In this document: one piece after another, positions 1-64,000 of the stretch | How positions within the stretch are numbered: position 1 is the first letter of the stretch | How the letters are laid out: each line of letters opens with the position of its first letter | NCBI GenBank assembly: GCA_025350405.1 | Contig: JANXXX010000021.1 | Coordinates: forward strand, 49,958 to 113,957 | Direction: 5' to 3' | DNA length: 64,000 bases | Origin: Gallionella sp. | Lineage (GTDB): Bacteria > Pseudomonadota > Gammaproteobacteria > Burkholderiales > Gallionellaceae | Position numbers and translations under genes: made by a program | The notes under the pieces: model-generated | Seen by the model: only the letters and a program-made list of their open reading frames with translations | What the model was told of the DNA's origin: nothing | Databases searched by the model: none

Positions 1-587
1 GAATTATGCCGCAAGCGTTCATCCAGCTCCGGCTGACCGAACAACACCACTTGCAACAATTTGCGTTTTTCGGTTTCGAGATTGGTGAGCAGGCGCAACA
101 CTTCCATACTTTCCAGCGGCATCGCCTGCGCCTCATCCAGACACACCAGCGCGCGCTGGCCGTTGCGCGCACATTCCAGCAGCGCATTAGTCAACCCTTT
201 CAACAACTGATGCTGATCAGCATTCTTTTCCAGTGGCACGCGAAATTCTTCCGCCAACGCCTGCAACAAACTGATCGGCTCAAGATATGGGTTGGGAATA
301 TATGCGGTCATGAAACTCGGCGTAGTTACTGCTGCAGTTGCTTGATCCCGGGTACCGATCAACGTCGTGGATGGCTGCCCCTGATTCAGCGTGGCGAGAA
401 ATTTACGGCACAGCAAGGTCTTGCCATTGCCCACTTCGCCGGTAATCTTGATAAAACCTTCGCCGTTGCGCGCCGCTACCAGCAAGGTATTGAGCGCCTC
501 CTGATAACTTGAGCAAGCAAAGAAAAAACTGGTGTCAGGAGTCAGGTTGAAAGGCGTTTCGCGCAAACCAAAGTGTTGTAGATACAT
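1..587 (-). CDS. mshM: MSHA biogenesis ATPase MshM (ExeA-like), 3' end beyond window
   Basis: This frame is absent from the ORF track because its stop lies outside the window. Reading the minus strand from the ATG at 587 gives MYLQHFGLRETPFNLTPDTS, the typical start of ExeA/MshM AAA ATPases. A Walker A (GEVGNGKT, about residue 45) and a Walker B (LVCLDEAQAM, about residue 150) are visible, and the frame stays open to base 1. These peripheral ATPases are thought to help place or open the secretin, and the gene follows mshL directly. The start codon lies 5 bases beyond the end of a repeat element (593-734) whose terminal GAGG acts as Shine-Dalgarno. About 195 residues are present. Confidence 0.9.
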   Translation of the reverse strand, partial: MYLQHFGLRETPFNLTPDTSFFFACSSYQEALNTLLVAARNGEGFIKITGEVGNGKTLLCRKFLATLNQGQPSTTLIGTRDQATAAVTTPSFMTAYIPNPYLEPISLLQALAEEFRVPLEKNADQHQLLKGLTNALLECARNGQRALVCLDEAQAMPLESMEVLRLLTNLETEKRKLLQVVLFGQPELDERLRHN

Positions 588-592
588 ATGTA

Positions 593-734
593 AGGGTGCC
601 TCTATAAATTCAAAATCCTAAGCGAGACAAGACGCGAATGAAATTTTTGCGCGCCGCATATGTTTGATATGTAAACAGTAAGAATTCTTGGGTAACGCAG
701 TATCGTGACGGGGTTTGGATTTATAGTGGGACCC
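593..734. repeat. MITE-like inverted-repeat element, copy 1 (mshL-mshM gap)
   Basis: The left end AGGGTGCCTCTATAAATTCAA pairs imperfectly with the right end TTGGATTTATAGTGGGACCCT. The core GCGCCGCATATGTTTGATATGTAA and the following GTAACGCAG match the cores of the copies at 24778 and 55412. It has no coding capacity. It fills the whole space between the mshL stop and the mshM start, and its left end supplies the mshM ribosome-binding site on the minus strand. Confidence 0.8.
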
Positions 735-749
735 TCAACGTTTTGCGCC

Positions 750-2396
750 CTACCGCCCCATCATCCCGCTAACACGCTCACGACTGTGCATAATGTCATC
801 AGACCAATCCTTGTCGTTATCCACCACAGTCGGTTTCAGCAGGATGACCAATTCACGCTTTTCGCTGCGCTGATTGGTCTGACCAAACAGTGTCTTGGGC
901 AAGCCCGGCAATCCGGAACTATCATTTGATGAGGCTTGACGCATCAAGCCGCCAATCGCCACGATCTGCCCGTCGCGCGCACGCACGATGCTGTCGGTTT
1001 CAGAGATCGAACTGGAAGCCAGCGGCAAACTGATCGACCCGTTGGTACCACCCAGATCAACGACCTTGGTGACCGTGCTGACCTGGCTGACGGAAGGATG
1101 CACATGCAAGATGATCTCGCCGTTTTCATCGATGCTTGGCGTAACATCCAGAGCGATCCCGGAAAAGAACGGTTGCAATGTGACAGTTGGGGTGCTGGTG
1201 GTTGCTGTTCCTGTTGTCGTCGTCGTCGAAACGTTGGTGACAAAAAAGTCATCCGTGCCAACCTTGAGCACCGCTTTCTGATTGTTCATTGTGGCAATGC
1301 GCGGACTGGACAACACATGCACGTTGCCCTGCGACTCAAGGAAATTCAACAGCGCGGCAAAATTACTGGTCTGGAATGCCAGACCAAAAAGTGTGCCTGA
1401 TCCCGACCCGGCAAGCGAAGCCAGCGTTGCACCCGGAGTAGCAGAGATCACGCCATTGCTTATCGTTCCCGTCGGAGCCAGCGCGGTGCCTGGCGATAAT
1501 TGCCCGCCCGAAGTAAAACTGTTCGGACTATTTTTGAATGCGCCCCAATTAACACCAGATTGAAAACTGTCGCTCAATTGCACGTCGACGATCTTGGCTT
1601 CCAGAATCACCTGACGCTCAATGGATATCTGTGAGGCCTTGAGGTAAGCCGTGACATTTCTCAACTCGTCTGGCATCGCACGCACCACTATCACGCCAGA
1701 CATCGGGCTGACCACTACACTGCGCCCCTTTTCTTTGCCGACGATCGCATCCAGCGATTTCTCCAATTCATCCCAGAAGTCGGACTTGCTGCTCATGGTC
1801 ACCTTACTGGTTTCCTGAGAGCGACCCACAGAACCCGTTGTAGGGGTGGAAGTTGCACCGCCGGATGTTCCACCCGGAGCGTCTGACACAGAACCCGAAA
1901 TAACTCGCAGCGACGATGCGCCATTGCGTTGCCCGGTCAGGTAACTCACCTGAAAAATCCTCGTCTGCAAGGTCAGCGGCTGAATGTAGATGCGAGTGCT
2001 ATCGATCTTGTAATCGTAGCCATACATCTCGCGTATCGCTTCCAATGCCTCGAATACCGTCACGTCTTTCAGATTCAGCGAAATGTTTCCGCTGACATCA
2101 GAGTGCAGCAACATGCTATAGCGCGTACCCGACACGATAGACATGAACACTTGACTGGCCGGCGTGTTATTCACCGTCAGGTCGAATTTCGTATCCAGCG
2201 ATTTGCTGTCTACCTTCGGCATGCCTACTGCAAGAGGGGGCAGCAATGCATTGTTCACTGCTTCGGATTTGCTTGGTTTCCTGTCTTGCGCGGCCTGATC
2301 CATTTCGTGCTGAATCGAATCCGCCGTCTGATTTCGACTATTCGAAGTGGCGCAACCCGCCAACAGCAACACACCCAGCCATAACGTTATTCTCAT
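750..2396 (-). CDS. mshL: MSHA pilus secretin MshL
   Basis: This is a 548-residue outer-membrane secretin through which the MSHA pilus leaves the cell. The N-terminus MRITLWLGVLLLAGC carries a lipobox with Cys15, so it should be a lipoprotein. Residues about 70-125 form an STN/secretin N0-like domain, residues about 220-260 an N1-like domain (VVVSPMSGVIVVRAM), and residues about 290-540 the secretin core ending in GLPGLPKTLFGQTNQRSEKRELVILLKP. A Ser/Thr/Gly-rich linker lies at about 165-200. The start has a strong GAGGAGG site. It sits between mshK and mshM in the usual order. Confidence 0.95.
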   Translation of the reverse strand: MRITLWLGVLLLAGCATSNSRNQTADSIQHEMDQAAQDRKPSKSEAVNNALLPPLAVGMPKVDSKSLDTKFDLTVNNTPASQVFMSIVSGTRYSMLLHSDVSGNISLNLKDVTVFEALEAIREMYGYDYKIDSTRIYIQPLTLQTRIFQVSYLTGQRNGASSLRVISGSVSDAPGGTSGGATSTPTTGSVGRSQETSKVTMSSKSDFWDELEKSLDAIVGKEKGRSVVVSPMSGVIVVRAMPDELRNVTAYLKASQISIERQVILEAKIVDVQLSDSFQSGVNWGAFKNSPNSFTSGGQLSPGTALAPTGTISNGVISATPGATLASLAGSGSGTLFGLAFQTSNFAALLNFLESQGNVHVLSSPRIATMNNQKAVLKVGTDDFFVTNVSTTTTTGTATTSTPTVTLQPFFSGIALDVTPSIDENGEIILHVHPSVSQVSTVTKVVDLGGTNGSISLPLASSSISETDSIVRARDGQIVAIGGLMRQASSNDSSGLPGLPKTLFGQTNQRSEKRELVILLKPTVVDNDKDWSDDIMHSRERVSGMMGR

Positions 2397-2494
2397 TTTT
2401 CCTCCTCGGGCGCAGCTGCCCTGCTTTTATGTTTGCCATACTGCACCTTGCCTGCGGACGATGGTTGTTTGACCTGCGATCTCATATTTGGCGA

Positions 2495-2902
2495 TTACTT
2501 TTCCGCTGATGCCTTATCGGGTACTTCTTTTCGGATCATTCTCACTTCGGGAAACAACCTCAACACCTGCCTGCTTTGCGCGCGCTGCAACACGACGCCG
2601 CCCTCATTGACTTCGATCAACTTGGCATCGCCATATTCGCCGCCTAATTCGACAGTCTGCCCATCAATGATCGCGGCGCGACGTGTTTCGGAAATGATGA
2701 TCGAACGCAAACCGGATGACCGGTCTTCCGTTACCTCTTGCTTGGCTCCTGTTCCGGTAGCTTGCGCAAAAATACTGGCGGGTGGGCGAGTCGGATCGAT
2801 CAAATCTTCTGCGTGAAGCGGGCCAAGAACCGAGAACAAAAAGAAAAATGCGGAAGCGACCCACCGCGGCGATGTGGTAATAATCATATTCTTGGTCATC
2901 AT
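2495..2902 (-). CDS. mshK: MSHA biogenesis protein MshK-like
   Basis: This is a short periplasmic protein with an N-terminal hydrophobic segment (VASAFFFLFSVLGPLHA) followed by DLIDPTRPPA, the motif common to MshK and other secretin-associated assembly proteins. The C-terminal half (DGQTVELGGEYGDAKLIEV) fits the small beta fold of GspC/PilP-like partners. I chose the ATG at 2902 because its ATGATGA overlaps the mshJ stop; ATG 2914 and ATG 2899 are also in frame. The product is probably an inner-membrane-anchored partner of MshL. Identification rests on the motif and on gene order, as family conservation is low. Confidence 0.75.
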   Translation of the reverse strand: MMTKNMIITTSPRWVASAFFFLFSVLGPLHAEDLIDPTRPPASIFAQATGTGAKQEVTEDRSSGLRSIIISETRRAAIIDGQTVELGGEYGDAKLIEVNEGGVVLQRAQSRQVLRLFPEVRMIRKEVPDKASAEK

Positions 2903-3606
2903 ACAGACAGCCATGTCTTATCCAAACTCAGGGTATACAGGGTCAATGTAAACACGGCATCCGGATATTTCTCTACGTTCAAACTTGCTTCCCCCCAAAA
3001 CATCTGCGCAGGCAAGTTCTCCAATTCGGAGACGTAACGCAACAAGTCCAGGTAACCGCCGCGCACAGTGATTTGCACGCCGTGTTTGAATATTTGTTTT
3101 TGCGAATCCGGTTGCTTTTGCTCGCCAGGTGAATTCGCTGCAACCGCTTGTGGCCTTTCAATCAACAGACTCACCGGCAAGGTTTTCAATTCGACCAATT
3201 GCAACTTGCCGTTTTTACCCAGCACCCGCCTCAACAGGTCGGCTATCCTGTTGGGCGCAATCAGGCGGTCCCGGCGGCTCTGCAAATAATCATCCTGCTC
3301 TTGCATTTTCTGCTTGAGCTGCGCCAAGCGATCACGCAACGGCGAATGTTCATCGTCACGTTTAGCTTGCAGCAGGTTTTGCATCTGGGCCTGCAGCTCC
3401 TTCATTTTTTCCTGCTGCTGAACCATCTGCGCCGACAACATTTTTTGTTTGGCAAACAACGGGTCAAGCAACATCGCATTAATCAGCGAGATCACTACAA
3501 AAGCGGCAGCAATAAAAATTATTGCGCGCTCGCGCAACGACATGTCATCTATCGTAGTACGAACCCGCTCCCAATAAGGCTGAATCTGCTCCCAATAACG
3601 TTTCAT
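2899..3606 (-). CDS. mshJ: MSHA biogenesis protein MshJ (PilO/GspM-like)
   Basis: A 235-residue bitopic inner-membrane protein. One membrane segment lies at about residues 28-48 (AIIFIAAAFVVISLINAMLL), then a long coiled coil (about 50-110, rich in Q, K and M) and a ferredoxin-like periplasmic domain. This is the layout of GspM/PilO alignment-complex proteins. The start ATG overlaps the stop of the pilN-like gene (ATGA), so translation is probably coupled. It would work with the MshI and PilN-like proteins to link the cytoplasmic motor to the secretin. Confidence 0.85.
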   Translation of the reverse strand: MKRYWEQIQPYWERVRTTIDDMSLRERAIIFIAAAFVVISLINAMLLDPLFAKQKMLSAQMVQQQEKMKELQAQMQNLLQAKRDDEHSPLRDRLAQLKQKMQEQDDYLQSRRDRLIAPNRIADLLRRVLGKNGKLQLVELKTLPVSLLIERPQAVAANSPGEQKQPDSQKQIFKHGVQITVRGGYLDLLRYVSELENLPAQMFWGEASLNVEKYPDAVFTLTLYTLSLDKTWLSV

Positions 3607-4253
3607 TTGTTGGCCTCGCTATCCGGGCTGGAATACAAAGTGAACTCAACATAGCGCCGTGCCGCAGAAGCAGGTGTCTGACCGCCCCCTGCACTTTCAT
3701 CCGCCCGGGATTGCTGCATTTTCAAGGTAGAGAAAGTCTTGCCCCTCATGATGCGTTCCTTGCGCAGACGCTGGATATATGTCGGCAACAATTCCGGACT
3801 CACCACTCCGCCACTCAGGCTGATCTGCGCGGCATCTCCGGTCACTTTGAAGCCGGTCAGCCACAAGCCTTGCACCACCTGGCGCGAGAAGGCGCGCATG
3901 TATTCAGAATAGCCGATGGTATTGCCCAATGCGCCGGATTTCAGCGTCTCGATTATTTCATTCTGCTCGGCAGTCTGTTTTTCCAGGCGCTGCACCTCAT
4001 TCTGCAACAATTGAACTGACTGTTTAGGAGAAAACTCGGCTACAGCGCGCGCCTGACGCTGCTGCTCGGCGTTGTAGCGCTTGGTGTTCTCATCCAATTG
4101 CCTGCTTAGCTGATCAACCTGATAAATCGCATAGCCATAGAAGATCAAAGAGCCTGCGATGATCATGCCCAACGCCTGCAACATCGCAAACAACGAAAAG
4201 TATTTGCGCTGCTTCATGAAAACAGGATTGAACAGGTTGATCTGCTGGCTCAT
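3603..4253 (-). CDS. PilN-like MSHA alignment protein
   Basis: About 216 residues from the chosen start MSQQINLFNPVFM, the standard N-terminus of PilN/MshI2-type proteins (QINLxxP), rather than the earlier ATG at 4322 inside mshI. A single membrane helix follows at about 20-45 (MLQALGMIIAGSLIFYGYAIY), then a coiled coil and a periplasmic domain. The cytoplasmic INLFNP peptide in this family binds the PilM-like partner, here the product of the gene just upstream. It overlaps mshJ by 4 bases. Confidence 0.85.
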   Translation of the reverse strand: MSQQINLFNPVFMKQRKYFSLFAMLQALGMIIAGSLIFYGYAIYQVDQLSRQLDENTKRYNAEQQRQARAVAEFSPKQSVQLLQNEVQRLEKQTAEQNEIIETLKSGALGNTIGYSEYMRAFSRQVVQGLWLTGFKVTGDAAQISLSGGVVSPELLPTYIQRLRKERIMRGKTFSTLKMQQSRADESAGGGQTPASAARRYVEFTLYSSPDSEANK

Positions 4254-4260
4254 GGGTTCC

Positions 4261-5232
4261 TCATAGCGCGCGGCTTTCATGGCGTAACGCCGCGCCCAGC
4301 GCTGGCAAAGTGTGCGAAACAAATTCGCTGTCCGCGAGCGCCGGGACAGCGCTGATGTCCATCACCTGAGACAAGTCCAGCTTTTGCACCTTCGCATCAA
4401 GCTCCGAAGTCAGAAACTCCACCAGACCCGTATTGTCCGGCACGCAAACCAACACCATGTCGACCGGGAGGTTGTTATATTGGCGGTCGAAATAATCCAG
4501 CGACCTCTGCAACTCCGTTGCAACGCGATCACGATATTGCTGGCGCAATTCCTCATTGGCATCCAGCAACTGCCCGACGCTGATTTCGATGCGCCGCGAC
4601 AAATACAATTCGCCCCCTGCCGTAAACGTCATCAGACCGCCATAATCATCAAAAGCCAGCATCACCAAAGCGCGATCCTCCCGCTCAAACAGCCTGGCAA
4701 TATTGCGCTGCGCCATTTCCTGAATATCAATCACATCCAGTTTTATTTTGGCCTGCTCGAATATCCTGATGCGTTCCTTGATAATGCTGTTTGCTGCAGC
4801 GATCGCATACAAGGATTGCGGACGCCCCGAACCATATTTGCTGGCGGGAATCTGCACCATATCCACTGTGGCGTCATCGATGTGGTAATTCAGGCCGTCC
4901 TTGATCTTCCAGCGAACTGCCGTCTTCATCTCATCGGTGGGAACATTGGGCGCGTCGACCAGCAACATCTGATATTCGCCGGGCGCCAATAACGTGGAGA
5001 CATCTTGATCGCCAATGTGCGCATCACGGCGCAGCTTTTCCAATGAAGATGCGGTCACTGCGCCAGTTTCGTGATATTCGCAGCGCACCACTCGCGGCAT
5101 CGGGCCGACAAATTTTATTTTCGCCAGATACATACCATGCGTGCCCAAGCTGATTGCAAACCAGCCCGCATCGTGGCTTTTAGTTTTAAATAAGCTAGGG
5201 AACGAGGGTATTTTCATAGTTAACGCGAACAT
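4261..5232 (-). CDS. mshI: MSHA biogenesis protein MshI (PilM-like)
   Basis: A 323-residue cytoplasmic actin-fold protein of the PilM family. The N-terminal KTKSHDAGWFAISLG and later VVRCEYHETG fit MshI, and there is no membrane segment. It should bind the QINLFNP peptide of the next gene's product and connect it to the MshE/MshG motor. The start is uncertain: ATG 5232 and ATG 5217 (MKIPSFPSLF) both lack a clear Shine-Dalgarno. Confidence 0.85.
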   Translation of the reverse strand: MFALTMKIPSFPSLFKTKSHDAGWFAISLGTHGMYLAKIKFVGPMPRVVRCEYHETGAVTASSLEKLRRDAHIGDQDVSTLLAPGEYQMLLVDAPNVPTDEMKTAVRWKIKDGLNYHIDDATVDMVQIPASKYGSGRPQSLYAIAAANSIIKERIRIFEQAKIKLDVIDIQEMAQRNIARLFEREDRALVMLAFDDYGGLMTFTAGGELYLSRRIEISVGQLLDANEELRQQYRDRVATELQRSLDYFDRQYNNLPVDMVLVCVPDNTGLVEFLTSELDAKVQKLDLSQVMDISAVPALADSEFVSHTLPALGAALRHESRAL

Positions 5233-5382
5233 AATTCAATAACATACTGGTGTCAATGACTTTTTATACGCCAACAAACTGGCTCCCCAGCTTTTAAAAG
5301 CACAACCCCGGCAATAATTTTCAACTTCGCAGCAACAGGAGTTCGGCTGCAGCCACAGTAATTTTGACTCGCCGCCGAAACT

Positions 5383-5405
5383 ACTGATGAGCTTTGCTCA
5401 TCAGT
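5383..5405. repeat. Perfect hairpin across the mshQ stop codon
   Basis: ACTGATGAGC-TTT-GCTCATCAGT is a perfect 10-bp stem with a 3-base loop, and the mshQ TGA (5401-5403) lies in one arm. No T-run follows on either strand, so it is not a classical terminator. It could stabilise the mRNA end or attenuate transcription into mshI. Confidence 0.6.
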
Positions 5406-8400
5406 AATTTTCACGCAGATAGATAAACTCGTTCGCGCCTTTGTATACGCCAAACGTGGCGCGCGCGGTATTGCTGGGCAAATAGTTTGAGATCGGTACA
5501 TTCGTAGTTAGATCCACACTGCCATTTTTGCCGACCCCCGGAGCAGACAAGCTAATTGCGCTTGCGCCGCTTGCAAACGCAATAGAAGCTGGCGATACCG
5601 TGGTCGCGCCAGTGGTTAGATTTTTCTGATAATTGCTGAGCGAGATATTGCTATTGAGCATTGTCGTCAGACTATCATCCACATTAGGAATATAAACTGT
5701 TCCGTTCCAATACTGCGCCGTCAAGGCAATTGGCAAAGGCAACAGTTCCGAGCCATTGGCATTAGCTATTTTCATGCGCCCATAGCGAAATTCTGTTATG
5801 CCAACCTGAGCATGATCGTTGCCGACTACCGCATCGGAATCCAAGTCATAACATGCCATCACGGTTGTGTTATTGCAGGTTCCTGCCCCGGAAGTTCCGA
5901 CGGCGTCCACAGCGGCTCCGTCTCCATCCAGCGGCGCGATGCCGAAATTCGCCACTGTGTAGTTACCATCAGGAGTTGCATTGCGACTGAGGGTGAACGG
6001 AACAGAAAGAACTGCCGCCGCCTGGGTTCCCACCAAAGTAAAGCAAGGTGCGGAACCGCAGGTGATCAACGGCATCCCGGCATTACTGACGCGTGAGCCG
6101 AGATAATACGGCTGCCCGGCCGTGGTGCGATCCACTGCCGCCAGATTGAGGTTGGCAAAAACCGAAGGGTCGAGCTTGGCGAAGTCGTTTACGCCGTTCT
6201 GTCCAACATAGTTTTGCACTGCTACGTTGTTAAGGCTCATCGGTACCAACGTAATGTTGGCATCGATTTCTTCACCCATATAAGTAAAGGTAGGCGCACA
6301 AGGCGTCACGCCATCCGCCACCAGGACGCCCGCTTGGCACAGGTCAGCGCGATCATTTTGCGTCGGTGTTTGCAATGCGAATTTGGCCAGCGTGAAGCGA
6401 CCCACTGGGCCGCTGGGGTTGCCTGCCAAGTCACCAGTGACATTGCCAGCAGTCAGATAGTTTGCATCCGCAATGCTTGGCATCAAGGTAATGATGCCGA
6501 CCTCATCCCAGGTAAAGTTGGTACCGGTAGCCACGCCGCCAACAAAAGCGCCGAAGGTGTAGTGAACCAGACTGAGGGTTACGGATGTCGATGCAGTGGT
6601 CGCCAAAGTAAACACTCCCGGAGAAGGAATGGCCGATATCGTGGTGTACAAGTCGGCTCCACCCGCACCTGCGCCGACGATGCGCAGACGATCACCTACA
6701 ACATAGCCCGTCGAATTTGTTACAGACAAGGAATTGCTACCACTTGAAATGCTGCCGACTGTCGTCCTGTTAACAAGTGGGGCATTGGTCAGCCCCAGCC
6801 CGCCAAGCAATGCGGGCGTCAATTTTACATCTTCCGTCCTGGATTCTTTGCCGTAGTTGGGTGTGGCTACGCCAGCGGAATTTACTGCTGTTACCGTCAC
6901 GCTGAAGGCTTCCCCCGCCTTGACGAACGCTGTGCCACCAGCAGTGGTGGCACCTGGATTGGCAAAGCCATCACTACTGCGCTTGATGGCGGACAACACG
7001 AATCCAGCTGGCTTCATGATGAACGAAGCAACACCATCGCTCAGCGCAGGGGCTCCGGTATAGTTTGCTGTGAGCGTGACTTGACCGACATCAGGGTAGG
7101 ACAGCGTGAAGGTCGCCTGGCTGCTCGCATTAAAGGTAAGGCTGATCGCCGTTTTGGTGGCAGCAGAAGTGCCAATGACAGTTCCGTTGAGAGTCGCCTG
7201 CTTGGTGCCGGTTGCCGGATTTGCATAAGCAGTATAAAAGTTGATGGTCTTGGCTCCGGTGAAGGCTGCGCCAGAACAAGCAGAAATCGTTCCTGTTACA
7301 TTATTGCCGGACACGCCATCCGGTACGGCGAGACTAATAGCCGATGAGTTGAACGTAAAGCTATTGGTACAACTCCCTGCCGCCCCCCCCAACACCGTAT
7401 TGGCGCAAGTCGTAGCATTGGCTGCGGCAGGGGTTGAAGAAGCGGCGAGCGTGACCGTGCCTGCCGTGCCGGATGATACTGTGCCGCTGCCGATGCCAGT
7501 GGCACCCACAGCAACCACATTGCCTCCCGGTGTGAGAGTAACGCTGGTGCCACCGGTGTATAGGTTAGCCAGGGTGCAAGCCGCATCGCCGCATGCCTTG
7601 ACCGCCACGGTGGTCGGGGTACAGGTCGTGCCGCTACCAGGATGATCGATCTCGATGTGATGAATGCTCGGTGTGGAGTAATACACCGTGATCGGCATGT
7701 GATCGACGCTGACCGTGCGGTTGGTCGTTGAAGTGGTGCTGGTGTTTTTGGCAGCAAAAGCCGCGCCGAAGTTAGCCGCGTTGATGTCCGTTATGGTCCA
7801 GGTGTTGCCCCACAGATCGGCGGAGCCGCCATGTGCTTCGATCACGTCGGCGGTGGTGTAGTTGGTCAGGGTGGAGCGGTCGGTTGCGCCGATCACGCCG
7901 CCCTTGACGGTACGCATCGCCGCATCGCGGAGCGTGCCGCCGGAAGTGTTGCGCTCGACGCTGACGGCAATACCCAAGATAGTTGATCCAACAGGAATCG
8001 CAAAACCATAGCCGGTACATTGCAGATAGTTGGTGGTGACATTGCGGATTACGTTAGTCGCTGTGGTGTAAATGTTGTCGCTGGCCAGCGCGTTCGCCAG
8101 CCCGGTCCAGGCCACCGTGCCTATCCCGGTTACATTTGTGCAAGCCGTAGGGCTCTTGGTTATGGAAAATACGCCCGGAGGGAGTATGCAGGGTGAAGTA
8201 CCCAGAATGATATAGGGCGTGGGGCAGGCTACACCGGTTCCTGCCAGGTTGTAATAAGTGTTGCTGACCGGGGCGACAGGTGTGGCTGGGGTGTTAAAAG
8301 TCACCGTGTTGCCGACAGCGGATGCATTGAGTCCGGTGGTGGCGCTGGCCGTACCAAAAGTCGAAGCCGCTGATACGGTCAGGCTGGAATTGGCACCTTG

Positions 8401-9171
8401 CGTCCAGCCATTGGTGGTCGCGTTCTGCGTGACTTTTTGAACAGTAACGCTGCCGTTGTTAGTCAGTTTAGCTGCCGCATTATTAAAGGTGATGGTCGAG
8501 TTTGCGGCATTGATAACTCCAGTGGAGCCGATGACCGTACTGGTAGCATACAGACGCAGCATGTTGGTACCGGCAACCTGGGTCGAAGTGATCGTGCCGT
8601 TGATGATCAGCACCGAGTTAGATACAACGGTTGTGCCATTGCGCCCGGCGCGAATTTGAGCTGTGCCTGCAAAAGTCAGTGTCGCACCTGCAACAATTGA
8701 AGGCGCAGTACCCGCCGTGTAAAGCCTGGCACTACCCGAAAATGTACCGTTAGTGCCGGAGATCACCGCCGCATTGCCGGTTGACTGGAGGATACCGGTT
8801 CCAGCGGCGTTTGTAATCGTCCCGTTATTAGTGACGTTGCCGCTGACAGTCAACGTATTACCACCAAGCGAAAAAATCCCTCCGGTGTTGACCGTCAGGT
8901 CAATCACGCTAGCAGTGGCAGTAAGCGTGACAGTGTTCGGCGAAGCGATGATGGCGCTATCGGCCGCTCCGGGTATGGTAGCAGCGGGGGAGCCTACACA
9001 GGACCAAGTTGCCGCCGAGTTCCAGTTGCCTGTGGCAATACTGGTGCAAGTTGCCGCCATTGCTGCGCCTTGCCAAACCAGTGTCAACAGCATAACTGCA
9101 CACACGACAATTCTTCCCAAGCTTTGATTGGATGCGAATTGCCTGATTCTGCTGCAAGTGGCTTTGCTCAT
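5401..9171 (-). CDS. mshQ: MshQ-like large surface or tip protein (DUF6701 type)
   Basis: A 1256-residue exported protein. A signal peptide (VVCAVMLLTLVWQGAAMA) precedes ATCTSIATGNWNSAATW, a start often seen in MshQ proteins. Residues about 40-280 are Ser/Thr/Gly/Asn-rich beta repeats (GNTLTVSGNVTNNG), the middle holds Ig-like segments with paired Cys, and the C-terminal part, about 650 onward, resembles the DUF6701 region of MshQ (SPASIAFASGAS, VGKNGSVDLTTNVP, FGVYKGANEFIYLRENY). A GGAGG site precedes the ATG. It lies after mshP as in other MSHA operons. It is likely an adhesive or surface component, but its exact role is unproven. It makes up over a fifth of the cluster. Confidence 0.85.
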   Translation of the reverse strand: MSKATCSRIRQFASNQSLGRIVVCAVMLLTLVWQGAAMAATCTSIATGNWNSAATWSCVGSPAATIPGAADSAIIASPNTVTLTATASVIDLTVNTGGIFSLGGNTLTVSGNVTNNGTITNAAGTGILQSTGNAAVISGTNGTFSGSARLYTAGTAPSIVAGATLTFAGTAQIRAGRNGTTVVSNSVLIINGTITSTQVAGTNMLRLYATSTVIGSTGVINAANSTITFNNAAAKLTNNGSVTVQKVTQNATTNGWTQGANSSLTVSAASTFGTASATTGLNASAVGNTVTFNTPATPVAPVSNTYYNLAGTGVACPTPYIILGTSPCILPPGVFSITKSPTACTNVTGIGTVAWTGLANALASDNIYTTATNVIRNVTTNYLQCTGYGFAIPVGSTILGIAVSVERNTSGGTLRDAAMRTVKGGVIGATDRSTLTNYTTADVIEAHGGSADLWGNTWTITDINAANFGAAFAAKNTSTTSTTNRTVSVDHMPITVYYSTPSIHHIEIDHPGSGTTCTPTTVAVKACGDAACTLANLYTGGTSVTLTPGGNVVAVGATGIGSGTVSSGTAGTVTLAASSTPAAANATTCANTVLGGAAGSCTNSFTFNSSAISLAVPDGVSGNNVTGTISACSGAAFTGAKTINFYTAYANPATGTKQATLNGTVIGTSAATKTAISLTFNASSQATFTLSYPDVGQVTLTANYTGAPALSDGVASFIMKPAGFVLSAIKRSSDGFANPGATTAGGTAFVKAGEAFSVTVTAVNSAGVATPNYGKESRTEDVKLTPALLGGLGLTNAPLVNRTTVGSISSGSNSLSVTNSTGYVVGDRLRIVGAGAGGADLYTTISAIPSPGVFTLATTASTSVTLSLVHYTFGAFVGGVATGTNFTWDEVGIITLMPSIADANYLTAGNVTGDLAGNPSGPVGRFTLAKFALQTPTQNDRADLCQAGVLVADGVTPCAPTFTYMGEEIDANITLVPMSLNNVAVQNYVGQNGVNDFAKLDPSVFANLNLAAVDRTTAGQPYYLGSRVSNAGMPLITCGSAPCFTLVGTQAAAVLSVPFTLSRNATPDGNYTVANFGIAPLDGDGAAVDAVGTSGAGTCNNTTVMACYDLDSDAVVGNDHAQVGITEFRYGRMKIANANGSELLPLPIALTAQYWNGTVYIPNVDDSLTTMLNSNISLSNYQKNLTTGATTVSPASIAFASGASAISLSAPGVGKNGSVDLTTNVPISNYLPSNTARATFGVYKGANEFIYLRENY

Positions 9172-9189
9172 TTTTCAATCCTCCAAATC

Positions 9190-9618
9190 CTACTTCGCAA
9201 TCGACACACTCATCTGCCGCTCAACATAGCTCGGCGTGGCCGCCGTACCCTGCGTAGCAGTTGAGGTCAGTTGAAACAGGGTGATCGTTGCGCTTGCTTC
9301 TGACGCTGCCGCACTACCACAATTGACTGTCACCGTGAAATTCTGCAAGGTGGTGCCCGTTAAAGTGACGTTGTTCGGCTGAGGTGCCGCAAGCGTACCG
9401 CAAGCAATGGCGCCCGGGGTAAGCACCTGATACGCGCCCCACTCTATGCCTGCACGCGCGGCCTGATACGCGCGCGCGCCTTGCACATCCAGCGCAGCGC
9501 TTTGCTGCTGAGTGGTGGAAAGCGTGACGGCAAATGTACCCAGCGCGGCAATCACCACCAGCAGGAAAATCGCCGAAACCAGACTGAAGCCGCGCTGAAT
9601 GTTTTGTTTCGTCTTCAT
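9190..9618 (-). CDS. mshP: MSHA minor pilin-like protein MshP
   Basis: A 142-residue protein with a prepilin-like start: MKTKQNIQRGFSLVSAIFLLVVIAALGTFAV. The basic leader ends in Gly before FSL, and the usual Glu5 is replaced (FSLVSAI), as is common for MshP/PilX-type proteins. The segment QGARAYQAARAGIEWGAYQV is characteristic of PilX/MshP. Its ATG overlaps the mshO stop by 4 bases. It probably belongs to the minor-pilin priming complex with MshC, MshD and MshO. Confidence 0.9.
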   Translation of the reverse strand: MKTKQNIQRGFSLVSAIFLLVVIAALGTFAVTLSTTQQQSAALDVQGARAYQAARAGIEWGAYQVLTPGAIACGTLAAPQPNNVTLTGTTLQNFTVTVNCGSAAASEASATITLFQLTSTATQGTAATPSYVERQMSVSIAK

Positions 9619-10493
9619 GGCATGTTGCTCACATGAGTTGCACTGTAAAGTGTAACCGTCTCGCCACTCTCGGTGATACCCAGATTCAGCGTCACCAAGC
9701 CAGATCGCTGCGCCACTACAAAAGCATCATAGGAAAAGCTGCAACTGCTAACGTTGGTTGCCAATCTTGCTCGCGCACCCTGCACAGCAATCAGCGCATC
9801 CAGCTTCGCAATCGAATCCGTACTTGTTTGAGCGCTCTGAATGACATAGCCCCAATAACGCCAGAGCGTACCCGCTCCGTCGCAGGCATAGGTGACTGGC
9901 GTGGTAATCACCTGAAAACGATGGCCGGGCGAATCAAACGGCAGCGTGCTCGCCGATGTAATGGAGATGCTATTAGCACCCACCGCACTGACTGCGCGCC
10001 GATTATGCGTTGCCAGCGTATTACCAACGTATGCGTCCGCGCCAGGGATACCGAGGTTATACACCACGATCTGGTCGCCGACCGCTACCGGCGGCATCGC
10101 ACCCAGCACCTCGAAGCATGTATCGGCAGCAGTGAAAACAAGCACATCGGCAGCCAAACTGCCGCAACCCACAGATGCACCAGCCGGTGCCGCATCGGCA
10201 CGATAACGTCCGCCGCCCGTGGTTGGTAGAAACTCAAGGAAACAACTGGTCGCACCACCCGTGCAAGTGCCTGTCACGCGCACGCTGTTCGGCAAGGCCA
10301 GCCGTAAGTCGCGCCCGATGCGGCGCAACGCGGTATCGGCGATGTCGGTCATGTCGGCACGGCGCGATACATCCATATACTGCTGTATCGGCGCCTTGAG
10401 AAACACCGCCACCATGCTGCCGATGATGCCGGTGATGACGATCACCATGATCATCTCGACCAGCGTGAAACCAGAATTAGATTTGCGCATCAT
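9615..10493 (-). CDS. mshO: MSHA minor prepilin MshO
   Basis: A 292-residue type IV prepilin: leader MMRKSNSG, cleavage before FTLVEMIMVIVITGIIGSMV with Glu5 present. TALRRIGRDLRLALPNSVRV is the signature of MshO/PilW-like minor pilins. The globular part has several Cys (TGTCTGGATSCF and others) that could form disulfides. It overlaps mshD and mshP by 4 bases each, indicating tight coupling. Confidence 0.92.
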   Translation of the reverse strand: MMRKSNSGFTLVEMIMVIVITGIIGSMVAVFLKAPIQQYMDVSRRADMTDIADTALRRIGRDLRLALPNSVRVTGTCTGGATSCFLEFLPTTGGGRYRADAAPAGASVGCGSLAADVLVFTAADTCFEVLGAMPPVAVGDQIVVYNLGIPGADAYVGNTLATHNRRAVSAVGANSISITSASTLPFDSPGHRFQVITTPVTYACDGAGTLWRYWGYVIQSAQTSTDSIAKLDALIAVQGARARLATNVSSCSFSYDAFVVAQRSGLVTLNLGITESGETVTLYSATHVSNMP

Positions 10494-11083
10494 GGCACCG
10501 TCCTCGGCGCATAGCGTGTGCGAAAGCCTTCAAGCGTTACCGGCACTTTATCAGGCCCCGTAACAGTGACATTGATCAGCAACGTTTCCGAACCCGCAAT
10601 CCCGCTCAATCCAGGCTGTGTCATCGTCACCAGTGCGTCATATCCGGTCAATACAGTATTATTGTTTATGTCACGAATGCCACCGGCAGCGGTCATGGAG
10701 AAATTACGGTAGTCGTTAACGTTGTCAAAGCTGGCATTGACGGCAGGCGCCGCCGTTCCGTAGCGATCCTCAGTTACGCCAGCGATGGTTTCTGCCCCCA
10801 ACGCTTCAACAGTCGCAGCACAACCACCCACACCCACAACAGCGGAAACCGCTATGGTCGCATTCCCGTCATCCGGGTCGCAATAAGTGAATGGCATCAA
10901 CTCGATTTCTTCGAGCAGCGATTCGGCAATCGCCAAAGATTGTTTGTGAATGATCGGGCCGGCACTGCCTTTACCCGTGACATTCATCACCAGCAAAATA
11001 CCCGCCAGCGCCACGCCGACTATGACGATGAACATGATCAGCTCGATCAGGCTGATACCACGCTGTTTATGGCGAGTGTACAT
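10490..11083 (-). CDS. mshD: MSHA minor prepilin MshD
   Basis: A 197-residue prepilin: MYTRHKQRG followed by ISLIELIMFIVIVGVALAGILLVMN. Ile replaces Phe at mature position 1, as is usual for MshD/GspI-type pilins, and Glu5 is kept. IAESLLEEIELMPFTYCDPDD matches MshD/PilV. The start overlaps the mshC 3' end by 17 bases. Confidence 0.9.
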   Translation of the reverse strand: MYTRHKQRGISLIELIMFIVIVGVALAGILLVMNVTGKGSAGPIIHKQSLAIAESLLEEIELMPFTYCDPDDGNATIAVSAVVGVGGCAATVEALGAETIAGVTEDRYGTAAPAVNASFDNVNDYRNFSMTAAGGIRDINNNTVLTGYDALVTMTQPGLSGIAGSETLLINVTVTGPDKVPVTLEGFRTRYAPRTVP

Positions 11084-11612
11084 AGCCGGTCTCAGTTTCT
11101 ACGACAATGTTGTTCGGCGCGCCGCTGACGGTAATGGTCTTATTAGCGGCGAAGCTGGGTTTGCCCAGCGCATCAAAATAAAAACCTGTTGGGGTAGGAG
11201 AAAATGCAATGCCCGCAGGTGCGGGAACACTATATGACGCACCGCCGGAAGGAGAAGCCAGATTCACTCCCGGGCAAACCGGCGTAGTATTTATGGTCAA
11301 AGTGATGCTGTTAGATGCAAAAGCCACGCAAACATAACGGTGCTGCGCAATCGCCTCTTTTTGCGCGTAACGCAATGAGGCTTGCACTTGATCGGCAAAA
11401 CCGCGAGATTGAAAAACATTGGTACTCAAAAGACGCGGGGCAACAACTGCACCCAGTATTCCGACGATGACCATCGTCATGATCAGCTCGACCAGCGTGA
11501 AGCCGCATTGCTTGTCGCTCACCAGCCTGCCAAACATCCGCGCCTGTGTAGCGCCGTGAAATTTTCCGGCCTCGTGTTTGATCACATCAATTTGGCTGGA
11601 ACTCAAACGCAT
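11067..11612 (-). CDS. mshC: MSHA minor prepilin MshC with an unusual N-terminal extension
   Basis: The prepilin signature CG-FTLVELIMTMVIVGILGAVVAPR followed by QVQASLRYAQKEAIAQHR is that of MshC/GspH-type minor pilins. The longest frame starts at 11612 (MRLSSSQIDVIKHEAG), preceded by GAGGGG at about 10 bases, and would give a 37-residue leader. Shorter choices are ATG 11537 (MFGRLVSDKQCG) and GTG 11522, whose 6-7-residue leader is the normal length. The extension resembles the N-terminus of MNT-type nucleotidyltransferases (see findings). I kept the long frame because of its ribosome site, but the true start is unsettled. Confidence 0.8.
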   Translation of the reverse strand: MRLSSSQIDVIKHEAGKFHGATQARMFGRLVSDKQCGFTLVELIMTMVIVGILGAVVAPRLLSTNVFQSRGFADQVQASLRYAQKEAIAQHRYVCVAFASNSITLTINTTPVCPGVNLASPSGGASYSVPAPAGIAFSPTPTGFYFDALGKPSFAANKTITVSGAPNNIVVETETGYVHSP

Positions 11613-11681
11613 GTCCTATATGCCCCTCGGGAACGGAATTGACATGGGAGCAAAGTATAACAAAAGCGCAAACGGCAGACG

Positions 11682-11711
11682 AAAAAACAGGGGGACGAAC
11701 CCCCCGTTTTG
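11682..11711 (-). terminator. Rho-independent terminator after mshA copy 2
   Basis: On the minus strand AAAACGGGGGG-TTCGT-CCCCCTGTTTTTT forms a strong GC stem followed by T6. It lies between the stop of the pilin gene (11746) and mshC, so it would keep pilin mRNA more abundant than the minor-pilin message. Confidence 0.85.
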
Positions 11712-11745
11712 CTTGCTGCGTTGGATTCACCCAACATGGCTGAAA

Positions 11746-12318
11746 TTAACAGCCGGCAGTAGTCGGAGCGCTTACACCGGGTGACGCACCCGCTGCTGCG
11801 GCTTGTGTATAAGTGAAAGAACAAGTCGCATTAGTCTGTGCACCTGTCGCGCCAATCGTACCTGTACCGCCGATCACAGAAAAAGTGGTAACTGGCGCAG
11901 CAATAATCGCACCGTATCCCTCGGTATTCAACTGTGCCAGCGTAGGTGCAAATATTGAACTCATGCCCGCTGCAGAAATAATGCCCGCCGTGCCGAAAGC
12001 CGAGCTGGCTGGGTAGCCGAAAACCAGATTGATTATCCCCGCCTCAGTACATACTGTACCGGCTAAACCTACCAAGTTATTGGCAGTTCCGCCGCCACCG
12101 GGACAAGCCGCGGCGTCGGCCACGCCAGCCCGCACCAAAACGGTAGAATGAGTTATTGCTGTAGCGGCTTGCACTGAACCACGCGCCGCATTCAGCTTTG
12201 CCACTCGCGCATCGTTCTGAAGGGCGCTGAACTTGGGCAGCGCTACTGCTGCCAGGATGCCCAAAATCACGATCACTATGATCAATTCGATCAGGGTAAA
12301 ACCAGATTGTTGTTTCAT
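11746..12318 (-). CDS. mshA: MSHA-type major pilin, copy 2
   Basis: A 190-residue type IVa pilin. I chose ATG 12318 (MKQQSG before FTLIELIIVIVILGILAAVALPKF) rather than the track's 12369, since it gives a normal 6-residue leader and Glu5. The globular domain is Gly/Ala-rich with several Cys (DAAACPGGGG, GTVCTEAG, NATCSFTY). It is a paralogue of the next pilin (12524-13081), has its own terminator, and follows a vestigial mini-ORF at 12379-12429. Either pilin could be the main subunit. Confidence 0.92.
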   Translation of the reverse strand: MKQQSGFTLIELIIVIVILGILAAVALPKFSALQNDARVAKLNAARGSVQAATAITHSTVLVRAGVADAAACPGGGGTANNLVGLAGTVCTEAGIINLVFGYPASSAFGTAGIISAAGMSSIFAPTLAQLNTEGYGAIIAAPVTTFSVIGGTGTIGATGAQTNATCSFTYTQAAAAGASPGVSAPTTAGC

Positions 12319-12378
12319 TATTCGCACTCCTAAAATGTAAGGTCGCAAAACCGTTTTTGACAACTTCACTTTGCCTAC

Positions 12379-12429
12379 TTAACTCTTGCCCCACTTGATC
12401 GCTTCAATTTGTCTGGAACTCAAATGCAT
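12379..12429 (-). pseudogene. 16-codon relic resembling the mshC N-terminal extension
   Basis: Minus-strand ATG 12429 reads MHLSSRQIEAIKWGKS then stops. The first 12 codons match the extension of mshC (MRLSSSQIDVIK) in both DNA and protein, including GAGTTCCAGNCAAATTGANGNGATCAA. It looks like a stub of the N-terminus of an MNT-type nucleotidyltransferase left in the pilin leader region. It may also simply be a translated upstream peptide. Confidence 0.5.
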
Positions 12430-12442
12430 GCATCCATCCAGC

Positions 12443-12469
12443 TAAAAACAATGGGGCCAAAGCCCCCTG
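12443..12469 (-). terminator. Terminator after mshA copy 1
   Basis: The minus strand shows GGGGGCTTTGGCCCC followed by ATTGTTTTTAG, a stem with a T-rich tail, about 55 bases after the pilin stop at 12524. It separates the two pilin transcripts. Confidence 0.7.
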
Positions 12470-12523
12470 CTTTATTTCTGCATCAGGTTTGAAAACACGG
12501 GAACCGTGGTTTATCGGCTGCTA

Positions 12524-13081
12524 TCATGGGTTGGTCAAGGTCATAACGCCCGTGCTAGCATCATAGGTAAAGAGACGCCCGGTCGAAGTAGTAGCGCTGC
12601 CAGCAAAATATGTATACGTGCAAACTGGCGAAGCTACTGTCGTGACCCAATCTATTCCTGTAGCAGCAGCAGTAGCAATCGTTGGGCCTCCACCGCCCAT
12701 GATTGCTTGCCACACATTCAGGCATGTTGCGGTAGTCATGGTCGGTACGCCAGCAACCATGGTTGGCGCGGCGTTGTTGGCAGGATAACCATTGCCACCA
12801 AAACCTACGGTTACCCCATCAATAGCAATGGCGACACCGGTGGTACAGGTAGTGGCGGTACAGTTCGCGGGTGCAGTGCCGGGTGAAGCGCCATTCACCA
12901 TCCATCTTGCACGCACCACTGCAACAGCCGAGTTAAACCCGCCATAGACACCGGCAACCGAAGCCCGTTGCGCATCCGTTGCGAGATTTACAAACTTCGG
13001 CAACGCAGTCGCCGCCAAAATGCCGAGGATCACGATCACCATTACCAATTCAATCAGGGTAAAACCAGATTGTCGTTTCAT
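12524..13081 (-). CDS. mshA: MSHA-type major pilin, copy 1
   Basis: A 185-residue prepilin: MKRQSG then FTLIELVMVIVILGILAATALPKFVNLATDAQRASVAGVYGGFNSAVAVVRARW. It has the Glu5 and ALPKFV segment of MshA, and Cys pairs NCTATTCTTG and SPVCTYTYF. A TAGGAG-like site precedes the ATG. It lies upstream of a second pilin paralogue, and the pair diverge strongly after the N-terminal helix. A type IV pilus subunit for adhesion or surface sensing. Confidence 0.92.
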   Translation of the reverse strand: MKRQSGFTLIELVMVIVILGILAATALPKFVNLATDAQRASVAGVYGGFNSAVAVVRARWMVNGASPGTAPANCTATTCTTGVAIAIDGVTVGFGGNGYPANNAAPTMVAGVPTMTTATCLNVWQAIMGGGGPTIATAAATGIDWVTTVASPVCTYTYFAGSATTSTGRLFTYDASTGVMTLTNP

Positions 13082-13233
13082 TTTCAGTCTCCTAATTTAA
13101 GGCCGCAGCCCTGGTTATTGAAGCACTTTCATTTCGTCCGTTAAGCCATTGCCGCAGCAAGGTTTTGACTAGACGGGCGAACACTAAGCGAAGTCTGGTA
13201 TGAACGCAAGGCCCCAACCGACCAACGGTTACG

Positions 13234-13848
13234 TTATGCGAATAAACGGAAGATGGCAAAAAACAGATAAATGCTGCCCAGCAACAGCAACCAGCCTACC
13301 CTTTGAGCATGGCGCACGACGAAACGATCCACCTGGTCATGGTGCGGCACATCCAATACTTTGGTGGCACGGCGCAAAGACACCCATTGGTTGGCATCCT
13401 CCTCCATGCCGCGCAGCAGGCTGGGACGCAACCATAAAAACAGCCCCGCTATCAGCGCGACCACACCGCCGATCAGTGCACCGAGCACCATGGCATCAAG
13501 CAGGCCATCCAGCAGCTTTGCCGGCAGCATGCCGCTCCAGCGCTGCAACGTGTATGCCTTGTCGAACTGGAGACCGAAATAGCCAAGGATATAAGATGCC
13601 CCCAGCACAATGACGATCCCTGCCGCACGATGATATTGATAAAACCAGTGTTCAGTGCTGACGCTGCGATCAACCCACCGGTTGATATGCCGCATAGAAA
13701 TCCAACGGTTTGCCACGCGATTGACCCGCTCCAGAAGATGTGGCTTGAAGATCAACAACAGCGCCAATGCCACACCGGACAACGCACCGATCAACAAGAA
13801 GATCGCCAGAGCGCGCCACAAGAAAATATCGACGGGGTCAGTGCTCAT
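13234..13848 (-). CDS. Membrane protein with internal duplication, in MSHA cluster
   Basis: I do not recognise a named family. From ATG 13848 (MSTDPVDIFLWRALAIF) it has 204 residues and about four membrane segments in two pairs. The two halves look like copies: FKPHLLERVNRVANRWISMRHINRWVD in the first and LRPSLLRGMEEDANQWVSLRRATKVLDV in the second, each followed by a helix ending in GASYIL or GSIYLF. The loop ANxWxSxRxxxxxxD is basic and likely cytoplasmic. It is codirectional with the pilus genes and lies between a minor prepilin and the pilins, so a role in pilus function is possible but unshown. Confidence 0.7.
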   Translation of the reverse strand: MSTDPVDIFLWRALAIFLLIGALSGVALALLLIFKPHLLERVNRVANRWISMRHINRWVDRSVSTEHWFYQYHRAAGIVIVLGASYILGYFGLQFDKAYTLQRWSGMLPAKLLDGLLDAMVLGALIGGVVALIAGLFLWLRPSLLRGMEEDANQWVSLRRATKVLDVPHHDQVDRFVVRHAQRVGWLLLLGSIYLFFAIFRLFA

Positions 13849-13871
13849 TGCAATGGGGAATATCAGCGAGT

Positions 13872-13946
13872 GTAGGGTGGGCAAGCTTTACCTGCCCACG
13901 CGGACAATACAATAACGGTGGGCAGATGAGGCTTGTCCACCCTACG
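13872..13946. repeat. Inverted repeat of the GGTGGGCAAGC family
   Basis: GTAGGGTGGGCAAGC followed by TTTACCTGCCC pairs with GGGCAGATGAGGCTTGTCCACCCTAC, giving about 26-base arms separated by about 22 bases. Shorter versions occur at 27413-27437 and 59326-59353. It lies upstream of the membrane-protein gene and looks like a REP-type element. Confidence 0.7.
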
Positions 13947-14109
13947 ACTGTTAATCCGGACGAACCTGAACAAAATGCAGGTCGGGATGCGCCCGATTTT
14001 GGAGTGCGGTGACGTGTCACAGCTTTTTCAAAGCGTAGAACTTTTTCCAGAAGCGCAGACATGTCTGCACACTCCATATCAAAAACGCGGCCCACCCTGA
14101 GGTACAAGA

Positions 14110-14682
14110 TTAAAACCACGAATATGGCTCGACCGGTACGAACACCACGCCAGTCAATTCATGGGGAGAATTCTGCAATGAAGGCAGGCGCGAAGCCGTA
14201 TAGTTCACGGCAATGTGGAAACGTATCCATTTCTTGCCGTCCTTGCCGGGATTGAAGTAATTGGCATTGCGCACGATATAAACCAGGTCGCGCGACTTGA
14301 GATCAAACACCCAGTTGCCGGGCTCCACGTTCAACGGCGTCGGGTCGTAAAATTCTCCGGCGTAATTGCGCGGCCTTTTTTGCAACCAGCTCATCGGGTT
14401 GTCTTGTGCCAATGCCGTCACGTCTGAGGATTTGCCGCGCGTCAGTACCTGTCCGTATTGCATGGTCAGCGCGGTTTGTATCGCCCCCGCTACCGCTTCC
14501 ATCGCAGTCTTCTCGGCCTGTTCCTGATAGTACAGCGCGCGATTAATGAACAGCCCCATCAGCACCGCGATGATGCTGATGACCACGATCAATTCAAAGA
14601 GAGTGAAGCCGAGCTGACCAATCCCCCCTACCCCCCTTTTAAAAAGGGGGGAGGCTGCTTGCTGACGGGGGGATTTACTCAT
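14110..14682 (-). CDS. MSHA minor prepilin with REP palindrome in its leader
   Basis: A 190-residue type IV prepilin-like protein. The start ATG 14682 overlaps the mshG stop (ATGA). The leader MSKSPRQQAASPLFKRGVGG then IGQLG precedes FTLFELIVVISIIAVLMGLFI, so the leader is about 25 residues, much longer than the usual 6-10. The added part is encoded by a CCCCCC/GGGGGG palindrome. The mature part has YYQEQAEKTAMEAVAGAIQ and a C-terminal domain like MshB/MshF-position prepilins. Gene order places it where mshF/mshB sit in other MSHA loci, but I cannot choose between these names. Confidence 0.8.
   Translation of the reverse strand: MSKSPRQQAASPLFKRGVGGIGQLGFTLFELIVVISIIAVLMGLFINRALYYQEQAEKTAMEAVAGAIQTALTMQYGQVLTRGKSSDVTALAQDNPMSWLQKRPRNYAGEFYDPTPLNVEPGNWVFDLKSRDLVYIVRNANYFNPGKDGKKWIRFHIAVNYTASRLPSLQNSPHELTGVVFVPVEPYSWF
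14620..14675. repeat. REP-like palindrome inside a prepilin gene
   Basis: Outer arms AATCCCCCC and GGGGGGATT flank an inner CCCCCCTTTTTAAAAAGGGGGG perfect palindrome. The sequence type (translating as SPLFKRG) is a common dispersed repeat in proteobacteria. Here it is read in frame within the prepilin leader. Confidence 0.75.
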
Positions 14683-15917
14683 CGATGCATCGCCGCTTTG
14701 CCCAAGTCCCACATCGGCAGGAATACGCCGAGCGCCAATATCAGCACCAGAATGCCGAGCGCGACAATCAGGATCGGTTCAATTTTCGAGCTGAGGGTCG
14801 CAACTTCGTATTTGACTTCGCGCTCATACATGTCGGCGATCTCGAACATCAGCCCGTCCATGTCGCCGGTTTCTTCGCCGACAGCGATCATCTGCAACAC
14901 CACCGGATTGAACACGCCAGTGGCGACTGCGGTGCGCAAGATGCTTTCACCGCGCTCGATGCCGTCACGCATCTGCTCGATACGGCTGCGCATGAAATCG
15001 TTATCCACCACCATGGCGACCACATTCATCCCTTGCAAAATCGGCATGCCGCTCTTGAACGAAAGTGCCATGCCGCGCGCAAACCGCGACAAGGTGGCTT
15101 TAAGGATAATCGATCCGACCACCGGAAGCTTGAATTTACTCCGATCCCATTTATAGCGCCCGTCTACCGTATTGATATAAAAACGAAAGCTCATCGCTGC
15201 GCCGATCACCATCGCCAACATCAGTAACCAATAATCCACCATGAAGCCGGAGAAGCCGATCAACATTCTGGTGATGAGCGGAAGTTCGGCGTTGAAACCC
15301 GCATACACCTTGGCGAATGCGGGAATCACAAACAGGTTGATGATAACAATCGCGATCGCCATCGCCATCATCACAAAGCTCGGGTAGCGCATCGCCGTTT
15401 TGATTCGTTCGCGCATATCGCGTTCGAATTCCAGGTGCTCGTACAGGCGTATGAAGGTAGTATCCAACATGCCGGTCATTTCTCCCACCTGCACCATGCT
15501 GACGTAGAACGGCGAGAAAACTTTTGGATGGCGGCGCAGTGCTGCGCTGAGTTCACGACCGCTATCCAGGCTTTCGCGCATATCCTGCAACACGGCCGAG
15601 AAGGTCGGGTTCTGCGAGGATTCCTGCAAGCCAGCCAGTGCGCGCATGATGGGCACGCCGGCTTTAAGCAAAGTGTACATCTGGCGACTGAACAGGATCA
15701 CATCCATCGAGGTAACCGGCTTCTCTGTGAAAAGACGCTTGATCCAGTCCGGCTTGCTGATATCTCTGCCAATAATGCCGCGAAACTGGGTAATTTCGAG
15801 GGGCGTTACACCGGTATTCACAAGCTGGTCGGCGATAACGCTGCTGTTATCGCCATCCAGCGTGCCTTCCACCAGATCGCCGCGGCCGTTGCGCCCTTTG
15901 TAGGCAAATATGGCCAC
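14679..15917 (-). CDS. mshG: MSHA platform protein MshG (PilC/GspF family)
   Basis: A 412-residue inner-membrane platform protein. It has the start FAYKGRNGRGDLVEGTLDGD, two homologous GspF domains (about 75-200 with FSRQMYTLLKAGVPIMRAL, and about 280-405 with FARGMALSFKSGMPILQGM), and three membrane helices. GEMTGMLD and GEETGDMD are the family's repeated motifs. It would transmit MshE motion to pilin insertion. The start lies 1 base after the mshE stop. Confidence 0.95.
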   Translation of the reverse strand: MAIFAYKGRNGRGDLVEGTLDGDNSSVIADQLVNTGVTPLEITQFRGIIGRDISKPDWIKRLFTEKPVTSMDVILFSRQMYTLLKAGVPIMRALAGLQESSQNPTFSAVLQDMRESLDSGRELSAALRRHPKVFSPFYVSMVQVGEMTGMLDTTFIRLYEHLEFERDMRERIKTAMRYPSFVMMAMAIAIVIINLFVIPAFAKVYAGFNAELPLITRMLIGFSGFMVDYWLLMLAMVIGAAMSFRFYINTVDGRYKWDRSKFKLPVVGSIILKATLSRFARGMALSFKSGMPILQGMNVVAMVVDNDFMRSRIEQMRDGIERGESILRTAVATGVFNPVVLQMIAVGEETGDMDGLMFEIADMYEREVKYEVATLSSKIEPILIVALGILVLILALGVFLPMWDLGKAAMHR

Positions 15918-15918
15918 G

Positions 15919-17622
15919 CTAATCTTCTACCTGGTTGCTGATGCGCATCACCTCAAACACCGAGGTGTGACCCTGCTTCATTTGCTCCATCGCGTGATCC
16001 ATAATGGTCCTGCCGCTTATATGCTTGTGCGCTACTTGCATGAAGTGGTTAGCATCGTCATGCGCCGCCGCCTCGACCATTTCGCCGTTCATTTCCAGCA
16101 TTTCATACACGCCCATACGACCACGATAACCGCTGCCGTTGCAATGCGAGCATCCGCGTCCGTGCAATAAACCATTCCACTGTTCAGGCGGCACGCCTTC
16201 GATTTTCAACCACTCGCCTTCCTGCGGAGTGGGTACATGTTTTTCGCTGCAACTTTCACACACACGGCGCAGCAGACGTTGCGCAAGCACCGCCTGCACC
16301 GAAGAAGCGACCATGAAGCGTGGTATACCCATATCCACCAAACGGAACAGTGTACCGGCAGCATCGCGGGTATGCAGCGTGGAAAAGACCAAGTGGCCGG
16401 TCATCGCCGCACGCAAACCGATTTGCGCAGTTTCCGTATCACGCATTTCGCCAATCAAGATCACATCCGGATCTTGCCGCAATGCAGAACGCAACACGCG
16501 CGAAAAGGTCAGCTCGATCTTTTCATTTACCTGCACTTGATTGATACCGGGCAAGCGATATTCCACCGGGTCTTCCACGGTAATGATCTTTTGCTCGATG
16601 GTGTTGATCTCGGCCAGCGCGGAGTAAAGGGTAGTGGTCTTGCCGCTACCGGTCGGACCCGTTACCAAAATCATCCCATTGCTGCGCCGGATGATTTCAC
16701 GGAAGCGTTTCAACATTTCCGGCGGCATGCCCAACTTTTCCAATCCGACCATGCCACCATCTTGGCGCAACAGGCGCATCACCACCGACTCGCCATTTTG
16801 TGTGGGGCAGGTTGCGATACGCACATCCACGCCCTGATCGCGCACCCGCACATGGAAACGTCCGTCTTGCGGCAGCCGCTTCTCGGAGATGTCCAGGCCG
16901 GACATCAGCTTGAGACGCAACACCAATGCAGGGGCAATTTTGCTGTCGGCTTCTGTTTGCAGATGCAGCACGCCATCGATGCGGAAGCGTATCATCACCT
17001 TGCCTTCCTGCGGTTCGATATGAATGTCCGAAGCACGTATCTGCGTAGCATCGTCAAACACCGTCTGCAGCAGCTTGACCACCGGCGCTTCCTCCGTGCC
17101 GACGATAGCGGTCAGCGCACCGAAGTCCACATAGGTGTCGCCCAGGTCTTCACTCAGCTCACGTGCCAATCCGGTGATTTCATCGGTGCGCCGATAACCG
17201 CGATCAATGGTTTCCAGCAATTGCCCTTCGGTGACCACCGCTATGTCCAGATCCCGGTTGACGATGCGGGTGATTTCATCAAAGGCGGACAGATCGGTCG
17301 GATCAGCCATGCCGATCAGCAACATGCCGTTGCGCTCCTCCAGCACGATCGCGCGAAAACGCCGCGCCTGGCTTTCCGGCAGCAGCCTTATCTTCTCGAC
17401 ATTGATGTTGTAGTACTTGAGATTGATGAAAGGGATGTTGAGTTGCTTGGCGAGTGCCTCGGAAATATGCTCTTCGGTAACGAAGGCATTGTCCACCAAG
17501 ACACGCCCCAACTTGCGTCCGCTGCGCTTTTGTTGTTCGAGCGCGAATACGAGTTGATCTTGTGAAATGAGTTTTTGCTGAACCAGCAAATCGCCTAAGC
17601 GAACTTTCCCCGGACGCGCCAT
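15919..17622 (-). CDS. mshE: MSHA pilus extension ATPase MshE with c-di-GMP-binding MshEN domain
   Basis: A 567-residue GspE/PulE ATPase. Residues 8-60 form an MshEN domain with two tandem motifs, RLGDLLVQQKLISQDQLVFA and KLGRVLVDNAFVTEEHISEA, which in studied MshE proteins bind c-di-GMP. Walker A GPTGSGKTTT is at about 322-331, the Asp box VTVEDPVEY follows, then the Walker B region DPDVILIGEMRD and the His box. A Zn-binding pair CESC/CSHC lies near 460-490. It is the first gene of the minus-strand cluster, so its promoter is expected in 17623-17730. Confidence 0.95.
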   Translation of the reverse strand: MARPGKVRLGDLLVQQKLISQDQLVFALEQQKRSGRKLGRVLVDNAFVTEEHISEALAKQLNIPFINLKYYNINVEKIRLLPESQARRFRAIVLEERNGMLLIGMADPTDLSAFDEITRIVNRDLDIAVVTEGQLLETIDRGYRRTDEITGLARELSEDLGDTYVDFGALTAIVGTEEAPVVKLLQTVFDDATQIRASDIHIEPQEGKVMIRFRIDGVLHLQTEADSKIAPALVLRLKLMSGLDISEKRLPQDGRFHVRVRDQGVDVRIATCPTQNGESVVMRLLRQDGGMVGLEKLGMPPEMLKRFREIIRRSNGMILVTGPTGSGKTTTLYSALAEINTIEQKIITVEDPVEYRLPGINQVQVNEKIELTFSRVLRSALRQDPDVILIGEMRDTETAQIGLRAAMTGHLVFSTLHTRDAAGTLFRLVDMGIPRFMVASSVQAVLAQRLLRRVCESCSEKHVPTPQEGEWLKIEGVPPEQWNGLLHGRGCSHCNGSGYRGRMGVYEMLEMNGEMVEAAAHDDANHFMQVAHKHISGRTIMDHAMEQMKQGHTSVFEVMRISNQVED

Positions 17623-17730
17623 AATCCCCTCCCGAATAGATTTTTCTGAAACACCACTTTTATAGGGACGGAAGTTAGCCGTTTTTCACGATGATGACAA
17701 GGACTTAGCAGGTATTTTTATGGGGACCTT
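17623..17730. promoter_or_regulatory. Divergent promoter region, mshE and trmL
   Basis: This 108-base gap separates the divergent mshE and trmL starts and must hold both promoters. A GAGGGG Shine-Dalgarno for mshE and a GGGGACC-type site before trmL are visible. I cannot assign -35/-10 boxes with confidence. Confidence 0.4.
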
Positions 17731-18204
17731 ATGTTTCATGTGATTCTGTACCAACCCGAGATTCCGCCGAACACCGGCAATGTCATCCGTTTGTGCGCCA
17801 ACACCGGTTGCCAGTTGCACTTGATCAAACCGCTCGGTTTCACGCTGGAGGATAAACAACTGCTCCGCGCCGGGCTGGATTATCACGAATTTGCGAGCTT
17901 GCACGTGCATGATACTTTGCCGGATTGCCTATCGGCATTCGATCCGGCGCGTGTATTTGCGCTCACCACCAAAGGCTTGCAGCCCTTCCATCACATACGC
18001 TATCAGGCAGGAGATGCGTTTTTATTCGGCCCCGAGAGTCGCGGCTTGCCCGCCGAAGTGCTCAGCCAGTTTGATGCTCGACAGCGCGTACGCCTGCCGA
18101 TGCTGCCCGACAACCGCAGCCTGAATCTATCCAACACCGTGGCGGTGGCGGTGTACGAGGCGTGGCGGCAATGCGGATTTGAAGGTGCTCAAATCAATTC
18201 GTAA
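17731..18204 (+). CDS. trmL: tRNA (cytidine/uridine-34 2'-O)-methyltransferase TrmL
   Basis: A 157-residue SPOUT methyltransferase. The start [20 protein letters not shown] carries the family's NxGNxxR motif. [10 protein letters not shown] and [13 protein letters not shown] are the knot motifs 2 and 3 that bind S-adenosylmethionine. It methylates the wobble ribose of tRNA-Leu isoacceptors. Length matches the family. It is convergent with hemW. Confidence 0.95.
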
Positions 18205-18219
18205 CGGCACGACATGCCC

Positions 18220-19419
18220 CTACTTGCCCGCTCCGAGAAATATCTCCAGCAAATCATTCAAAAACCGCTGCCCCAGTTTCGTCGGCGCGATGCGCTGATG
18301 ATCCCTGATTAACAACCCACGCTGTTCCGCTTGTTCCAGCTCTCGGCGTATTTTGAGCAATGGCAGACTGGTGCGCTCCTGGAACAACACACTGTCGAAG
18401 CCTTCGTTCAAGCGTAGCGCGTTCATCATGAACTCGAACCCCAGCTCATCGCAACTGACTTCGTGTTCGGTTTGGATCGGCGCATCCTTGGCGACTTGCT
18501 GCATGTACGCTTGTGGCTGCTTGTAGCGCACCTGGCGGATCACCTTATCGGGAAAACTCAGCTTGCTGTGCGCGCCCGCACCTATGCCCAGGTAATCGCC
18601 GAACTGCCAGTAGTTGAGATTGTGACGCGAACGCTGCTTCGGTAGTGCGAATGCCGAAGTCTCGTAATGTTGATAACCGCTTGCCGCCAGCATTTCCTCG
18701 ATGCGCTGCTGCATGTCGCTGCTCGCATCGTCGTCCGGCAGCGCAGGCGGGTTGCGGTGGAACAGCGTGTTCGGCTCCAGCGTCAGGTGATAGCAGGACA
18801 GATGTTGCGGCGCGAATGACAGCGCGGTTTGCACATCCTGCAACGCCTCAGCCACTGTTTGCCTGGGCAGCGCATACATCAAATCGAGGTTGAGGTTATC
18901 GAAATGCTGCTGCGCAATTTCAATTGCGCGTTTGGCTTCATCGGCAGAATGGATGCGCCCCAGCGCTTGCAGATGCATATCGTTGAAACTCTGGATGCCC
19001 ATCGACAGCCGGTTCACCCCCGCGTCGCGATAAGCCGCGAAACGCGCTGCCTCCACCGTACCGGGATTCGCCTCCAGCGTGATCTCCGCATTGATGTCCA
19101 GTGGCAGCAACATGCGCACCTGACGCAATATTTCCGCGACACTCTCGCCGCGCAACAGACTGGGCGTGCCGCCGCCGAAAAATATCGTATAAACCTTGCG
19201 TCCCCAGATCAGCGGCAAGGCCAGTTCCAGATCGTGGATCAATGCGGCGACATATTCCTGCTCCGGAAAAGAGCTGCGCGCCTCATGCGAATTGAAATCG
19301 CAATACGGGCATTTGCGCACGCACCACGGAATATGGATATACAGCGACAGCGGCGGCAAGGCCTTAAAGTTCACGGCTTGCGATTTAAGGGCGATAGGTT
19401 GAAGCGGGTGGCTGGTCAT
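18220..19419 (-). CDS. hemW: Heme chaperone HemW (radical SAM)
   Basis: 399 residues from ATG 19419 (MTSHPLQPIALKSQ); the 79 residues upstream in the track are not typical of the family. LSLYIHIPWCVRKCPYCDFN holds the CxxxCxxC radical-SAM cluster motif. The next segment IFFGGGTPSLL and ANPGTVE, and SMGIQSFND, are HemW/HemN-like. The N-terminal layout is that of HemW, a heme-binding protein, rather than coproporphyrinogen dehydrogenase HemN. In many proteobacteria it lies next to rdgB, as here with one gene between them. Confidence 0.93.
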   Translation of the reverse strand: MTSHPLQPIALKSQAVNFKALPPLSLYIHIPWCVRKCPYCDFNSHEARSSFPEQEYVAALIHDLELALPLIWGRKVYTIFFGGGTPSLLRGESVAEILRQVRMLLPLDINAEITLEANPGTVEAARFAAYRDAGVNRLSMGIQSFNDMHLQALGRIHSADEAKRAIEIAQQHFDNLNLDLMYALPRQTVAEALQDVQTALSFAPQHLSCYHLTLEPNTLFHRNPPALPDDDASSDMQQRIEEMLAASGYQHYETSAFALPKQRSRHNLNYWQFGDYLGIGAGAHSKLSFPDKVIRQVRYKQPQAYMQQVAKDAPIQTEHEVSCDELGFEFMMNALRLNEGFDSVLFQERTSLPLLKIRRELEQAEQRGLLIRDHQRIAPTKLGQRFLNDLLEIFLGAGK

Positions 19420-19681
19420 GATTGTAGTAATGTAGTGCAAGCCAGGTCGGAACGGCTCTGCTGTTAGGGCATCCTGACGGATAGGCGAGGGGCACACCCT
19501 ACCAAGCCCGCGCTCATCGGGCAAGTCTCGCATTGGGAACCAGCGCGTGACTGGCCAAGCATTCCTAATGGGCTTGATAGCAAAGACTATCCCCCGCTGG
19601 ATGTTTGTTGCCTTACAATATTGCTCCGGTGAGTATCCCGCACCAGCGAATCGCACACGAATTCAGACGGATTAACTGCAC

Positions 19682-20653
19682 ATGAGTAATGAAATGATTC
19701 AATCTCCCGAAATTCTCAAAGTACTGCGATCAGCGCCCTTGTTCCGCGGGATACTTGGCGATTTACTCGTCAAACATTTAAGCACCGCCAGGCTGAAACA
19801 GTTGGCATCCGGTCGGGTTCTGCTCGTTCCCGGCCAGGTTAACAGCACACTCTACATCATCATTTCCGGTCGCCTGAATATTCAATCACAAGAATCCGAA
19901 GTCGAACCGATTGCTATCCTCGGCAAGGGGGAATGTGTCGGGGAAATGTCCATGCTGGGAGATTCACCTGTTTCGGCATACGTCATCGCCGCCACAGACT
20001 GCGAACTGCTTGCTATCGACCATGCAGCCATGTGGGAGTTGATCAACAGCTCCCATGCGGCCGCACATAATATGCTGAACATACTGACCAGCCGTATTCG
20101 CCATACCAACCTGATCGCAGCAGCGATCCTCGAGCAGCAGCAAGGGTTTTCGGGGAACCCGATGGTGGATGAGCTGACCGGACTATACAATCGGCGCTGG
20201 ATGCACGAAAAATTCGACCGGCATCTGCGTCGCGGCATCGTGGGCAAAAACCCGAGCTGTTTGTTTATACTGGAAATGGATCAGTTCAAGGAATTCAGCA
20301 ACAAATACGGACAACTGGGTGGCGATCAGGCGCTGCGCGATATCGCTTACACCATACTCTCCTGCCTACGCCCGGACGACCAGGCAGGGCGCTACCACGG
20401 TGAAAAATTCGCAATTTTTCAGCCCGGCACATCACTGCCTGATGCCCGCGTAGCTGCAAAAAGACTGCTGGCAGCCATCAACCAATCTTTGATCGTGTTA
20501 CCCAGCGGCGATGCATTGCCCCCGATTACTGTATCCATCGGCATCAGTCAGGCTCATCCGGACGATTCTTTGGAAAGCCTGTTCATTCGCGCCGATGAAG
20601 CTTTGCAGATTGCCAAGGTCTGTGGCGGAAACAGCTTGGAGTCTAAGCAATAG
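19682..20653 (+). CDS. cNMP-binding domain protein with degenerate GGDEF domain
   Basis: 323 residues. Residues about 15-130 form a cyclic-nucleotide-binding (CAP-type) beta roll (GILGDLLVKHLS, LYIIISGRLNI, GECVGEMSMLGDSPVSAYVI). Residues about 160-315 form a GGDEF fold: DELTGLYNRRWM and DQFKEFSNKYGQLGGDQAL are clear. The active-site loop is RYHGEKF in place of GGEEF, and the first metal-binding Asp appears as Glu (LEMDQFK), so diguanylate cyclase activity is doubtful. No membrane segment. It may be a sensor that signals by binding. It lies between hemW and rdgB on the opposite strand. Confidence 0.88.
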   Translation: MSNEMIQSPEILKVLRSAPLFRGILGDLLVKHLSTARLKQLASGRVLLVPGQVNSTLYIIISGRLNIQSQESEVEPIAILGKGECVGEMSMLGDSPVSAYVIAATDCELLAIDHAAMWELINSSHAAAHNMLNILTSRIRHTNLIAAAILEQQQGFSGNPMVDELTGLYNRRWMHEKFDRHLRRGIVGKNPSCLFILEMDQFKEFSNKYGQLGGDQALRDIAYTILSCLRPDDQAGRYHGEKFAIFQPGTSLPDARVAAKRLLAAINQSLIVLPSGDALPPITVSIGISQAHPDDSLESLFIRADEALQIAKVCGGNSLESKQ

Positions 20654-20769
20654 CGTTCCTGGCGTAAGCCGCGTAAAACACGAGCGGCAACACCCGTCCG
20701 ATGCATGCATGACGATACAGAGCGTTACATGCTTCGACCTGTCTGGCAGTTTCATCAAGGCGGATTTAT

Positions 20770-21366
20770 TTATCCCGGCATCACTTTCAGTCTTTCCAGC
20801 AATACCCTTAGCGCCTTGCCTCGATGGCTGATGGCGTGTTTCTGTTCGCGCTCCAGTTGCGCGCTGGTCTTGCCGAACTCCGGCAGCCAGAACAGCGGAT
20901 CGTAGCCGAAGCCGCCGGCGCCGCGTTGTTCGTGCGCAATCTCGCCGTGCCACTCGCCTTCCGCGATCAGCGGCTGTGGATCGTCAGCGTGGTGCAGCAG
21001 TACCAGCACGCAGTAGTAATGCGCACGACGATCAGTTATGCCCTGCATGTCTTGCAGTAATTTTTCGTTGTTGCGTTGATCAGATTTTGGATTGTCGCCC
21101 GCATAGCGCGCGGACAGCACGCCGGGCGCACCGCCCAGTGCAGTGACGCAGATGCCGGAATCATCCGCCAGCGCGGGCAAACCACTCAGGCGGCTGACGT
21201 GGCGCGCTTTGGCAAGCGCGTTCTCGACGAAGGTGACATGCGGTTCCTCGGCTTCGGAGATGCCGAGTTGCGCCTGCGTCAGCACCTCGATGCCGAGCGG
21301 CTGCAACAAAAACTGGAATTCGCGCAGCTTGCCGGGGTTGTTGGAGGCGATGACGAGTTTTTGCAT
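20770..21366 (-). CDS. rdgB: XTP/dITP pyrophosphatase RdgB
   Basis: A 198-residue HAM1/RdgB protein. The start IASNNPGKLREF and the motif LADDSGICVTALGGAPGVLSARYAG are diagnostic, as is the C-terminal AISHRGKAL. It removes non-canonical purine nucleotides (dITP, XTP). It is downstream of rph on the minus strand, an arrangement common in proteobacteria. Confidence 0.96.
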   Translation of the reverse strand: MQKLVIASNNPGKLREFQFLLQPLGIEVLTQAQLGISEAEEPHVTFVENALAKARHVSRLSGLPALADDSGICVTALGGAPGVLSARYAGDNPKSDQRNNEKLLQDMQGITDRRAHYYCVLVLLHHADDPQPLIAEGEWHGEIAHEQRGAGGFGYDPLFWLPEFGKTSAQLEREQKHAISHRGKALRVLLERLKVMPG

Positions 21367-21415
21367 GGTTTAAACAGTAGCGGCACGACAAGCCGTGCCC
21401 TACAAGGAATTGGCA

Positions 21416-22135
21416 TCAATCCTGTTCCAGCACCGCGCGCTGCTTCACGATCAATTGCGCGATGCCGGTCTTCGCCAGCTCCAGCAACTCGTCCATCTCG
21501 GCACGGGTGAAGGCGTGGCCTTCGGCGGTGCCCTGCACTTCGATGAAGTGGCCGTTGCCCAGCATCACGACGTTCATGTCGGTGTCGCAGGCGGAGTCTT
21601 CGAGGTAATCCAGATCCAGCACCGGCTTGCCCTGGTAGATGCCGACCGAGATCGCGGCGATGAAATCCTTGAGCGGGGATTCCTTGATCAGCCCTTTGCC
21701 GAGCAAGCCGCGCACCGCATCATACAGCGCGACGAATGCGCCGGTGATGCTGGCGGTGCGGGTGCCGCCGTCGGCCTGGATCACGTCGCAATCGATCTGG
21801 ATGGTGCGCTCGCCGAGTTTTTTCAAATCCACCACGGCGCGCAGGCTGCGCCCGATCAGGCGCTGGATCTCCTGGGTGCGCCCGGATTGTTTGCCCTTGG
21901 CGGCTTCGCGGCTCATGCGCTCGCCGGTGGAACGCGGCAACATGCCGTATTCGGCGGTGACCCAGCCTTCGCCGCTGCCTTTTTTATGCGGCGGGACTTT
22001 TTCTTCTACGCTGGCGGTGCAGATGACTTTGGTGTCGCCGCATTCGATCAGCACCGAGCCTTCGGCATGTTTGGTGTAGTTGCGGGTGAAGCGAATTTCA
22101 CGCAACTGGTTAGGTGATCTTTGGCTGGGACGCAT
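21416..22135 (-). CDS. rph: Ribonuclease PH
   Basis: A 239-residue RNase PH. R-(N)[20 protein letters not shown] starts it; [18 protein letters not shown] and [19 protein letters not shown] are signature motifs, and [20 protein letters not shown] is the phosphate-binding region. It trims tRNA 3' ends by phosphorolysis. It is full length with no frameshift. Confidence 0.96.
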
Positions 22136-22186
22136 AATAAATTCTCGCTAAAAGTTGAATGGGACAAGGTGGATATTATTAAAGAG

Positions 22187-22981
22187 TTATGAAATCCTGA
22201 GGACGAAACTGACCGGCTCAACAGTATCGTGGGCAATTTCACCGTTACCCCAGCGTACCATCAAGCCCGTGATGTTGTCAGAGTGTCCATCTTCGCGCTC
22301 CAAAGCACTGGTGATCAGGCCTTCCAGTACCTCTGCGACGGGTCTGGAGGCGACCGCCTCGACCAATTCCATGTCGGTGAACGGTCCCCACAGGCCATCG
22401 CTGCCGAGCAGCAATACGTCAGCGGATCGCAACGCGATGGGCCCGCCGGACTCCATATAGAATACGTCTTCGATACCGCCCAGACAGTTGGTGATATGGT
22501 TACGCTGCGGATGGAAACGGGCTTCATCAGCGGATATCTGGCCAGAGTCGACCCACTGCTGCACCACGGAGTGGTCGTTCGTTCTGACTACGACTGCGCC
22601 ATCGCGCAGCAAGTACAGGCGCGAATCTCCGGCGTGGCCCCAATACATCATGCCATCTTGTATCAACGCTGCCACACAGGTCGTCCCGGGGAAACTGCCC
22701 ATATCCTGATCATGCGGAAGCTTCATGATGCGCTCGTGGGCATGGCGCATGGTTTTCTGGATGAATTCGTCTGGATCAGCAATGCGCGGCTGCGCATACC
22801 GGCCAAACGATTCGACAAAAGTCTCGATGGTCAAACCGGCCGCCAGCTCCCCGTGCAGATGCCCGCCCATGCCATCCGCCAGCACCAATAACAACACATC
22901 GTTGGTATAGGCATATGCAACGCGATCCTGATTGAATTTGCGATTGCCGATATGGCTGGCCTGGTGTATCGAGAAGTTCAT
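22187..22981 (-). CDS. PP2C-family serine/threonine protein phosphatase
   Basis: 264 residues from ATG 22981 (MNFSIHQASHIGNRKFNQDR). It has the metal-binding PP2C motifs: NQDR, VLADGMGGH, WGHAGDSRLYLLRDG, GSDGLWG and SDNITGLMVRW. There is no membrane segment, so it is a stand-alone cytosolic phosphatase of the Stp type. No partner kinase is visible in the window. It is divergent from yicC; the true start leaves an 82-base promoter gap. Confidence 0.92.
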   Translation of the reverse strand: MNFSIHQASHIGNRKFNQDRVAYAYTNDVLLLVLADGMGGHLHGELAAGLTIETFVESFGRYAQPRIADPDEFIQKTMRHAHERIMKLPHDQDMGSFPGTTCVAALIQDGMMYWGHAGDSRLYLLRDGAVVVRTNDHSVVQQWVDSGQISADEARFHPQRNHITNCLGGIEDVFYMESGGPIALRSADVLLLGSDGLWGPFTDMELVEAVASRPVAEVLEGLITSALEREDGHSDNITGLMVRWGNGEIAHDTVEPVSFVLRIS

Positions 22982-23063
22982 GAGCAAAGGGAAAATTTCA
23001 CAGGATGCAATCGTAATATAATGTATCACTTCAGCACAGCATTTTATTCGAAAGATTATTGCC

Positions 23064-23927
23064 ATGATCCTCAGCATGACCGGCTACGCCACTGCCAGCG
23101 CGGAACTTGACAGCGGCTCACTGACGCTGGAATTGCGCGCGGTCAACCACCGCTATCTGGACATCCAGTTGCGCATGCCGGATGAAATGCGCAGCCTGGA
23201 AGGGGAACTGCGAGTAGCGATCACCGCGCAATTGCAACGCGGCAAGGTGGAGTGCCGCATCAACTATGCGGCACGAACCGCGCAAAGCGGCGCCACGCTG
23301 AATCCCGGCCTGCTGCAACAACTTGTCGCGTGGAACAGTGAAGTGCAAGCCGCACTGCCCGATGCGCGCAGCCTGAGCGTGGCCGATGTGCTGCGCTGGA
23401 ACGGCGTACTGGAAACGCCCAGCGCCTCGGCGGACGAATTGCGCGCCACACTGCTGGATCTGCTGCAAACCGTGCTGCAGGAATTTTCCGCCTCGCGCGC
23501 CCGCGAGGGCGAGAAACTCAAGGACTTTTTGTTGCAGCGCGTGGACAAGATCGAATCCTTACGTGCTGGCGTGATGCCGCATGTGCCCGCCGCGATCGCC
23601 GCCTATGAACAAAAGCTCATCACCCGCTTGCGCGAGGCGATGCAAAATTCGGATGACGAGCGCATCCGCCAGGAGATCGCGCTGTTCGCCAGCAAGATCG
23701 ACGTGGATGAAGAGCTGTCGCGGCTGGCCAGCCATCTCAGCGAGATGCGCCGCATCCTCAGCCACGGCGGCGCGGTGGGAAAGCGGCTGGACTTTTTGAT
23801 GCAGGAACTGAACCGCGAAGCGAACACGCTGGGCTCGAAGTCGGTCGATGCCGAAGTGTCGCGCAGCGCGATGGAAATGAAGATACTCATCGAGCAAATG
23901 CGCGAGCAAATTCAAAATCTGGAGTAA
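23064..23927 (+). CDS. yicC: YicC family endoribonuclease-like protein
   Basis: A 287-residue YicC protein. MILSMTGYATASAEL and LRAVNHRYLDIQLRMP are diagnostic; the C-terminal DUF1732 part has RRILSHGGAVGKRLDFLMQE and EVSRSAMEMKILIEQMREQI. E. coli YicC is linked to RNA cleavage and turnover. It is followed 9 bases later by gmk, the usual neighbour. Confidence 0.95.
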   Translation: MILSMTGYATASAELDSGSLTLELRAVNHRYLDIQLRMPDEMRSLEGELRVAITAQLQRGKVECRINYAARTAQSGATLNPGLLQQLVAWNSEVQAALPDARSLSVADVLRWNGVLETPSASADELRATLLDLLQTVLQEFSASRAREGEKLKDFLLQRVDKIESLRAGVMPHVPAAIAAYEQKLITRLREAMQNSDDERIRQEIALFASKIDVDEELSRLASHLSEMRRILSHGGAVGKRLDFLMQELNREANTLGSKSVDAEVSRSAMEMKILIEQMREQIQNLE

Positions 23928-23936
23928 GGGCCCATT

Positions 23937-24554
23937 ATGTCAGGAAATTTGTTCATCATCAGCGCGCCTTCGGGTGCCGGCAAGACCAGTCTGGTGCACG
24001 CGCTGCTCGGCATCAATCCGCACATCGATCTGTCGATCTCGTACACCACGCGCGATCCTCGCCCCGGGGAACAGAATGGCAAGGACTATCACTTCGTCAG
24101 CCGCGATGAATTTCTTGCGATGGCGAAACGCGGGGAATTTCTGGAAAGCGCCGAAGTCTATGGCAACCTGTACGGGACGTCACAAACCTGGATCAACCAG
24201 GAGATCGCCAAGGGACGCGATATCCTGCTGGAGATAGATTGGCAGGGTGCGGCGCAAGTGCGGCGCCTGTTTCCCGGTTGCATCAGCATTTTCATCCTGC
24301 CTCCGTCCATTGAAGCGCTGGAACAGCGCCTCAATGGGCGCGGCAAGGACAATGCTGCGGTGATCGCCAGGCGCATGGCGGCGGCACGCGAAGATGTAGC
24401 GCATGTCGCCGAGTTCGATTATGTTATTATCAACGACAACCTGAACGAAGCGTTGCGCGAACTCGATGCGGTGGTGCTTGCCGCCAAGCTGACCTGTTCC
24501 AAGCAATTGGCTCGCCATCAGGCCTTAATCAATCAGCTACAAAAACCGGAGTAA
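23937..24554 (+). CDS. gmk: Guanylate kinase
   Basis: A 205-residue GMP kinase. The P-loop is SAPSGAGKTSLVHAL, followed by SISYTTRDPRPGEQNGKDYH (GMP binding), EVYGNLYGTS and ILLEIDWQGAAQVRRLFP. It makes GDP from GMP, linking it with spoT metabolism downstream. It is part of yicC-gmk-rpoZ-spoT with short spacing. Confidence 0.97.
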   Translation: MSGNLFIISAPSGAGKTSLVHALLGINPHIDLSISYTTRDPRPGEQNGKDYHFVSRDEFLAMAKRGEFLESAEVYGNLYGTSQTWINQEIAKGRDILLEIDWQGAAQVRRLFPGCISIFILPPSIEALEQRLNGRGKDNAAVIARRMAAAREDVAHVAEFDYVIINDNLNEALRELDAVVLAAKLTCSKQLARHQALINQLQKPE

Positions 24555-24557
24555 ATC

Positions 24558-24764
24558 ATGGCCCGTATTACCGTCGAAGAATGTCTCACCCAAATCCCGA
24601 ATCGCTTTGAGCTGACCCTGGTCGCCGCCTATCGCGCACGCCAATTGGCCAATGGTGCGGCGCATCTGGTAGACAACAGCAAGGACAAACCAACCGTCAT
24701 CGCATTGCGTGAAATCAGCGAAGGCAAGGTCGGCAAGGAAATCTTGAATCGCGGTCAAGCGTAA
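24558..24764 (+). CDS. rpoZ: RNA polymerase omega subunit
   Basis: A 68-residue omega subunit: [20 protein letters not shown] and [29 protein letters not shown]. It starts 3 bases after gmk. The standard gmk-rpoZ-spoT order holds, but a repeat element now separates it from spoT. Confidence 0.97.
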
Positions 24765-24777
24765 TCGACTTAATTTC

Positions 24778-24978
24778 AAGGGTGCCTCAAAAAATTCAGA
24801 GTTCGCCCAAATGCCCCACAAGGGGACGCCGATCCACTACGGGCGAAAGCAGCCCGTGCGGAGTCGTCAGCAAGGCGTGAAAAAATTTCACAGCGCCGCA
24901 TATGATTGATATGTTAGCAAGAAATTTTTTTCGCAACGCAGCAGTTGGGATTAAATCTGGATTTTTAGAGGTACCCTT
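24778..24978. repeat. MITE-like inverted-repeat element, copy 2 (rpoZ-spoT gap)
   Basis: The left end AAGGGTGCCTCAAAAAATTCAGA matches the reverse complement of the right end TCTGGATTTTTAGAGGTACCCTT at about 19 of 23 positions. The core GCGCCGCATATGATTGATATG and CGCAACGCAGCAGTTGGGAT is almost identical to copy 3. Relative to copy 3 it carries about 60 extra bases after CCAAATG that themselves contain short palindromes (CCCCACAAGGGG). It ends 2 bases before the spoT ATG and its AGAGG serves as the ribosome site. Confidence 0.85.
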
Positions 24979-24980
24979 AA

Positions 24981-27095
24981 ATGGCCGACACAGATCTACT
25001 GATCGAGGAACTCTCCACCTATCTTAAACCGAAGGATGTCGAACACGTCCGTGTAGCGATTGAATTCAGCCGTGCGGCGCATCAGGGCCAGATGCGCCAA
25101 TCCGGCGATCCGTATATCTCCCATCCGATTGCCGTCGCGCGCATCCTGACACCGTTGCATATCGACGCGCAGGCGATCATCGCGGCGCTGTTGCACGATG
25201 TAGTCGAAGACACCGAGATCACCAGCGAACAAGTCGCCAAGAAATTCGGCAAGCCGGTGGCCGAATTGGTCGATGGCCTGAGCAAACTGGACAAGATCCA
25301 GTTCGAGACGCGCGAAGACGCGCAGGCGGAAAACTTCCGCAAGATGCTGCTGGCAATGGCGCGCGACGTACGCGTCATTCTGATCAAGCTGGCCGACCGC
25401 CTGCACAATATGCGCACGCTCGAATCCATGCCACCCGACAAGCGCGAGCGCATTGCGCGCGAGACCATGGAAATCTACGCGCCGATCGCCAACCGGCTCG
25501 GCCTGAACGACCTGCACCACGAACTGCAAGACCTCAGCTTTAAATATCTGCGCCCCACTCGCTACGCGGTACTGGCAAAAGCCCTGCTGGTGGCACGCGG
25601 CAATCGCCGCGAAGTGCTCGGCAAGATACTGGTGGCGATACGGCAACGGCTCGCCGAACACCACATCGAGGCGGATGTCACCGGCCGCGAGAAGAACATC
25701 TACAGCATTTACAAAAAGATGCAGAGTAAGTCGCTGGCATTTTCCGAGGTGCTGGACATCTATGGTTTCCGCGTGCTGGTGAATGACTTTGCCTCCTGCT
25801 ACGTGGCGATGGGCGTGCTGCATGGTTTATACAAACCGATCCCCGGCAAGTTCAAGGATTACATCGCCATCCCGAAATTGAATGGCTACCAATCACTGCA
25901 TACCACGCTGTTCGGCCCGTTTGGCACGCCCATCGAGATCCAGATACGCACCCACGAGATGCACCGGATCGCCGAGGCCGGCGTCGCTTCGCACTGGCTG
26001 TACAAGAGCGGCCATGATTCGATCAACGACCTGCACAAGAAAACCCACCAGTGGTTGCAGGAACTATTGGAAAGCCTGAGCCAGAGCAACGACTCATCCG
26101 AATTTCTCGAGCATCTCAAGGTGGACCTGTTCCCCGATGAAGTGTATGTCTTTACGCCCAAGGGCAAGATACTTTCGCTGCCGCGCGGTGCGACTGCGGT
26201 GGACTTCGCTTACAGCGTGCACACCGACATCGGTAATCGCTGCATCGCCGTCAAGGTGAACCATGAGCTGGTGCCGTTACGCACCGAACTCAGGAATGGC
26301 GACCGCGTGGAAGTCGTCACCGCCGCACATGCCCACCCCAATCCCAGCTGGCTGAGTTATGTCACCACCAGCAAGGCGCGCAGCCAGATCCGCCATTTCC
26401 TCAAGACCATGCAGTCCGGTGAATCGGCACAACTCGGCGAGCGTCTGCTCAACCAGGCGCTGCAGTCGCTGGGCGTCAAACCGCAAGACATCAGCGAAGC
26501 GCATTGGCATAAGTTGCTCAAAGATACCGGGGTAAAAACGCGCCAGGACATTCTGGCCGACATCGGCCTGGGCCGCCGCCTCAACATGGTCGTGGCACGG
26601 CAGCTGGCCAGCACCGGTGAAATGGTCGCCAATGAAACGGCCGCCCATTCAGTCATCACGATACAAGGCACAGAGGGCATGGCGGTGCAGTTCGCGCAAT
26701 GTTGCCATCCGATCCCGGGCGACCCGATCGTCGGCGTGATCAAGAGCGGGCAAGGCTTGCTGGTGCACACCCACGACTGCCCGACCCTGCGCCGGGGGCG
26801 CAGCAGCGGCGAGCAATGGCTGGATGTAGCATGGGACAAGAACATCCACCGCCCCTTCGCTGTCAATATCAAACTACTCGTTGCCGATCAGCGTGGCGTG
26901 CTGGCAAAGATTTCCGCCGCGATCGCCGAGGCGGACGCCAACATCGAGAACATCAACTTCACCCACGAAGGCGAATACTCCGGACTGCAATTCACGCTGG
27001 AGGTGAACAACCGTTTGCACCTGGCCAACATCATGCGTGGCTTACGCAAGATACCGGAGGTGGTGAGGATCATTCGGGTGAAGAATGTTTCGTGA
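24981..27095 (+). CDS. spoT: Bifunctional (p)ppGpp synthetase/hydrolase SpoT
   Basis: 704 residues, full length. The HD hydrolase domain (about 20-180) keeps HPIAVA and LLHDVVEDTEIT plus LADRLHNMRT; the synthetase domain (about 225-345) has EKNIYSIYKKM, GYQSLHTT and EIQIRTHEMHRIAEAGVASHW; then TGS (DEVYVFTPKGKILSLPRGAT) and a C-terminal ACT domain. Both active sites look intact. It controls the stringent response. Its ribosome site AGAGG lies in the end of a repeat element, so its translation signal is element-derived. Confidence 0.96.
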   Translation: MADTDLLIEELSTYLKPKDVEHVRVAIEFSRAAHQGQMRQSGDPYISHPIAVARILTPLHIDAQAIIAALLHDVVEDTEITSEQVAKKFGKPVAELVDGLSKLDKIQFETREDAQAENFRKMLLAMARDVRVILIKLADRLHNMRTLESMPPDKRERIARETMEIYAPIANRLGLNDLHHELQDLSFKYLRPTRYAVLAKALLVARGNRREVLGKILVAIRQRLAEHHIEADVTGREKNIYSIYKKMQSKSLAFSEVLDIYGFRVLVNDFASCYVAMGVLHGLYKPIPGKFKDYIAIPKLNGYQSLHTTLFGPFGTPIEIQIRTHEMHRIAEAGVASHWLYKSGHDSINDLHKKTHQWLQELLESLSQSNDSSEFLEHLKVDLFPDEVYVFTPKGKILSLPRGATAVDFAYSVHTDIGNRCIAVKVNHELVPLRTELRNGDRVEVVTAAHAHPNPSWLSYVTTSKARSQIRHFLKTMQSGESAQLGERLLNQALQSLGVKPQDISEAHWHKLLKDTGVKTRQDILADIGLGRRLNMVVARQLASTGEMVANETAAHSVITIQGTEGMAVQFAQCCHPIPGDPIVGVIKSGQGLLVHTHDCPTLRRGRSSGEQWLDVAWDKNIHRPFAVNIKLLVADQRGVLAKISAAIAEADANIENINFTHEGEYSGLQFTLEVNNRLHLANIMRGLRKIPEVVRIIRVKNVS

Positions 27096-27103
27096 TTTTG
27101 TAG

Positions 27104-27160
27104 GGCGGGTTCCACCCGCCAATTAAGGCCGTTCGCCCTGAGCTTGTCGAAGGGTCAACG
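27104..27160. repeat. Dispersed hairpin repeats after spoT
   Basis: GGCGGGT-TCC-ACCCGCC is a perfect 7-bp hairpin 9 bases past the spoT stop, without a T-run. CCCTGAGCTTGTCGAAGGG follows, a repeat type found dispersed in many proteobacterial genomes. They may terminate or stabilise the spoT mRNA. Confidence 0.55.
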
Positions 27161-27171
27161 ACCAAACCAAA

Positions 27172-27404
27172 GTCAAAACCGCCGGGGGTAGCCCGGCAGC
27201 TAGTCACTTTTTCTTGCTTCGCCAAAGAAAAAGTAACCAAAAAGAAGGCGACCCCGGTTTGCCGCCCCTGCGGGGTACCCTGCGTTGCTCAACTGGTCAG
27301 GCGGCTGCGGAACTCGCGCTACGCGCTCAGACAGTCCTCGCCGAAATCCCCTGACCAGCCTGCGATACTCGGCGGCGCACAGGGGATGAAAAACCTAAAA
27401 CCTT
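27172..27404. repeat. Left arm of long inverted repeat flanking the HNH gene
   Basis: It starts GTCAAAACCGCCGGGGGTAG and includes GCTTCGCCAAAGAAAAAGTAACC, GCCCCTGCGGGGTACCCTGC and TCGCCGAAATCCCCTGACC. It matches the reverse complement of 28501-28738 at roughly nine of ten positions over about 215 bases. I see no coding frame with recognisable homology. This repeat type is dispersed in beta- and gammaproteobacteria (from general knowledge). Confidence 0.85.
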
Positions 27405-27412
27405 AAAATCGT

Positions 27413-27437
27413 ATGGTGGGCACGATGTACCCACCAT
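27413..27437. repeat. Short GGTGGGCA hairpin
   Basis: ATGGTGGG-CACGATGTA-CCCACCAT has an 8-bp perfect stem. It lies about 20 bases past the HNH stop and relates to the repeats at 13872 and 59326. It could end the HNH transcript. Confidence 0.5.
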
Positions 27438-27457
27438 TTATAGAATTGCATTTTTCA

Positions 27458-28396
27458 TTACCATTTTTTGTTAAATCCGACTCCCAAAGCAATGGGTGAG
27501 CAGTGGAGAAAAAACGCTCCATCTTCTGTTTCTTCAAATGACTTTAATTGCAGAAGCGCTGCACAGTTCTTGTGTCCAGAAAAAGAGACCGTCATCGAAG
27601 TTGTTCCGAACATATCCATAGTGTCCACATAAAACTCTACCGAAATATTTTGTCGAGATGTTCTAACACGGCGATGCTGATTCTCTTTCGTCTCTTCAAG
27701 GTTTTTGAAAAAAAACGCCCTATCAAGAAAAATGCAGTCACCTGGATTAATTAGCTCAAGAATGTCAGCTTTCGTCCAATTTTCTGTTTCAAGGTGAATG
27801 GGCTGAACCATTCTGCTGATTTGATCTACGAATGCTGAATAAACAAGGTGCAGTCTTTGATCATCACCATGATCATACCAATCGTAAACAGAATTACGAA
27901 TGTAGTTACTTGATGCGGGTGTATTGACTGGTTTAATCAGTATACCCTTTGAATCAATAATTCCTCTTGTCTTGCAATACTCAAAATACTGCTTGTCAGC
28001 AACACTCAATAAATCTGGTTTGGCGAGCTGCCCAACTCGCCGATGATTGATATAGCCCCAAGTAAGTCCGATAGATGCGAGTGAACTATTACCAGCTATC
28101 GATAATTGACCTGAGACGGTCGCAGCCGAGTCTCGCTTATTTTTAACTTTCGCTATCCACTTTTGTTTTGCGTCCCGTAATGCTTCTGCGCTCAGGTTTT
28201 GCGACAATTGACGACGAGTATGTGCTTCATCATGATGTGAAGTACAGAGACAAATTAGATTTTCTTCAATATTGTTTGAATGGTTACCATCAATATGGTG
28301 AATATGGCAAGCTTGCTGCTGACAGACCGAGCATACGTATTGGCTGTCATACATGATCCTGTATTTGAGTTCTTTGGGAATTTTGGGTCGCGTCAT
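27458..28396 (-). CDS. HNH endonuclease-domain protein with unknown C-terminal domain
   Basis: 312 residues from ATG 28396 (MTRPKIPKELKYRIMYDSQY). Residues about 15-70 are an HNH nuclease fold with a structural zinc site: VCSVCQQQACHIHHIDGNHS then ENLICLCTSHHDEAH. The rest, about 240 residues, matches no family I know; it has aromatic-rich beta-like stretches (GILIKPVNTPASSNYIRN, ISVEFYVDTMDMFG). Base composition is visibly richer in A/T than the neighbours, and inverted repeats flank the gene, both signs of transfer. It has no partner gene. Candidates include a defence nuclease or a stand-alone restriction-like enzyme; neither is shown. Confidence 0.8.
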   Translation of the reverse strand: MTRPKIPKELKYRIMYDSQYVCSVCQQQACHIHHIDGNHSNNIEENLICLCTSHHDEAHTRRQLSQNLSAEALRDAKQKWIAKVKNKRDSAATVSGQLSIAGNSSLASIGLTWGYINHRRVGQLAKPDLLSVADKQYFEYCKTRGIIDSKGILIKPVNTPASSNYIRNSVYDWYDHGDDQRLHLVYSAFVDQISRMVQPIHLETENWTKADILELINPGDCIFLDRAFFFKNLEETKENQHRRVRTSRQNISVEFYVDTMDMFGTTSMTVSFSGHKNCAALLQLKSFEETEDGAFFLHCSPIALGVGFNKKW

Positions 28397-28467
28397 GTAT
28401 TCAAACTGGATTAGGCCAAGCCCAGAATGTACCGGAGTCGAATTGTTTTGGCTATCTACCTTTGTAT

Positions 28468-28489
28468 GGTGTGCAACTCGTTGCACACC
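28468..28489. repeat. Perfect 10-bp palindrome upstream of the HNH gene
   Basis: GGTGTGCAAC-TC-GTTGCACACC is a perfect stem about 70 bases upstream of the HNH start, between that gene and the right repeat arm. It could be an operator or part of the repeat boundary. Confidence 0.5.
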
Positions 28490-28500
28490 GTATGGGTTTC

Positions 28501-28738
28501 AGGTTTGGGGTTTTCGCTTTACCTCCCCTGAGCGCCGCCGAGTAGCGCAGGCTGGTCAGGGGATTTCGGCGAGGACTGTTTGAGCACGCAGTGCGAGTTC
28601 CGCAGCCGCCTGACCAGTCGAGCAACGCAGGGTACCCCGCAGGGGCGGCAAACCGTGGTCGCCTTTTCTTTGGTTACTTTATTTTGGCGAAGCAAAAGAA
28701 AGTAACTAGCTGCCGGGCTACCCCCGGCGGTGTTGACT
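28501..28738. repeat. Right arm of long inverted repeat flanking the HNH gene
   Basis: The reverse complement starts GTCAACACCGCCGGGGGTAG and follows the left arm (27172-27404) base by base with scattered changes and a few small indels. It ends at GTTGAC 28738. With the left arm it encloses 27405-28500, i.e. the HNH gene and its control region. Confidence 0.85.
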
Positions 28739-28742
28739 TACC

Positions 28743-28779
28743 CCCTCTCCCCAACCCTCTCCCGCGAGGGGAGAGGGAG
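28743..28779. repeat. CCCTCTCCC hairpin repeat
   Basis: CCCTCTCCC-GCGAG-GGGAGAGGG forms a strong hairpin preceded by a second CCCCTCTCCCC. This sequence type is a common dispersed repeat. It lies downstream of the pirin gene and may help end its transcript. Confidence 0.5.
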
Positions 28780-28803
28780 TGGCTGTACCCCGGCGAAGTT
28801 GAT

Positions 28804-29502
28804 TTACCCCATATCAAACAACAAAACCTCCGCCTCCTTCGCATCACTCAACTCAACCTCCCCCTCATCCGTATACATCAACGCATCCCCCGCGCCAAGC
28901 GCATGTCCATTAGCTTGCAAGCTGCCGCGCGCAACATGCAAATAAATTTTTCGATTAGCAGCAATCGGATAATCCAATTTATCCGCGCCATCCAACCGCG
29001 CGGCAAACACGCGCGCGTCCTGATGGATCAACAACGAGCCTTGCGCCGCATCGGGCGAAGACAGCATACACCAGCGCGCCAGCTTTTCTTCCAACGGAAA
29101 ATTCTTCTGCTGATAACCCGGCGTCAAGTTTTGCCGATCCGGCATGATCCAGATTTGCAGCAAATGCACAGCCTCGTCCGGGGAAGGGTTCACCTCGCTG
29201 TGCTGCACACCCGTGCCCGCGCTCATCACCTGCACTTCACCGTAACGGATGTCCTCGCCATGCCCCATGCTGTCGCGATGGCGCAACGCGCCGCTCAACA
29301 CATAGGTCAGGATTTCCATATCGCGATGCCCGTGCGTGCCGAAGCCTGTGCCGGGCTGCACGATGTCCTCGTTGATCACGCGCAGCGGACCGAAATGAAC
29401 ATGCGCCGGATCGCGGTAATCGGCGAACGAAAAACTGTGCCAGCTTTCCAGCCAGCCGTGGTGCGCGTAGCCGCGCTCTGTAGATTTGCGCAGAACCATC
29501 AT
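28804..29502 (-). CDS. Pirin family protein (YhaK/YhhW type)
   Basis: A 232-residue bicupin. RKSTERGYAHHGWLESWHSFSF and HVHFGPLRVINEDIV are pirin motifs; metal ligands are likely in HGHRDMEI and VQHSEVNPS. The C-terminal cupin ends in EVLLFDM. Some members are quercetin dioxygenases; the physiological role is unknown. Its ATG overlaps the pabB stop by 4 bases, so the two are co-translated. Confidence 0.92.
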   Translation of the reverse strand: MMVLRKSTERGYAHHGWLESWHSFSFADYRDPAHVHFGPLRVINEDIVQPGTGFGTHGHRDMEILTYVLSGALRHRDSMGHGEDIRYGEVQVMSAGTGVQHSEVNPSPDEAVHLLQIWIMPDRQNLTPGYQQKNFPLEEKLARWCMLSSPDAAQGSLLIHQDARVFAARLDGADKLDYPIAANRKIYLHVARGSLQANGHALGAGDALMYTDEGEVELSDAKEAEVLLFDMG

Positions 29503-30848
29503 GATACACCTCCATAGTGACGCAATAGTTTAAGCATCGCGGACGCCTTGTCCAGCGTCTCCTGATACTCCGCCGCCACATCGGAATCCGCGACGATGCC
29601 GCCGCCCGCCCAGCAGCGTATCTCGTTGTCAGCATACACCAGCGTGCGGATGACGATGTTGCTGTCCATGTTGCCGTCGAAACCGACATAACCTATCGCG
29701 CCGCAGTAGATGCCGCGCCGGTGCGGCTCCAGCTGCTCGATGATTTGCATCGCGCGCAGCTTGGGCGCGCCGGTGACCGACCCGCCGGGGAAGCAGTCAC
29801 GCAGCAGGTGCAGCGCATCGCGCCCTTCGGCAAGCCTACCTTCCACCGTGCTGACGAGATGATGCACGTTGGCGTAACTTTCCACCTCGAATAGTTTCGG
29901 CACGCGCACCGATCCCGGCACGCAGCTTTTGCCGAGGTCGTTGCGCAGCAGGTCAACGATCATCAGGTTTTCTGCGCGATCTTTGGGATGGTTGCGCAAC
30001 TCGTCTACAAGCATGCGATCTTGCAGCGCGTCGCTGCTGCGTGGCCGGGTGCCTTTGATCGGCTTGGTTTCCACACTGCCGTTTTGCACGCGCAGAAACC
30101 GTTCCGGTGAAGCACATAGAATCTGGGCATGTGGCATGTTGAGGAATGCTGAGTACGGTGCCGGACTCAACTTGCGCAGCGTAAGATAGGCACCCAAGGC
30201 ATCCCCGCTGGCAACTGCGCTGAAGCGTTGCGCAAGGTTGATCTGGTAGCAGTCGCCCGACTTTAAATAATCCTGTATCGCTGTGAATGCATCTGCGTAA
30301 CTGTCGATAGTGAAGTTGGAGCTGATTTTTCCCTGCACCTGAAATGTATCGGGCGGTAGCTGAGATTTGCTTTGCAGGCGCTGCAATATCTGCGGCAACA
30401 ATTTTTCTGTTTCGGCAAATCGCCGCTGCGACACCACACGCGCAGTGTGCTGCTGGTGATCCAGCACCAACGCCCAGTCATAAATGCCTATTGCCATATC
30501 CGGCAGTGGTGCCTCAGCGGGCGGATGCATGGCATCCTCTGCGACGCCTGGCAACGCATGCATCCGCCGCGCCAAATCATAACCCCAGTAACCCAGCGCG
30601 CCACCGGCAAACGGCACGTTCTCCATAGCTTCGACTTGCTCACCCAACTCGCTGCGCAGCCATGCAAACGGATCGTTTTGCTTTACTGTGTCACTCAGCA
30701 CCAGTGTGCGCTGCGGCGCTGCGCTCAGGATGTCATAGCGTGCCATGCCGCCGCTATCCAGCCACACTGCCCACGGCAGATCGGCCAGTGCCGCATAGTA
30801 ATGCACGGCATCGGTTCGGTATGGCAGCTCGACAGAATAGAAGCTCAT
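29499..30848 (-). CDS. pabB: Aminodeoxychorismate synthase component I
   Basis: A 449-residue chorismate-utilising enzyme. The C-terminal catalytic half has SGDCYQINLAQRF, PIKGTRPR (the Lys distinguishes PabB from TrpE, which has Ala), NLMIVDLLRNDLGKSC, HHLVSTVEGRL and GGSVTGAPKLRAM. It makes 4-amino-4-deoxychorismate for folate together with a PabA glutaminase that is not in the window. No fused lyase domain is visible, since the protein ends soon after GGGIVADSDVAAEYQET. Confidence 0.93.
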   Translation of the reverse strand: MSFYSVELPYRTDAVHYYAALADLPWAVWLDSGGMARYDILSAAPQRTLVLSDTVKQNDPFAWLRSELGEQVEAMENVPFAGGALGYWGYDLARRMHALPGVAEDAMHPPAEAPLPDMAIGIYDWALVLDHQQHTARVVSQRRFAETEKLLPQILQRLQSKSQLPPDTFQVQGKISSNFTIDSYADAFTAIQDYLKSGDCYQINLAQRFSAVASGDALGAYLTLRKLSPAPYSAFLNMPHAQILCASPERFLRVQNGSVETKPIKGTRPRSSDALQDRMLVDELRNHPKDRAENLMIVDLLRNDLGKSCVPGSVRVPKLFEVESYANVHHLVSTVEGRLAEGRDALHLLRDCFPGGSVTGAPKLRAMQIIEQLEPHRRGIYCGAIGYVGFDGNMDSNIVIRTLVYADNEIRCWAGGGIVADSDVAAEYQETLDKASAMLKLLRHYGGVS

Positions 30849-30898
30849 CGCTTAATCGGGGATAATGTCAGCACTTCAAAACAGATTGGAACGTAACC

Positions 30899-31468
30899 AT
30901 GACCACCATCGTCGCCGTTAGAAAAAATGGCATCGCCGCTATTGCCGCCGATACCCTGACCACCTTCGGCAACACCCGCCTGCCCTCGCACCTGGATGCC
31001 TCGCATGACAAGATTTTGCACATCGGCAACAGCTTTGTGGGCGTGTGCGGCAGCGCGGCACATCATCTGGTGCTGGCGAACCTGCTCGCCAAAACGCCGG
31101 ATGTTCAGCTTAACAGCAAGGCGCAGATTTTTGAAACGTTTCGCAAACTGCATCCGATTTTGAAAGAGGAGTGTTTCCTGAACCCCAAAGAGGACGAGGA
31201 AGACCCGTATGAATCCAGCCAGATCACCGCGCTGATCGCCAATACCCACGGCATCTTTGGCATCTACTCGATGCGCGAGGTATTCGAGTACACACAATAT
31301 TGGGCGATCGGTTCGGGACATGAATTTGCGCTCGGCGCGCTGCACCACGCCTATACACATCACGACACTGCGGCGGACATCGCGAGAGCCGGAGTGGAAG
31401 CGGGCATCGCGCTGGACAGGAACAGTTCCGCGCCGATCACGCTGTACAACGTCGCGTTGCACAATTAA
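30899..31468 (+). CDS. BPH-type proteasome homologue (Ntn-hydrolase, HslV-like)
   Basis: 189 residues. MTTIVAVRKNGIAAIAADTL gives, after Met removal, Thr1 and Asp17 of the proteasome fold; HDKILHIGNSFVGVCG supplies the catalytic Lys, displaced by about 4 residues compared with HslV. The middle has an acidic insert (NPKEDEEDPYESSQ). It is shorter on similarity to HslV than true HslV proteins, and no hslU is adjacent. It fits the betaproteobacterial proteasome homologue (BPH), which forms a double ring without a known ATPase. Divergent from pabB with a 50-base gap. Confidence 0.85.
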   Translation: MTTIVAVRKNGIAAIAADTLTTFGNTRLPSHLDASHDKILHIGNSFVGVCGSAAHHLVLANLLAKTPDVQLNSKAQIFETFRKLHPILKEECFLNPKEDEEDPYESSQITALIANTHGIFGIYSMREVFEYTQYWAIGSGHEFALGALHHAYTHHDTAADIARAGVEAGIALDRNSSAPITLYNVALHN

Positions 31469-31795
31469 CGATTGGTTTTGCTCGTCGTTGCGTGACCGGC
31501 GGATATTGTGCACCGGCCTTTAAAAAACTGGCCATCGCAAAATCAATTGCTTAGAAGTACACCCTCATTTAGATACTAATATACAAATATTTAGAAGGCA
31601 AAAAGCCCATCGCAAACCGTCTCTGTTTGCAATGAGAATAATATAACGCACCAACTTAATGCTGGTAAAGCAAAAAGGCGCACGCACCGGTTAGTGCGCC
31701 CAAAAAAGCTAGTCTAACTGTGGTTGGCCCCTTGCCACCGTAACAACTGCTACCGTCAAGACATCAAGGGACCGCCACCACAGCAACACTCCCGA
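31469..31795. other. 327-base intergenic region
   Basis: AT-rich in its first two thirds (TTTAGATACTAATATACAAATATTTAG), with one short dyad (GCAAACCGTCTCTGTTTGC). Apart from the terminator at 31673-31706 I see no gene or RNA with recognisable features. Confidence 0.5.
31673..31706 (-). terminator. Rho-independent terminator of the H1-like gene
   Basis: Minus strand GGGCGCACTAACCGGTGCGTGCGCC followed by TTTTT: stem GGCGCAC/GTGCGCC. It lies about 90 bases past the stop of the lysine-rich protein gene. The A-run on the other side makes it partly bidirectional in appearance. Confidence 0.75.
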
Positions 31796-32284
31796 TTAGT
31801 TCGGCTTGCCGATTCCTGGTGTAGGAAAAGGCCATGTTGCAGCCGGACGTACTGGTGCTGGAGCAGAAGGAGCCGGTGCAGCTGGACGAGATACCGCCGC
31901 ATGAACTGCCGGTTTTGCTGCTGGCTTCTTTGCTACCTTCTTCGCAGCTGGCTTTTTAGCAGCGGCTTTTTTCGCAGCTGGCTTTTTAGCAGCGGCTTTC
32001 TTTGCTGCCGGCTTCTTCGCTACTGCTTTTTTCGCAGCTGGCTTTTTAGCAGCGGCTTTCTTTGCTGCTGGCTTCTTCGCTACTGCTTTTTTCGCAGCTG
32101 GCTTTTTAGCAGCGGCTTTCTTTGCTGCCGGCTTCTTCGCCGCTACTTTTTTCTTCGCAGCTGGCTTTTTAGCAGCGACTTTCTTTGCTGCCGGCTTCTT
32201 CGCCGCTACTTTTTTCTTGGCTGCCGGTTTTTTAGCTGCCGTTGCCTTCTTTGCTGCTGGTTTTGCTTTCTTCGTTGCTACCAT
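31796..32284 (-). CDS. Histone H1-like lysine/alanine-rich repeat protein
   Basis: 162 residues, mostly tandem repeats of (V/A)AKKPAAKK. The start [19 protein letters not shown] and the C-terminal [19 protein letters not shown] are non-repetitive. It resembles bacterial H1-like DNA-binding proteins of betaproteobacteria (AlgP/BpH1 type), expected to be disordered and to bind nucleic acid. The DNA repeat has a higher-order period of about 60 bases (TTCGCAGCTGGCTTTTTAGC), so copy number can change by slippage. A GGAGAAAC site precedes the ATG. Confidence 0.88.
31930..32240. repeat. Tandem coding repeat, ~60-base period
   Basis: Blocks of CTTTTTAGCAGCGGCTTT alternate with GCTGCCGGCTTCTTCGC in a regular pattern, near-identical between 31970 and 32150. 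This encodes the AAKKP array. Confidence 0.8.
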
Positions 32285-32394
32285 TTTGTTTCTCCTTCAG
32301 TAATGAAAGTTAAAAAACGTAACACCTACTGCTACTGCACCTCCAGCCCGCGCTCAACTTTAAGCATGGGCCAAAGCCTGTACCTTAAGTCCCA

Positions 32395-33564
32395 CTAGTC
32401 CCAGGACAACGCGCCACCGGTTTGATACTCAGTGACACGGGTTTCAAAAAAATTCTTTTCTTTCTTCAGGTCGATCATTTCCGCCATCCACGGGAACGGA
32501 TTGGTCGCCCCCTGATACAGCACATCCACGCCGATCTGCTGGCAACGGCGGTTGGCGATAAAACGCAAGTATTCCTTGAACATCGTCGCGTTCAGACCCA
32601 GCACGCCGCGCGGCATGGTGTCTTCCGCATAGGCATATTCCAGCTCGACACCCTTCTGCATCAAACCGCGAACTTCCTCGCGGAATTCAGTCGTCCACAG
32701 GTGCGGGTTTTCCATCTTGATCTGGTTGATCACGTCCACGCCGAAATTCAGGTGCATGGATTCATCGCGCAGGATGTATTGGTATTGCTCGGCGGCGCCG
32801 GTCATCTTGTTCTGGCGGCCCAGCGCGAGGATCTGCACGAAGCCGACATAGAAGAACAGGCCTTCCATGATGCAGGCAAACACGATCAGACTGCGCAGCA
32901 ACTGACGGTCCGCCTCCGGTGTGCCGGTTTTGAATGCAGGATTGGTCAGCGTGTCGATGAACGGCAACAGGAATTCGTCCTTGGCGCGAATGCTGGGGAC
33001 TTCGTGGTACATGTTGAAGATCTCACCCTCATCCAAGCCCAGGCTTTCCACGATGTATTGATAGGCATGTGTATGGATCGCCTCTTCAAACGCCTGGCGC
33101 AACAGGTATTGGCGGCACTCCGGATTGCTGATGTGGCGATAGGTGCCGAGCACGATGTTGTTCGCCGCCAGACTGTCCGCCGTGGTGAAGAAACCCAGGT
33201 TGCGCTTGACCAGCAGGCGCTCGTCATCGCTCAGCCTGTCGCTTTTCCATAGCGCGATGTCCGCGGTCATGTTCACTTCCTGCGGCATCCAGTGATTGGC
33301 GCAGGCAGCCAGGTATTTTTCCCAGGCCCACTTGTACTTGAACGGCACCAGCTGGTTGACGTCGGCGCTGCAATTGATGATGCGCTTGTCTTCTACGCGG
33401 ATGCGCCCAGCAGCCTTCTTGGCCTGGATGGCAGGCTCAAGTTGCACCACATTCCCCGTTTGCACGACCGGCTTTTGCACAGCAAATACCTCGTCCAACG
33501 AGGCCGCGCGCATCATATTCAACGGTATCCCGACCGCCTTAATGTCTTCTTCAAAGTTCAGCAT
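32395..33564 (-). CDS. nrdB: Class Ia ribonucleotide reductase beta subunit
   Basis: 389 residues, with the di-iron/tyrosyl-radical ligands in the expected segments: [20 protein letters not shown] and [17 protein letters not shown]. The C-terminal tail [16 protein letters not shown] would dock on NrdA. It follows nrdA on the same strand after 136 bases that hold a GCCCGC-TCAC-GCGGGC hairpin. It makes deoxyribonucleotides with NrdA. Confidence 0.95.
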
Positions 33565-33691
33565 CTTGTTATTCTCCTTTGCTCTAAACGTCTTTCAGTT
33601 CTCAGCTCTATCCGGGTTGTGGCTACGGCCGCCCGCTCACGCGGGCTTCACATTCGCGATGCGAATATGAGCCTACGCCGCAATCCTGACT

Positions 33692-33717
33692 GCAAGCATG
33701 TCACTGACATGCTTCGC
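33692..33717. repeat. Palindrome across the nrdA stop codon
   Basis: AAGCATGTCA-C-TGACATGCTT is a perfect 10-bp inverted repeat. One arm encodes the end of the ACQ tail and the stop of NrdA. It may pause or stabilise the nrdAB message. Confidence 0.55.
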
Positions 33718-36577
33718 AGTCCGGATTATCAATCGAACAGAACTTGGCTTCTTCCACCACTCCTCCATTAGCCGGTACCGCATTCAGCGCACCAGCCCGC
33801 CCGGTGGATTTTTCCGCCGAAGTCGCACCCATGGTGCGCAAATAATATGTGGTCTTCAGGCCGCGCAACCACGCCAGCTTGTAGGTCTCATCCAGCTTGC
33901 GGCCAGACACGCCAGCCATGTAGATGTTCAGCGACTGCGCCTGGTCTATCCACTTCTGGCGGCGCGAGGCAGCTTCGATCAACCAGCTTGGCTCCACTTC
34001 AAACGCAGTGGCGTACAAGCTGCGCAACTCTGCGGGGATGCGGTCGATCTTTGCCAGGGTGCCATCGAAATATTTCAGGTCGGCGATCATCACCTCGTCC
34101 CACAGACCGAGCTGCTTCAGATCGGCCACCAGATGTTCGTTGATCACGGTGAATTCGCCGGACAGGTTCGATTTCACGAAGATGTTCTGGTAGGTCGGCT
34201 CAATACAGGCCGATACGCCGATGATGTTGGAAATAGTGGCCGTAGGCGCAATGGCGATGCAATTGGAATTGCGCATGCCGTGCTGCTTGATGCGCGCACG
34301 CAACGCGTCCCAATCCATGCTGACCGAAGCATCCACCTCGACATAGCCGCCACGCTCCTGACGCAACATGTCCAGCGTATCCTGCGGCAGGATGCCGCGG
34401 TCCCACAGGCTGCCGCGATAGGTCGCGTAACGGCCGCGCTCTTCTGCCAATTCGGTCGAAGCCCAGTATGCGTAGTAGCACACTGCCTCCATCGAACGGT
34501 CGGCGAACTCGACCGCCGCATCCGACGAATAAGCAATGCGCAGATCGTGCAGGCAATCCTGAAAGCCCATGATGCCCAAGCCCACCGGCCTGTGTTTGAG
34601 ATTGGAATTGCGCGCCTTGTCCACCGCGTAGTAGTTGATGTCGATCACGTTATCCAGCATGCGCATCGCGGTGTTGATAGTACGGCGCAACTTGTCATGG
34701 TCGATCTGCCCGGCCTTTTCATGCCCTTTGGGATACAGGTGCGCAGCCAGATTGATCGAACCGAGATTGCACACGGCGATCTCGGAGTCAGAGGTATTCA
34801 GCGTGATCTCGGTGCACAGGTTGGAGCTGTGCACCACGCCGACGTGCTGCTGCGGCGAGCGGATGTTGCACGGATCCTTGAAGGTGATCCAGGGATGACC
34901 GGTCTCGAATAGCATGGTCAGCATCTTGCGCCACAAGCTGGCCGCCGGAACCTTCTTGAACAGCTTGAGTTCGCCGGTTACTGTTTTCGCTTCATAGGCG
35001 ATATAGGCACGCTCGAAATCGGCGCCAAACTTGTCGTGCAAATCCGGTACGTTTGATGGCGAGAACAAGGTCCAGTCGCCACCCTCCATGACGCGCTTCA
35101 TGAACAGGTCAGGTATCCAGTTGGCGGTATTCATGTCGTGAGTGCGACGACGATCATCGCCGGTATTCTTGCGCAGATCCAGAAACTCCTCGACATCCAG
35201 ATGCCAGGTTTCCAGATAGGCACATACTGCGCCCTTGCGCTTGCCGCCCTGATTCACCGCGACGGCGGTATCGTTCACCACCTTCAGGAATGGCACCACG
35301 CCCTGCGATTGGCCATTGGTGCCCTTGATGTGCGCACCCAGCGCGCGCACCGGTGTCCAGTCGTTGCCCAGACCGCCCGCGTATTTGGCGAGCAGCGCGT
35401 TTTCCTTGATGGCTTCGTAGATCCCGTCCAAGTCATCTGCCACCGTGGTCAGATAACAAGAGGACAGCTGCGAACGCAGTGAACCAGAATTAAACAATGT
35501 CGGCGTCGAACTCATGAAGTCAAAGCTGGACAGCAGACGATAAAATTCCACCGCGCGCGCTTCACGGTCGATCTCGTTCAGTGCCAGCCCCATCGCGACG
35601 CGCATAAAGAAGGCTTGCGGCAATTCGATGCGCTTGCCTTCGATATGCAGAAAGTAGCGGTCATACAAGGTTTGCAGGCCGAGATAGCCGAACTGCAAAT
35701 CGCGCTGCGCATCCAGCTCTTTCGCCAGACGCTTCAGGTCGAACTGCCCCAGGCGTGGATCCAGCAATTCCGCGGCGATACCCTGCTTGATGTATTTCGG
35801 GAAATAGGTCGCATAGCGCGTCGCCATATCCCCCGGCGCAATCTCCTCGCCCAGCGTATCGCTGCAAATATTATTCAGCAGCAGGCGCGCCGTGACGAAA
35901 TTATAGGCCGGCTCTTTCTCGATCAATGAGCGCGCGGACAGTACCAGGCACTTGCGCACCTCATGCAGCGCCACGCCATCATATAAGTCCTTGAGGGTCA
36001 GCTTGATGACCGCATCTGCGGACACCACATCGCCCAACCCCTGGCAGGCATCCTGCACCAGCGCGGAAAAACGGTCCAGATCGAGCGGACGCGCCACCCC
36101 ATCTTCGCCAGTGACATTGATGACCTGAATCTGCTCCTTGGCTCTTGTCTTTGACTGGGCCTTGGCGCGGGAACGCGATCGCTCTTCGCGGTACAGCACA
36201 TAGGTGCGCGCAACGTCGTGCTCACCGGAACGCATCAAACCCAACTCGACCTGATCCTGGATATCCTCGATGTGCATCGTCCCGCCATGCGGCTGGCGGC
36301 GCATCAGCGCGGAAACAACGCCATTGGTCAACTGCTCGACCATTTCACGCACCCGTGCCGATGCCGCACCCTGACCACCGTTCACTGCGATGAACGCCTT
36401 GGTCAACGCGATCGAAATCTTGGCCGGTTCAAAGATGACCACCGAACCATTGCGGCGAATGACTTTGTATTGATCGAACTGATTGGAAGAAGATGATGGA
36501 GAAGATGAAACGGAGTCAGCGGCGTTATTGGCAAGCATCGGAGAGGTAGGAACGCTATCGGTAGCGGCATGTAACAT
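33701..36577 (-). CDS. nrdA: Class Ia ribonucleotide reductase alpha subunit
   Basis: 958 residues from ATG 36577 ([13 protein letters not shown]), which has AAGGGAG upstream; the track start 36625 is 16 codons earlier. An ATP-cone (about 50-145: [24 protein letters not shown]) gives allosteric control. Catalytic features include [21 protein letters not shown] and the C-terminal redox pair CEACQ. Putative NrdR boxes lie upstream. A Ser/Asn-rich N-terminal tail precedes the cone. Confidence 0.95.
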
Positions 36578-36620
36578 TAACTTACTCCCTTGAAAATTCT
36601 GTTTGCTGTAAAAACCCGAA

Positions 36621-36668
36621 ACCACTATATCTAGTATTTTTTTCTAGCGGCGGAGCTAATTGTAGTAG
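36621..36668. promoter_or_regulatory. Putative paired NrdR boxes upstream of nrdA
   Basis: ACCACTATATCTAGTA (36621-36636) fits the imperfect palindrome of NrdR boxes; a weaker match GAGCTAATTGTAGTAG (36653-36668) lies with centres 32 bases apart, the three-turn spacing typical of NrdR pairs. They are about 45-90 bases upstream of the nrdA start. The consensus match is by eye. Confidence 0.45.
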
Positions 36669-36775
36669 TTAACAAAAATATTGCAAGCAAAAAATGACAC
36701 AATTTATTCCAGTTGAATTCATGCGCCAAAATTTGTGAATCTGTATTCGTGAACACGTGACTCAGAAGCAAATCC

Positions 36776-37348
36776 TTATGCAATACACAGCCCCGCAAGA
36801 TAGCGCGCCCAGTCAAAACAGGGGCCGGGATCGGTCTTGCGCTGCGGGGCGATGTCGCTGTGGCCGGCGATGCCGCGTATCGAATAGGCTGCGCGCAGCG
36901 CCTTGGTCAAACGACCAAGCGCAGCATATTGTTCATCGGTGAACGGCACATCATCACTGCCCTCCAGCTCGATGCCTATGGAAAAATCATTGCAACGGGA
37001 TACCCCCTGCCAACAAGACTCTCCGGCATGCCACGCCCGCTTCAAACAGGGAACGAACTGCATGATCTGCCCGTCGCGGCGCACAAAGAAATGCGCCGAC
37101 ACCCGCAAACCGGCGATGGTCTGGTAATAAGGATGGGCAGCCGCATCCAGGGTATTGGTGAACAAGCGCTGCACGCCGTCGCCGCCAAACTCCCCCGGCG
37201 GCAGACTGATGTTGTGTATCACCAACAATTCAACCACACCGACGGGGCGGTCATCGCAGTTCGGCGACGGCACATATTCGCAGCCGGCCAGCAAGCCTTT
37301 GTCATCGACGCGCATGGGCGCATCAACCTTCATCGGCATCTTGCCCAT
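36776..37348 (-). CDS. ampD: 1,6-anhydro-N-acetylmuramyl-L-alanine amidase AmpD
   Basis: A 190-residue zinc amidase for cell-wall recycling. VELLVIHNISLPPGEFGG carries the first zinc His, HFFVRRDGQIMQFVP and AWHAGESCWQG follow, and GIAGHSDIAPQRKTDPGPCFDW contains the second His and the Asp ligand. No signal peptide, so cytoplasmic as expected. ATG 37348 has AAGGA at 5 bases and overlaps pilR by 26 bases. Confidence 0.95.
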   Translation of the reverse strand: MGKMPMKVDAPMRVDDKGLLAGCEYVPSPNCDDRPVGVVELLVIHNISLPPGEFGGDGVQRLFTNTLDAAAHPYYQTIAGLRVSAHFFVRRDGQIMQFVPCLKRAWHAGESCWQGVSRCNDFSIGIELEGSDDVPFTDEQYAALGRLTKALRAAYSIRGIAGHSDIAPQRKTDPGPCFDWARYLAGLCIA

Positions 37349-38708
37349 GTGGATCCTTAATCCCGAGCCGCTCCATACGGTAGCGCATGGTCCGGAACGT
37401 CAATCCCAACAACTTGGCGGCTGCGGTACGATTGAAACCGGTCTGTTGCAACGCATCCAGCAAGGCCTGCTTCTCGACGCGATCCAGATAATCCGGCAGC
37501 GGATATTTATCGCCCGGCGTGGCGCGTTCCGAATGAGGCCGTTCGGCGGGTGAAAGCTGCAAATCCTGTTCCGTTATCGCATTATTCGAGCACAGCGCCA
37601 GGGCGCGCTCGATGACATTCTCCAATTCGCGCACATTGCCCGGAAAATCATAACCTTGCAACGCGAGCTTCGCTTCTTCGGATAAATACACCGGTGCGTC
37701 ACCGCGTAATCGCTCCAGCGTCTGCTGCGCGATGAACGCGATATCCTCGCGCAATTCGCGCAGCGCCGGCATCTGGATCTGGATGACATTCAGCCGGTAA
37801 TACAAGTCCTGACGGAATTTCCCTTGCTTCACCCGCTCGGCCAAATCGTTATGCGTCGCACTGATGATGCGCATATCTACAACTTCTTCTCCGGTCGCCC
37901 CCACCTTGCGCACCCGCTTTTCCTGGATCGCGCGCAACAACTTCACCTGCATCGTCAACGGCAGATCCGCAACTTCATCCAGAAACAATGTCCCGCCGTG
38001 CGCCGCCTGGAAAAAACCGTCGCGGTCCTTGTCTGCCCCGGTGAACGCGCCTTTTTTGTAACCGAAAAATTCACTTTCCATCAAGTTCTCGGGGATCGCG
38101 CCGCAATTCACCGCAACCATCGCCTGGTCGCGGCGCGCGCCGCTCTGCACGATCAGCCTTGCCGCCAATTCCTTGCCGCTGCCCGATTCGCCGCTGATAT
38201 GCACCGGCGCCTGGCTGCGCGCCACACGGGCTATCAGGTCGCGCACTTTCTGCATCGCCGGGGCCGTGCCCAGCAAAGCTTTTCCGGGCTGCAGGGCCAC
38301 TGGGGGCAAATTCAGCGCTGATTTCACCAGGGCGCGCAACTGGTCCAGCGAAACCGGTTTGCTCAAATAATCGAACGCGCCCGACTTGAGTGCGGCAACG
38401 GCATTTTCCATATTGCCATGCGCGGTGATCACCGCCACCGGCACATCGAGATTACTCTGCGCGATATGTTGCACCACCTGCAAACCATCGCCATCGGGCA
38501 AACGCATGTCGGTCAGGCACAAGTCATAGCGCCGCGCCGCCAACATCGTTAACGCCTCGCGCACATTGCCGGCTTTGTCCACTTCCAGCCCCATCTTGCG
38601 CAGCGCCAGTTCCAGCAACTCCAGAATGTCCGGCTCATCATCCACCAGCAACACAATAGCAACCTTTTCCCGGTATCTATCCGTCATGCCCCGGTTTTTA
38701 TCTGTCAT
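37323..38708 (-). CDS. pilR: Sigma-54-dependent response regulator PilR
   Basis: 461 residues from ATG 38708 (GGAGG at 6 bases). The receiver domain is about 10-125 (LLVDDEPDILELLE, phospho-Asp in LTDMRLPDGDG). The AAA+ domain has Walker A GESGSGKE and the sigma-54 contact GAFTGA. The C-terminus is a Fis-type helix-turn-helix (FNRTAAAKLLGLTFRTMRYRM). It overlaps pilS and should control type IV pilin transcription in answer to it. No pilA is nearby; targets may include the MSHA pilins or a distant pilA. Confidence 0.92.
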   Translation of the reverse strand: MTDKNRGMTDRYREKVAIVLLVDDEPDILELLELALRKMGLEVDKAGNVREALTMLAARRYDLCLTDMRLPDGDGLQVVQHIAQSNLDVPVAVITAHGNMENAVAALKSGAFDYLSKPVSLDQLRALVKSALNLPPVALQPGKALLGTAPAMQKVRDLIARVARSQAPVHISGESGSGKELAARLIVQSGARRDQAMVAVNCGAIPENLMESEFFGYKKGAFTGADKDRDGFFQAAHGGTLFLDEVADLPLTMQVKLLRAIQEKRVRKVGATGEEVVDMRIISATHNDLAERVKQGKFRQDLYYRLNVIQIQMPALRELREDIAFIAQQTLERLRGDAPVYLSEEAKLALQGYDFPGNVRELENVIERALALCSNNAITEQDLQLSPAERPHSERATPGDKYPLPDYLDRVEKQALLDALQQTGFNRTAAAKLLGLTFRTMRYRMERLGIKDPHGQDADEG

Positions 38709-40302
38709 ACCCAGCCTCCTCGCCATCTCTATTCAGCTTTCCGAACGTTATGCGAAAACACGCGCCCGGCTCTTGGACTACATGATATTCCAGCCGCGCG
38801 CCATTTGCCTCGCACAGCTCCTTGGCAATATACAAACCCAAACCAGTGCCCTCGGTCGCCGTGGTAAAAAAAGGTTCGAACAATTTGCCTTGCTGCTCGG
38901 CGGGAACACCCTGCCCGTCATCCAGCACATCCAAAACCACATGACCGTCCTCATCACTCATCGCCAAGCGCAAGCTGCCCGTCCGCTTGCGCCCATAACG
39001 TAGCGCATTGCGGCACAAATTCCACAATACCTGGCGCAAGTGACCGCGATCGAAGGAAACCTCGATACCGGGCATCCCCGCCAGCACCACGACACCTGGA
39101 TCGAGCCGCTCCGCCAAATCAAACTCATCGACAAAGGTGCGCAACATGGCATCCAGCTCAAATACTTCGGTTTGGGCGCGGTCGCGCCGGTTCAACTGCA
39201 TCACATCCTGCACAATCTGATTGATGCGCTGCGTATTGTCCAGCACGATTTGCAACAGGCGCTGCTGCTTGGCATCGCCCTGCTCTTCCTGCAGCAGTTC
39301 CGTTGCGTAGCTGATCGCCGATAACGGGTTGCGCACCTCGTGCGCGATATTCGCGGTCAGTCGTCCCAGCGCGGCCAGCTTGATCTGCTGCGCCTCGGCC
39401 CGCACCCGCTGCATGTCTTCCAGAAAAATCACCGCACCGTGCGCCACATCGTGTTCGATAGCAACAAAGCGCAATCTGGCTTGCAAGCCCACATCCAACT
39501 GCAAGATGTCCCTGCTTGTACTTCCGGTTTGCTTCCACAGCGCATATTGCCCGAACAGGATCGGAAAGGTTTCCGACAAAGGGCTGCCCGCGCTGACGCC
39601 TTTGTGCAGCAAGTGCTCGGCACGAAGATTCATTTGCATGACCATGCCTTGCCCGTCCACCACCAGCACGCCATCCTGCATATCGCGCATCACCAGACGA
39701 TTCGCCTCGGCCAAGCTGACCAGGTCGCGGCCGCGCCGCTGCGCCAACTGTTGACTATCGACGGCATATTTCGCCAGCGTATGCGCCAACCAGGCCACCG
39801 CAAAATAGGCCATGCACAACAATCCGACCTGTACATACTGCGCCACATCGGCATCGTGATGCAGCACGGCATAGGTATGCTCCAGCAGCGCGGCAATACT
39901 GGCCAGCGCGGCAAAGAGTAAAGTGACTCTGCCGCGACTGATCAATCCGGCTGCGGCCAGCGAAACCAGCAGCAACAGGGCGACATTGCTCTTTATCCCG
40001 CCGCTGGCATAAGAAAGCACGGTCAGCCCGACTATATCCCCGCCTATTTGCACCGCCAGCTGCCAGGTAAAACGCGGCCAGCGTAACCGCAGCGGAATGA
40101 ACGACACCACCACCACTGCCAGATAGACCACGCTTGCGCCAAAGAACAGCAGCAGGTTGTATGCACCCAGCGATAGCGAAGAGCCGAATGTGCCGGTGAG
40201 AAATACAAAGAGGCTGACCAGTGTCAGCCGGTAAAAATTGAAATAAAACAGGGAACGCCAGAAATCGACGGGGGGGAAATCTGCGCCGGACTTGTCAGTC
40301 AT
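38698..40302 (-). CDS. pilS: Sensor histidine kinase PilS
   Basis: 534 residues from ATG 40302 (the track's earlier start is GTG 40329). Six membrane segments fill about 20-180, followed by a PAS-like domain (VMRDMQDGVLVVDGQGMVMQMN), a HisKA helix with the phospho-accepting His in NIAHEVRNPLSAI, and an HATPase_c domain (NALRYG, DDGQGVP, GTGLGLYIAKEL). This is the PilS layout. Confidence 0.92.
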   Translation of the reverse strand: MTDKSGADFPPVDFWRSLFYFNFYRLTLVSLFVFLTGTFGSSLSLGAYNLLLFFGASVVYLAVVVVSFIPLRLRWPRFTWQLAVQIGGDIVGLTVLSYASGGIKSNVALLLLVSLAAAGLISRGRVTLLFAALASIAALLEHTYAVLHHDADVAQYVQVGLLCMAYFAVAWLAHTLAKYAVDSQQLAQRRGRDLVSLAEANRLVMRDMQDGVLVVDGQGMVMQMNLRAEHLLHKGVSAGSPLSETFPILFGQYALWKQTGSTSRDILQLDVGLQARLRFVAIEHDVAHGAVIFLEDMQRVRAEAQQIKLAALGRLTANIAHEVRNPLSAISYATELLQEEQGDAKQQRLLQIVLDNTQRINQIVQDVMQLNRRDRAQTEVFELDAMLRTFVDEFDLAERLDPGVVVLAGMPGIEVSFDRGHLRQVLWNLCRNALRYGRKRTGSLRLAMSDEDGHVVLDVLDDGQGVPAEQQGKLFEPFFTTATEGTGLGLYIAKELCEANGARLEYHVVQEPGACFRITFGKLNRDGEEAGYDR

Positions 40303-40361
40303 TACACTCAACGCGAATTTAGGCAACACTCATTTGCGATGTTCCGTTCACTTGCGCCATC

Positions 40362-40580
40362 TTACTTATTATGGGCATCGCGATGTTCCGTGCTGCAAAA
40401 GAAATTCCCGCCAGCCTGGATGCTCTCGCCCTTGGGCAAATGCACACCGCAATGCGCGCAACGCACCATATCCTCGGCAACCGTTTTATCTTGATCTTGC
40501 CTGGGCGCATTCTTGCGGTAAGACTTGATCAACAGATAAACCACCACCGCGATGGCGAGCAACAATAATAAACGGCTCAT
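40362..40580 (-). CDS. Small PP0621-like membrane protein
   Basis: 72 residues from ATG 40580 (MSRLLLLLAIAVVVYLLIKSY). One N-terminal membrane helix, then a short domain with MVRCAHCGVHLPKGESI and FFCSTEHRD, a Cys4/His-type zinc motif. This matches the PP0621 family, often found beside pilS/pilR in betaproteobacteria. Function unknown. Confidence 0.85.
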   Translation of the reverse strand: MSRLLLLLAIAVVVYLLIKSYRKNAPRQDQDKTVAEDMVRCAHCGVHLPKGESIQAGGNFFCSTEHRDAHNK

Positions 40581-40631
40581 TCTAATTTGACTCCCTATGA
40601 CAACATTCAACCGGCGAACGCATGGAGACCA

Positions 40632-40880
40632 TTATATTACGCAATCAACGCCACGCTCTTCACTTGCGCAAATACTTCCCCGCCCACCGCCAGCACTCGG
40701 GTAAGCGATATATGCCGCAGGATGTGTGCCCTTGAACAACCCGACGGTTTCGTCCAACGCAAACTTGAGATCGGCAGCAGCGGCGATGGTGGGCTTTCCT
40801 TCTGCATGCGTTGCTTGCCCAAAAGTCAACAGGTATACAAAAATCAGTACGCTCGCTGCAAATTGGCTAACCAAGCGCAT
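40632..40880 (-). pseudogene. modA: modA fragment (molybdate-binding protein), frameshifted and truncated
   Basis: From ATG 40880 a signal peptide (VSQFAASVLIFVYLLTFGQATHA) is followed by KPTIAAAADLKFALDETVGL, the start of mature ModA-type molybdate-binding proteins. After about 55 residues the homology moves to another frame (VLAVGGEVFAQVKSVALIA, compare FFAQIKNGAPFD of the family) and then stops, so about two thirds of the gene is gone. It lies downstream of mog at the end of the formate/Moco run. No modB or modC is present. Confidence 0.75.
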
Positions 40881-40923
40881 CTTGATTTTGGTGTTCGTTA
40901 GCTGGTCGATAATATTTTGATCG

Positions 40924-40952
40924 AATATCCGCTATCGCACCTAGCGGATATT
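40924..40952 (-). terminator. Hairpin at the mog stop codon
   Basis: AATATCCGCT-ATCGCACCT-AGCGGATATT is a perfect 10-bp stem touching the mog stop. A clean T-run is missing on the minus strand, so termination here is only plausible. Confidence 0.4.
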
Positions 40953-41494
40953 TATTTCAGTTTGGCGTGTGCTGGTCTGAATGACTTGCATTGTTCCGGA
41001 TCGGATTCCAGATACGCACCCTCAATCAAATCGATGCAATAAGGGATCGCCGGAAACACCGCATTCAGGCAGTCATCGATCGCGGACGGTTTGCCGGGCA
41101 GGTTGATGATCAGGCTGTTACCGCGTATCCCGGCGGTCTGGCGTGACAATATCGCAGTCGCCACGAATTTCAGCGAAGCGCTGCGCATCAGTTCGCCGAA
41201 GCCGGGCATCATCTTGCTGCATACCGCCTCGGTGGCTTCCGGCGTGACATCGCGCTTTGCAGGGCCGGTGCCGCCGGTAGTGACGATCAGACAACAACCT
41301 TTGACATCGCTCAACTCGCGCAGCGCCGCTTCGATCTGCGGTTGCTCGTCGGGGATCACTTTCGCCACCGCCTGCCACGGGCTGGTCAGCACGCGCGTGA
41401 ACCAGGCGTGGATCGCGGGGCCGCCTTTGTCTTCATACTCGCCGCGGCTGGCGCGGTCCGAGATCGTCAAGATGCCGATGCGGGCAACACTCAT
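40952..41494 (-). CDS. mog: Molybdopterin adenylyltransferase Mog
   Basis: 180 residues from ATG 41494 (MSVARIGILTISDRASRGEY), which has GGAG 6 bases upstream. DKGGPAIHAWF, LIVTTGGTGPAKRDVTPEAT and LIINLPGKPSAI are MogA motifs. It adenylates molybdopterin before MoeA inserts molybdenum. It starts 1 base after the moeA stop. Confidence 0.95.
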   Translation of the reverse strand: MSVARIGILTISDRASRGEYEDKGGPAIHAWFTRVLTSPWQAVAKVIPDEQPQIEAALRELSDVKGCCLIVTTGGTGPAKRDVTPEATEAVCSKMMPGFGELMRSASLKFVATAILSRQTAGIRGNSLIINLPGKPSAIDDCLNAVFPAIPYCIDLIEGAYLESDPEQCKSFRPAHAKLK

Positions 41495-41495
41495 A

Positions 41496-42764
41496 TCACT
41501 CCTTAAAACCAACATCATCCTGAAACACCGTGCCGTCCAGCAATTGCACGGTCACCATACTGCCTGCTGCCAGTCCGGTGCTGTCGGCGGGCACGGCCAT
41601 CAAGCCATCCGCCCGCGCCATCGACAGCAGCATACCGCTGCCTTGCGCGCCGGTAGAGGTTGCCGTGTAACCGCCCTCTTCTTTCGCCAGCGTTACGCGG
41701 ATAAATTCGGTGCGTCCGGCTTGATGCTTTATGTTATGCGTCAACCGCGCTGCTATCGTGCGGCGGTACAAACGCGCATGTCCCGTCATGCGGCGCAATG
41801 CCGGTGCAACGAACTCCTCAAAACACACCATGCTGGAAACCGGATTCCCCGGCAGCCCGAAAACAAAAGTGTCTTTTGTTGTGCCGCCACTGTTGCGCTG
41901 CAATATCCCGAACGCCAGCGGATGCCCCGGCTTCATCGCAACGCGCCAGAACTTCATCTGCACACCCAAGGCTTCGATGGTCGGACGCACATAATCATGC
42001 ACGCCGACCGAGGTGCCACCCGACACCAGCAGCACGTCGAAATGCAGGCCACGCTGCAAATACTCCGCCAGCTCGTCGGGATCATCGCGCGCAATGCCGA
42101 GCAATGCAGGCGCTATGCCCAGCGCCTGCACCTGCGCCATCAGTGCGTAGCTGTTGGAGTTGGGGATCTTGTTCGGATCGACCGGATCGTCCATGCCTTC
42201 CAGCTCATCGCCGGTGGACAGGATCGCCACACGCGGTGAGTGATGTACTTGCACCTGCGCGCATTTTACCGTCGCCAGCACACCGATCACGCCCGGGGTG
42301 ATTTCCGTACCGGCGGTCAGCACCACTTCGCCGTTGCGCATACTCTCGCCTTGCACGCGTATGTCGTTGCCGCGCTTCACCGCGACATTGATCTGTACTT
42401 TGCCTTCAGCCAAGAATTGCGTATCCTCGACCCGTATCACCGCATCCGCGCCCTGCGGCACCGGCGCGCCGGTCATGATGCGCGCGCACTGCCCGGCCTG
42501 CACGGTCTTGGTCGGCATATCGCCCGCCTTGATGTCCTCGATGATCTCCAGTGTCGCGGGAACCTTCGCCAGATCCGCGCTGCGCACTGCGTAGCCGTCC
42601 ATCGCGGACACATCGTAAGGCGGGATATCGCGGTTGGCGCGCACTTCCTCGGCCAGCACGCGACCCAGGGATTGTTCGAGTTTCACCGGCTCTGCACCGA
42701 GCGCGGTTACCGATTCAAGGATGCACTGCTGCGCGTTCGTTACGGATAAATATTCCATCGCCAT
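41496..42764 (-). CDS. moeA: Molybdopterin molybdenumtransferase MoeA
   Basis: 422 residues from ATG 42764 or 42758. LAEEVRANRDIPPYDVSAMD and GYAVRS, AGQCARIMTGAPVPQGADAV, STGDEL, and LVSGGTSVGVHDYV/FGLPGNPVSSMVCFEEFV are MoeA motifs. It inserts molybdate into adenylated molybdopterin. It lies in the formate operon with mog. Confidence 0.95.
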   Translation of the reverse strand: MAMEYLSVTNAQQCILESVTALGAEPVKLEQSLGRVLAEEVRANRDIPPYDVSAMDGYAVRSADLAKVPATLEIIEDIKAGDMPTKTVQAGQCARIMTGAPVPQGADAVIRVEDTQFLAEGKVQINVAVKRGNDIRVQGESMRNGEVVLTAGTEITPGVIGVLATVKCAQVQVHHSPRVAILSTGDELEGMDDPVDPNKIPNSNSYALMAQVQALGIAPALLGIARDDPDELAEYLQRGLHFDVLLVSGGTSVGVHDYVRPTIEALGVQMKFWRVAMKPGHPLAFGILQRNSGGTTKDTFVFGLPGNPVSSMVCFEEFVAPALRRMTGHARLYRRTIAARLTHNIKHQAGRTEFIRVTLAKEEGGYTATSTGAQGSGMLLSMARADGLMAVPADSTGLAAGSMVTVQLLDGTVFQDDVGFKE

Positions 42765-42774
42765 GTTTAACTCG

Positions 42775-43284
42775 TCACCAGTACTTGGGGTAGCTTGCAG
42801 CACGCGTGGCATTAAGATAGATCAGCGCGACGACCACCAGAATGATCGCCCCGGACAAGGTTGGATAAAGCAGGAATCCCCATGCCGGCTTGGTTAAAAA
42901 TACGATCACCGGATTCGAACCGGCGGGAGGATGGACAGTGCGCGTGATCATCATCACCGCGATCGCGGTGCCGACAGCCAACGCGAGCGACCACCAATGC
43001 GGGCCAAACGCTGTCAGAAATACCAGCCCGACCAATGTGCTCAGCACGTGACCTGCGATCACGTTTCTGGGTTGTGAGAAAGGCACATCGGGATAACCGA
43101 ATATCAGCACGCATGATGCGCCAAACGACCCTAATACCAGGACCAGCGAAAGTGTGTCGGCCAGCCATGCGACGGTTGCGATCGCGACAAAGCCGCCCAG
43201 CCACGCCAAGGATATCTGCTGCCATGATGCCATAGCCGGAATGGCTGCGCCGTCGCCTTTTATTTTTTGCAAAAATCCGGGCAT
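42775..43284 (-). CDS. HPP family membrane protein
   Basis: 169 residues with about four to five membrane segments. GSFGASCVLIFGYPDVPFSQ and RTVHPPAGSNPVIVF are the HPP-family motifs. Plant and cyanobacterial members move nitrite across membranes, but the substrate here is unknown. It sits between the OFA transporter and moeA, 10 bases upstream of the latter, so it is likely cotranscribed. Confidence 0.88.
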   Translation of the reverse strand: MPGFLQKIKGDGAAIPAMASWQQISLAWLGGFVAIATVAWLADTLSLVLVLGSFGASCVLIFGYPDVPFSQPRNVIAGHVLSTLVGLVFLTAFGPHWWSLALAVGTAIAVMMITRTVHPPAGSNPVIVFLTKPAWGFLLYPTLSGAIILVVVALIYLNATRAASYPKYW

Positions 43285-43312
43285 ATCGTTTCTCCCCCGC
43301 TGTCAAAAAGTA

Positions 43313-43351
43313 AAAACCCGCCCGGCACGACTAACATACCGAACGGGTTTT
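43313..43351 (-). terminator. Terminator after the OFA transporter gene
   Basis: Minus strand AAAACCCGTTCGG...CCGGGCGGGTTTTT: stem AAAACCCG/CGGGTTTT with T-rich tail, about 20 bases past the stop at 43370. It would reduce but perhaps not stop read-through to the HPP-moeA-mog genes. Confidence 0.65.
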
Positions 43352-43369
43352 AATTATCAAACGACTTGA

Positions 43370-45034
43370 TTAGTGGAACAATACCGCTGCTTTGGTGATC
43401 GTGATCCACAGCCCGATCGCAAGTGGAATGCCCACAGCGGTCCACGCTAGCGCCGACGCCGCATTAAGCCCGCCATGACCGATGCCGAATGAACCGGTCA
43501 CGAGCTTTTCGCCGGCGGCCTTTTCATGCTGCGCCTCGATGATGGCCTGCATCTCCTGTTCGGAAATGTGCCATTTCTTGTCCACCGGTTTGATGAACCA
43601 GTTGGCGACAAAACCCAGCGCCAGGAAACCCGCCAGAATGTACAAGGTGAAGTCGTACACCATTTGACGCGGCACCCCTGCGGCGATCTGCGCCTCGCGG
43701 ATGTAGTTCACCACGACCGGTCCGATGATCCCGGCGGTCGCCCACGCAGTCAGCAAGCGTCCATGGATCGCGCCGACGAACTGGGTGCCGAACATGTCCG
43801 CAAGATATGCCGGAACCGTAGCGAAACCGCCGCCATACATCGACAGGATGACGCAGACGAAGGCGACGAACAACGCCTGGTTGCCGGAATGTGCTGCCCA
43901 GGGCGAGAGTCCATACATCGCGATGCCGAGCGCGAAGAACACGAAGTAGGTGTTCTTGCGCCCGAGCTTGTCCGAAAGCGACGCCCAGAAGAACCGTCCC
44001 GCGATATTGAACAGCGAGAGCAATCCGGCAAAGCCTGCGCCCAATGCTGCGATGGCTTTTTTCTGCTCTTCATTCAAATCGGTAAATCCGATCTCGGGAT
44101 GCCCGATCAAATTGCCGCCGAAGATCTCCTGCAGCATCGGCGAAGCCATGCCGATCACGCCGATACCGGCGCTCACGTTCAGGCACAGCACCGCCCAGAT
44201 CAGCCAGAACTGCGGAGTCTTGTGGGCGTTCTTCAGATGCACGTTGTAATCGGAGATCAACGCATGTCTCTTTTCCGGCAGCGTCCAGCCTTCCAGCTTC
44301 CAGCCGGCCGGTGGAATGCGATAACCGAACGCGCCGCAAGTCATCGCGATGAAATAAACCACGCCCATCACGGCGAAGGTCTGCCACACACCCACACTGG
44401 TCGCAGTATGGAAATATTCCATCAGCGAATTCGCCAGCGGCGAACCTATCATCGCGCCGCCGCCGAAACCCATGATGGCCATGCCGGTCGCCATGCCGCG
44501 CCGATCCGGGAACCATTTGATCAGCGTGGACACCGGCGAGATATAGCCCAGACCGAGACCGATACCGCCGATGAAGCCGGAGCCCAGCCACATCAGCCAC
44601 AGTTGATGCGTGTACACGCCGAAGGCAGAGATCAGCAAGCCGCCACCCCAGCACATCGCCGCAGTAAAGCCCGCCTTGCGCGGACCGACGCGCTCCAGCC
44701 AGCCGCCCCAGATCGCGGCAGACGATCCCAGCAACAGGAAGAACAAGGTGTACATCCAGCCCAGCTCGCTGATCTTCCAGTCGCAAGCGGAGGTGAACAG
44801 GGCATCAAGCAGCCCAGCGTCTGCCGGACAGGCAACCGCTTTCGTAATGCCGATCGCCTTGGACAACGGCAACCAGAACACCGAGAAGCCATACGCCATG
44901 CCGATGCACAAATGGATCGCCAATGCGGCGGGCGGCACCAGCCAGCGATTAAAACCCGCTTTGGCGATGGTGCGCTCTTTTGCGAGCAAGCCATACGAGT
45001 TTGTTGCGGCTTTGGAACTATTACTACCGGACAT
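43370..45034 (-). CDS. OFA-family MFS transporter (formate/oxalate type)
   Basis: 554 residues from ATG 45034. Twelve or so membrane helices with MFS motifs (GWLERVGPRKAG, WFPDRRGMATGMAIMGFGGG, SDKLGRKNTYFVFFALG). The region is most like the oxalate:formate antiporter (OFA) family, though many of its members carry other monocarboxylates. Between helices 1 and 2 there is an insertion with two Cys (KAVACPADAGLL, TSACDWKISELG). It follows fdsD by about 100 bases, so formate or a related acid is a sensible substrate (inference). Confidence 0.88.
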   Translation of the reverse strand: MSGSNSSKAATNSYGLLAKERTIAKAGFNRWLVPPAALAIHLCIGMAYGFSVFWLPLSKAIGITKAVACPADAGLLDALFTSACDWKISELGWMYTLFFLLLGSSAAIWGGWLERVGPRKAGFTAAMCWGGGLLISAFGVYTHQLWLMWLGSGFIGGIGLGLGYISPVSTLIKWFPDRRGMATGMAIMGFGGGAMIGSPLANSLMEYFHTATSVGVWQTFAVMGVVYFIAMTCGAFGYRIPPAGWKLEGWTLPEKRHALISDYNVHLKNAHKTPQFWLIWAVLCLNVSAGIGVIGMASPMLQEIFGGNLIGHPEIGFTDLNEEQKKAIAALGAGFAGLLSLFNIAGRFFWASLSDKLGRKNTYFVFFALGIAMYGLSPWAAHSGNQALFVAFVCVILSMYGGGFATVPAYLADMFGTQFVGAIHGRLLTAWATAGIIGPVVVNYIREAQIAAGVPRQMVYDFTLYILAGFLALGFVANWFIKPVDKKWHISEQEMQAIIEAQHEKAAGEKLVTGSFGIGHGGLNAASALAWTAVGIPLAIGLWITITKAAVLFH

Positions 45035-45135
45035 AAACAGTCTCCTCAAATTTTAAGGTCGATGGGATTATTAAAGTGGATCTACTCGAAATCAATCAGG
45101 CTCATTCTTGTGGCGTGTACCTTAAACGAAAACGC

Positions 45136-45369
45136 TCAGTGCTGCGACACTAATTTGCTGCGGTAGGTGCGAATCGCGGTGACCACGATCGGCTTCAGGT
45201 CCTTGCCGTTTTCGGCATCCACATAGTCCAGCAACTGGCTGCGCATGCGCGGTTCCCAGAAATTATGCAGGTGACCGGCAATACCCAACAACGCCTCCTC
45301 GCGATCCGGCATCGCCTCGAAAAAATCGCCAATCTTATTTGCCATGTGTACCAAGTTCTGCATATCCAT
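45136..45369 (-). CDS. fdsD: NAD-dependent formate dehydrogenase delta subunit
   Basis: A 77-residue FdsD: MDMQNLVHMANKIGDFFEAM then EEALLGIAGHLHNFWEPRMR. This small protein is needed for activity of the soluble Mo-containing FdsABG enzymes. It follows fdhD closely. Confidence 0.93.
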   Translation of the reverse strand: MDMQNLVHMANKIGDFFEAMPDREEALLGIAGHLHNFWEPRMRSQLLDYVDAENGKDLKPIVVTAIRTYRSKLVSQH

Positions 45370-45383
45370 ATTTAGTGCACCCT

Positions 45384-46220
45384 TTAATCCGTTCCTTCGA
45401 TTCGATCGCCATGCGCATAAGCGACGAATTCATCGCCGCGCGCAAACGCGACCAGCGTCATGCCTGTTTCTTGCGCGGTCTTGACCGCCAAGGCCGTCGG
45501 TGCAGAAATCGCGATCAGGCTGGCAATTCCGACCGTCGCGGCCTTTTGCACCATCTCGACACTGGCACGGCTGGTGATCAGCAAGAAGCCCTGCTGAAAA
45601 CTCATTCCCCGCCCGGCCATCGTGCCGATCAATTTATCCAGCGCATTGTGTCGGCCGACATCCTCGCACACCTGCTGCAACTTTCCGTCTGGCGCGCTCC
45701 ATGCCGCCGCATGCATCGCGCCGGTCAGACGATTGAGCGGCTGCAACGTTGCCAATTCCTTGAGCGCGCCGCGCAGCGCTGACACCGAGACGGGCGCGCA
45801 GCCTGGCATAGCAGGGAACTCTCTAAACACCTGCTCCAAACTCTCCACGCCGCACAATCCGCAGCCGGTGCGTCCGGTCATGTTGCGCCTGCGCTGCTTG
45901 AGTTTCAAAAAGGCATGGCCGGATATTTCGCAATGTACGATGACACCCAGCGGATTCTGCTCCACTTCCGCATGGTGAAACTCGGCACGGCTGTCCACGA
46001 TGCCTTCGCTGAGCGCAAAGCCCAGCGCAAAACTTTCCAGATCACACGGCGTCGCCAACATCACGGCATGCGAGACCGCATTGAATTCCAGCGCGACCGG
46101 CAACTCCACTGCCAGTTGGTCCTGCTCCTGGCTCCAGTGTTGATCGCGCCAGCGTGATATCGCTTGACGGCTGACGCATTCGATTTCCGGCGCGGCCAAT
46201 TTTATGGCGTCAGGCTTCAT
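45384..46220 (-). CDS. fdhD: Formate dehydrogenase accessory sulfurtransferase FdhD
   Basis: 278 residues from ATG 46220 (MKPDAIKLAAPEIE), 4 bases after fdsA. CDLESFALGFALSEGI is a family motif, CGLCGVESLEQ contains the paired Cys that carry sulfur to the cofactor, and VCEDVGRHNALDKLIG and LLITSRASVEMV follow. It sulfurates the bis-MGD cofactor of FdsA. Confidence 0.95.
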   Translation of the reverse strand: MKPDAIKLAAPEIECVSRQAISRWRDQHWSQEQDQLAVELPVALEFNAVSHAVMLATPCDLESFALGFALSEGIVDSRAEFHHAEVEQNPLGVIVHCEISGHAFLKLKQRRRNMTGRTGCGLCGVESLEQVFREFPAMPGCAPVSVSALRGALKELATLQPLNRLTGAMHAAAWSAPDGKLQQVCEDVGRHNALDKLIGTMAGRGMSFQQGFLLITSRASVEMVQKAATVGIASLIAISAPTALAVKTAQETGMTLVAFARGDEFVAYAHGDRIEGTD

Positions 46221-46224
46221 GGTG

Positions 46225-49113
46225 TTAGGCAATAGACTTGCTCTGCCTGGCCTTGCCCAGCAACTCATGCTGCACTTTGCTGAAGCGGGTGTATTTCTTC
46301 TGCCATTCTGAAGGCTCCGATACCGGCTTCACCTGCACCGCGGTCACTTTGTATTCAGGACAATTAGTCGCCCAGTCTGAATTCTCCGTGGTGATGACGT
46401 TCGCGCCCGATTCGGGAAAGTGAAAAGTGGTATACACCACCCCCGGTTGCATGCGCTCCGACACCTTGGCGCGTAACACCGTCTCGCCCGCGCGGCTGTG
46501 GATGCTGACCCAGCCGCCGTCCACAACGCCGCGTTCTTCGGCATCATGCGGATGGATCTCCAGCAGATCCTGTTCATGCCACTGCACGTTCGAGGTGCGC
46601 CGCGTCTGTGCGCCGACGTTGTATTGCGACAATATCCGGCCGGTGGTGAGTATCAACGGAAATTTGCGCGTGACTTTTTCGTCGGTCGCCACATACTTGG
46701 TGATGATGAAATGACCCTTGCCGCGCACGAAATGATCGACATGCATGATGGGCGTGCCCAGCGGCGCGGCCTCGTTGCACGGCCATTGTATGCTGCCGAG
46801 CCGATCTAGTTTTTCGTAGCTCACGCCGTGGAATGTCGGCGTTAAGCGCGCTATCTCGTCCAAGATCTCGGAAGGATGCGCGTAGTGCATCTCATAACCC
46901 AGACGCTGCGCCAACTCTATCGTCACTTCCCAGTCCGCATAGCCCGCCTTGGGCGGCATCACTTTGCGCACGCGTGAAATGCGCCGCTCGGCGTTGGTGA
47001 AAGTGCCATCCTTTTCCAGGAAAGACGAACCCGGCAAAAACACGTGCGCATACATCGCGGTCTCGTTCATAAAAATATCCTGCACCACGATGCACTCCAT
47101 CGCCGCAAGCGCGGCGGCGACGTGCTGGATGTTCGGGTCGGATTGCACGATATCTTCGCCCTGGCAATACAGCCCCATGAAACTGCCATCCAGCGCGGCA
47201 TCGAACATGTTCGGGATGCGCAATCCGGGCTCGGGCTGGATCTCGACTCCCCACGCCTGTTCGAACAAATGGCGGGTGGTCGAATCGGACACATGGCGAT
47301 AACCCGGCAACTCGTGCGGGAAGGAACCCATGTCGCAGGAACCCTGCACATTGTTTTGTCCGCGCAACGGATTCACGCCCACGCCTTCGCGGCCGATGTT
47401 GCCGGTGGCCATCGCCAGGTTTGCGATGCCCATCACCGCGGTCGATCCCTGCGCATGTTCGGTGACACCCAGGCCGTAATAGATTGCGGCATTGCCGCCG
47501 GTCGCATACAGGCGCGCCGCACCGCGCACCAGTTCTGCCGACACTCCGGTGATTTCCTGCATCGCCTCGGGGGAATTTTCCGGCAGCGCGACAAAATCTT
47601 TCCACTGCTGAAAGGCCTTGTCCTCGCAGCGTTGTGCGATGAATTCTGTCGCCAGCAAACCTTCGCTGACGATCACATGCGCCAGCGCCGAGAGTATGGC
47701 CACATTGGTGCCTGGTTTGAGCTGCAAATGAAAATCCGCTGCTACATGCGGCGAGCGCACCAGGTCGATATGGCGCGGGTCGATCACGATCAGTTTGGCG
47801 CCTTCGCTCAGGCGCTTTTTCATCCGCGATGCGAATACCGGATGGGCATCGGTCGGGTTGGCGCCCATCACCATGATCACGTCGCTATGCTCGACCGATT
47901 TGAACGTCTGCGTCCCGGCGGATTCGCCCAGCGTTTGTTTCAAGCCATAGCCGGTGGGCGAATGGCACACGCGCGCGCAGGTGTCGACGTTGTTGTTGCC
48001 GAATACGGTGCGCACCAGCTTCTGCACCAGATAGGCTTCCTCGTTGGTACAGCGCGAAGAGACGATGCCACCGATCGAGTCGCGTCCATATTTTTTCTGG
48101 ATGCGCTTGAATTCCGCGGCGGCGTAATTGAGCGCCTCGTCCCAGCTCACTTCGCGCCAGGGGTCGGTGATCTTGCTGCGTATCATCGGCTTGAGGATGC
48201 GATCCTGGTGCGTCGCATAGCCCCACGCGAAACGGCCTTTCACGCAAGAGTGTCCTTCATTGGCATGGCCGTCCTTGTTCGGAACCATGCGCACCACTTC
48301 GTTGCCCTTCATCTCCGCCTTGAAGGAACAGCCCACGCCGCAATAGGCGCAGGTCGTCACCACACTGTGCTCGGCCTGTCCTTTTTCAATCACGGTTTTT
48401 TCCTGCAAGGTCGCGGTCGGGCAGACCTGCACGCACGCGCCGCACGACACGCATTCCGAGTCCATGAACGGCTGGTCCTGTCCCGGCGAGACACGCGACT
48501 CGAAGCCGCGCCCGGAAATCGTCAGCGCATAAGTGCCCTGCGTTTCCTCGCAGGCGCGCACGCAGCGGTTGCACACGATGCACTTGGCAGGGTCGTAAGT
48601 GAAATAGGGATTCGATTCGTCCTTGTTGCTGACCAGATGGTTCTCGCCGTCGTAACCGTAGCGCACTTCGCGCAGCCCGGTGACTCCGGCCATGTCCTGC
48701 AATTCGCAATTGCCATTGGCCGCACAGGTCAGGCAGTCCAGCGGGTGGTCGGAAATGTACAGTTCCATTACGCCCTTGCGCAGCGTCTGCAACTTGGGCG
48801 ATTGGGTACGCACCTTCATGCCCGCTTCCACGGGCGTGGTGCATGACGCGGGATAACCCTTGCGCCCCTCTATTTCCACCAGACACAGCCTGCATGAGCC
48901 GAACGGCTCCAGGCTGTCGGTCGCGCACAGTTTGGGCACGTTCACACCGCCCTCGGCAGCCGCGCGCATGATCGAAGTCCCCGCCGCAACGGTCACCTGC
49001 ATGCCGTCTATCTCCAGCGTGACTTCCTGCCCGGAGGTGCGTCTGGGTGTGCCAAAATCTTTTTCGCCGGAATTTGTTTTCCCTGAATTGATATTACGGG
49101 GTGACTCAAGCAT
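46225..49113 (-). CDS. fdsA: NAD-dependent formate dehydrogenase alpha subunit
   Basis: 962 residues; the catalytic subunit. The N-terminal [2Fe-2S] ferredoxin domain (about 30-105) has CATDSLEPFGSCRLC; then a His/Cys3 cluster HPLDCLTCAANGNC, two [4Fe-4S] motifs (CIVCNRCVRAC and CVSCGACVQVC), and the molybdopterin domain with CAYCGVGCSF. The Mo ligand is a Cys (VDTCARVCHSPT), not selenocysteine. The C-terminal part binds MGD. GGAGGT precedes the ATG. It oxidises formate to CO2 with electrons passing to FdsB/NAD. Confidence 0.97.
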   Translation of the reverse strand: MLESPRNINSGKTNSGEKDFGTPRRTSGQEVTLEIDGMQVTVAAGTSIMRAAAEGGVNVPKLCATDSLEPFGSCRLCLVEIEGRKGYPASCTTPVEAGMKVRTQSPKLQTLRKGVMELYISDHPLDCLTCAANGNCELQDMAGVTGLREVRYGYDGENHLVSNKDESNPYFTYDPAKCIVCNRCVRACEETQGTYALTISGRGFESRVSPGQDQPFMDSECVSCGACVQVCPTATLQEKTVIEKGQAEHSVVTTCAYCGVGCSFKAEMKGNEVVRMVPNKDGHANEGHSCVKGRFAWGYATHQDRILKPMIRSKITDPWREVSWDEALNYAAAEFKRIQKKYGRDSIGGIVSSRCTNEEAYLVQKLVRTVFGNNNVDTCARVCHSPTGYGLKQTLGESAGTQTFKSVEHSDVIMVMGANPTDAHPVFASRMKKRLSEGAKLIVIDPRHIDLVRSPHVAADFHLQLKPGTNVAILSALAHVIVSEGLLATEFIAQRCEDKAFQQWKDFVALPENSPEAMQEITGVSAELVRGAARLYATGGNAAIYYGLGVTEHAQGSTAVMGIANLAMATGNIGREGVGVNPLRGQNNVQGSCDMGSFPHELPGYRHVSDSTTRHLFEQAWGVEIQPEPGLRIPNMFDAALDGSFMGLYCQGEDIVQSDPNIQHVAAALAAMECIVVQDIFMNETAMYAHVFLPGSSFLEKDGTFTNAERRISRVRKVMPPKAGYADWEVTIELAQRLGYEMHYAHPSEILDEIARLTPTFHGVSYEKLDRLGSIQWPCNEAAPLGTPIMHVDHFVRGKGHFIITKYVATDEKVTRKFPLILTTGRILSQYNVGAQTRRTSNVQWHEQDLLEIHPHDAEERGVVDGGWVSIHSRAGETVLRAKVSERMQPGVVYTTFHFPESGANVITTENSDWATNCPEYKVTAVQVKPVSEPSEWQKKYTRFSKVQHELLGKARQSKSIA

Positions 49114-49136
49114 GATGACCTCCTGTGGCCGCGTAT

Positions 49137-50675
49137 TTATTTAACGACACCAAAATCTTTAGCAAAATGATTCAGCGCGGACAGCACCGGATAAGGTGTC
49201 ATTCCACCCATCGCGCACATCGAGCCGTTCAGCATCGTGTCGCACAAGTCACGCAATAATTCGACCTGAGCAGGCCGGTCCTGATTGGCGATGATCTTGT
49301 CCATCACCTCGACGCCGCGCGTCGCACCTATCCGGCACGGCGTGCATTTGCCGCAAGATTCGATCGCGCAGAACTTCATCGCGTAGCGCGCCAGCTTGGC
49401 CAGATCGGCGCGATCGTCATGCACCACGATGCCGCCGTGGCCGAGCACCGCCCATAAATTTGTATACGCCTCGTAATCCAGTGGTGTGTCCCATTGCGAT
49501 TCGGGCAAATACGATCCGAGCGGCCCGCCCACCTGCACAGCCTTGATAGGCCGGCCCGATGCCGAGCCGCCGCCGAACTCATACAGCAGCTCGCGCAACG
49601 TGACACCGAAGGCTTTCTCGATCAGGCCGCCGTGCCTGATATTGCCCGCCAGCTGGAACGGCAAGGTGCCACGCGAACACCCCATGCCATAGTCCTTGTA
49701 GAAGGCCGCACCCTTGTCCAGGATGATAGGCATGCTGGCCAGCGAGATGACGTTGTTGATCACGGTAGGCTTGCCGAACAGCCCGCTGATTGCGGGCAGC
49801 GGCGGTTTGGCGCGCACGATGCCGCGCTTGCCTTCCAGGCTTTCCAGCAGCGCAGTCTCCTCGCCGCACACATAAGAGCCGGCGCCTTTGCGCACTTCCA
49901 GCTGAAAACCTTTTCCCGACTGCAATATATTCGCACCGAGGTAGCCAGCTTTGCGCGCAATTTCTATCGCCTCATTCAACACCGTGATCGCATACGGATA
50001 TTCAGAGCGCACATAGATATAGCCTTGCGTCGCACCCACCGCCAGCGCGGCGATGGTCATGCCCTCGATCAGCACAAAGGGGTCGCCCTCCATCAGCATA
50101 CGGTCGGCGAACGTGCCGGAGTCGCCCTCATCGGCATTGCACACGATATATTTTTGCGCCGCCGCTGTGTTCAGCACCGTCTGCCATTTGATGCCGGTCG
50201 GGAAAGCCGCGCCGCCGCGTCCGCGCAAACCAGACTCGGTCACCTGCTGCACAATGGCCGCAGCTGGCATGGTCAGCGCCTTGTGCAAACCCTGGTAACC
50301 GTCGTGCGCAAGGTAGTCCTCCAAAGAGACAGGATCGGTGATGCCGACGCGCGCAAAAGTCAGCCGCTCCTGGCGCTTCAAATATGGAATCTCTTCGGTC
50401 AGCCCCAAGCCCAGCGCATGCTTGTCACCCTGATCGAATTTTGCGTCGAACAAACCAGCCACATCATCTGCGCTCACTGGGCCATAAGCCACGCGCCCTT
50501 TGGCGGTCTGCACTTCGACCAGCGGCTCCAGCCACAACATGCCGCGCGAACCGTTGCGCACCAGGTTCACGGCTATGTTGCGCCGCGCGGCTTCAGCCAA
50601 TATGGCGCGCGTAACGGCATCGGCGCCGAGCGCCAGTGCTGCGGAATCTCCGGGCACGAAAATCTTTATGCTCAT
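49137..50675 (-). CDS. fdsB: NAD-dependent formate dehydrogenase beta subunit
   Basis: 512 residues from ATG 50675 (MSIKIFVPGDSAAL); the track's 73 extra residues overlap fdsG. The FMN/NADH site is shown by GLRGRGGAAFPTGIKW and YVCGEETALLESLEGKRG, and a [4Fe-4S] motif by ESCGKCTPCRIG near residue 440. It passes formate electrons to NAD+, like NuoF. Confidence 0.96.
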   Translation of the reverse strand: MSIKIFVPGDSAALALGADAVTRAILAEAARRNIAVNLVRNGSRGMLWLEPLVEVQTAKGRVAYGPVSADDVAGLFDAKFDQGDKHALGLGLTEEIPYLKRQERLTFARVGITDPVSLEDYLAHDGYQGLHKALTMPAAAIVQQVTESGLRGRGGAAFPTGIKWQTVLNTAAAQKYIVCNADEGDSGTFADRMLMEGDPFVLIEGMTIAALAVGATQGYIYVRSEYPYAITVLNEAIEIARKAGYLGANILQSGKGFQLEVRKGAGSYVCGEETALLESLEGKRGIVRAKPPLPAISGLFGKPTVINNVISLASMPIILDKGAAFYKDYGMGCSRGTLPFQLAGNIRHGGLIEKAFGVTLRELLYEFGGGSASGRPIKAVQVGGPLGSYLPESQWDTPLDYEAYTNLWAVLGHGGIVVHDDRADLAKLARYAMKFCAIESCGKCTPCRIGATRGVEVMDKIIANQDRPAQVELLRDLCDTMLNGSMCAMGGMTPYPVLSALNHFAKDFGVVK

Positions 50676-51130
50676 GACCCGCCTCCAATCTTCTTGATCA
50701 GACGATCGAATTTTTCCGTCGTGACGCGCGCGTGCAACTGGTCGTCTACCATCATCGCCGGCGAGGTCGCGCACAGCCCTAAGCAATACACCGGCTGCAC
50801 TGTGCAGTCTCCCTGCTTGCGGACCGCTATTTTTTGCTCGGCATGCGCAACCAGATGCTCCGCCCCCATGCTCTGGCACGCCTCGGCGCAACATATCTGT
50901 ATCGTATGTTTTGCAGGTGGAGTGGTGCGGAAATGGTGATAGAAAGTGATCACGCCATGCACTTCTGCGCGGGACAAATTTAACGCGGATGCGATCTGTG
51001 CGACCGAATCGGGCGGAATGTATCCAAGCGCATCCTGGATATCATGCAATATCGGCAGCAACGCGCCGGGGCGGTCTTGCTGTGTCGCGATGATCGCGGC
51101 GATCTGTTCATGGTTGTAGGCCTGACTCAT
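50672..51130 (-). CDS. fdsG: NAD-dependent formate dehydrogenase gamma subunit
   Basis: A 152-residue NuoE-like thioredoxin-fold protein with the four [2Fe-2S] Cys: CCAEACQSMGAEHL and CLGLCATSPAMM. The N-terminus has LPILHDIQDALGYIPPDSV, typical of the family. First gene of the fds run; its stop overlaps the fdsB start. Confidence 0.95.
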   Translation of the reverse strand: MSQAYNHEQIAAIIATQQDRPGALLPILHDIQDALGYIPPDSVAQIASALNLSRAEVHGVITFYHHFRTTPPAKHTIQICCAEACQSMGAEHLVAHAEQKIAVRKQGDCTVQPVYCLGLCATSPAMMVDDQLHARVTTEKFDRLIKKIGGGS

Positions 51131-51290
51131 TCTGTTTTATCTCCTGCGCCCGAATCGTTTAGTTAAACAGGACCGGTGAACTGAATATGCAATCTTGAAC
51201 ATAAATGTACTTTATAATCTTGGACACCATTTCATTACCAGCAAGTTATCACAGCGGCCCCATGCCCTCAATAGGTTATATATTGCATAT
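51131..51290. promoter_or_regulatory. Divergent fdsG-regulator promoter region
   Basis: 160 bases, A/T-rich (TGTACTTTATAATCTTGG and TATATTGCATATATG), between the divergent fdsG and regulator genes. Promoters for both are expected here, likely with a binding site for the regulator. A TTGAAC...TATAAT-like pairing is possible, but I cannot assign it. Confidence 0.4.
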
Positions 51291-52340
51291 ATGAGTTTCG
51301 AAATTCATCCCGAATGGAGTTTGAAAAAACGCAAGGGAAGCGCGGTCTCCTTGCCGCTGTTGTTGCAACTGCTCACCGCGATACGCGACCAGGGCAGCAT
51401 CAGCAGTGCGGCAGCACAGGCCAACCTCTCCTATCGGCACGCGTGGGGGATGTTGCGCGCTTTCGAACTGGAGTTTTCCGCGCCGTTATTGCAGAAATCC
51501 AGAGGCAAAGGCACGTCGCTGACACCGCTGGCGGAAAAATTGATCTGGGCCGACAAGCGCATCAATGCCCGCCTGACGCCGATACTGGAAAGTTTCGCCT
51601 CCGAACTCGAGGCCATCCTGACCAGTGTATCGACCGCGTTGCGCATCACCGCCTCGCACGGCTTTGCCGTCGATGCGCTGATCAAGCAATTCAACGCGGA
51701 CAACATTCCCGTTGAGATCAATTACCGCAGCAGCCTCGAAGCCGTGGCGGCACTTTCCCGCAACGAATGCGACCTGGCCGGATTCCATGTGCCGGTCGGT
51801 GAGTTCAAGCATGCCGCCAAACCCTATCTGAAATGGCTGGATCCGCAACAACATGCACTGATCCATCTGGCGTATCGCAACCAGGGGCTGTTCATCGCCA
51901 AAGGCAACCCGAAGCACATACAGGGCCTGGCAGATTTGCAACGCAAAGATGTGCGCTTCGTTAACCGGCAAACCGGATCGGGCACCAAGATATTGCTCGA
52001 ACTGCTGCTCGCCAAAGAAAAGATCAACACCAAAAACATAGCCGACTATGGCAGCGCCGAATACACCCATTCAGCCGTGGCCGCTTACGTCGCCAGCAAT
52101 ATGGCTGACGTGGGCTTTGGCGTTGAAACCGCAGCCAGGCGATTTGACCTGGACTTCATTCCGATAGCGCGCGAAAATTATTTCTTCGCCTGCAAAGCCA
52201 GCGCTCTGGATCAGAGCCTGCTGAAATCAACGCGCGATATCATGCAGAGCGCAACATTCCGTAACACAGTTAACGCGCTGGCCGGGTACGATGGCACGCA
52301 ATCCGGTTCGATCGCCGCATTTGCAGAAACATTTTCCTGA
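51291..52340 (+). CDS. ModE/LysR-type HTH regulator with periplasmic-binding-like domain (FdsR-like)
   Basis: 349 residues from ATG 51291 (MSFEIHPEWSLKKRKG); the longer track start at 51195 has no support. Residues about 15-95 form a ModE/LysR-like winged helix (AIRDQGSISSAAAQANLSYR, HAWGMLRAFE, TPLAEKLIW). Residues about 120-330 look like a periplasmic-binding fold of the COG1910 kind (RITASHGFAVDALIKQF, DLAGFHVPVGEF, RFVNRQTGSGTKILLELLL). It is divergent from the fds operon and so its probable regulator; the ligand may be formate, molybdate or the cofactor. Confidence 0.8.
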   Translation: MSFEIHPEWSLKKRKGSAVSLPLLLQLLTAIRDQGSISSAAAQANLSYRHAWGMLRAFELEFSAPLLQKSRGKGTSLTPLAEKLIWADKRINARLTPILESFASELEAILTSVSTALRITASHGFAVDALIKQFNADNIPVEINYRSSLEAVAALSRNECDLAGFHVPVGEFKHAAKPYLKWLDPQQHALIHLAYRNQGLFIAKGNPKHIQGLADLQRKDVRFVNRQTGSGTKILLELLLAKEKINTKNIADYGSAEYTHSAVAAYVASNMADVGFGVETAARRFDLDFIPIARENYFFACKASALDQSLLKSTRDIMQSATFRNTVNALAGYDGTQSGSIAAFAETFS

Positions 52341-52476
52341 AGTAACATTTATAATTGCTTTTATGGTTCGACGCAGTGACGTGCCATTCTTATTCAAGAA
52401 GTTTGGCATCCCCCATGAGAATGACCCATGCGGCGACATCAATTTGTGTTGAACGAAACATCATAGAGAAATAAAG

Positions 52477-52884
52477 ATGAAAAAAAGAAGCCCGCTTCGC
52501 ATCCCCGTTACACAGGGCCTGAAAGACATCTATTCAATGGATATGCGTCTCGCATATCAGGCTGCCCGCGCCGGGCAATTCAGCGTTGTAGCGTTTGGCC
52601 GTTTAGCGGCGGCCATCTCGGTGGTCCGTTCCGCCCTCGAGCAAAACCAGACAAAACTTCCGCTCGCCATTGAAACACTGGATGCAACCATTGAGACCTT
52701 GCTCACCATACGAAAAAGGGGCGATGAAACCAACGTGTGGGAGATCACCGCGAACGAGCTTCCTTCTGTCCTGGACGGGATCGATATGACAGAACAGTGT
52801 ATCGGCACGCTGGATGTCGCACTGCTTGAACGAACTGCGACAGCATTGCTTAAGCATATGCACGGCGGACAGGACGGCAAGTAA
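52477..52884 (+). CDS. Hypothetical protein, family not recognised
   Basis: 135 residues, no signal peptide or membrane segment. Mostly helical by inspection: GLKDIYSMDMRLAYQAARAG, LPLAIETLDATIETLLTIRK, LERTATALLKHM. AGAAATAAAG lies upstream of the ATG. It may pair with the following outer-membrane gene 43 bases away, but nothing ties their functions together. Confidence 0.6.
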   Translation: MKKRSPLRIPVTQGLKDIYSMDMRLAYQAARAGQFSVVAFGRLAAAISVVRSALEQNQTKLPLAIETLDATIETLLTIRKRGDETNVWEITANELPSVLDGIDMTEQCIGTLDVALLERTATALLKHMHGGQDGK

Positions 52885-52927
52885 TCGGGTCCTGTCCCGG
52901 TGATGAAGTATTTGTAATTGGCTATAG

Positions 52928-53728
52928 ATGGCGAATACCTGTCCAACTACTTTTGCGCGGCGCATCGGCAAACTGCTTCGCCGCATCGTGCCCGGCTTGC
53001 TGATCATCACATTGTCCGGCGCCATCGCGCAGGCGCAGAGCGAAGAACTGCCTCAGCGCATCGACGGGGATATCGGACTGGGCAGCTACTACACGCGCAG
53101 CATTATCCGCGGCAAGACCGACCAGGTCGCTGTGCTGCCTTATGGCTATTTCGACTACGGCAGGATGTTCATGCGGATAGACACGCTCGGCATCAAAACG
53201 ATAAAGGTGGGCTACGGTTATCTGGAGATCGCAGGACGAATCCGCCAGGATGGGTTTAACGCCGACGTAACTTCCCTGCAGGGCTTGGCAAACAGGCAGA
53301 CCTCGATTCCACTAGGCCTGGGTACTATGCAAGTAACACCGCTAGGCGCATTTTTCATCAACGCCTTTCACGATTTCAATAAATCCAACGGCAACTTGTT
53401 CGAAGTGATCTATGTCGGCAAACTGGAGACTCCACAGCTGACGTTTTATCCGCTGGCCGGTGGCGAATATCAGTCCGGTGAATTTTTGCGTTATTACTAC
53501 GGCATCTCGGCTCAAGAAGCCGCGATCAGCCAGTACCCCGCCTACCAGCCAAGCGGCGCACTCAATCCGCTCATCGGCCTGATGATCGATGCCAAGTTGA
53601 CCGAGGAATACCACCTCAATTTATACCTGCGCCGCAAATGGCTGGGCAATGCCATACAGTCCAGCCCCATCGTCGAACAAGGAATCATGGATACCGGTTT
53701 TGTCGCGCTGAGCTACCGTTTCAAATAA
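52928..53728 (+). CDS. MipA/OmpV family outer-membrane protein
   Basis: 266 residues. A signal-like segment (IVPGLLIITLSGAIAQA) is followed by DIGLGSYYTRSIIRGKTDQV and ending LSYRFK, a beta-barrel C-terminal Phe/Lys. YYGISAQEAAISQYPAYQPSG is the characteristic MipA/OmpV stretch. Members act as outer-membrane scaffolds or porins. It is convergent with mobA, separated by 10 bases. Confidence 0.9.
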   Translation: MANTCPTTFARRIGKLLRRIVPGLLIITLSGAIAQAQSEELPQRIDGDIGLGSYYTRSIIRGKTDQVAVLPYGYFDYGRMFMRIDTLGIKTIKVGYGYLEIAGRIRQDGFNADVTSLQGLANRQTSIPLGLGTMQVTPLGAFFINAFHDFNKSNGNLFEVIYVGKLETPQLTFYPLAGGEYQSGEFLRYYYGISAQEAAISQYPAYQPSGALNPLIGLMIDAKLTEEYHLNLYLRRKWLGNAIQSSPIVEQGIMDTGFVALSYRFK

Positions 53729-53738
53729 AAAACCGCCA

Positions 53739-54365
53739 CTACGTTTTCACATTCCCGCTCATTGCGAGTGCGACATCCTGCGGCGTATCCAGATCGAAGA
53801 AACTTCTTAGCGCAGGATCGGCCTGCGACAGTTCTGTCTCATCCACATAGCGCACCTGCAACTGCTCGAGGACAGCGCGCAAACTATTTTTTTCGCCCGA
53901 TAAAAAATGTGCGCGTATCGTGTCCAGGCAACTGCGCGCATAAAATGCCGCGAGCGGTTGCGGATGACCCTGCACCACCGGCACGACCGCCTGATAGTGG
54001 GAACGATACTTGGCCAGCAGCTCGACCATCGCCGGCGCCACGAACGGCATATCGCATGCCACCACAAAAGCCCATGGCGTGGTGATGTGACCCAGACCGG
54101 CGCTCAATCCCGCCAATGGTCCGGCAACCGCCAACGGCCCGGCCCCCGGTATTCCTTCATAGGCTTGCTCGTCGCAGACTTGCGGCAAATCGATTTCAGG
54201 ACGCAGTTGACGGACGCTGACGATGGTCCGCGGGAATATTTTCTGCATCGTCGCGATCACGTGCTGCAACAGTGTCTGGTCGCCCAACAACAAGCTCGCC
54301 TTGTCGCTGCCCATGCGCTGCGAGTCACCGCCCGCCAGGATGATCGCTGTGCAGTCCTTTATCAT
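53739..54365 (-). CDS. mobA: Molybdenum cofactor guanylyltransferase MobA
   Basis: 208 residues. IILAGGDSQRMGSDKASLLLG is the nucleotide-binding start, VVACDMPFVAPAMVELL the metal site region, and FFDLDTPQDVALA a MobA end motif. It attaches GMP to molybdopterin, giving the bis-MGD form that FdsA needs. Confidence 0.95.
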   Translation of the reverse strand: MIKDCTAIILAGGDSQRMGSDKASLLLGDQTLLQHVIATMQKIFPRTIVSVRQLRPEIDLPQVCDEQAYEGIPGAGPLAVAGPLAGLSAGLGHITTPWAFVVACDMPFVAPAMVELLAKYRSHYQAVVPVVQGHPQPLAAFYARSCLDTIRAHFLSGEKNSLRAVLEQLQVRYVDETELSQADPALRSFFDLDTPQDVALAMSGNVKT

Positions 54366-54375
54366 GCTAAAACTC

Positions 54376-54472
54376 CTAACCAGCCACAGAGTTCACCCAC
54401 AGATAACGCATAGTTCACAGAGAAAACCAGCGCATTCTCTGTGAACTCTGTGTTCTCTGTGGCATGTGCTTT
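54376..54472. repeat. Palindromic repeat (CACAGAG/CTCTGTG type), mobA-mobB gap
   Basis: TTCACAGAGAA pairs with TTCTCTGTGAA, and CACAGAGTTCAC with GTGAACTCTGTG, in the 115-base gap. This CTCTGTG repeat type is dispersed in many bacteria. It lies between mobB and mobA, which otherwise form one transcription unit. Confidence 0.7.
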
Positions 54473-54480
54473 TTCTAGCA

Positions 54481-54978
54481 TCATCCGGCGGCTGCCCGTT
54501 CCAACATGAATTGAACGATGCCGCTGATATCGTCGAGCGCGAAATGCGGCAACTGCGGATGCGCCTCATCGACATCGGTAACCATCGCAATCAAACCGTC
54601 CGCGACAACACAGCGCGGAACCGTGGAACACTCGCGGCGCAGCACCTCGATCTTCACGCCGGAGGCATGCGAAAAACCCTCCGCCAGCACCAGATCGGCC
54701 TCACCCATAAAACGCTGCGCCAACTGCTCCGGCTCGCGCCGGTCAACCGCATCGGCGACCAGCTGCAACTCGTTGGACGTGACCAGCATGCTCATCACCG
54801 CACCCGCCTGCTTGTAGCGCCAGCTATCCTTGCCGGGCGTATCCAGCACCACCTTGTGATGCGCGTGCTTGATCGTTGCGACGCGCAGCCCACGTCCGCT
54901 CAGCTCGCGCAACAATTTTTCAATCAGCGTGGTCTTGCCGGAACCAGAGTGGCCAACGAAAATAAATACCTTAGGCAT
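54481..54978 (-). CDS. mobB: MobB, MGD-biosynthesis GTPase adapter
   Basis: 165 residues from ATG 54978 (MPKVFIFVGHSGSGKTTLIE); a GTG at 54984 is also in frame. The P-loop GHSGSGKTT and VVLDTPGKDSWRYKQAGA, ADLVLAEGFSHASGVKIEV are MobB motifs. It binds GTP and assists MobA. It starts close to the moaE stop. Confidence 0.93.
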   Translation of the reverse strand: MPKVFIFVGHSGSGKTTLIEKLLRELSGRGLRVATIKHAHHKVVLDTPGKDSWRYKQAGAVMSMLVTSNELQLVADAVDRREPEQLAQRFMGEADLVLAEGFSHASGVKIEVLRRECSTVPRCVVADGLIAMVTDVDEAHPQLPHFALDDISGIVQFMLERAAAG

Positions 54979-54985
54979 GATCACA

Positions 54986-55411
54986 TCAGGGGTGAGGTGT
55001 AACCCATGCCTCGCCCTGCGGCGTGATCTCCTTCTTCCAGATCGGCACGCGCTGCTTCAGTTCATCGATCAGCCAATGGCAGGCTTGCAATGCAGGCGCG
55101 CGGTGTTCGGCACCCGCCGCGATAAACACGATCTGCTCGCCCGCGCGAACCATGCCGACACGGTGCACGATGCGCGCATCCAGCAGCGCGAATTTCGCGA
55201 TTGCCTCGTCGCGCAACTTGTTCATCTCCGCCAGCGCCATGCTGCCGTAGGCATCGAAACTGATCTGCGTCACTTTGCGGCCTTCCGAGAAATCGCGCGC
55301 GCAGCCGATGAAGGTGGCGATGCCGCCCATGCGCTTCGAACTGGCGCGCAGCGCTGCAACTTCCTCGTCCAGGGAAAAATCTTCCTGCTGGAGTCGAACT
55401 GGATCTCTCAT
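54986..55411 (-). CDS. moaE: Molybdopterin synthase catalytic subunit MoaE
   Basis: 141 residues. The start MRDPVRLQQEDFSLDEEVAA leads to GGIATFIGCARDFSEG, YGSMALAEMNKL, and HRVGMVRAGEQIVFIAAGAEHRAPAL, with WKKEI at the end, all MoaE motifs. Its ribosome site is the terminal GAGG of a repeat element that ends exactly at the start codon. It works with MoaD. Confidence 0.95.
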   Translation of the reverse strand: MRDPVRLQQEDFSLDEEVAALRASSKRMGGIATFIGCARDFSEGRKVTQISFDAYGSMALAEMNKLRDEAIAKFALLDARIVHRVGMVRAGEQIVFIAAGAEHRAPALQACHWLIDELKQRVPIWKKEITPQGEAWVTPHP

Positions 55412-55551
55412 GAGGGCCTCAAAAATTCAGAGTTCGCACAAATGCAAGGCGCGGAACAAATTTCGCAGCGCCGCATATGAATTATATGTAAGCAAGAAAT
55501 TTTTTACGCAACGCAGCAGTTGGGATGAAATCTGGATTTTAGGGGCCCTCA
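55412..55551. repeat. MITE-like inverted-repeat element, copy 3 (moaD-moaE gap)
   Basis: The ends GAGGGCCTCAAAAATTCAGA and TCTGGATTTTAGGGGCCCTC are inverted repeats. The core (GCGCCGCATATGAATTATATG, AGCAAGAAATTTTTTACGCAACGCAGCAGTTGGGAT) is nearly the same as copy 2. It occupies the full gap between moaD stop and moaE start and supplies GAGG for moaE on the minus strand. Confidence 0.85.
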
Positions 55552-55553
55552 TT

Positions 55554-55793
55554 TCAGCCGCCCGAAAACTTGGACATGAACACCACCTCGCTGCCTTCTT
55601 GCAGCGGCAGCGACATATCCCGCACATGTTCGCCGTTTACTGCCGCAAAGCAAACGATCTCGAACGCCGCTGGGTATTTCGTTTTCAGTTGCTCGCGTAC
55701 ATCCTGCAAGCGCATCCCAGCCTTGAACGCCACCTGCACTTCGCACGCGCCAACACGCTCCGCGACTGGGCCAAAAAATTGCACTCTTATCAT
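55554..55793 (-). CDS. moaD: Molybdopterin synthase sulfur carrier subunit MoaD
   Basis: 79 residues from ATG 55793 (MIRVQFFGPVAERVG), 37 codons inside the track's ORF. It has the ubiquitin-like fold and ends in SKFSGG; the C-terminal GlyGly is adenylated by MoeB and carries the sulfur. The upstream part of the track ORF falls in a palindromic repeat. Confidence 0.94.
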   Translation of the reverse strand: MIRVQFFGPVAERVGACEVQVAFKAGMRLQDVREQLKTKYPAAFEIVCFAAVNGEHVRDMSLPLQEGSEVVFMSKFSGG

Positions 55794-55809
55794 TTTAATT
55801 TTTCCTGAA

Positions 55810-55900
55810 AACAACGATTGAATCCGCAGATTACGCAGATTTCCCCAGCCATGGTCTTTAATCTTGGGTAATCCGTGTAATCTGCGTAATCTGCGGACAA
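55810..55900. repeat. Palindromic repeat (ATTACGCAGATT type), moaC-moaD gap
   Basis: TCCGCAGATTACGCAGATT pairs with AATCTGCGTAATCTGCGGA across about 50 bases, and an inner TGGGTAATCCGTG extends it. It is a REP-type dispersed palindrome in the 123-base gap between moaC stop and moaD start. Confidence 0.75.
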
Positions 55901-55916
55901 TCACTTTCTTGGGAAT

Positions 55917-56417
55917 CTATTCGCTACTTCCGCGTTTCCAGACCCCGCTCTTGCCGCCGCGCTTTTCTTCGAGCTGGATACACTCGATGCGCATCCCCCG
56001 GTCTATCGCCTTGCACATGTCGTAGATGGTGAGCAGCGCCACGCTGGCGGCGCACAAGGCCTCCATCTCGACCCCGGTCTGCCCGACACAGTTGGCCGTC
56101 GTGACCACCTTGATGCCCACGCAACCGCTGGCATCGGGTTCGGCCACGTCGCTGAAAACCACCTCCACGCCGGTGAGCGCCAGGCTATGGCACATCGGGA
56201 TGATGTCGGCAGTGCGCTTAGCCGCCATCACCGCACCGACATCCGCCACGGTCAGCACATCGCCCTTGGCGATGCTGCCAGTGCGGATGCGCGCCAGTGT
56301 CGCAACTTGCATGCGCAAGACGCCGCTGGCGATTGCGACACGCTTGGTGTCGGGTTTTTCCGAGACATCCACCATGCGCGCCCGGCCTGCGTCGGTGAAA
56401 TGAGTGAGCTTGTTCAT
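55917..56417 (-). CDS. moaC: Cyclic pyranopterin monophosphate synthase MoaC
   Basis: 166 residues. LTHFTDAGRARMVDVSEKPD, VGAVMAAKRTADIIPMCHSL and TGVEMEALCAASVALLTIYD-(M) are MoaC motifs including catalytic Asp/His region. It converts MoaA's product into cyclic pyranopterin. The partner moaA is about 3 kb upstream on the same strand. Confidence 0.96.
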   Translation of the reverse strand: MNKLTHFTDAGRARMVDVSEKPDTKRVAIASGVLRMQVATLARIRTGSIAKGDVLTVADVGAVMAAKRTADIIPMCHSLALTGVEVVFSDVAEPDASGCVGIKVVTTANCVGQTGVEMEALCAASVALLTIYDMCKAIDRGMRIECIQLEEKRGGKSGVWKRGSSE

Positions 56418-56431
56418 GCGTTATCCATCCT

Positions 56432-57187
56432 TCAGGAAATTGAACTGCCACAAGCATTGCACGCAGGATCTTTGCTCAACATACTGCGCGTGATATTCAT
56501 GTCCAGCGCATTGATCGTCAGCAGCTTGCCGCTCAAACCGCGCTCGATGCCGATCAACAGCTTGAGCGTCTCTGCCGCCTGCAAGGTGCCGATGATACCC
56601 GTCAACGGCGCGAATACGCCAGTGGTTGCGCAGCGCAACTCTGCGGCCACGCTGTCCTCGGGGAACAGGCAGTTGTAGCAGGGCGCATCCGTCCGGCGGA
56701 AATCGAATACCGCAACCTGCCCGTCGAACTGGATCGCCGCACCCGACACCAGCGGTTTGCGCTGGATCAGGCAGGCATGATTGACTGCGTAGCGCGTGGC
56801 GAAAGTATCGCTGCAATCCAGCACCACATCGGCCTTGCCGACCAGCTCGCGCAGTTGCGCCGCATCGGCGCGGATGTTCAGCGCGATGCACGCCACTTCG
56901 GGATTGATGTCGTGCAGCGCAACCTGCGCCGATGCAACTTTCGTCTGGTTCACCGTAGAAGTGCGGTGGATGATCTGGCGTTGCAGGTTGCCGAGCTCCA
57001 CCGTGTCGTGGTCGCACAAAATCAGTTGCCCGACCCCGCTGGCGGCCAGATACAGCGCGGCGGGCGAGCCCAGCCCGCCCAGGCCGATAATCAGCACACG
57101 GGCTGCGAGCAAGCGTTGCTGCCCCTCGATGCCGATCTCATTCAACAGGATGTGGCGGCTATAGCGCAGCAGTTGTTGGTCGTTCAT
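56432..57187 (-). CDS. moeB: MoeB-type adenylyltransferase
   Basis: 251 residues of the ThiF/E1 family. RYSRHILLNEIGIEGQQRL, GLGGLGSPAALYLAASGVGQ (ATP site), NLQRQIIH and VLDCSDTFATRYAVN are MoeB motifs. Two CxxC pairs (CYNC and CNAC) bind zinc. It adenylates MoaD, and might also serve ThiS. There is no rhodanese domain. Confidence 0.93.
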   Translation of the reverse strand: MNDQQLLRYSRHILLNEIGIEGQQRLLAARVLIIGLGGLGSPAALYLAASGVGQLILCDHDTVELGNLQRQIIHRTSTVNQTKVASAQVALHDINPEVACIALNIRADAAQLRELVGKADVVLDCSDTFATRYAVNHACLIQRKPLVSGAAIQFDGQVAVFDFRRTDAPCYNCLFPEDSVAAELRCATTGVFAPLTGIIGTLQAAETLKLLIGIERGLSGKLLTINALDMNITRSMLSKDPACNACGSSIS

Positions 57188-57218
57188 GCCATTGTTGGTC
57201 GCACAAGCGGGAGCAAGT

Positions 57219-57527
57219 TTAAGCCCGATGCGCTACAGCGCGCGATACCTTCGGTCGCTTATTTTTTGCAGCATGCCACAAATCGTAAGCAGCCTGTCCG
57301 CGCAACCAACTCTCCGCGCTCGGACCACCTTCCGGTGTTGCCAGCCACGCCTCCAGCCGCAACGCCAGGTCCGCCGAAATACCTGACCGCTGGTTGACCA
57401 CCCGCGACAACTGCACACGCGAGATACCCAGCTGCCGCGCCGCTTCTGCAACCGAGAGCCCGAGCGCAGGCAACACGTCCTCGCGCAACGTCTCCGCCGG
57501 ATGCGGCGGATTAAACATTCGTGCCAT
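57219..57527 (-). CDS. higA: HigA-type antitoxin
   Basis: 102 residues from ATG 57527 (MARMFNPPHPAETLREDVLP), with AAGGAGAC upstream; the track's longer start overlaps higB. LGLSVAEAARQLGISRVQLS then RVVNQRSGISADLALRLEAW is the XRE helix-turn-helix of the HigA/VapI family. It should neutralise the toxin in the preceding gene and repress the promoter. Confidence 0.93.
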   Translation of the reverse strand: MARMFNPPHPAETLREDVLPALGLSVAEAARQLGISRVQLSRVVNQRSGISADLALRLEAWLATPEGGPSAESWLRGQAAYDLWHAAKNKRPKVSRAVAHRA

Positions 57528-57537
57528 TTCTGTCTCC

Positions 57538-57816
57538 TTAATGATAATCCTGATAATCCACAAGAATGGCATCTTCGCCCTCAAAAGCGAACGTCAATCG
57601 CCAATTGCCATTCACCCATACCGACCAATGCCCATCCAGATCGCCCCCGAGTGCATGCCATTTCCAGCCCGGCATATTCATATCGGCGGGCACGCGTGCA
57701 TCGTTCAACTGCCGCAGCTGACGCGCCAACTTGGCCGCGTGTGCAGGCTGGATGCCTGCCTTGCTGCCCTCGGCAAAAAACCTCTGCATGCCTTTGTGCC
57801 GGAAAGTTTTGATCAT
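57538..57816 (-). CDS. higB: HigB/RelE-type toxin
   Basis: 92 residues. MIKTFRHKGMQRFFAEGSKA and LRQLNDARVPADMNMPG, NWRLTFAFEGEDAILVDYQD-YH are HigB/YgjN signatures (RelE fold mRNA interferase). The Arg and Tyr/His near the C-terminus are consistent with activity. It precedes higA by 10 bases, the reversed order usual for this family. Confidence 0.93.
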   Translation of the reverse strand: MIKTFRHKGMQRFFAEGSKAGIQPAHAAKLARQLRQLNDARVPADMNMPGWKWHALGGDLDGHWSVWVNGNWRLTFAFEGEDAILVDYQDYH

Positions 57817-57820
57817 GGCG

Positions 57821-57847
57821 AAAGTGTATCCACATTAGATACACTTT
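57821..57847. promoter_or_regulatory. Probable operator of higBA
   Basis: AAAGTGTATC-CACATTA-GATACACTTT is a perfect 10-bp inverted repeat just upstream of the higB start. TA operons of this class are autorepressed at such palindromes. No T-run follows, so it is not a terminator. Confidence 0.7.
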
Positions 57848-57890
57848 GCAACTTGAAAGTAGCTGTGAATTAATCCGCTGCTTTTAGCAA

Positions 57891-57922
57891 TAAAAAAACG
57901 GGCATCCGAAGATGCCCGTTTG
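57891..57922 (-). terminator. Terminator of the porin gene
   Basis: Minus strand AACGGGCATC-TTCG-GATGCCCGTT followed by TTTTTTA: a 10-bp stem with a UUCG tetraloop and T-run, about 60 bases past the porin stop. A textbook rho-independent terminator. Confidence 0.9.
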
Positions 57923-57978
57923 GTGTTTCAGATGTCAGCTCAGCTTAGGTAGCAAACCCTAAACTTGCACTAAACAAT

Positions 57979-59103
57979 TTAGAACGAGTGCTTCATACCG
58001 AGCGACAGAACAGTAGGAGCTGCTCCCGCTACACCTGCAACGTTCTGAGTCAGCTTGGAGTACAAAGCGTACACAGTGGTGGTCTTGCTCATGGCGTGGT
58101 CATAACCAACAGAGATTTGCGTTGCATCGTTCAATTGATCAACGCCAGTAATAGTTACCGTACCGCGCTTGGTATAAGCCAGTTTCGCTGCGTCGGTGCT
58201 GCTGACGTTAAATTTACCAGCGACGTAGATGTTCGTGGAACTTGAATCACCACCAGCATTGAAAGTGGCTGACAATCTTTCGTAAACCAGATTGACCGCG
58301 AACTGATCCATCGAGTAACTACCGCCCAACTTGAAAGCCGTACCTTTGTCGCTCGGTGCCGCTCCAAACGCCTTTCCAATTGTGTCATTTGCGGCCAAGT
58401 CGCCAGTGCCGTTGCTACCGAACGTAACGGTTTGGTAAGCCAAAGCTGCGTAGATCGGGCCTTGTTCGTATGTACCAGACAGGGACGTTCCACTACCCTT
58501 TGTCAGGGCAGGTCCAGCTCCTTGAGCAGAAGTTTCAGCACCAAACATGGTGGCTGCTATTACAGTCACGCCGCTGAAAGACGGGCTGACGTAAGCGATG
58601 AGGTTTCCCAAGCGTGCATCGTGACCGCCACCCATCATGGTACCAGCAGAAAAGTATGAGGCAGCTCCAGCAGTATTGGTAGAGCTAGATTGATTGCCAC
58701 GGTTATCGGCGATGCCGTCACCAAACAGGTCCAGCTTGCGAGTGGCCATCTTGTATGGCGTGTCATGTTGACCCAAAACCAAAGTACCCATGCTGTCATT
58801 CTTCAAGCCGACAAAGGTATCACGGTCAAACGCGAAGGCATTGCCTTTATCCATATTGACTTTGCCTTCCATTTGATACATGAAGGAATTGCCGCCGCCC
58901 AGGTCTTCGGAACCCTTCAGGCCGAGGCGCGAGGTGTTGCTGTTCAGCTGGTTAACGGAGCTGCTGTTAGTAACAGCACCATCATTGACCATGTCTACGG
59001 ACAGGTTCGCTTGACCGTATAAGGTGGCAGCATTGTCAGCCAATGCCAATGCTGGTGTAGTCAGAGCAGCGGCGATTGCCAGAACGATAATTTTCTTTTG
59101 CAT
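57979..59103 (-). CDS. Gram-negative porin (betaproteobacterial general porin)
   Basis: 374 residues. Signal peptide MQKKIIVLAIAAALTTPALA-LA precedes DNAATLYGQANLSVDMV. NTSRLGLKGSEDLGGGNSFM and AFDRDTFVGLKNDSMGTLVL-G are typical of Burkholderia/Neisseria type porins, and it ends with Phe (GMKHSF) for BAM recognition. It forms a 16-stranded outer-membrane channel. AAGGAG precedes the ATG. A single-gene transcript with its own terminator. Confidence 0.94.
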   Translation of the reverse strand: MQKKIIVLAIAAALTTPALALADNAATLYGQANLSVDMVNDGAVTNSSSVNQLNSNTSRLGLKGSEDLGGGNSFMYQMEGKVNMDKGNAFAFDRDTFVGLKNDSMGTLVLGQHDTPYKMATRKLDLFGDGIADNRGNQSSSTNTAGAASYFSAGTMMGGGHDARLGNLIAYVSPSFSGVTVIAATMFGAETSAQGAGPALTKGSGTSLSGTYEQGPIYAALAYQTVTFGSNGTGDLAANDTIGKAFGAAPSDKGTAFKLGGSYSMDQFAVNLVYERLSATFNAGGDSSSTNIYVAGKFNVSSTDAAKLAYTKRGTVTITGVDQLNDATQISVGYDHAMSKTTTVYALYSKLTQNVAGVAGAAPTVLSLGMKHSF

Positions 59104-59325
59104 GTAAAACTCCTTAAAAGTAAGTTTTTATATTATTCAAGTTACGTCGACAGCCGAAGCCGGCGACCCTTTGAAAATCCCCAAGGTTCAGAGAATTCAA
59201 GGGGGCATTATCCATACCCCCCCAGACGGTGCAAGGGAAACCGCAGATTGTGTGGTTTTTTTGCAACAAGCGAAGTAACGGGGCTGTCATGAATAAATGA
59301 TAGGGCGATGAGATGAAGCTCAACG

Positions 59326-59353
59326 ATGGTGGGCAAGCCTCATCTGCCCACCC
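59326..59353. repeat. GGTGGGCAAGC hairpin repeat
   Basis: GGTGGGCA-AGCCTCATC-TGCCCACC, related to the repeat at 13872-13946. It lies in the 275-base gap between moaA and the porin, 25 bases downstream of the moaA stop. Confidence 0.65.
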
Positions 59354-59378
59354 TTAGTTTTATCCGGCATACCAAAAT

Positions 59379-60428
59379 TCACCCCCCGATATACGACATC
59401 TCTATTTTCTTTTGGCTGGGTGACATCGTGGTCGCGGCTTGGCGCAGTTGCGAGTAGCGGTCGTTGCGTTGTTGCCAGCGGTCTGCGATCAGCGTGGTCA
59501 AGGCCTGCTCGGTAGCGCCCTCGCGCAACGGGGCGCGTAGATCCAGGCCATTGGTGGCGAACAAGCAGGTGTATAGCTTGCCATCGGTGGAGAGCCGGGC
59601 GCGGGTGCAGGTCTGGCAGAACGCCTGGGTGATGGAGGCGATCACACCGATCTCGCCGCTGCCGTCCGCATAGCTCCAGCGCTCGGCCACTTCGCTGCTG
59701 TAATTGGGATCGATCTGGCGAATGGGGAAATGGCTGGCGATCCGTTCCAGTATCTCCTTTGCCGTGACCACGTCGTCCATGCGCCAGCCGTTGGTGCTGC
59801 CGACATCCATGTATTCGATGAAGCGCAGCACGATGCCGCTATTTCTAAAGTGTGTGGCCATCGCGATGATCTCGTGATCGTTCACACCGCGCTTGACCAC
59901 CATGTTGACCTTGATCGGCGCCAGCCCGACACGCTGCGCGGCGGCAATGCCATCCAGCACGGTCTTGACCGGCACATCCGAATCGCTCATGCGACGAAAG
60001 GTCTCATCGCTCAGCCCGTCCAGACTGACAGAGAGCCGCGCCAAGCCCGCGTCTTTAAGCGACTGGGCTTGCCGGGACAGCAGCACGGCATTGGTGGTAA
60101 GCGTGATTTCCACCGGCTGGCCTTCTGCTGTGTGTAGCCTGGCGAGCTTTTCGATGAGTTGTTCGAGGTTGCGGCGCAACAGCGGCTCGCCGCCGGTCAG
60201 GCGTATCTTGTGCACGCCCAGCGCGATGAACGACTTGGTCAGCCGCGCTATCTCCTCGAAGCTGAGCAGCTCGGCGCGCGGCAGGAAAACATGGTTCCTG
60301 TCGAAGACTGCACGCGGCATGCAATAGGTGCAGCGCAGATTGCAACGGTCGGTGACGGAGATGCGCAAGTCGCTCAAGGGGCGTTGCAGGGTGTCGGTGG
60401 TTGGAACGATTTTGGATAAGTCAGTCAT
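59379..60428 (-). CDS. moaA: GTP 3',8-cyclase MoaA
   Basis: 349 residues. [20 protein letters not shown] (radical-SAM CxxxCxxC: CNLRCTYC), [14 protein letters not shown], and the second cluster [20 protein letters not shown] are MoaA signatures. The usual C-terminal GlyGly is present but displaced by one residue (SYIGG). It starts Moco synthesis from GTP and sits apart from moaC-E. Confidence 0.96.
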
Positions 60429-60535
60429 GGGCGGCGGGTAATTTCATCCGGTTCATTATTCCATTGCCATTTTAGAACAACGGCAATCATGCAGGGTGCT
60501 TTTTACACACACTGCAATCGGGCAATCGCCTACTC

Positions 60536-62221
60536 TTACATCACCAACCCGCGCAGCGCAGCCATCGCCATCGCCGTGGCCAACGCGCCCACCACCCACT
60601 TGTTGCCCTGCGGCTGCATGCTGAAATAACTTTTGGTCGCCAGCATGAAGGGCAGCACCTGCAAACAAGCCAGGCGCCCCGCCTCGACCACAGTCGCCGA
60701 AAAATGCAGCTCCTGGAACAACACGAACGGCAGAAACCAGGACAAGAACACCATCAGCAACTCGGAACCGGATGTCATCAAGATCACGGTATTTTTCCGG
60801 AAGAGAATCTTGATCAACACCCACACTGCGGCCAGCACAGAAATCGTCGTCAGATAATCACGCGACCAGTGCCCCCCGGCATCTGCTCCCAGGTTGTACA
60901 AAAAGAACAAGACAAAAATCGAAATATAAATCGAGCCGTGCAACATGCCCTTGTAAGTTTGCACCCGATGCGCGCTGTAGAACACCACCACGCCGGCCAA
61001 TATGGATAGCGCCAATGCCTCGTGCCGATTCAATACCGGCAGGGGAAAAAACAACGCCGGCAAACACAGGAGGGATAACAAGAACACGCTGATGGAAACT
61101 GTATTCGACACGATCCATCTTGAAAACTTCCGGAATAGCGGCCACTGCCTCACTGTCGAATAAGCCCGCTGTCGACGCCGCTCATTGAACTTGATTCCCG
61201 TATGCTGCAAACCGGCAACGCCGCCAAACACGATTATCGCCGTCAAGCACAAGGCCGCAAACGTATACCAATCGGGGAATTCGTGCAGTAGCAGTGCCAT
61301 TGTCCCAAACATGGCCATCACCGTATACATCACCGCCACAACAGCCGGATGCGCCAAACCAAGCGCCATCAAGCGATGGTGCAAATGTGTGCGGTCGGGC
61401 AAAAACGGACTGTGGCCATAGCGCACGCGCCGCGTCATCACAAGCAGCGTATCCAGCAACGGCAGCGCCACCACCATTACCCAGGTCGCGAGCGAAAGGT
61501 GATATCCAACACGCTGGCTCCCGCTCACCAGTATGGCCGCCAACACGTATCCCAACGTCAGGCTGCCGCTATCACCCATGAATAATTTCGCCGGATAACT
61601 GTTGTAGCGCAAGAATCCCATCACTGCACCCAGTAATGCCACACTCACCAGCAACAAATCCGGTGCCCCTACATGCCAGGCGAAATAAGCGAAAAACACT
61701 GCCGCGATCGTCGCCGTCCCACCCGCCAAACCATCCAGCCCGTCAGACAGATTGAACGCATTCATCCCGCCGACCATGCAAAATATCGTGAACGGGACAG
61801 CGAAAGTATCTAACGTGATTGCGCCACGCCCCAGAAAATCCCCCAGATTTACCAGCGTGCCGCCGCCCAACAGAACAAAAGTGGCTGCCGCGGCAATCTG
61901 CCCGACGAATTTCCAGCGCGGCCCGATATTCGCAATATCATCAATCAACCCGGTGACAATGATCACCAGCAGACCAGTCAAAAAAGCCCATGCAAAAGTA
62001 TTGAACGGCAAAAACATCAGGCAAGACAGCACCACACTAGCCGCAATGCCCAAGCCGCCCAAACGCGTGGTCGGAGTTGAGTGGGAACTGCGGTCTTTGG
62101 GAACATCCACAGCACCCACTTTGCGCGCCAGAACAATAGTGGCAGGGACGATGAACAGGGAAAGGAATAATGCGGTAAAGAAAACCAGTCCGAGAATGTT
62201 CAGGTTGAGGGATTCAGTCAT
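60536..62221 (-). CDS. MraY/WecA-type glycosyl-1-phosphate transferase with long C-terminal membrane extension
   Basis: 561 residues against about 350 for WecA. The catalytic half has VDVPKDRSSHSTPTTRLGGL, TGLIDDIANIG (DDxxD), NAFNLSDGLDGLAGG, KLFMGDSGSLT and THLHHRL. After residue about 330 there are extra membrane segments and a soluble loop (NERRRQRAYSTVRQWPLFRK). It probably starts lipid-linked glycan assembly by moving a sugar phosphate to undecaprenyl phosphate. The extension may bring in another partner; similar long forms exist in exopolysaccharide loci. Confidence 0.88.
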   Translation of the reverse strand: MTESLNLNILGLVFFTALFLSLFIVPATIVLARKVGAVDVPKDRSSHSTPTTRLGGLGIAASVVLSCLMFLPFNTFAWAFLTGLLVIIVTGLIDDIANIGPRWKFVGQIAAAATFVLLGGGTLVNLGDFLGRGAITLDTFAVPFTIFCMVGGMNAFNLSDGLDGLAGGTATIAAVFFAYFAWHVGAPDLLLVSVALLGAVMGFLRYNSYPAKLFMGDSGSLTLGYVLAAILVSGSQRVGYHLSLATWVMVVALPLLDTLLVMTRRVRYGHSPFLPDRTHLHHRLMALGLAHPAVVAVMYTVMAMFGTMALLLHEFPDWYTFAALCLTAIIVFGGVAGLQHTGIKFNERRRQRAYSTVRQWPLFRKFSRWIVSNTVSISVFLLSLLCLPALFFPLPVLNRHEALALSILAGVVVFYSAHRVQTYKGMLHGSIYISIFVLFFLYNLGADAGGHWSRDYLTTISVLAAVWVLIKILFRKNTVILMTSGSELLMVFLSWFLPFVLFQELHFSATVVEAGRLACLQVLPFMLATKSYFSMQPQGNKWVVGALATAMAMAALRGLVM

Positions 62222-62242
62222 GGAAGGATTGTAGCAAGAATT

Positions 62243-62536
62243 TCATTCCACATTGTTCGGCAACCACGGCTCCGAAGCCAGACAAGCTGCAGGAACAGCC
62301 GTCACCCCTTGCGCCAACGGCCAAGTCTCGCCATCGCCGTGACACATCACATACAAATGGTCCAGCCCCAAAGTTTGCTTTGCAGAGCGCATCGAAGCAG
62401 TCACTTGCAGCGACTTCGTCAATTTGATTTTAAATCCCAAGCGACGGCCTTCCTGAAGGATCAGCAAATCCAACTCGGCTCCAGCATGCACACCCCAGAA
62501 AAATGCCTCTCCGCGTCTGGTAGAGAGACTCAGTCA
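62243..62536 (-). pseudogene. C-terminal fragment of an AAA/DUF4143 ATPase
   Basis: The frame reads TRRGEAFFWGVHAGAELDLLI then GRRLGFKIKLTKSLQVTASM, the C-terminal nuclease-like (DUF4143) end of YME-type AAA proteins. Only about 95 residues remain; the ATPase half is missing, and 62537-62559 passes straight into the glycosyltransferase region. A remnant of a former gene. Confidence 0.7.
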
Positions 62537-62559
62537 TGCTTCTGTCGACCCGCCAGCGC

Positions 62560-63681
62560 CTACATTTTTGGACGGTCACAAAGCTCAGCAATAGTCTCCA
62601 GATACTTCACGATAACAATTTGTTCATCGAACTCCGACTCAATTTTCACCCTCCCGTGACGTCCCATCTTTGCACGTTCCTCAGGAGAAAGAGAAATCAT
62701 CAGCTCCATTTTCGTCGCCAGATCCACCGCATCCCTAGGCTGACATAAATAGCCATTCACACCATCATCCACCACTTCACGGCAACCAACAGCATCAGTG
62801 GTGATAATTGGTCTACCCATGGCAGCCGCCTCCAACAATGTGCGAGGCACCCCTTCTCGATACGATGGCAGCACCACGCAATCCACCGTAGAGATTTCCG
62901 CACGAACATCATCGCTGACACCCAGATAACGCACCACCCCTTCCGTTACCCACTGATCCATCTGCGCCCGTGATATCGCAGTTGGGTTTTGCACATCCAG
63001 AAACCCAAGCAACAAGAAATCTGCATTGGCAAAACGGCGCTTCACAATACGCGCAGCTTCCACATACTCGCCCACACCCTTATCCCAGAGCATGCGAGCA
63101 ACCAACAGAAACCGAATCCGCTCCTCGAATATTGGAAGAGGTACAAGCGCAAACCGCCCAAGATCCACTCCCGAACCCGGAACCCTACCGGTCACCTCCC
63201 GACGAACCAGCCCTCCCTCAACAAACAACCGCCGATCATCCTCGTTCTGAAAAAACACACGGGCCGAGCGCGATAATGCAAGCCAGTACAAACCTCGAAC
63301 CAATCTCGTCAACCAACTATCATTGATGAACACCACCCCCAGCCCGGCGATATTGTTCACCACAGGAATCCGTAATGCATGAGCGGCCAGCGACCCATAC
63401 ACATTCGGCTTCACCGTATAACCGAGGAACACGTCCGGGCGCTCCCGCCGAAGCAATCGATAAAATCTCCACAGCAACAGCAAATCTCGCCCTGGGTGTG
63501 TACCCTTGTTGTCCATCGGCAGTGCAACAAACCGGCAGCCCAACTCAACCAAGCGCTGGGCATACTCATCAGTCGGAGCAACTGCCACGACTTCATAACC
63601 CGCCGCCACCAAAGCGCGGATCAACCCAGCACGAAAATTGACCAAATTCCAAGCCGTATTGAGAGATATGAGTACTTTCAT
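62560..63681 (-). CDS. Glycosyltransferase family 4 protein
   Basis: 373 residues of GT-B fold. N-terminal MKVLISLNTAWNLVNFRAGL and the C-terminal YREGVPRTLLEAAAMGRPII with E-x7-E (EGVPRTLLEAA) are family 4 motifs. VARMLWDKGVGEYVEAARIV is the nucleotide-sugar segment. Likely adds a sugar to a lipid-linked polysaccharide. It lies with the WecA-like gene in what looks like the edge of an exopolysaccharide or O-antigen cluster. Confidence 0.9.
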   Translation of the reverse strand: MKVLISLNTAWNLVNFRAGLIRALVAAGYEVVAVAPTDEYAQRLVELGCRFVALPMDNKGTHPGRDLLLLWRFYRLLRRERPDVFLGYTVKPNVYGSLAAHALRIPVVNNIAGLGVVFINDSWLTRLVRGLYWLALSRSARVFFQNEDDRRLFVEGGLVRREVTGRVPGSGVDLGRFALVPLPIFEERIRFLLVARMLWDKGVGEYVEAARIVKRRFANADFLLLGFLDVQNPTAISRAQMDQWVTEGVVRYLGVSDDVRAEISTVDCVVLPSYREGVPRTLLEAAAMGRPIITTDAVGCREVVDDGVNGYLCQPRDAVDLATKMELMISLSPEERAKMGRHGRVKIESEFDEQIVIVKYLETIAELCDRPKM

Positions 63682-63696
63682 AAAATCTTATGGGTC

Positions 63697-63795
63697 TTAG
63701 GGGGTGCAGGTCAAAAGCACATCATTACCCATTTCCGCAAGACAAGTACCCGTCACCAAGCCAACATATCCAGTACCAATTACACTAACTTTCAT
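63697..63795 (-). pseudogene. ugd: 5' stub of UDP-glucose 6-dehydrogenase
   Basis: From ATG 63795 the minus strand reads [20 protein letters not shown] then EMGNDVL, the exact NAD-binding start of Ugd/TuaD, but stops after 32 codons (LLTCTP). The junction TGACCTGCACCCCCTAAG resembles an IS3-family terminal repeat, so an insertion and deletion probably removed the rest. Confidence 0.8.
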
Positions 63796-63869
63796 TCATA
63801 TTTCCTCAATAACACATCAAAACCATAGACACACAAATCATCTTCCGAACACAATTGAAACTCACGTAC

Positions 63870-64000
63870 TGGACTTCCCCGACTTTCATAGACGTTTTTC
63901 AGCTTCCGGTTTGTAACTTTTCGAACGCCATCGGACTCAACTGATCAACATGGCTGTGCCGACGCTTTCGATTGTAAAATACCTCGATGTAATCAAATAT
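63870..64000 (-). mobile_element. IS3-family insertion sequence, one end
   Basis: 63899-64000 on the minus strand reads IFDYIEVFYNRKRRHSHVDQ then LSPMAFEKLQTGS and stop, the C-terminal end of an IS3-family (OrfB) transposase. TGGACTTCCCCGACTTTCAT at about 63870 is a plausible terminal inverted repeat. The rest lies beyond the window. Confidence 0.8.
63899..64000 (-). CDS. IS3-family transposase OrfB, C-terminal end (partial)
   Basis: 34 codons visible, open at the window edge. YIEVFYNRKRRHS is the conserved rve-domain end of IS3-group transposases (catalytic Glu region lies upstream, out of view). Confidence 0.85.
   Translation of the reverse strand: MFDYIEVFYNRKRRHSHVDQLSPMAFEKLQTGS

Follow-up and report, generated by a model that had tools for sequence, protein, structure and literature searches.

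A Gallionella IS5-family MITE abuts start codons in operons and may supply the Shine-Dalgarno sequence of the downstream gene

The signals that MITEs are known to deliver to genes include promoters, protein-binding sites and sites of RNA cleavage. Among the described systems closest to the element reported here, the Correia repeat elements of Neisseria are characterised by the Correia consensus and a TA duplication. Like the Gallionella element, they are 100–160-bp MITEs that occur in many copies, lie close before genes, are co-transcribed with them and affect their expression. The known effects of Correia elements are exerted through promoters, IHF binding and RNase cleavage (PMC10969869), whereas the site brought by the Gallionella element is a predicted ribosome-binding site. 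An assignment to the Correia type was rejected, as the Gallionella element is set apart by its 4-bp TTAA-like duplication and by its host. For the Chunjie MITE of Geobacter, the title of the report (cited in PMC10969869) announces insertion into an operon with its structure undisturbed and, judged by this title, the likeness lies in operon insertion without disturbance. Outward reading of MITEAba12 of Acinetobacter can give the neighbouring gene a start codon and four residues (PMC6382973); its terminal repeat (TIR) adjoins the gene start, as it does here, but its effects are protein fusion and promoters, not Shine-Dalgarno replacement. The ERIC, BOX and RUP repeats are likewise hairpins that reside within operons and are co-transcribed, with reported effects on mRNA stability, attenuation or new ORFs (PMC2229807, PMC3049150). 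IS5-family ISs (NF033581) and their MITEs match the Gallionella element in TIR, in the 4-bp TTAA-like duplication and in having a partner transposase, which a Gallionella relative carries, although the Gallionella MITE has no coding capacity and shares with the partner IS only about 20 bp at its ends. The element is of a known kind; a search of the open-access literature found no account of a MITE end acting as a Shine-Dalgarno sequence, as a replacement ribosome-binding site or as a translational coupler.

We analysed a 64,000-nucleotide stretch of a Gallionella genome (the window), in which three elements, located between mshL and mshM, rpoZ and spoT, and moaD and moaE, are related copies of one ~141-bp MITE. 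The copies, their Shine-Dalgarno-like GAGG motifs and the perfect target duplication of copy 3 are as follows.

594..734 (+), 141 bp: MITE copy 1, between mshL and mshM (minus-strand genes); TIRs and core align to those of 12 further copies
599..602 (−): GAGG in the TIR of copy 1, 11 nt before the mshM ATG (585-587); read from the sequence, absent in element-free orthologues
24780..24976 (+), 197 bp: MITE copy 2, between rpoZ and spoT; carries a nested hairpin insert of 57 bp
24968..24971 (+): GAGG in the right TIR of copy 2, 9 nt before the spoT ATG (24981)
55408..55411: left target duplication TCAT of copy 3; contains the minus-strand moaE start codon
55412..55548 (+), 137 bp: MITE copy 3, between moaD and moaE (minus-strand genes)
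55417..55420 (−): GAGG in the TIR of copy 3, 5 nt before the moaE ATG (55409-55411)
55549..55552: right target duplication TCAT of copy 3

A preliminary description of this DNA had reported a three-copy element lying between co-directional genes, 0–5 bases before the downstream ATG. The three window copies are real, with ends refined to 594-734, 24780-24976 and 55412-55548, and belong to a larger family that counts 13 copies in this genome. Their neighbours were confirmed by profile: mshL matches TIGR02519 just under the cut-off, the mshM product is an AAA ATPase, rpoZ and spoT match TIGR00690 and TIGR00691, respectively, moaD has a ThiS fold, and moaE matches molybdopterin-synthase models with scores below their cut-offs. 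Copies 1, 2 and 3 end 6, 4 and 0 nt from the downstream start codon, against the 0–5 bases given originally; the upstream stop codon lies 15, 15 and 5 nt from the element. As described, it is the left end of copies 1 and 3 that faces the downstream gene, in both cases on the minus strand, and the right end of copy 2 that faces one on the plus strand. The duplications of copies 1 and 2 are imperfect (GTAA/TCAA and TCAA/TTAA). A 24-base TIR pattern had no match in 100 shuffled windows, and the 12-base core searched alone with 2 mismatches allowed was at chance level. A search for Rho-independent terminators in and around copy 2 found none, and an Rfam search around four copies returned, as its sole match, a SAH riboswitch adjoining one of them.

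Some copies carry nested 50–65-bp hairpin inserts at two fixed internal places, one after CAAATGC (copy 2, window 24815-24871; C149) and the other at GCAGCA^GTTGGGATG (C37, C97 and C156, with C133 nearby). These inserts, two of which are nearly identical, look attC- or REP-like; besides window 24815-24871, the insert-bearing loci are L002, L008, L009, L010 and L011.

The family is a real and dispersed MITE, as its TIRs, 4-bp duplication and scattered copies attest. The ~141-bp element is gene-free and has at both ends TIRs of 15–20 bp, GGGNNCCTCTAAAAATTCAGA. Its 4-bp target duplication is mostly TTAA-like and is perfect in 61 of 205 copies, against 4.9 expected from shuffling; duplication lengths of 3, 5 and 6 bp gave no comparable count. 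The window's genome (2.84 Mb in 181 contigs) holds its 13 copies inclusive of the three in the window, relatives hold up to 28 or more per genome, and the element is present in 43 of 76 Gallionella genomes (E <= 1e-20). Within the order but in a different family, one genome, G039, has a more distant version with ~75% identity.

A 1279-bp IS5-family element in the relative G005 (L263:1304-2582) is likely the autonomous partner of the MITE. Its TIR, GGGCACYTCTAAAAATKCA, starts like that of the MITE, it is flanked by a TTAA duplication, and it encodes a 368-aa IS5-family transposase (NF033581, 289 bits against a cut-off of 140), features which suggest that the MITE is mobilised by a partner of this family. 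This IS was not found in the window's own genome, where the PF01609 loci were considered as partners and rejected, being without the MITE's TIRs. In G039, an IS of 1335 bp whose TIR starts like the MITE's is found in about ten places (L279-L287), its transposase frame being split there into two overlapping reading frames (302 + 169 aa).

The association of element ends with start codons is a real, quantitative effect across Gallionella genomes. Set 1 comprised 122 copies with flanks, 8 of which came from G039 and were excluded from the statistics; set 2, a validation set for which the prediction, prompted by clustering of starts 0–6 nt from the element end in set 1, was written down first, comprised 94 copies from genomes not used before. 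The 208 Gallionella copies thus obtained, which are the best-scoring and mostly young ones, come from draft metagenome assemblies with genes called on MAG contigs by a home-made caller, and represent 164 non-redundant copies after merging of orthologous insertions. With such merging, distances to the start of 0–6, 7–11 and 12–19 nt were seen for 38, 3 and 12 copies of set 1 and for 24, 4 and 4 copies of set 2. Under a genome-level null comprising all intergenic target sites of the same sequences, weighted by target preference, 17.0 copies are expected at 0–6 nt and 59 of 164 were found (P~1e-18, about 3.5-fold); the corresponding figures are 7 against 7.7 expected at 7–11 nt and 15 against 14.6 at 12–19 nt. 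Three start-calling settings gave the same 0–6 nt enrichment (P from 5e-14 to 3e-21). Either end can face the start, as had been proposed: the right one does so in 39 and the left one in 23 of 62 start-abutting copies.

Most of the 0–6 nt excess arises because copies reside in tiny operon gaps, in which every position is near a start. This was traced with a within-gap null, which uses the positions inside each copy's own gap together with target preference, and the genome-level null was therefore added. Within gaps, 60 of 149 copies lie at 0–6 nt against 50.6 expected (P=0.002), 7 lie at 7–11 nt against 14.3 (P=0.002), and when only gaps offering 12 or more possible sites are considered, the 0–6 nt count is 20 against 14.3 (P=0.04); taken alone, this bias is modest. 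The abutment of starts by all three window copies, which the preliminary description thought improbable by chance, is not the rule: only 5 of the 13 copies in the window's genome abut a start, and 105 of the 164 non-redundant copies lie elsewhere than 0–6 nt before one. Many copies away from starts had been named as grounds for doubt; they are indeed numerous, yet the 0–6 nt excess holds.

Such positions could be a by-product of insertion: AT-rich 4-mers (TTAA, TTAT, ATGA) would be favoured as targets by the transposase, compact genomes would offer few places where insertion does no harm, and the GAGG would go unused because native or leaderless initiation suffices. The TTAA-like targets agree with this, as do the shortness of co-directional gaps, more than half of which measure 20 nt or less, and the about 3-fold enrichment in convergent gaps (23 against 7.5 expected), which are without any start and where simple tolerance predicts it. 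We consider this explanation unlikely in view of (i) an expectation that is already weighted by target preference and yet leaves 7–19 nt without enrichment, (ii) the lack of room for a native signal between element and start at 0–6 nt, and (iii) the preservation of GAGG at start-facing rather than opposite ends, detailed below. When the distance is 12–19 nt, the sequence separating element and start often shows a native signal (for example, taggaggtcatcATG).

The distances also bear on the idea that the element, like Correia elements, brings a promoter and not a ribosome-binding site. Two weak sigma-70-like matches lie inside copy 2 (0.3 expected), and promoters have been published for other MITEs (PMC10969869). 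A promoter would, however, work equally well 70 or more nucleotides upstream, where copies are depleted (30 against 72 expected under the genome-level null), and the enrichment upstream of starts is confined to 0–6 nt, which makes this alternative very unlikely.

Orthologous gaps without the element favour replacement of a translation signal. At spoT, the anti-Shine-Dalgarno (aSD) energy has a median of −0.45 kcal/mol over 30 orthologues, whereas the three element-bearing ones reach −7.1 (the window's copy 2), −6.9 and −5.6 kcal/mol. The spoT-gap insertions of G000 and G022 have opposite orientations, each 4 nt from the ATG; the TTAA-ATG site at spoT was therefore hit at least twice independently. 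In G046 (L156), a TIR remnant, TTTAAGGGTGCCACAAA, stands directly before the spoT ATG and appears to be the footprint of a deletion or excision of the element. For mshM, the energy is −5.8 kcal/mol with the element against an orthologue median of −2.95. Relatives have a strong native signal for moaE, usually inside the moaD 3′ end (median −6.4 kcal/mol); the insertion moved this signal ~140 nt away and put one of −5.6 kcal/mol in its place. The same Shine-Dalgarno sequence in element-free relatives would have spoken against the TIR as its source; it was not found at spoT or mshM, whose native signals are weak, and moaE uses a different one. At another locus (L009, G000:C97), a ~17-bp repeat, AAAAATAGGAGNCTGTC, flanks the element and places a native Shine-Dalgarno on both of its sides.

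GAGG is retained in 83% (left) and 79% (right) of start-abutting ends, compared to 62% (left) and 65% (right) of stop-facing ends, and 85–91% of start-near ends have a Shine-Dalgarno core 5–11 nt from the start codon. Start-abutting ends have a mean anti-SD energy of −5.9 kcal/mol; the mean over all remaining ends is −4.6 kcal/mol (P=2e-6). When the two ends of the same copy are paired, which controls for copy age, GAGG is present only in the start-facing end in 11 copies and only in the opposite end in 2 (energy P=0.0015). The flanking TTTTT and CCC show no start-end bias in same-copy pairs (9 vs 12 and 3 vs 6, respectively); paired tests per position within GAGG were not individually significant, whereas the block as a whole is. 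Of all the evidence, this paired retention speaks most strongly for a site that matters once the element has inserted. The suggestion that insertion is tolerated or selected where it replaces a translation signal is partly supported by the kept GAGG and the 0–6 nt enrichment, part of which is due to tiny gaps.

Retention, together with spacings of 11, 9 and 5 nt in the window, fits the earlier reading of GAGG as the next gene's Shine-Dalgarno, which ribosomes would then use; what that reading had not foreseen is that the motif is predicted to be buried in a TIR:TIR hairpin. Its median predicted accessibility is 0.0, compared to 0.375 for ordinary starts of the same genomes, and a model ribosome blocking the upstream stop, a crude device, raises it only to 0.23 on average. 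Given this predicted burial, the hand-over of the ribosome-binding site probably needs upstream translation. The upstream gene is co-directional in 57 of 62 start-abutting copies, and in 39 of the 50 cases measured its stop is no more than 15 nt away from the element; combined with the buried Shine-Dalgarno, this favours coupled translation, by which the downstream gene would be translated in dependence on its upstream neighbour.

A strictly regulatory role, in which the downstream gene is kept shut by the hairpin as long as its upstream neighbour goes untranslated, and insertion is favoured for that regulation, would fit the near-zero predicted accessibility, as well as the predicted fold of copy 3 (−49 kcal/mol, z = −3.7), in which the moaE AUG forms base pairs with the duplicated AUGA that follows the moaD stop. 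It appears quite unlikely, as genes that are likely important (spoT, yqeY) sit behind copies, and start-abutting copies show no significant gain in TIR complementarity (P=0.48), which gives no sign of selection on the stem itself.

Combining these results, we consider the following model probable. An IS5-type transposase would move the ~141-bp MITE in trans. With the terminal repeat reading ..TTTTTAGAGGNNCCC outward at both ends, a target duplication that overlaps or touches a start codon would place AGAGG 5–11 nt upstream of that start, where it would replace the native Shine-Dalgarno that the insertion has moved ~140 nt away. Insertions of this type into short operon gaps would be tolerated and persist, and selection would then preserve the GAGG. 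TIR:TIR pairing in the transcript would hide the site, yet set the upstream stop beside the downstream start, and a ribosome terminating on the upstream gene would probably open the base of the stem near the Shine-Dalgarno, resulting in coupled translation. More tentatively, and as a possibility that we hold to be less than even, the element may be a portable translational coupler, whose stem joins upstream stop and downstream start and carries the Shine-Dalgarno, such that each operon-gap insertion keeps or newly creates coupling and many Gallionella operon junctions have been rebuilt in this way.

If true, a transposition end that doubles as a correctly spaced Shine-Dalgarno would explain how an element can invade operons without killing them. 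Dozens of natural replacements, matched by empty gaps at orthologous positions, are available in this family, which, if the model holds, would constitute a route for rewiring translation signals and coupling in operons.
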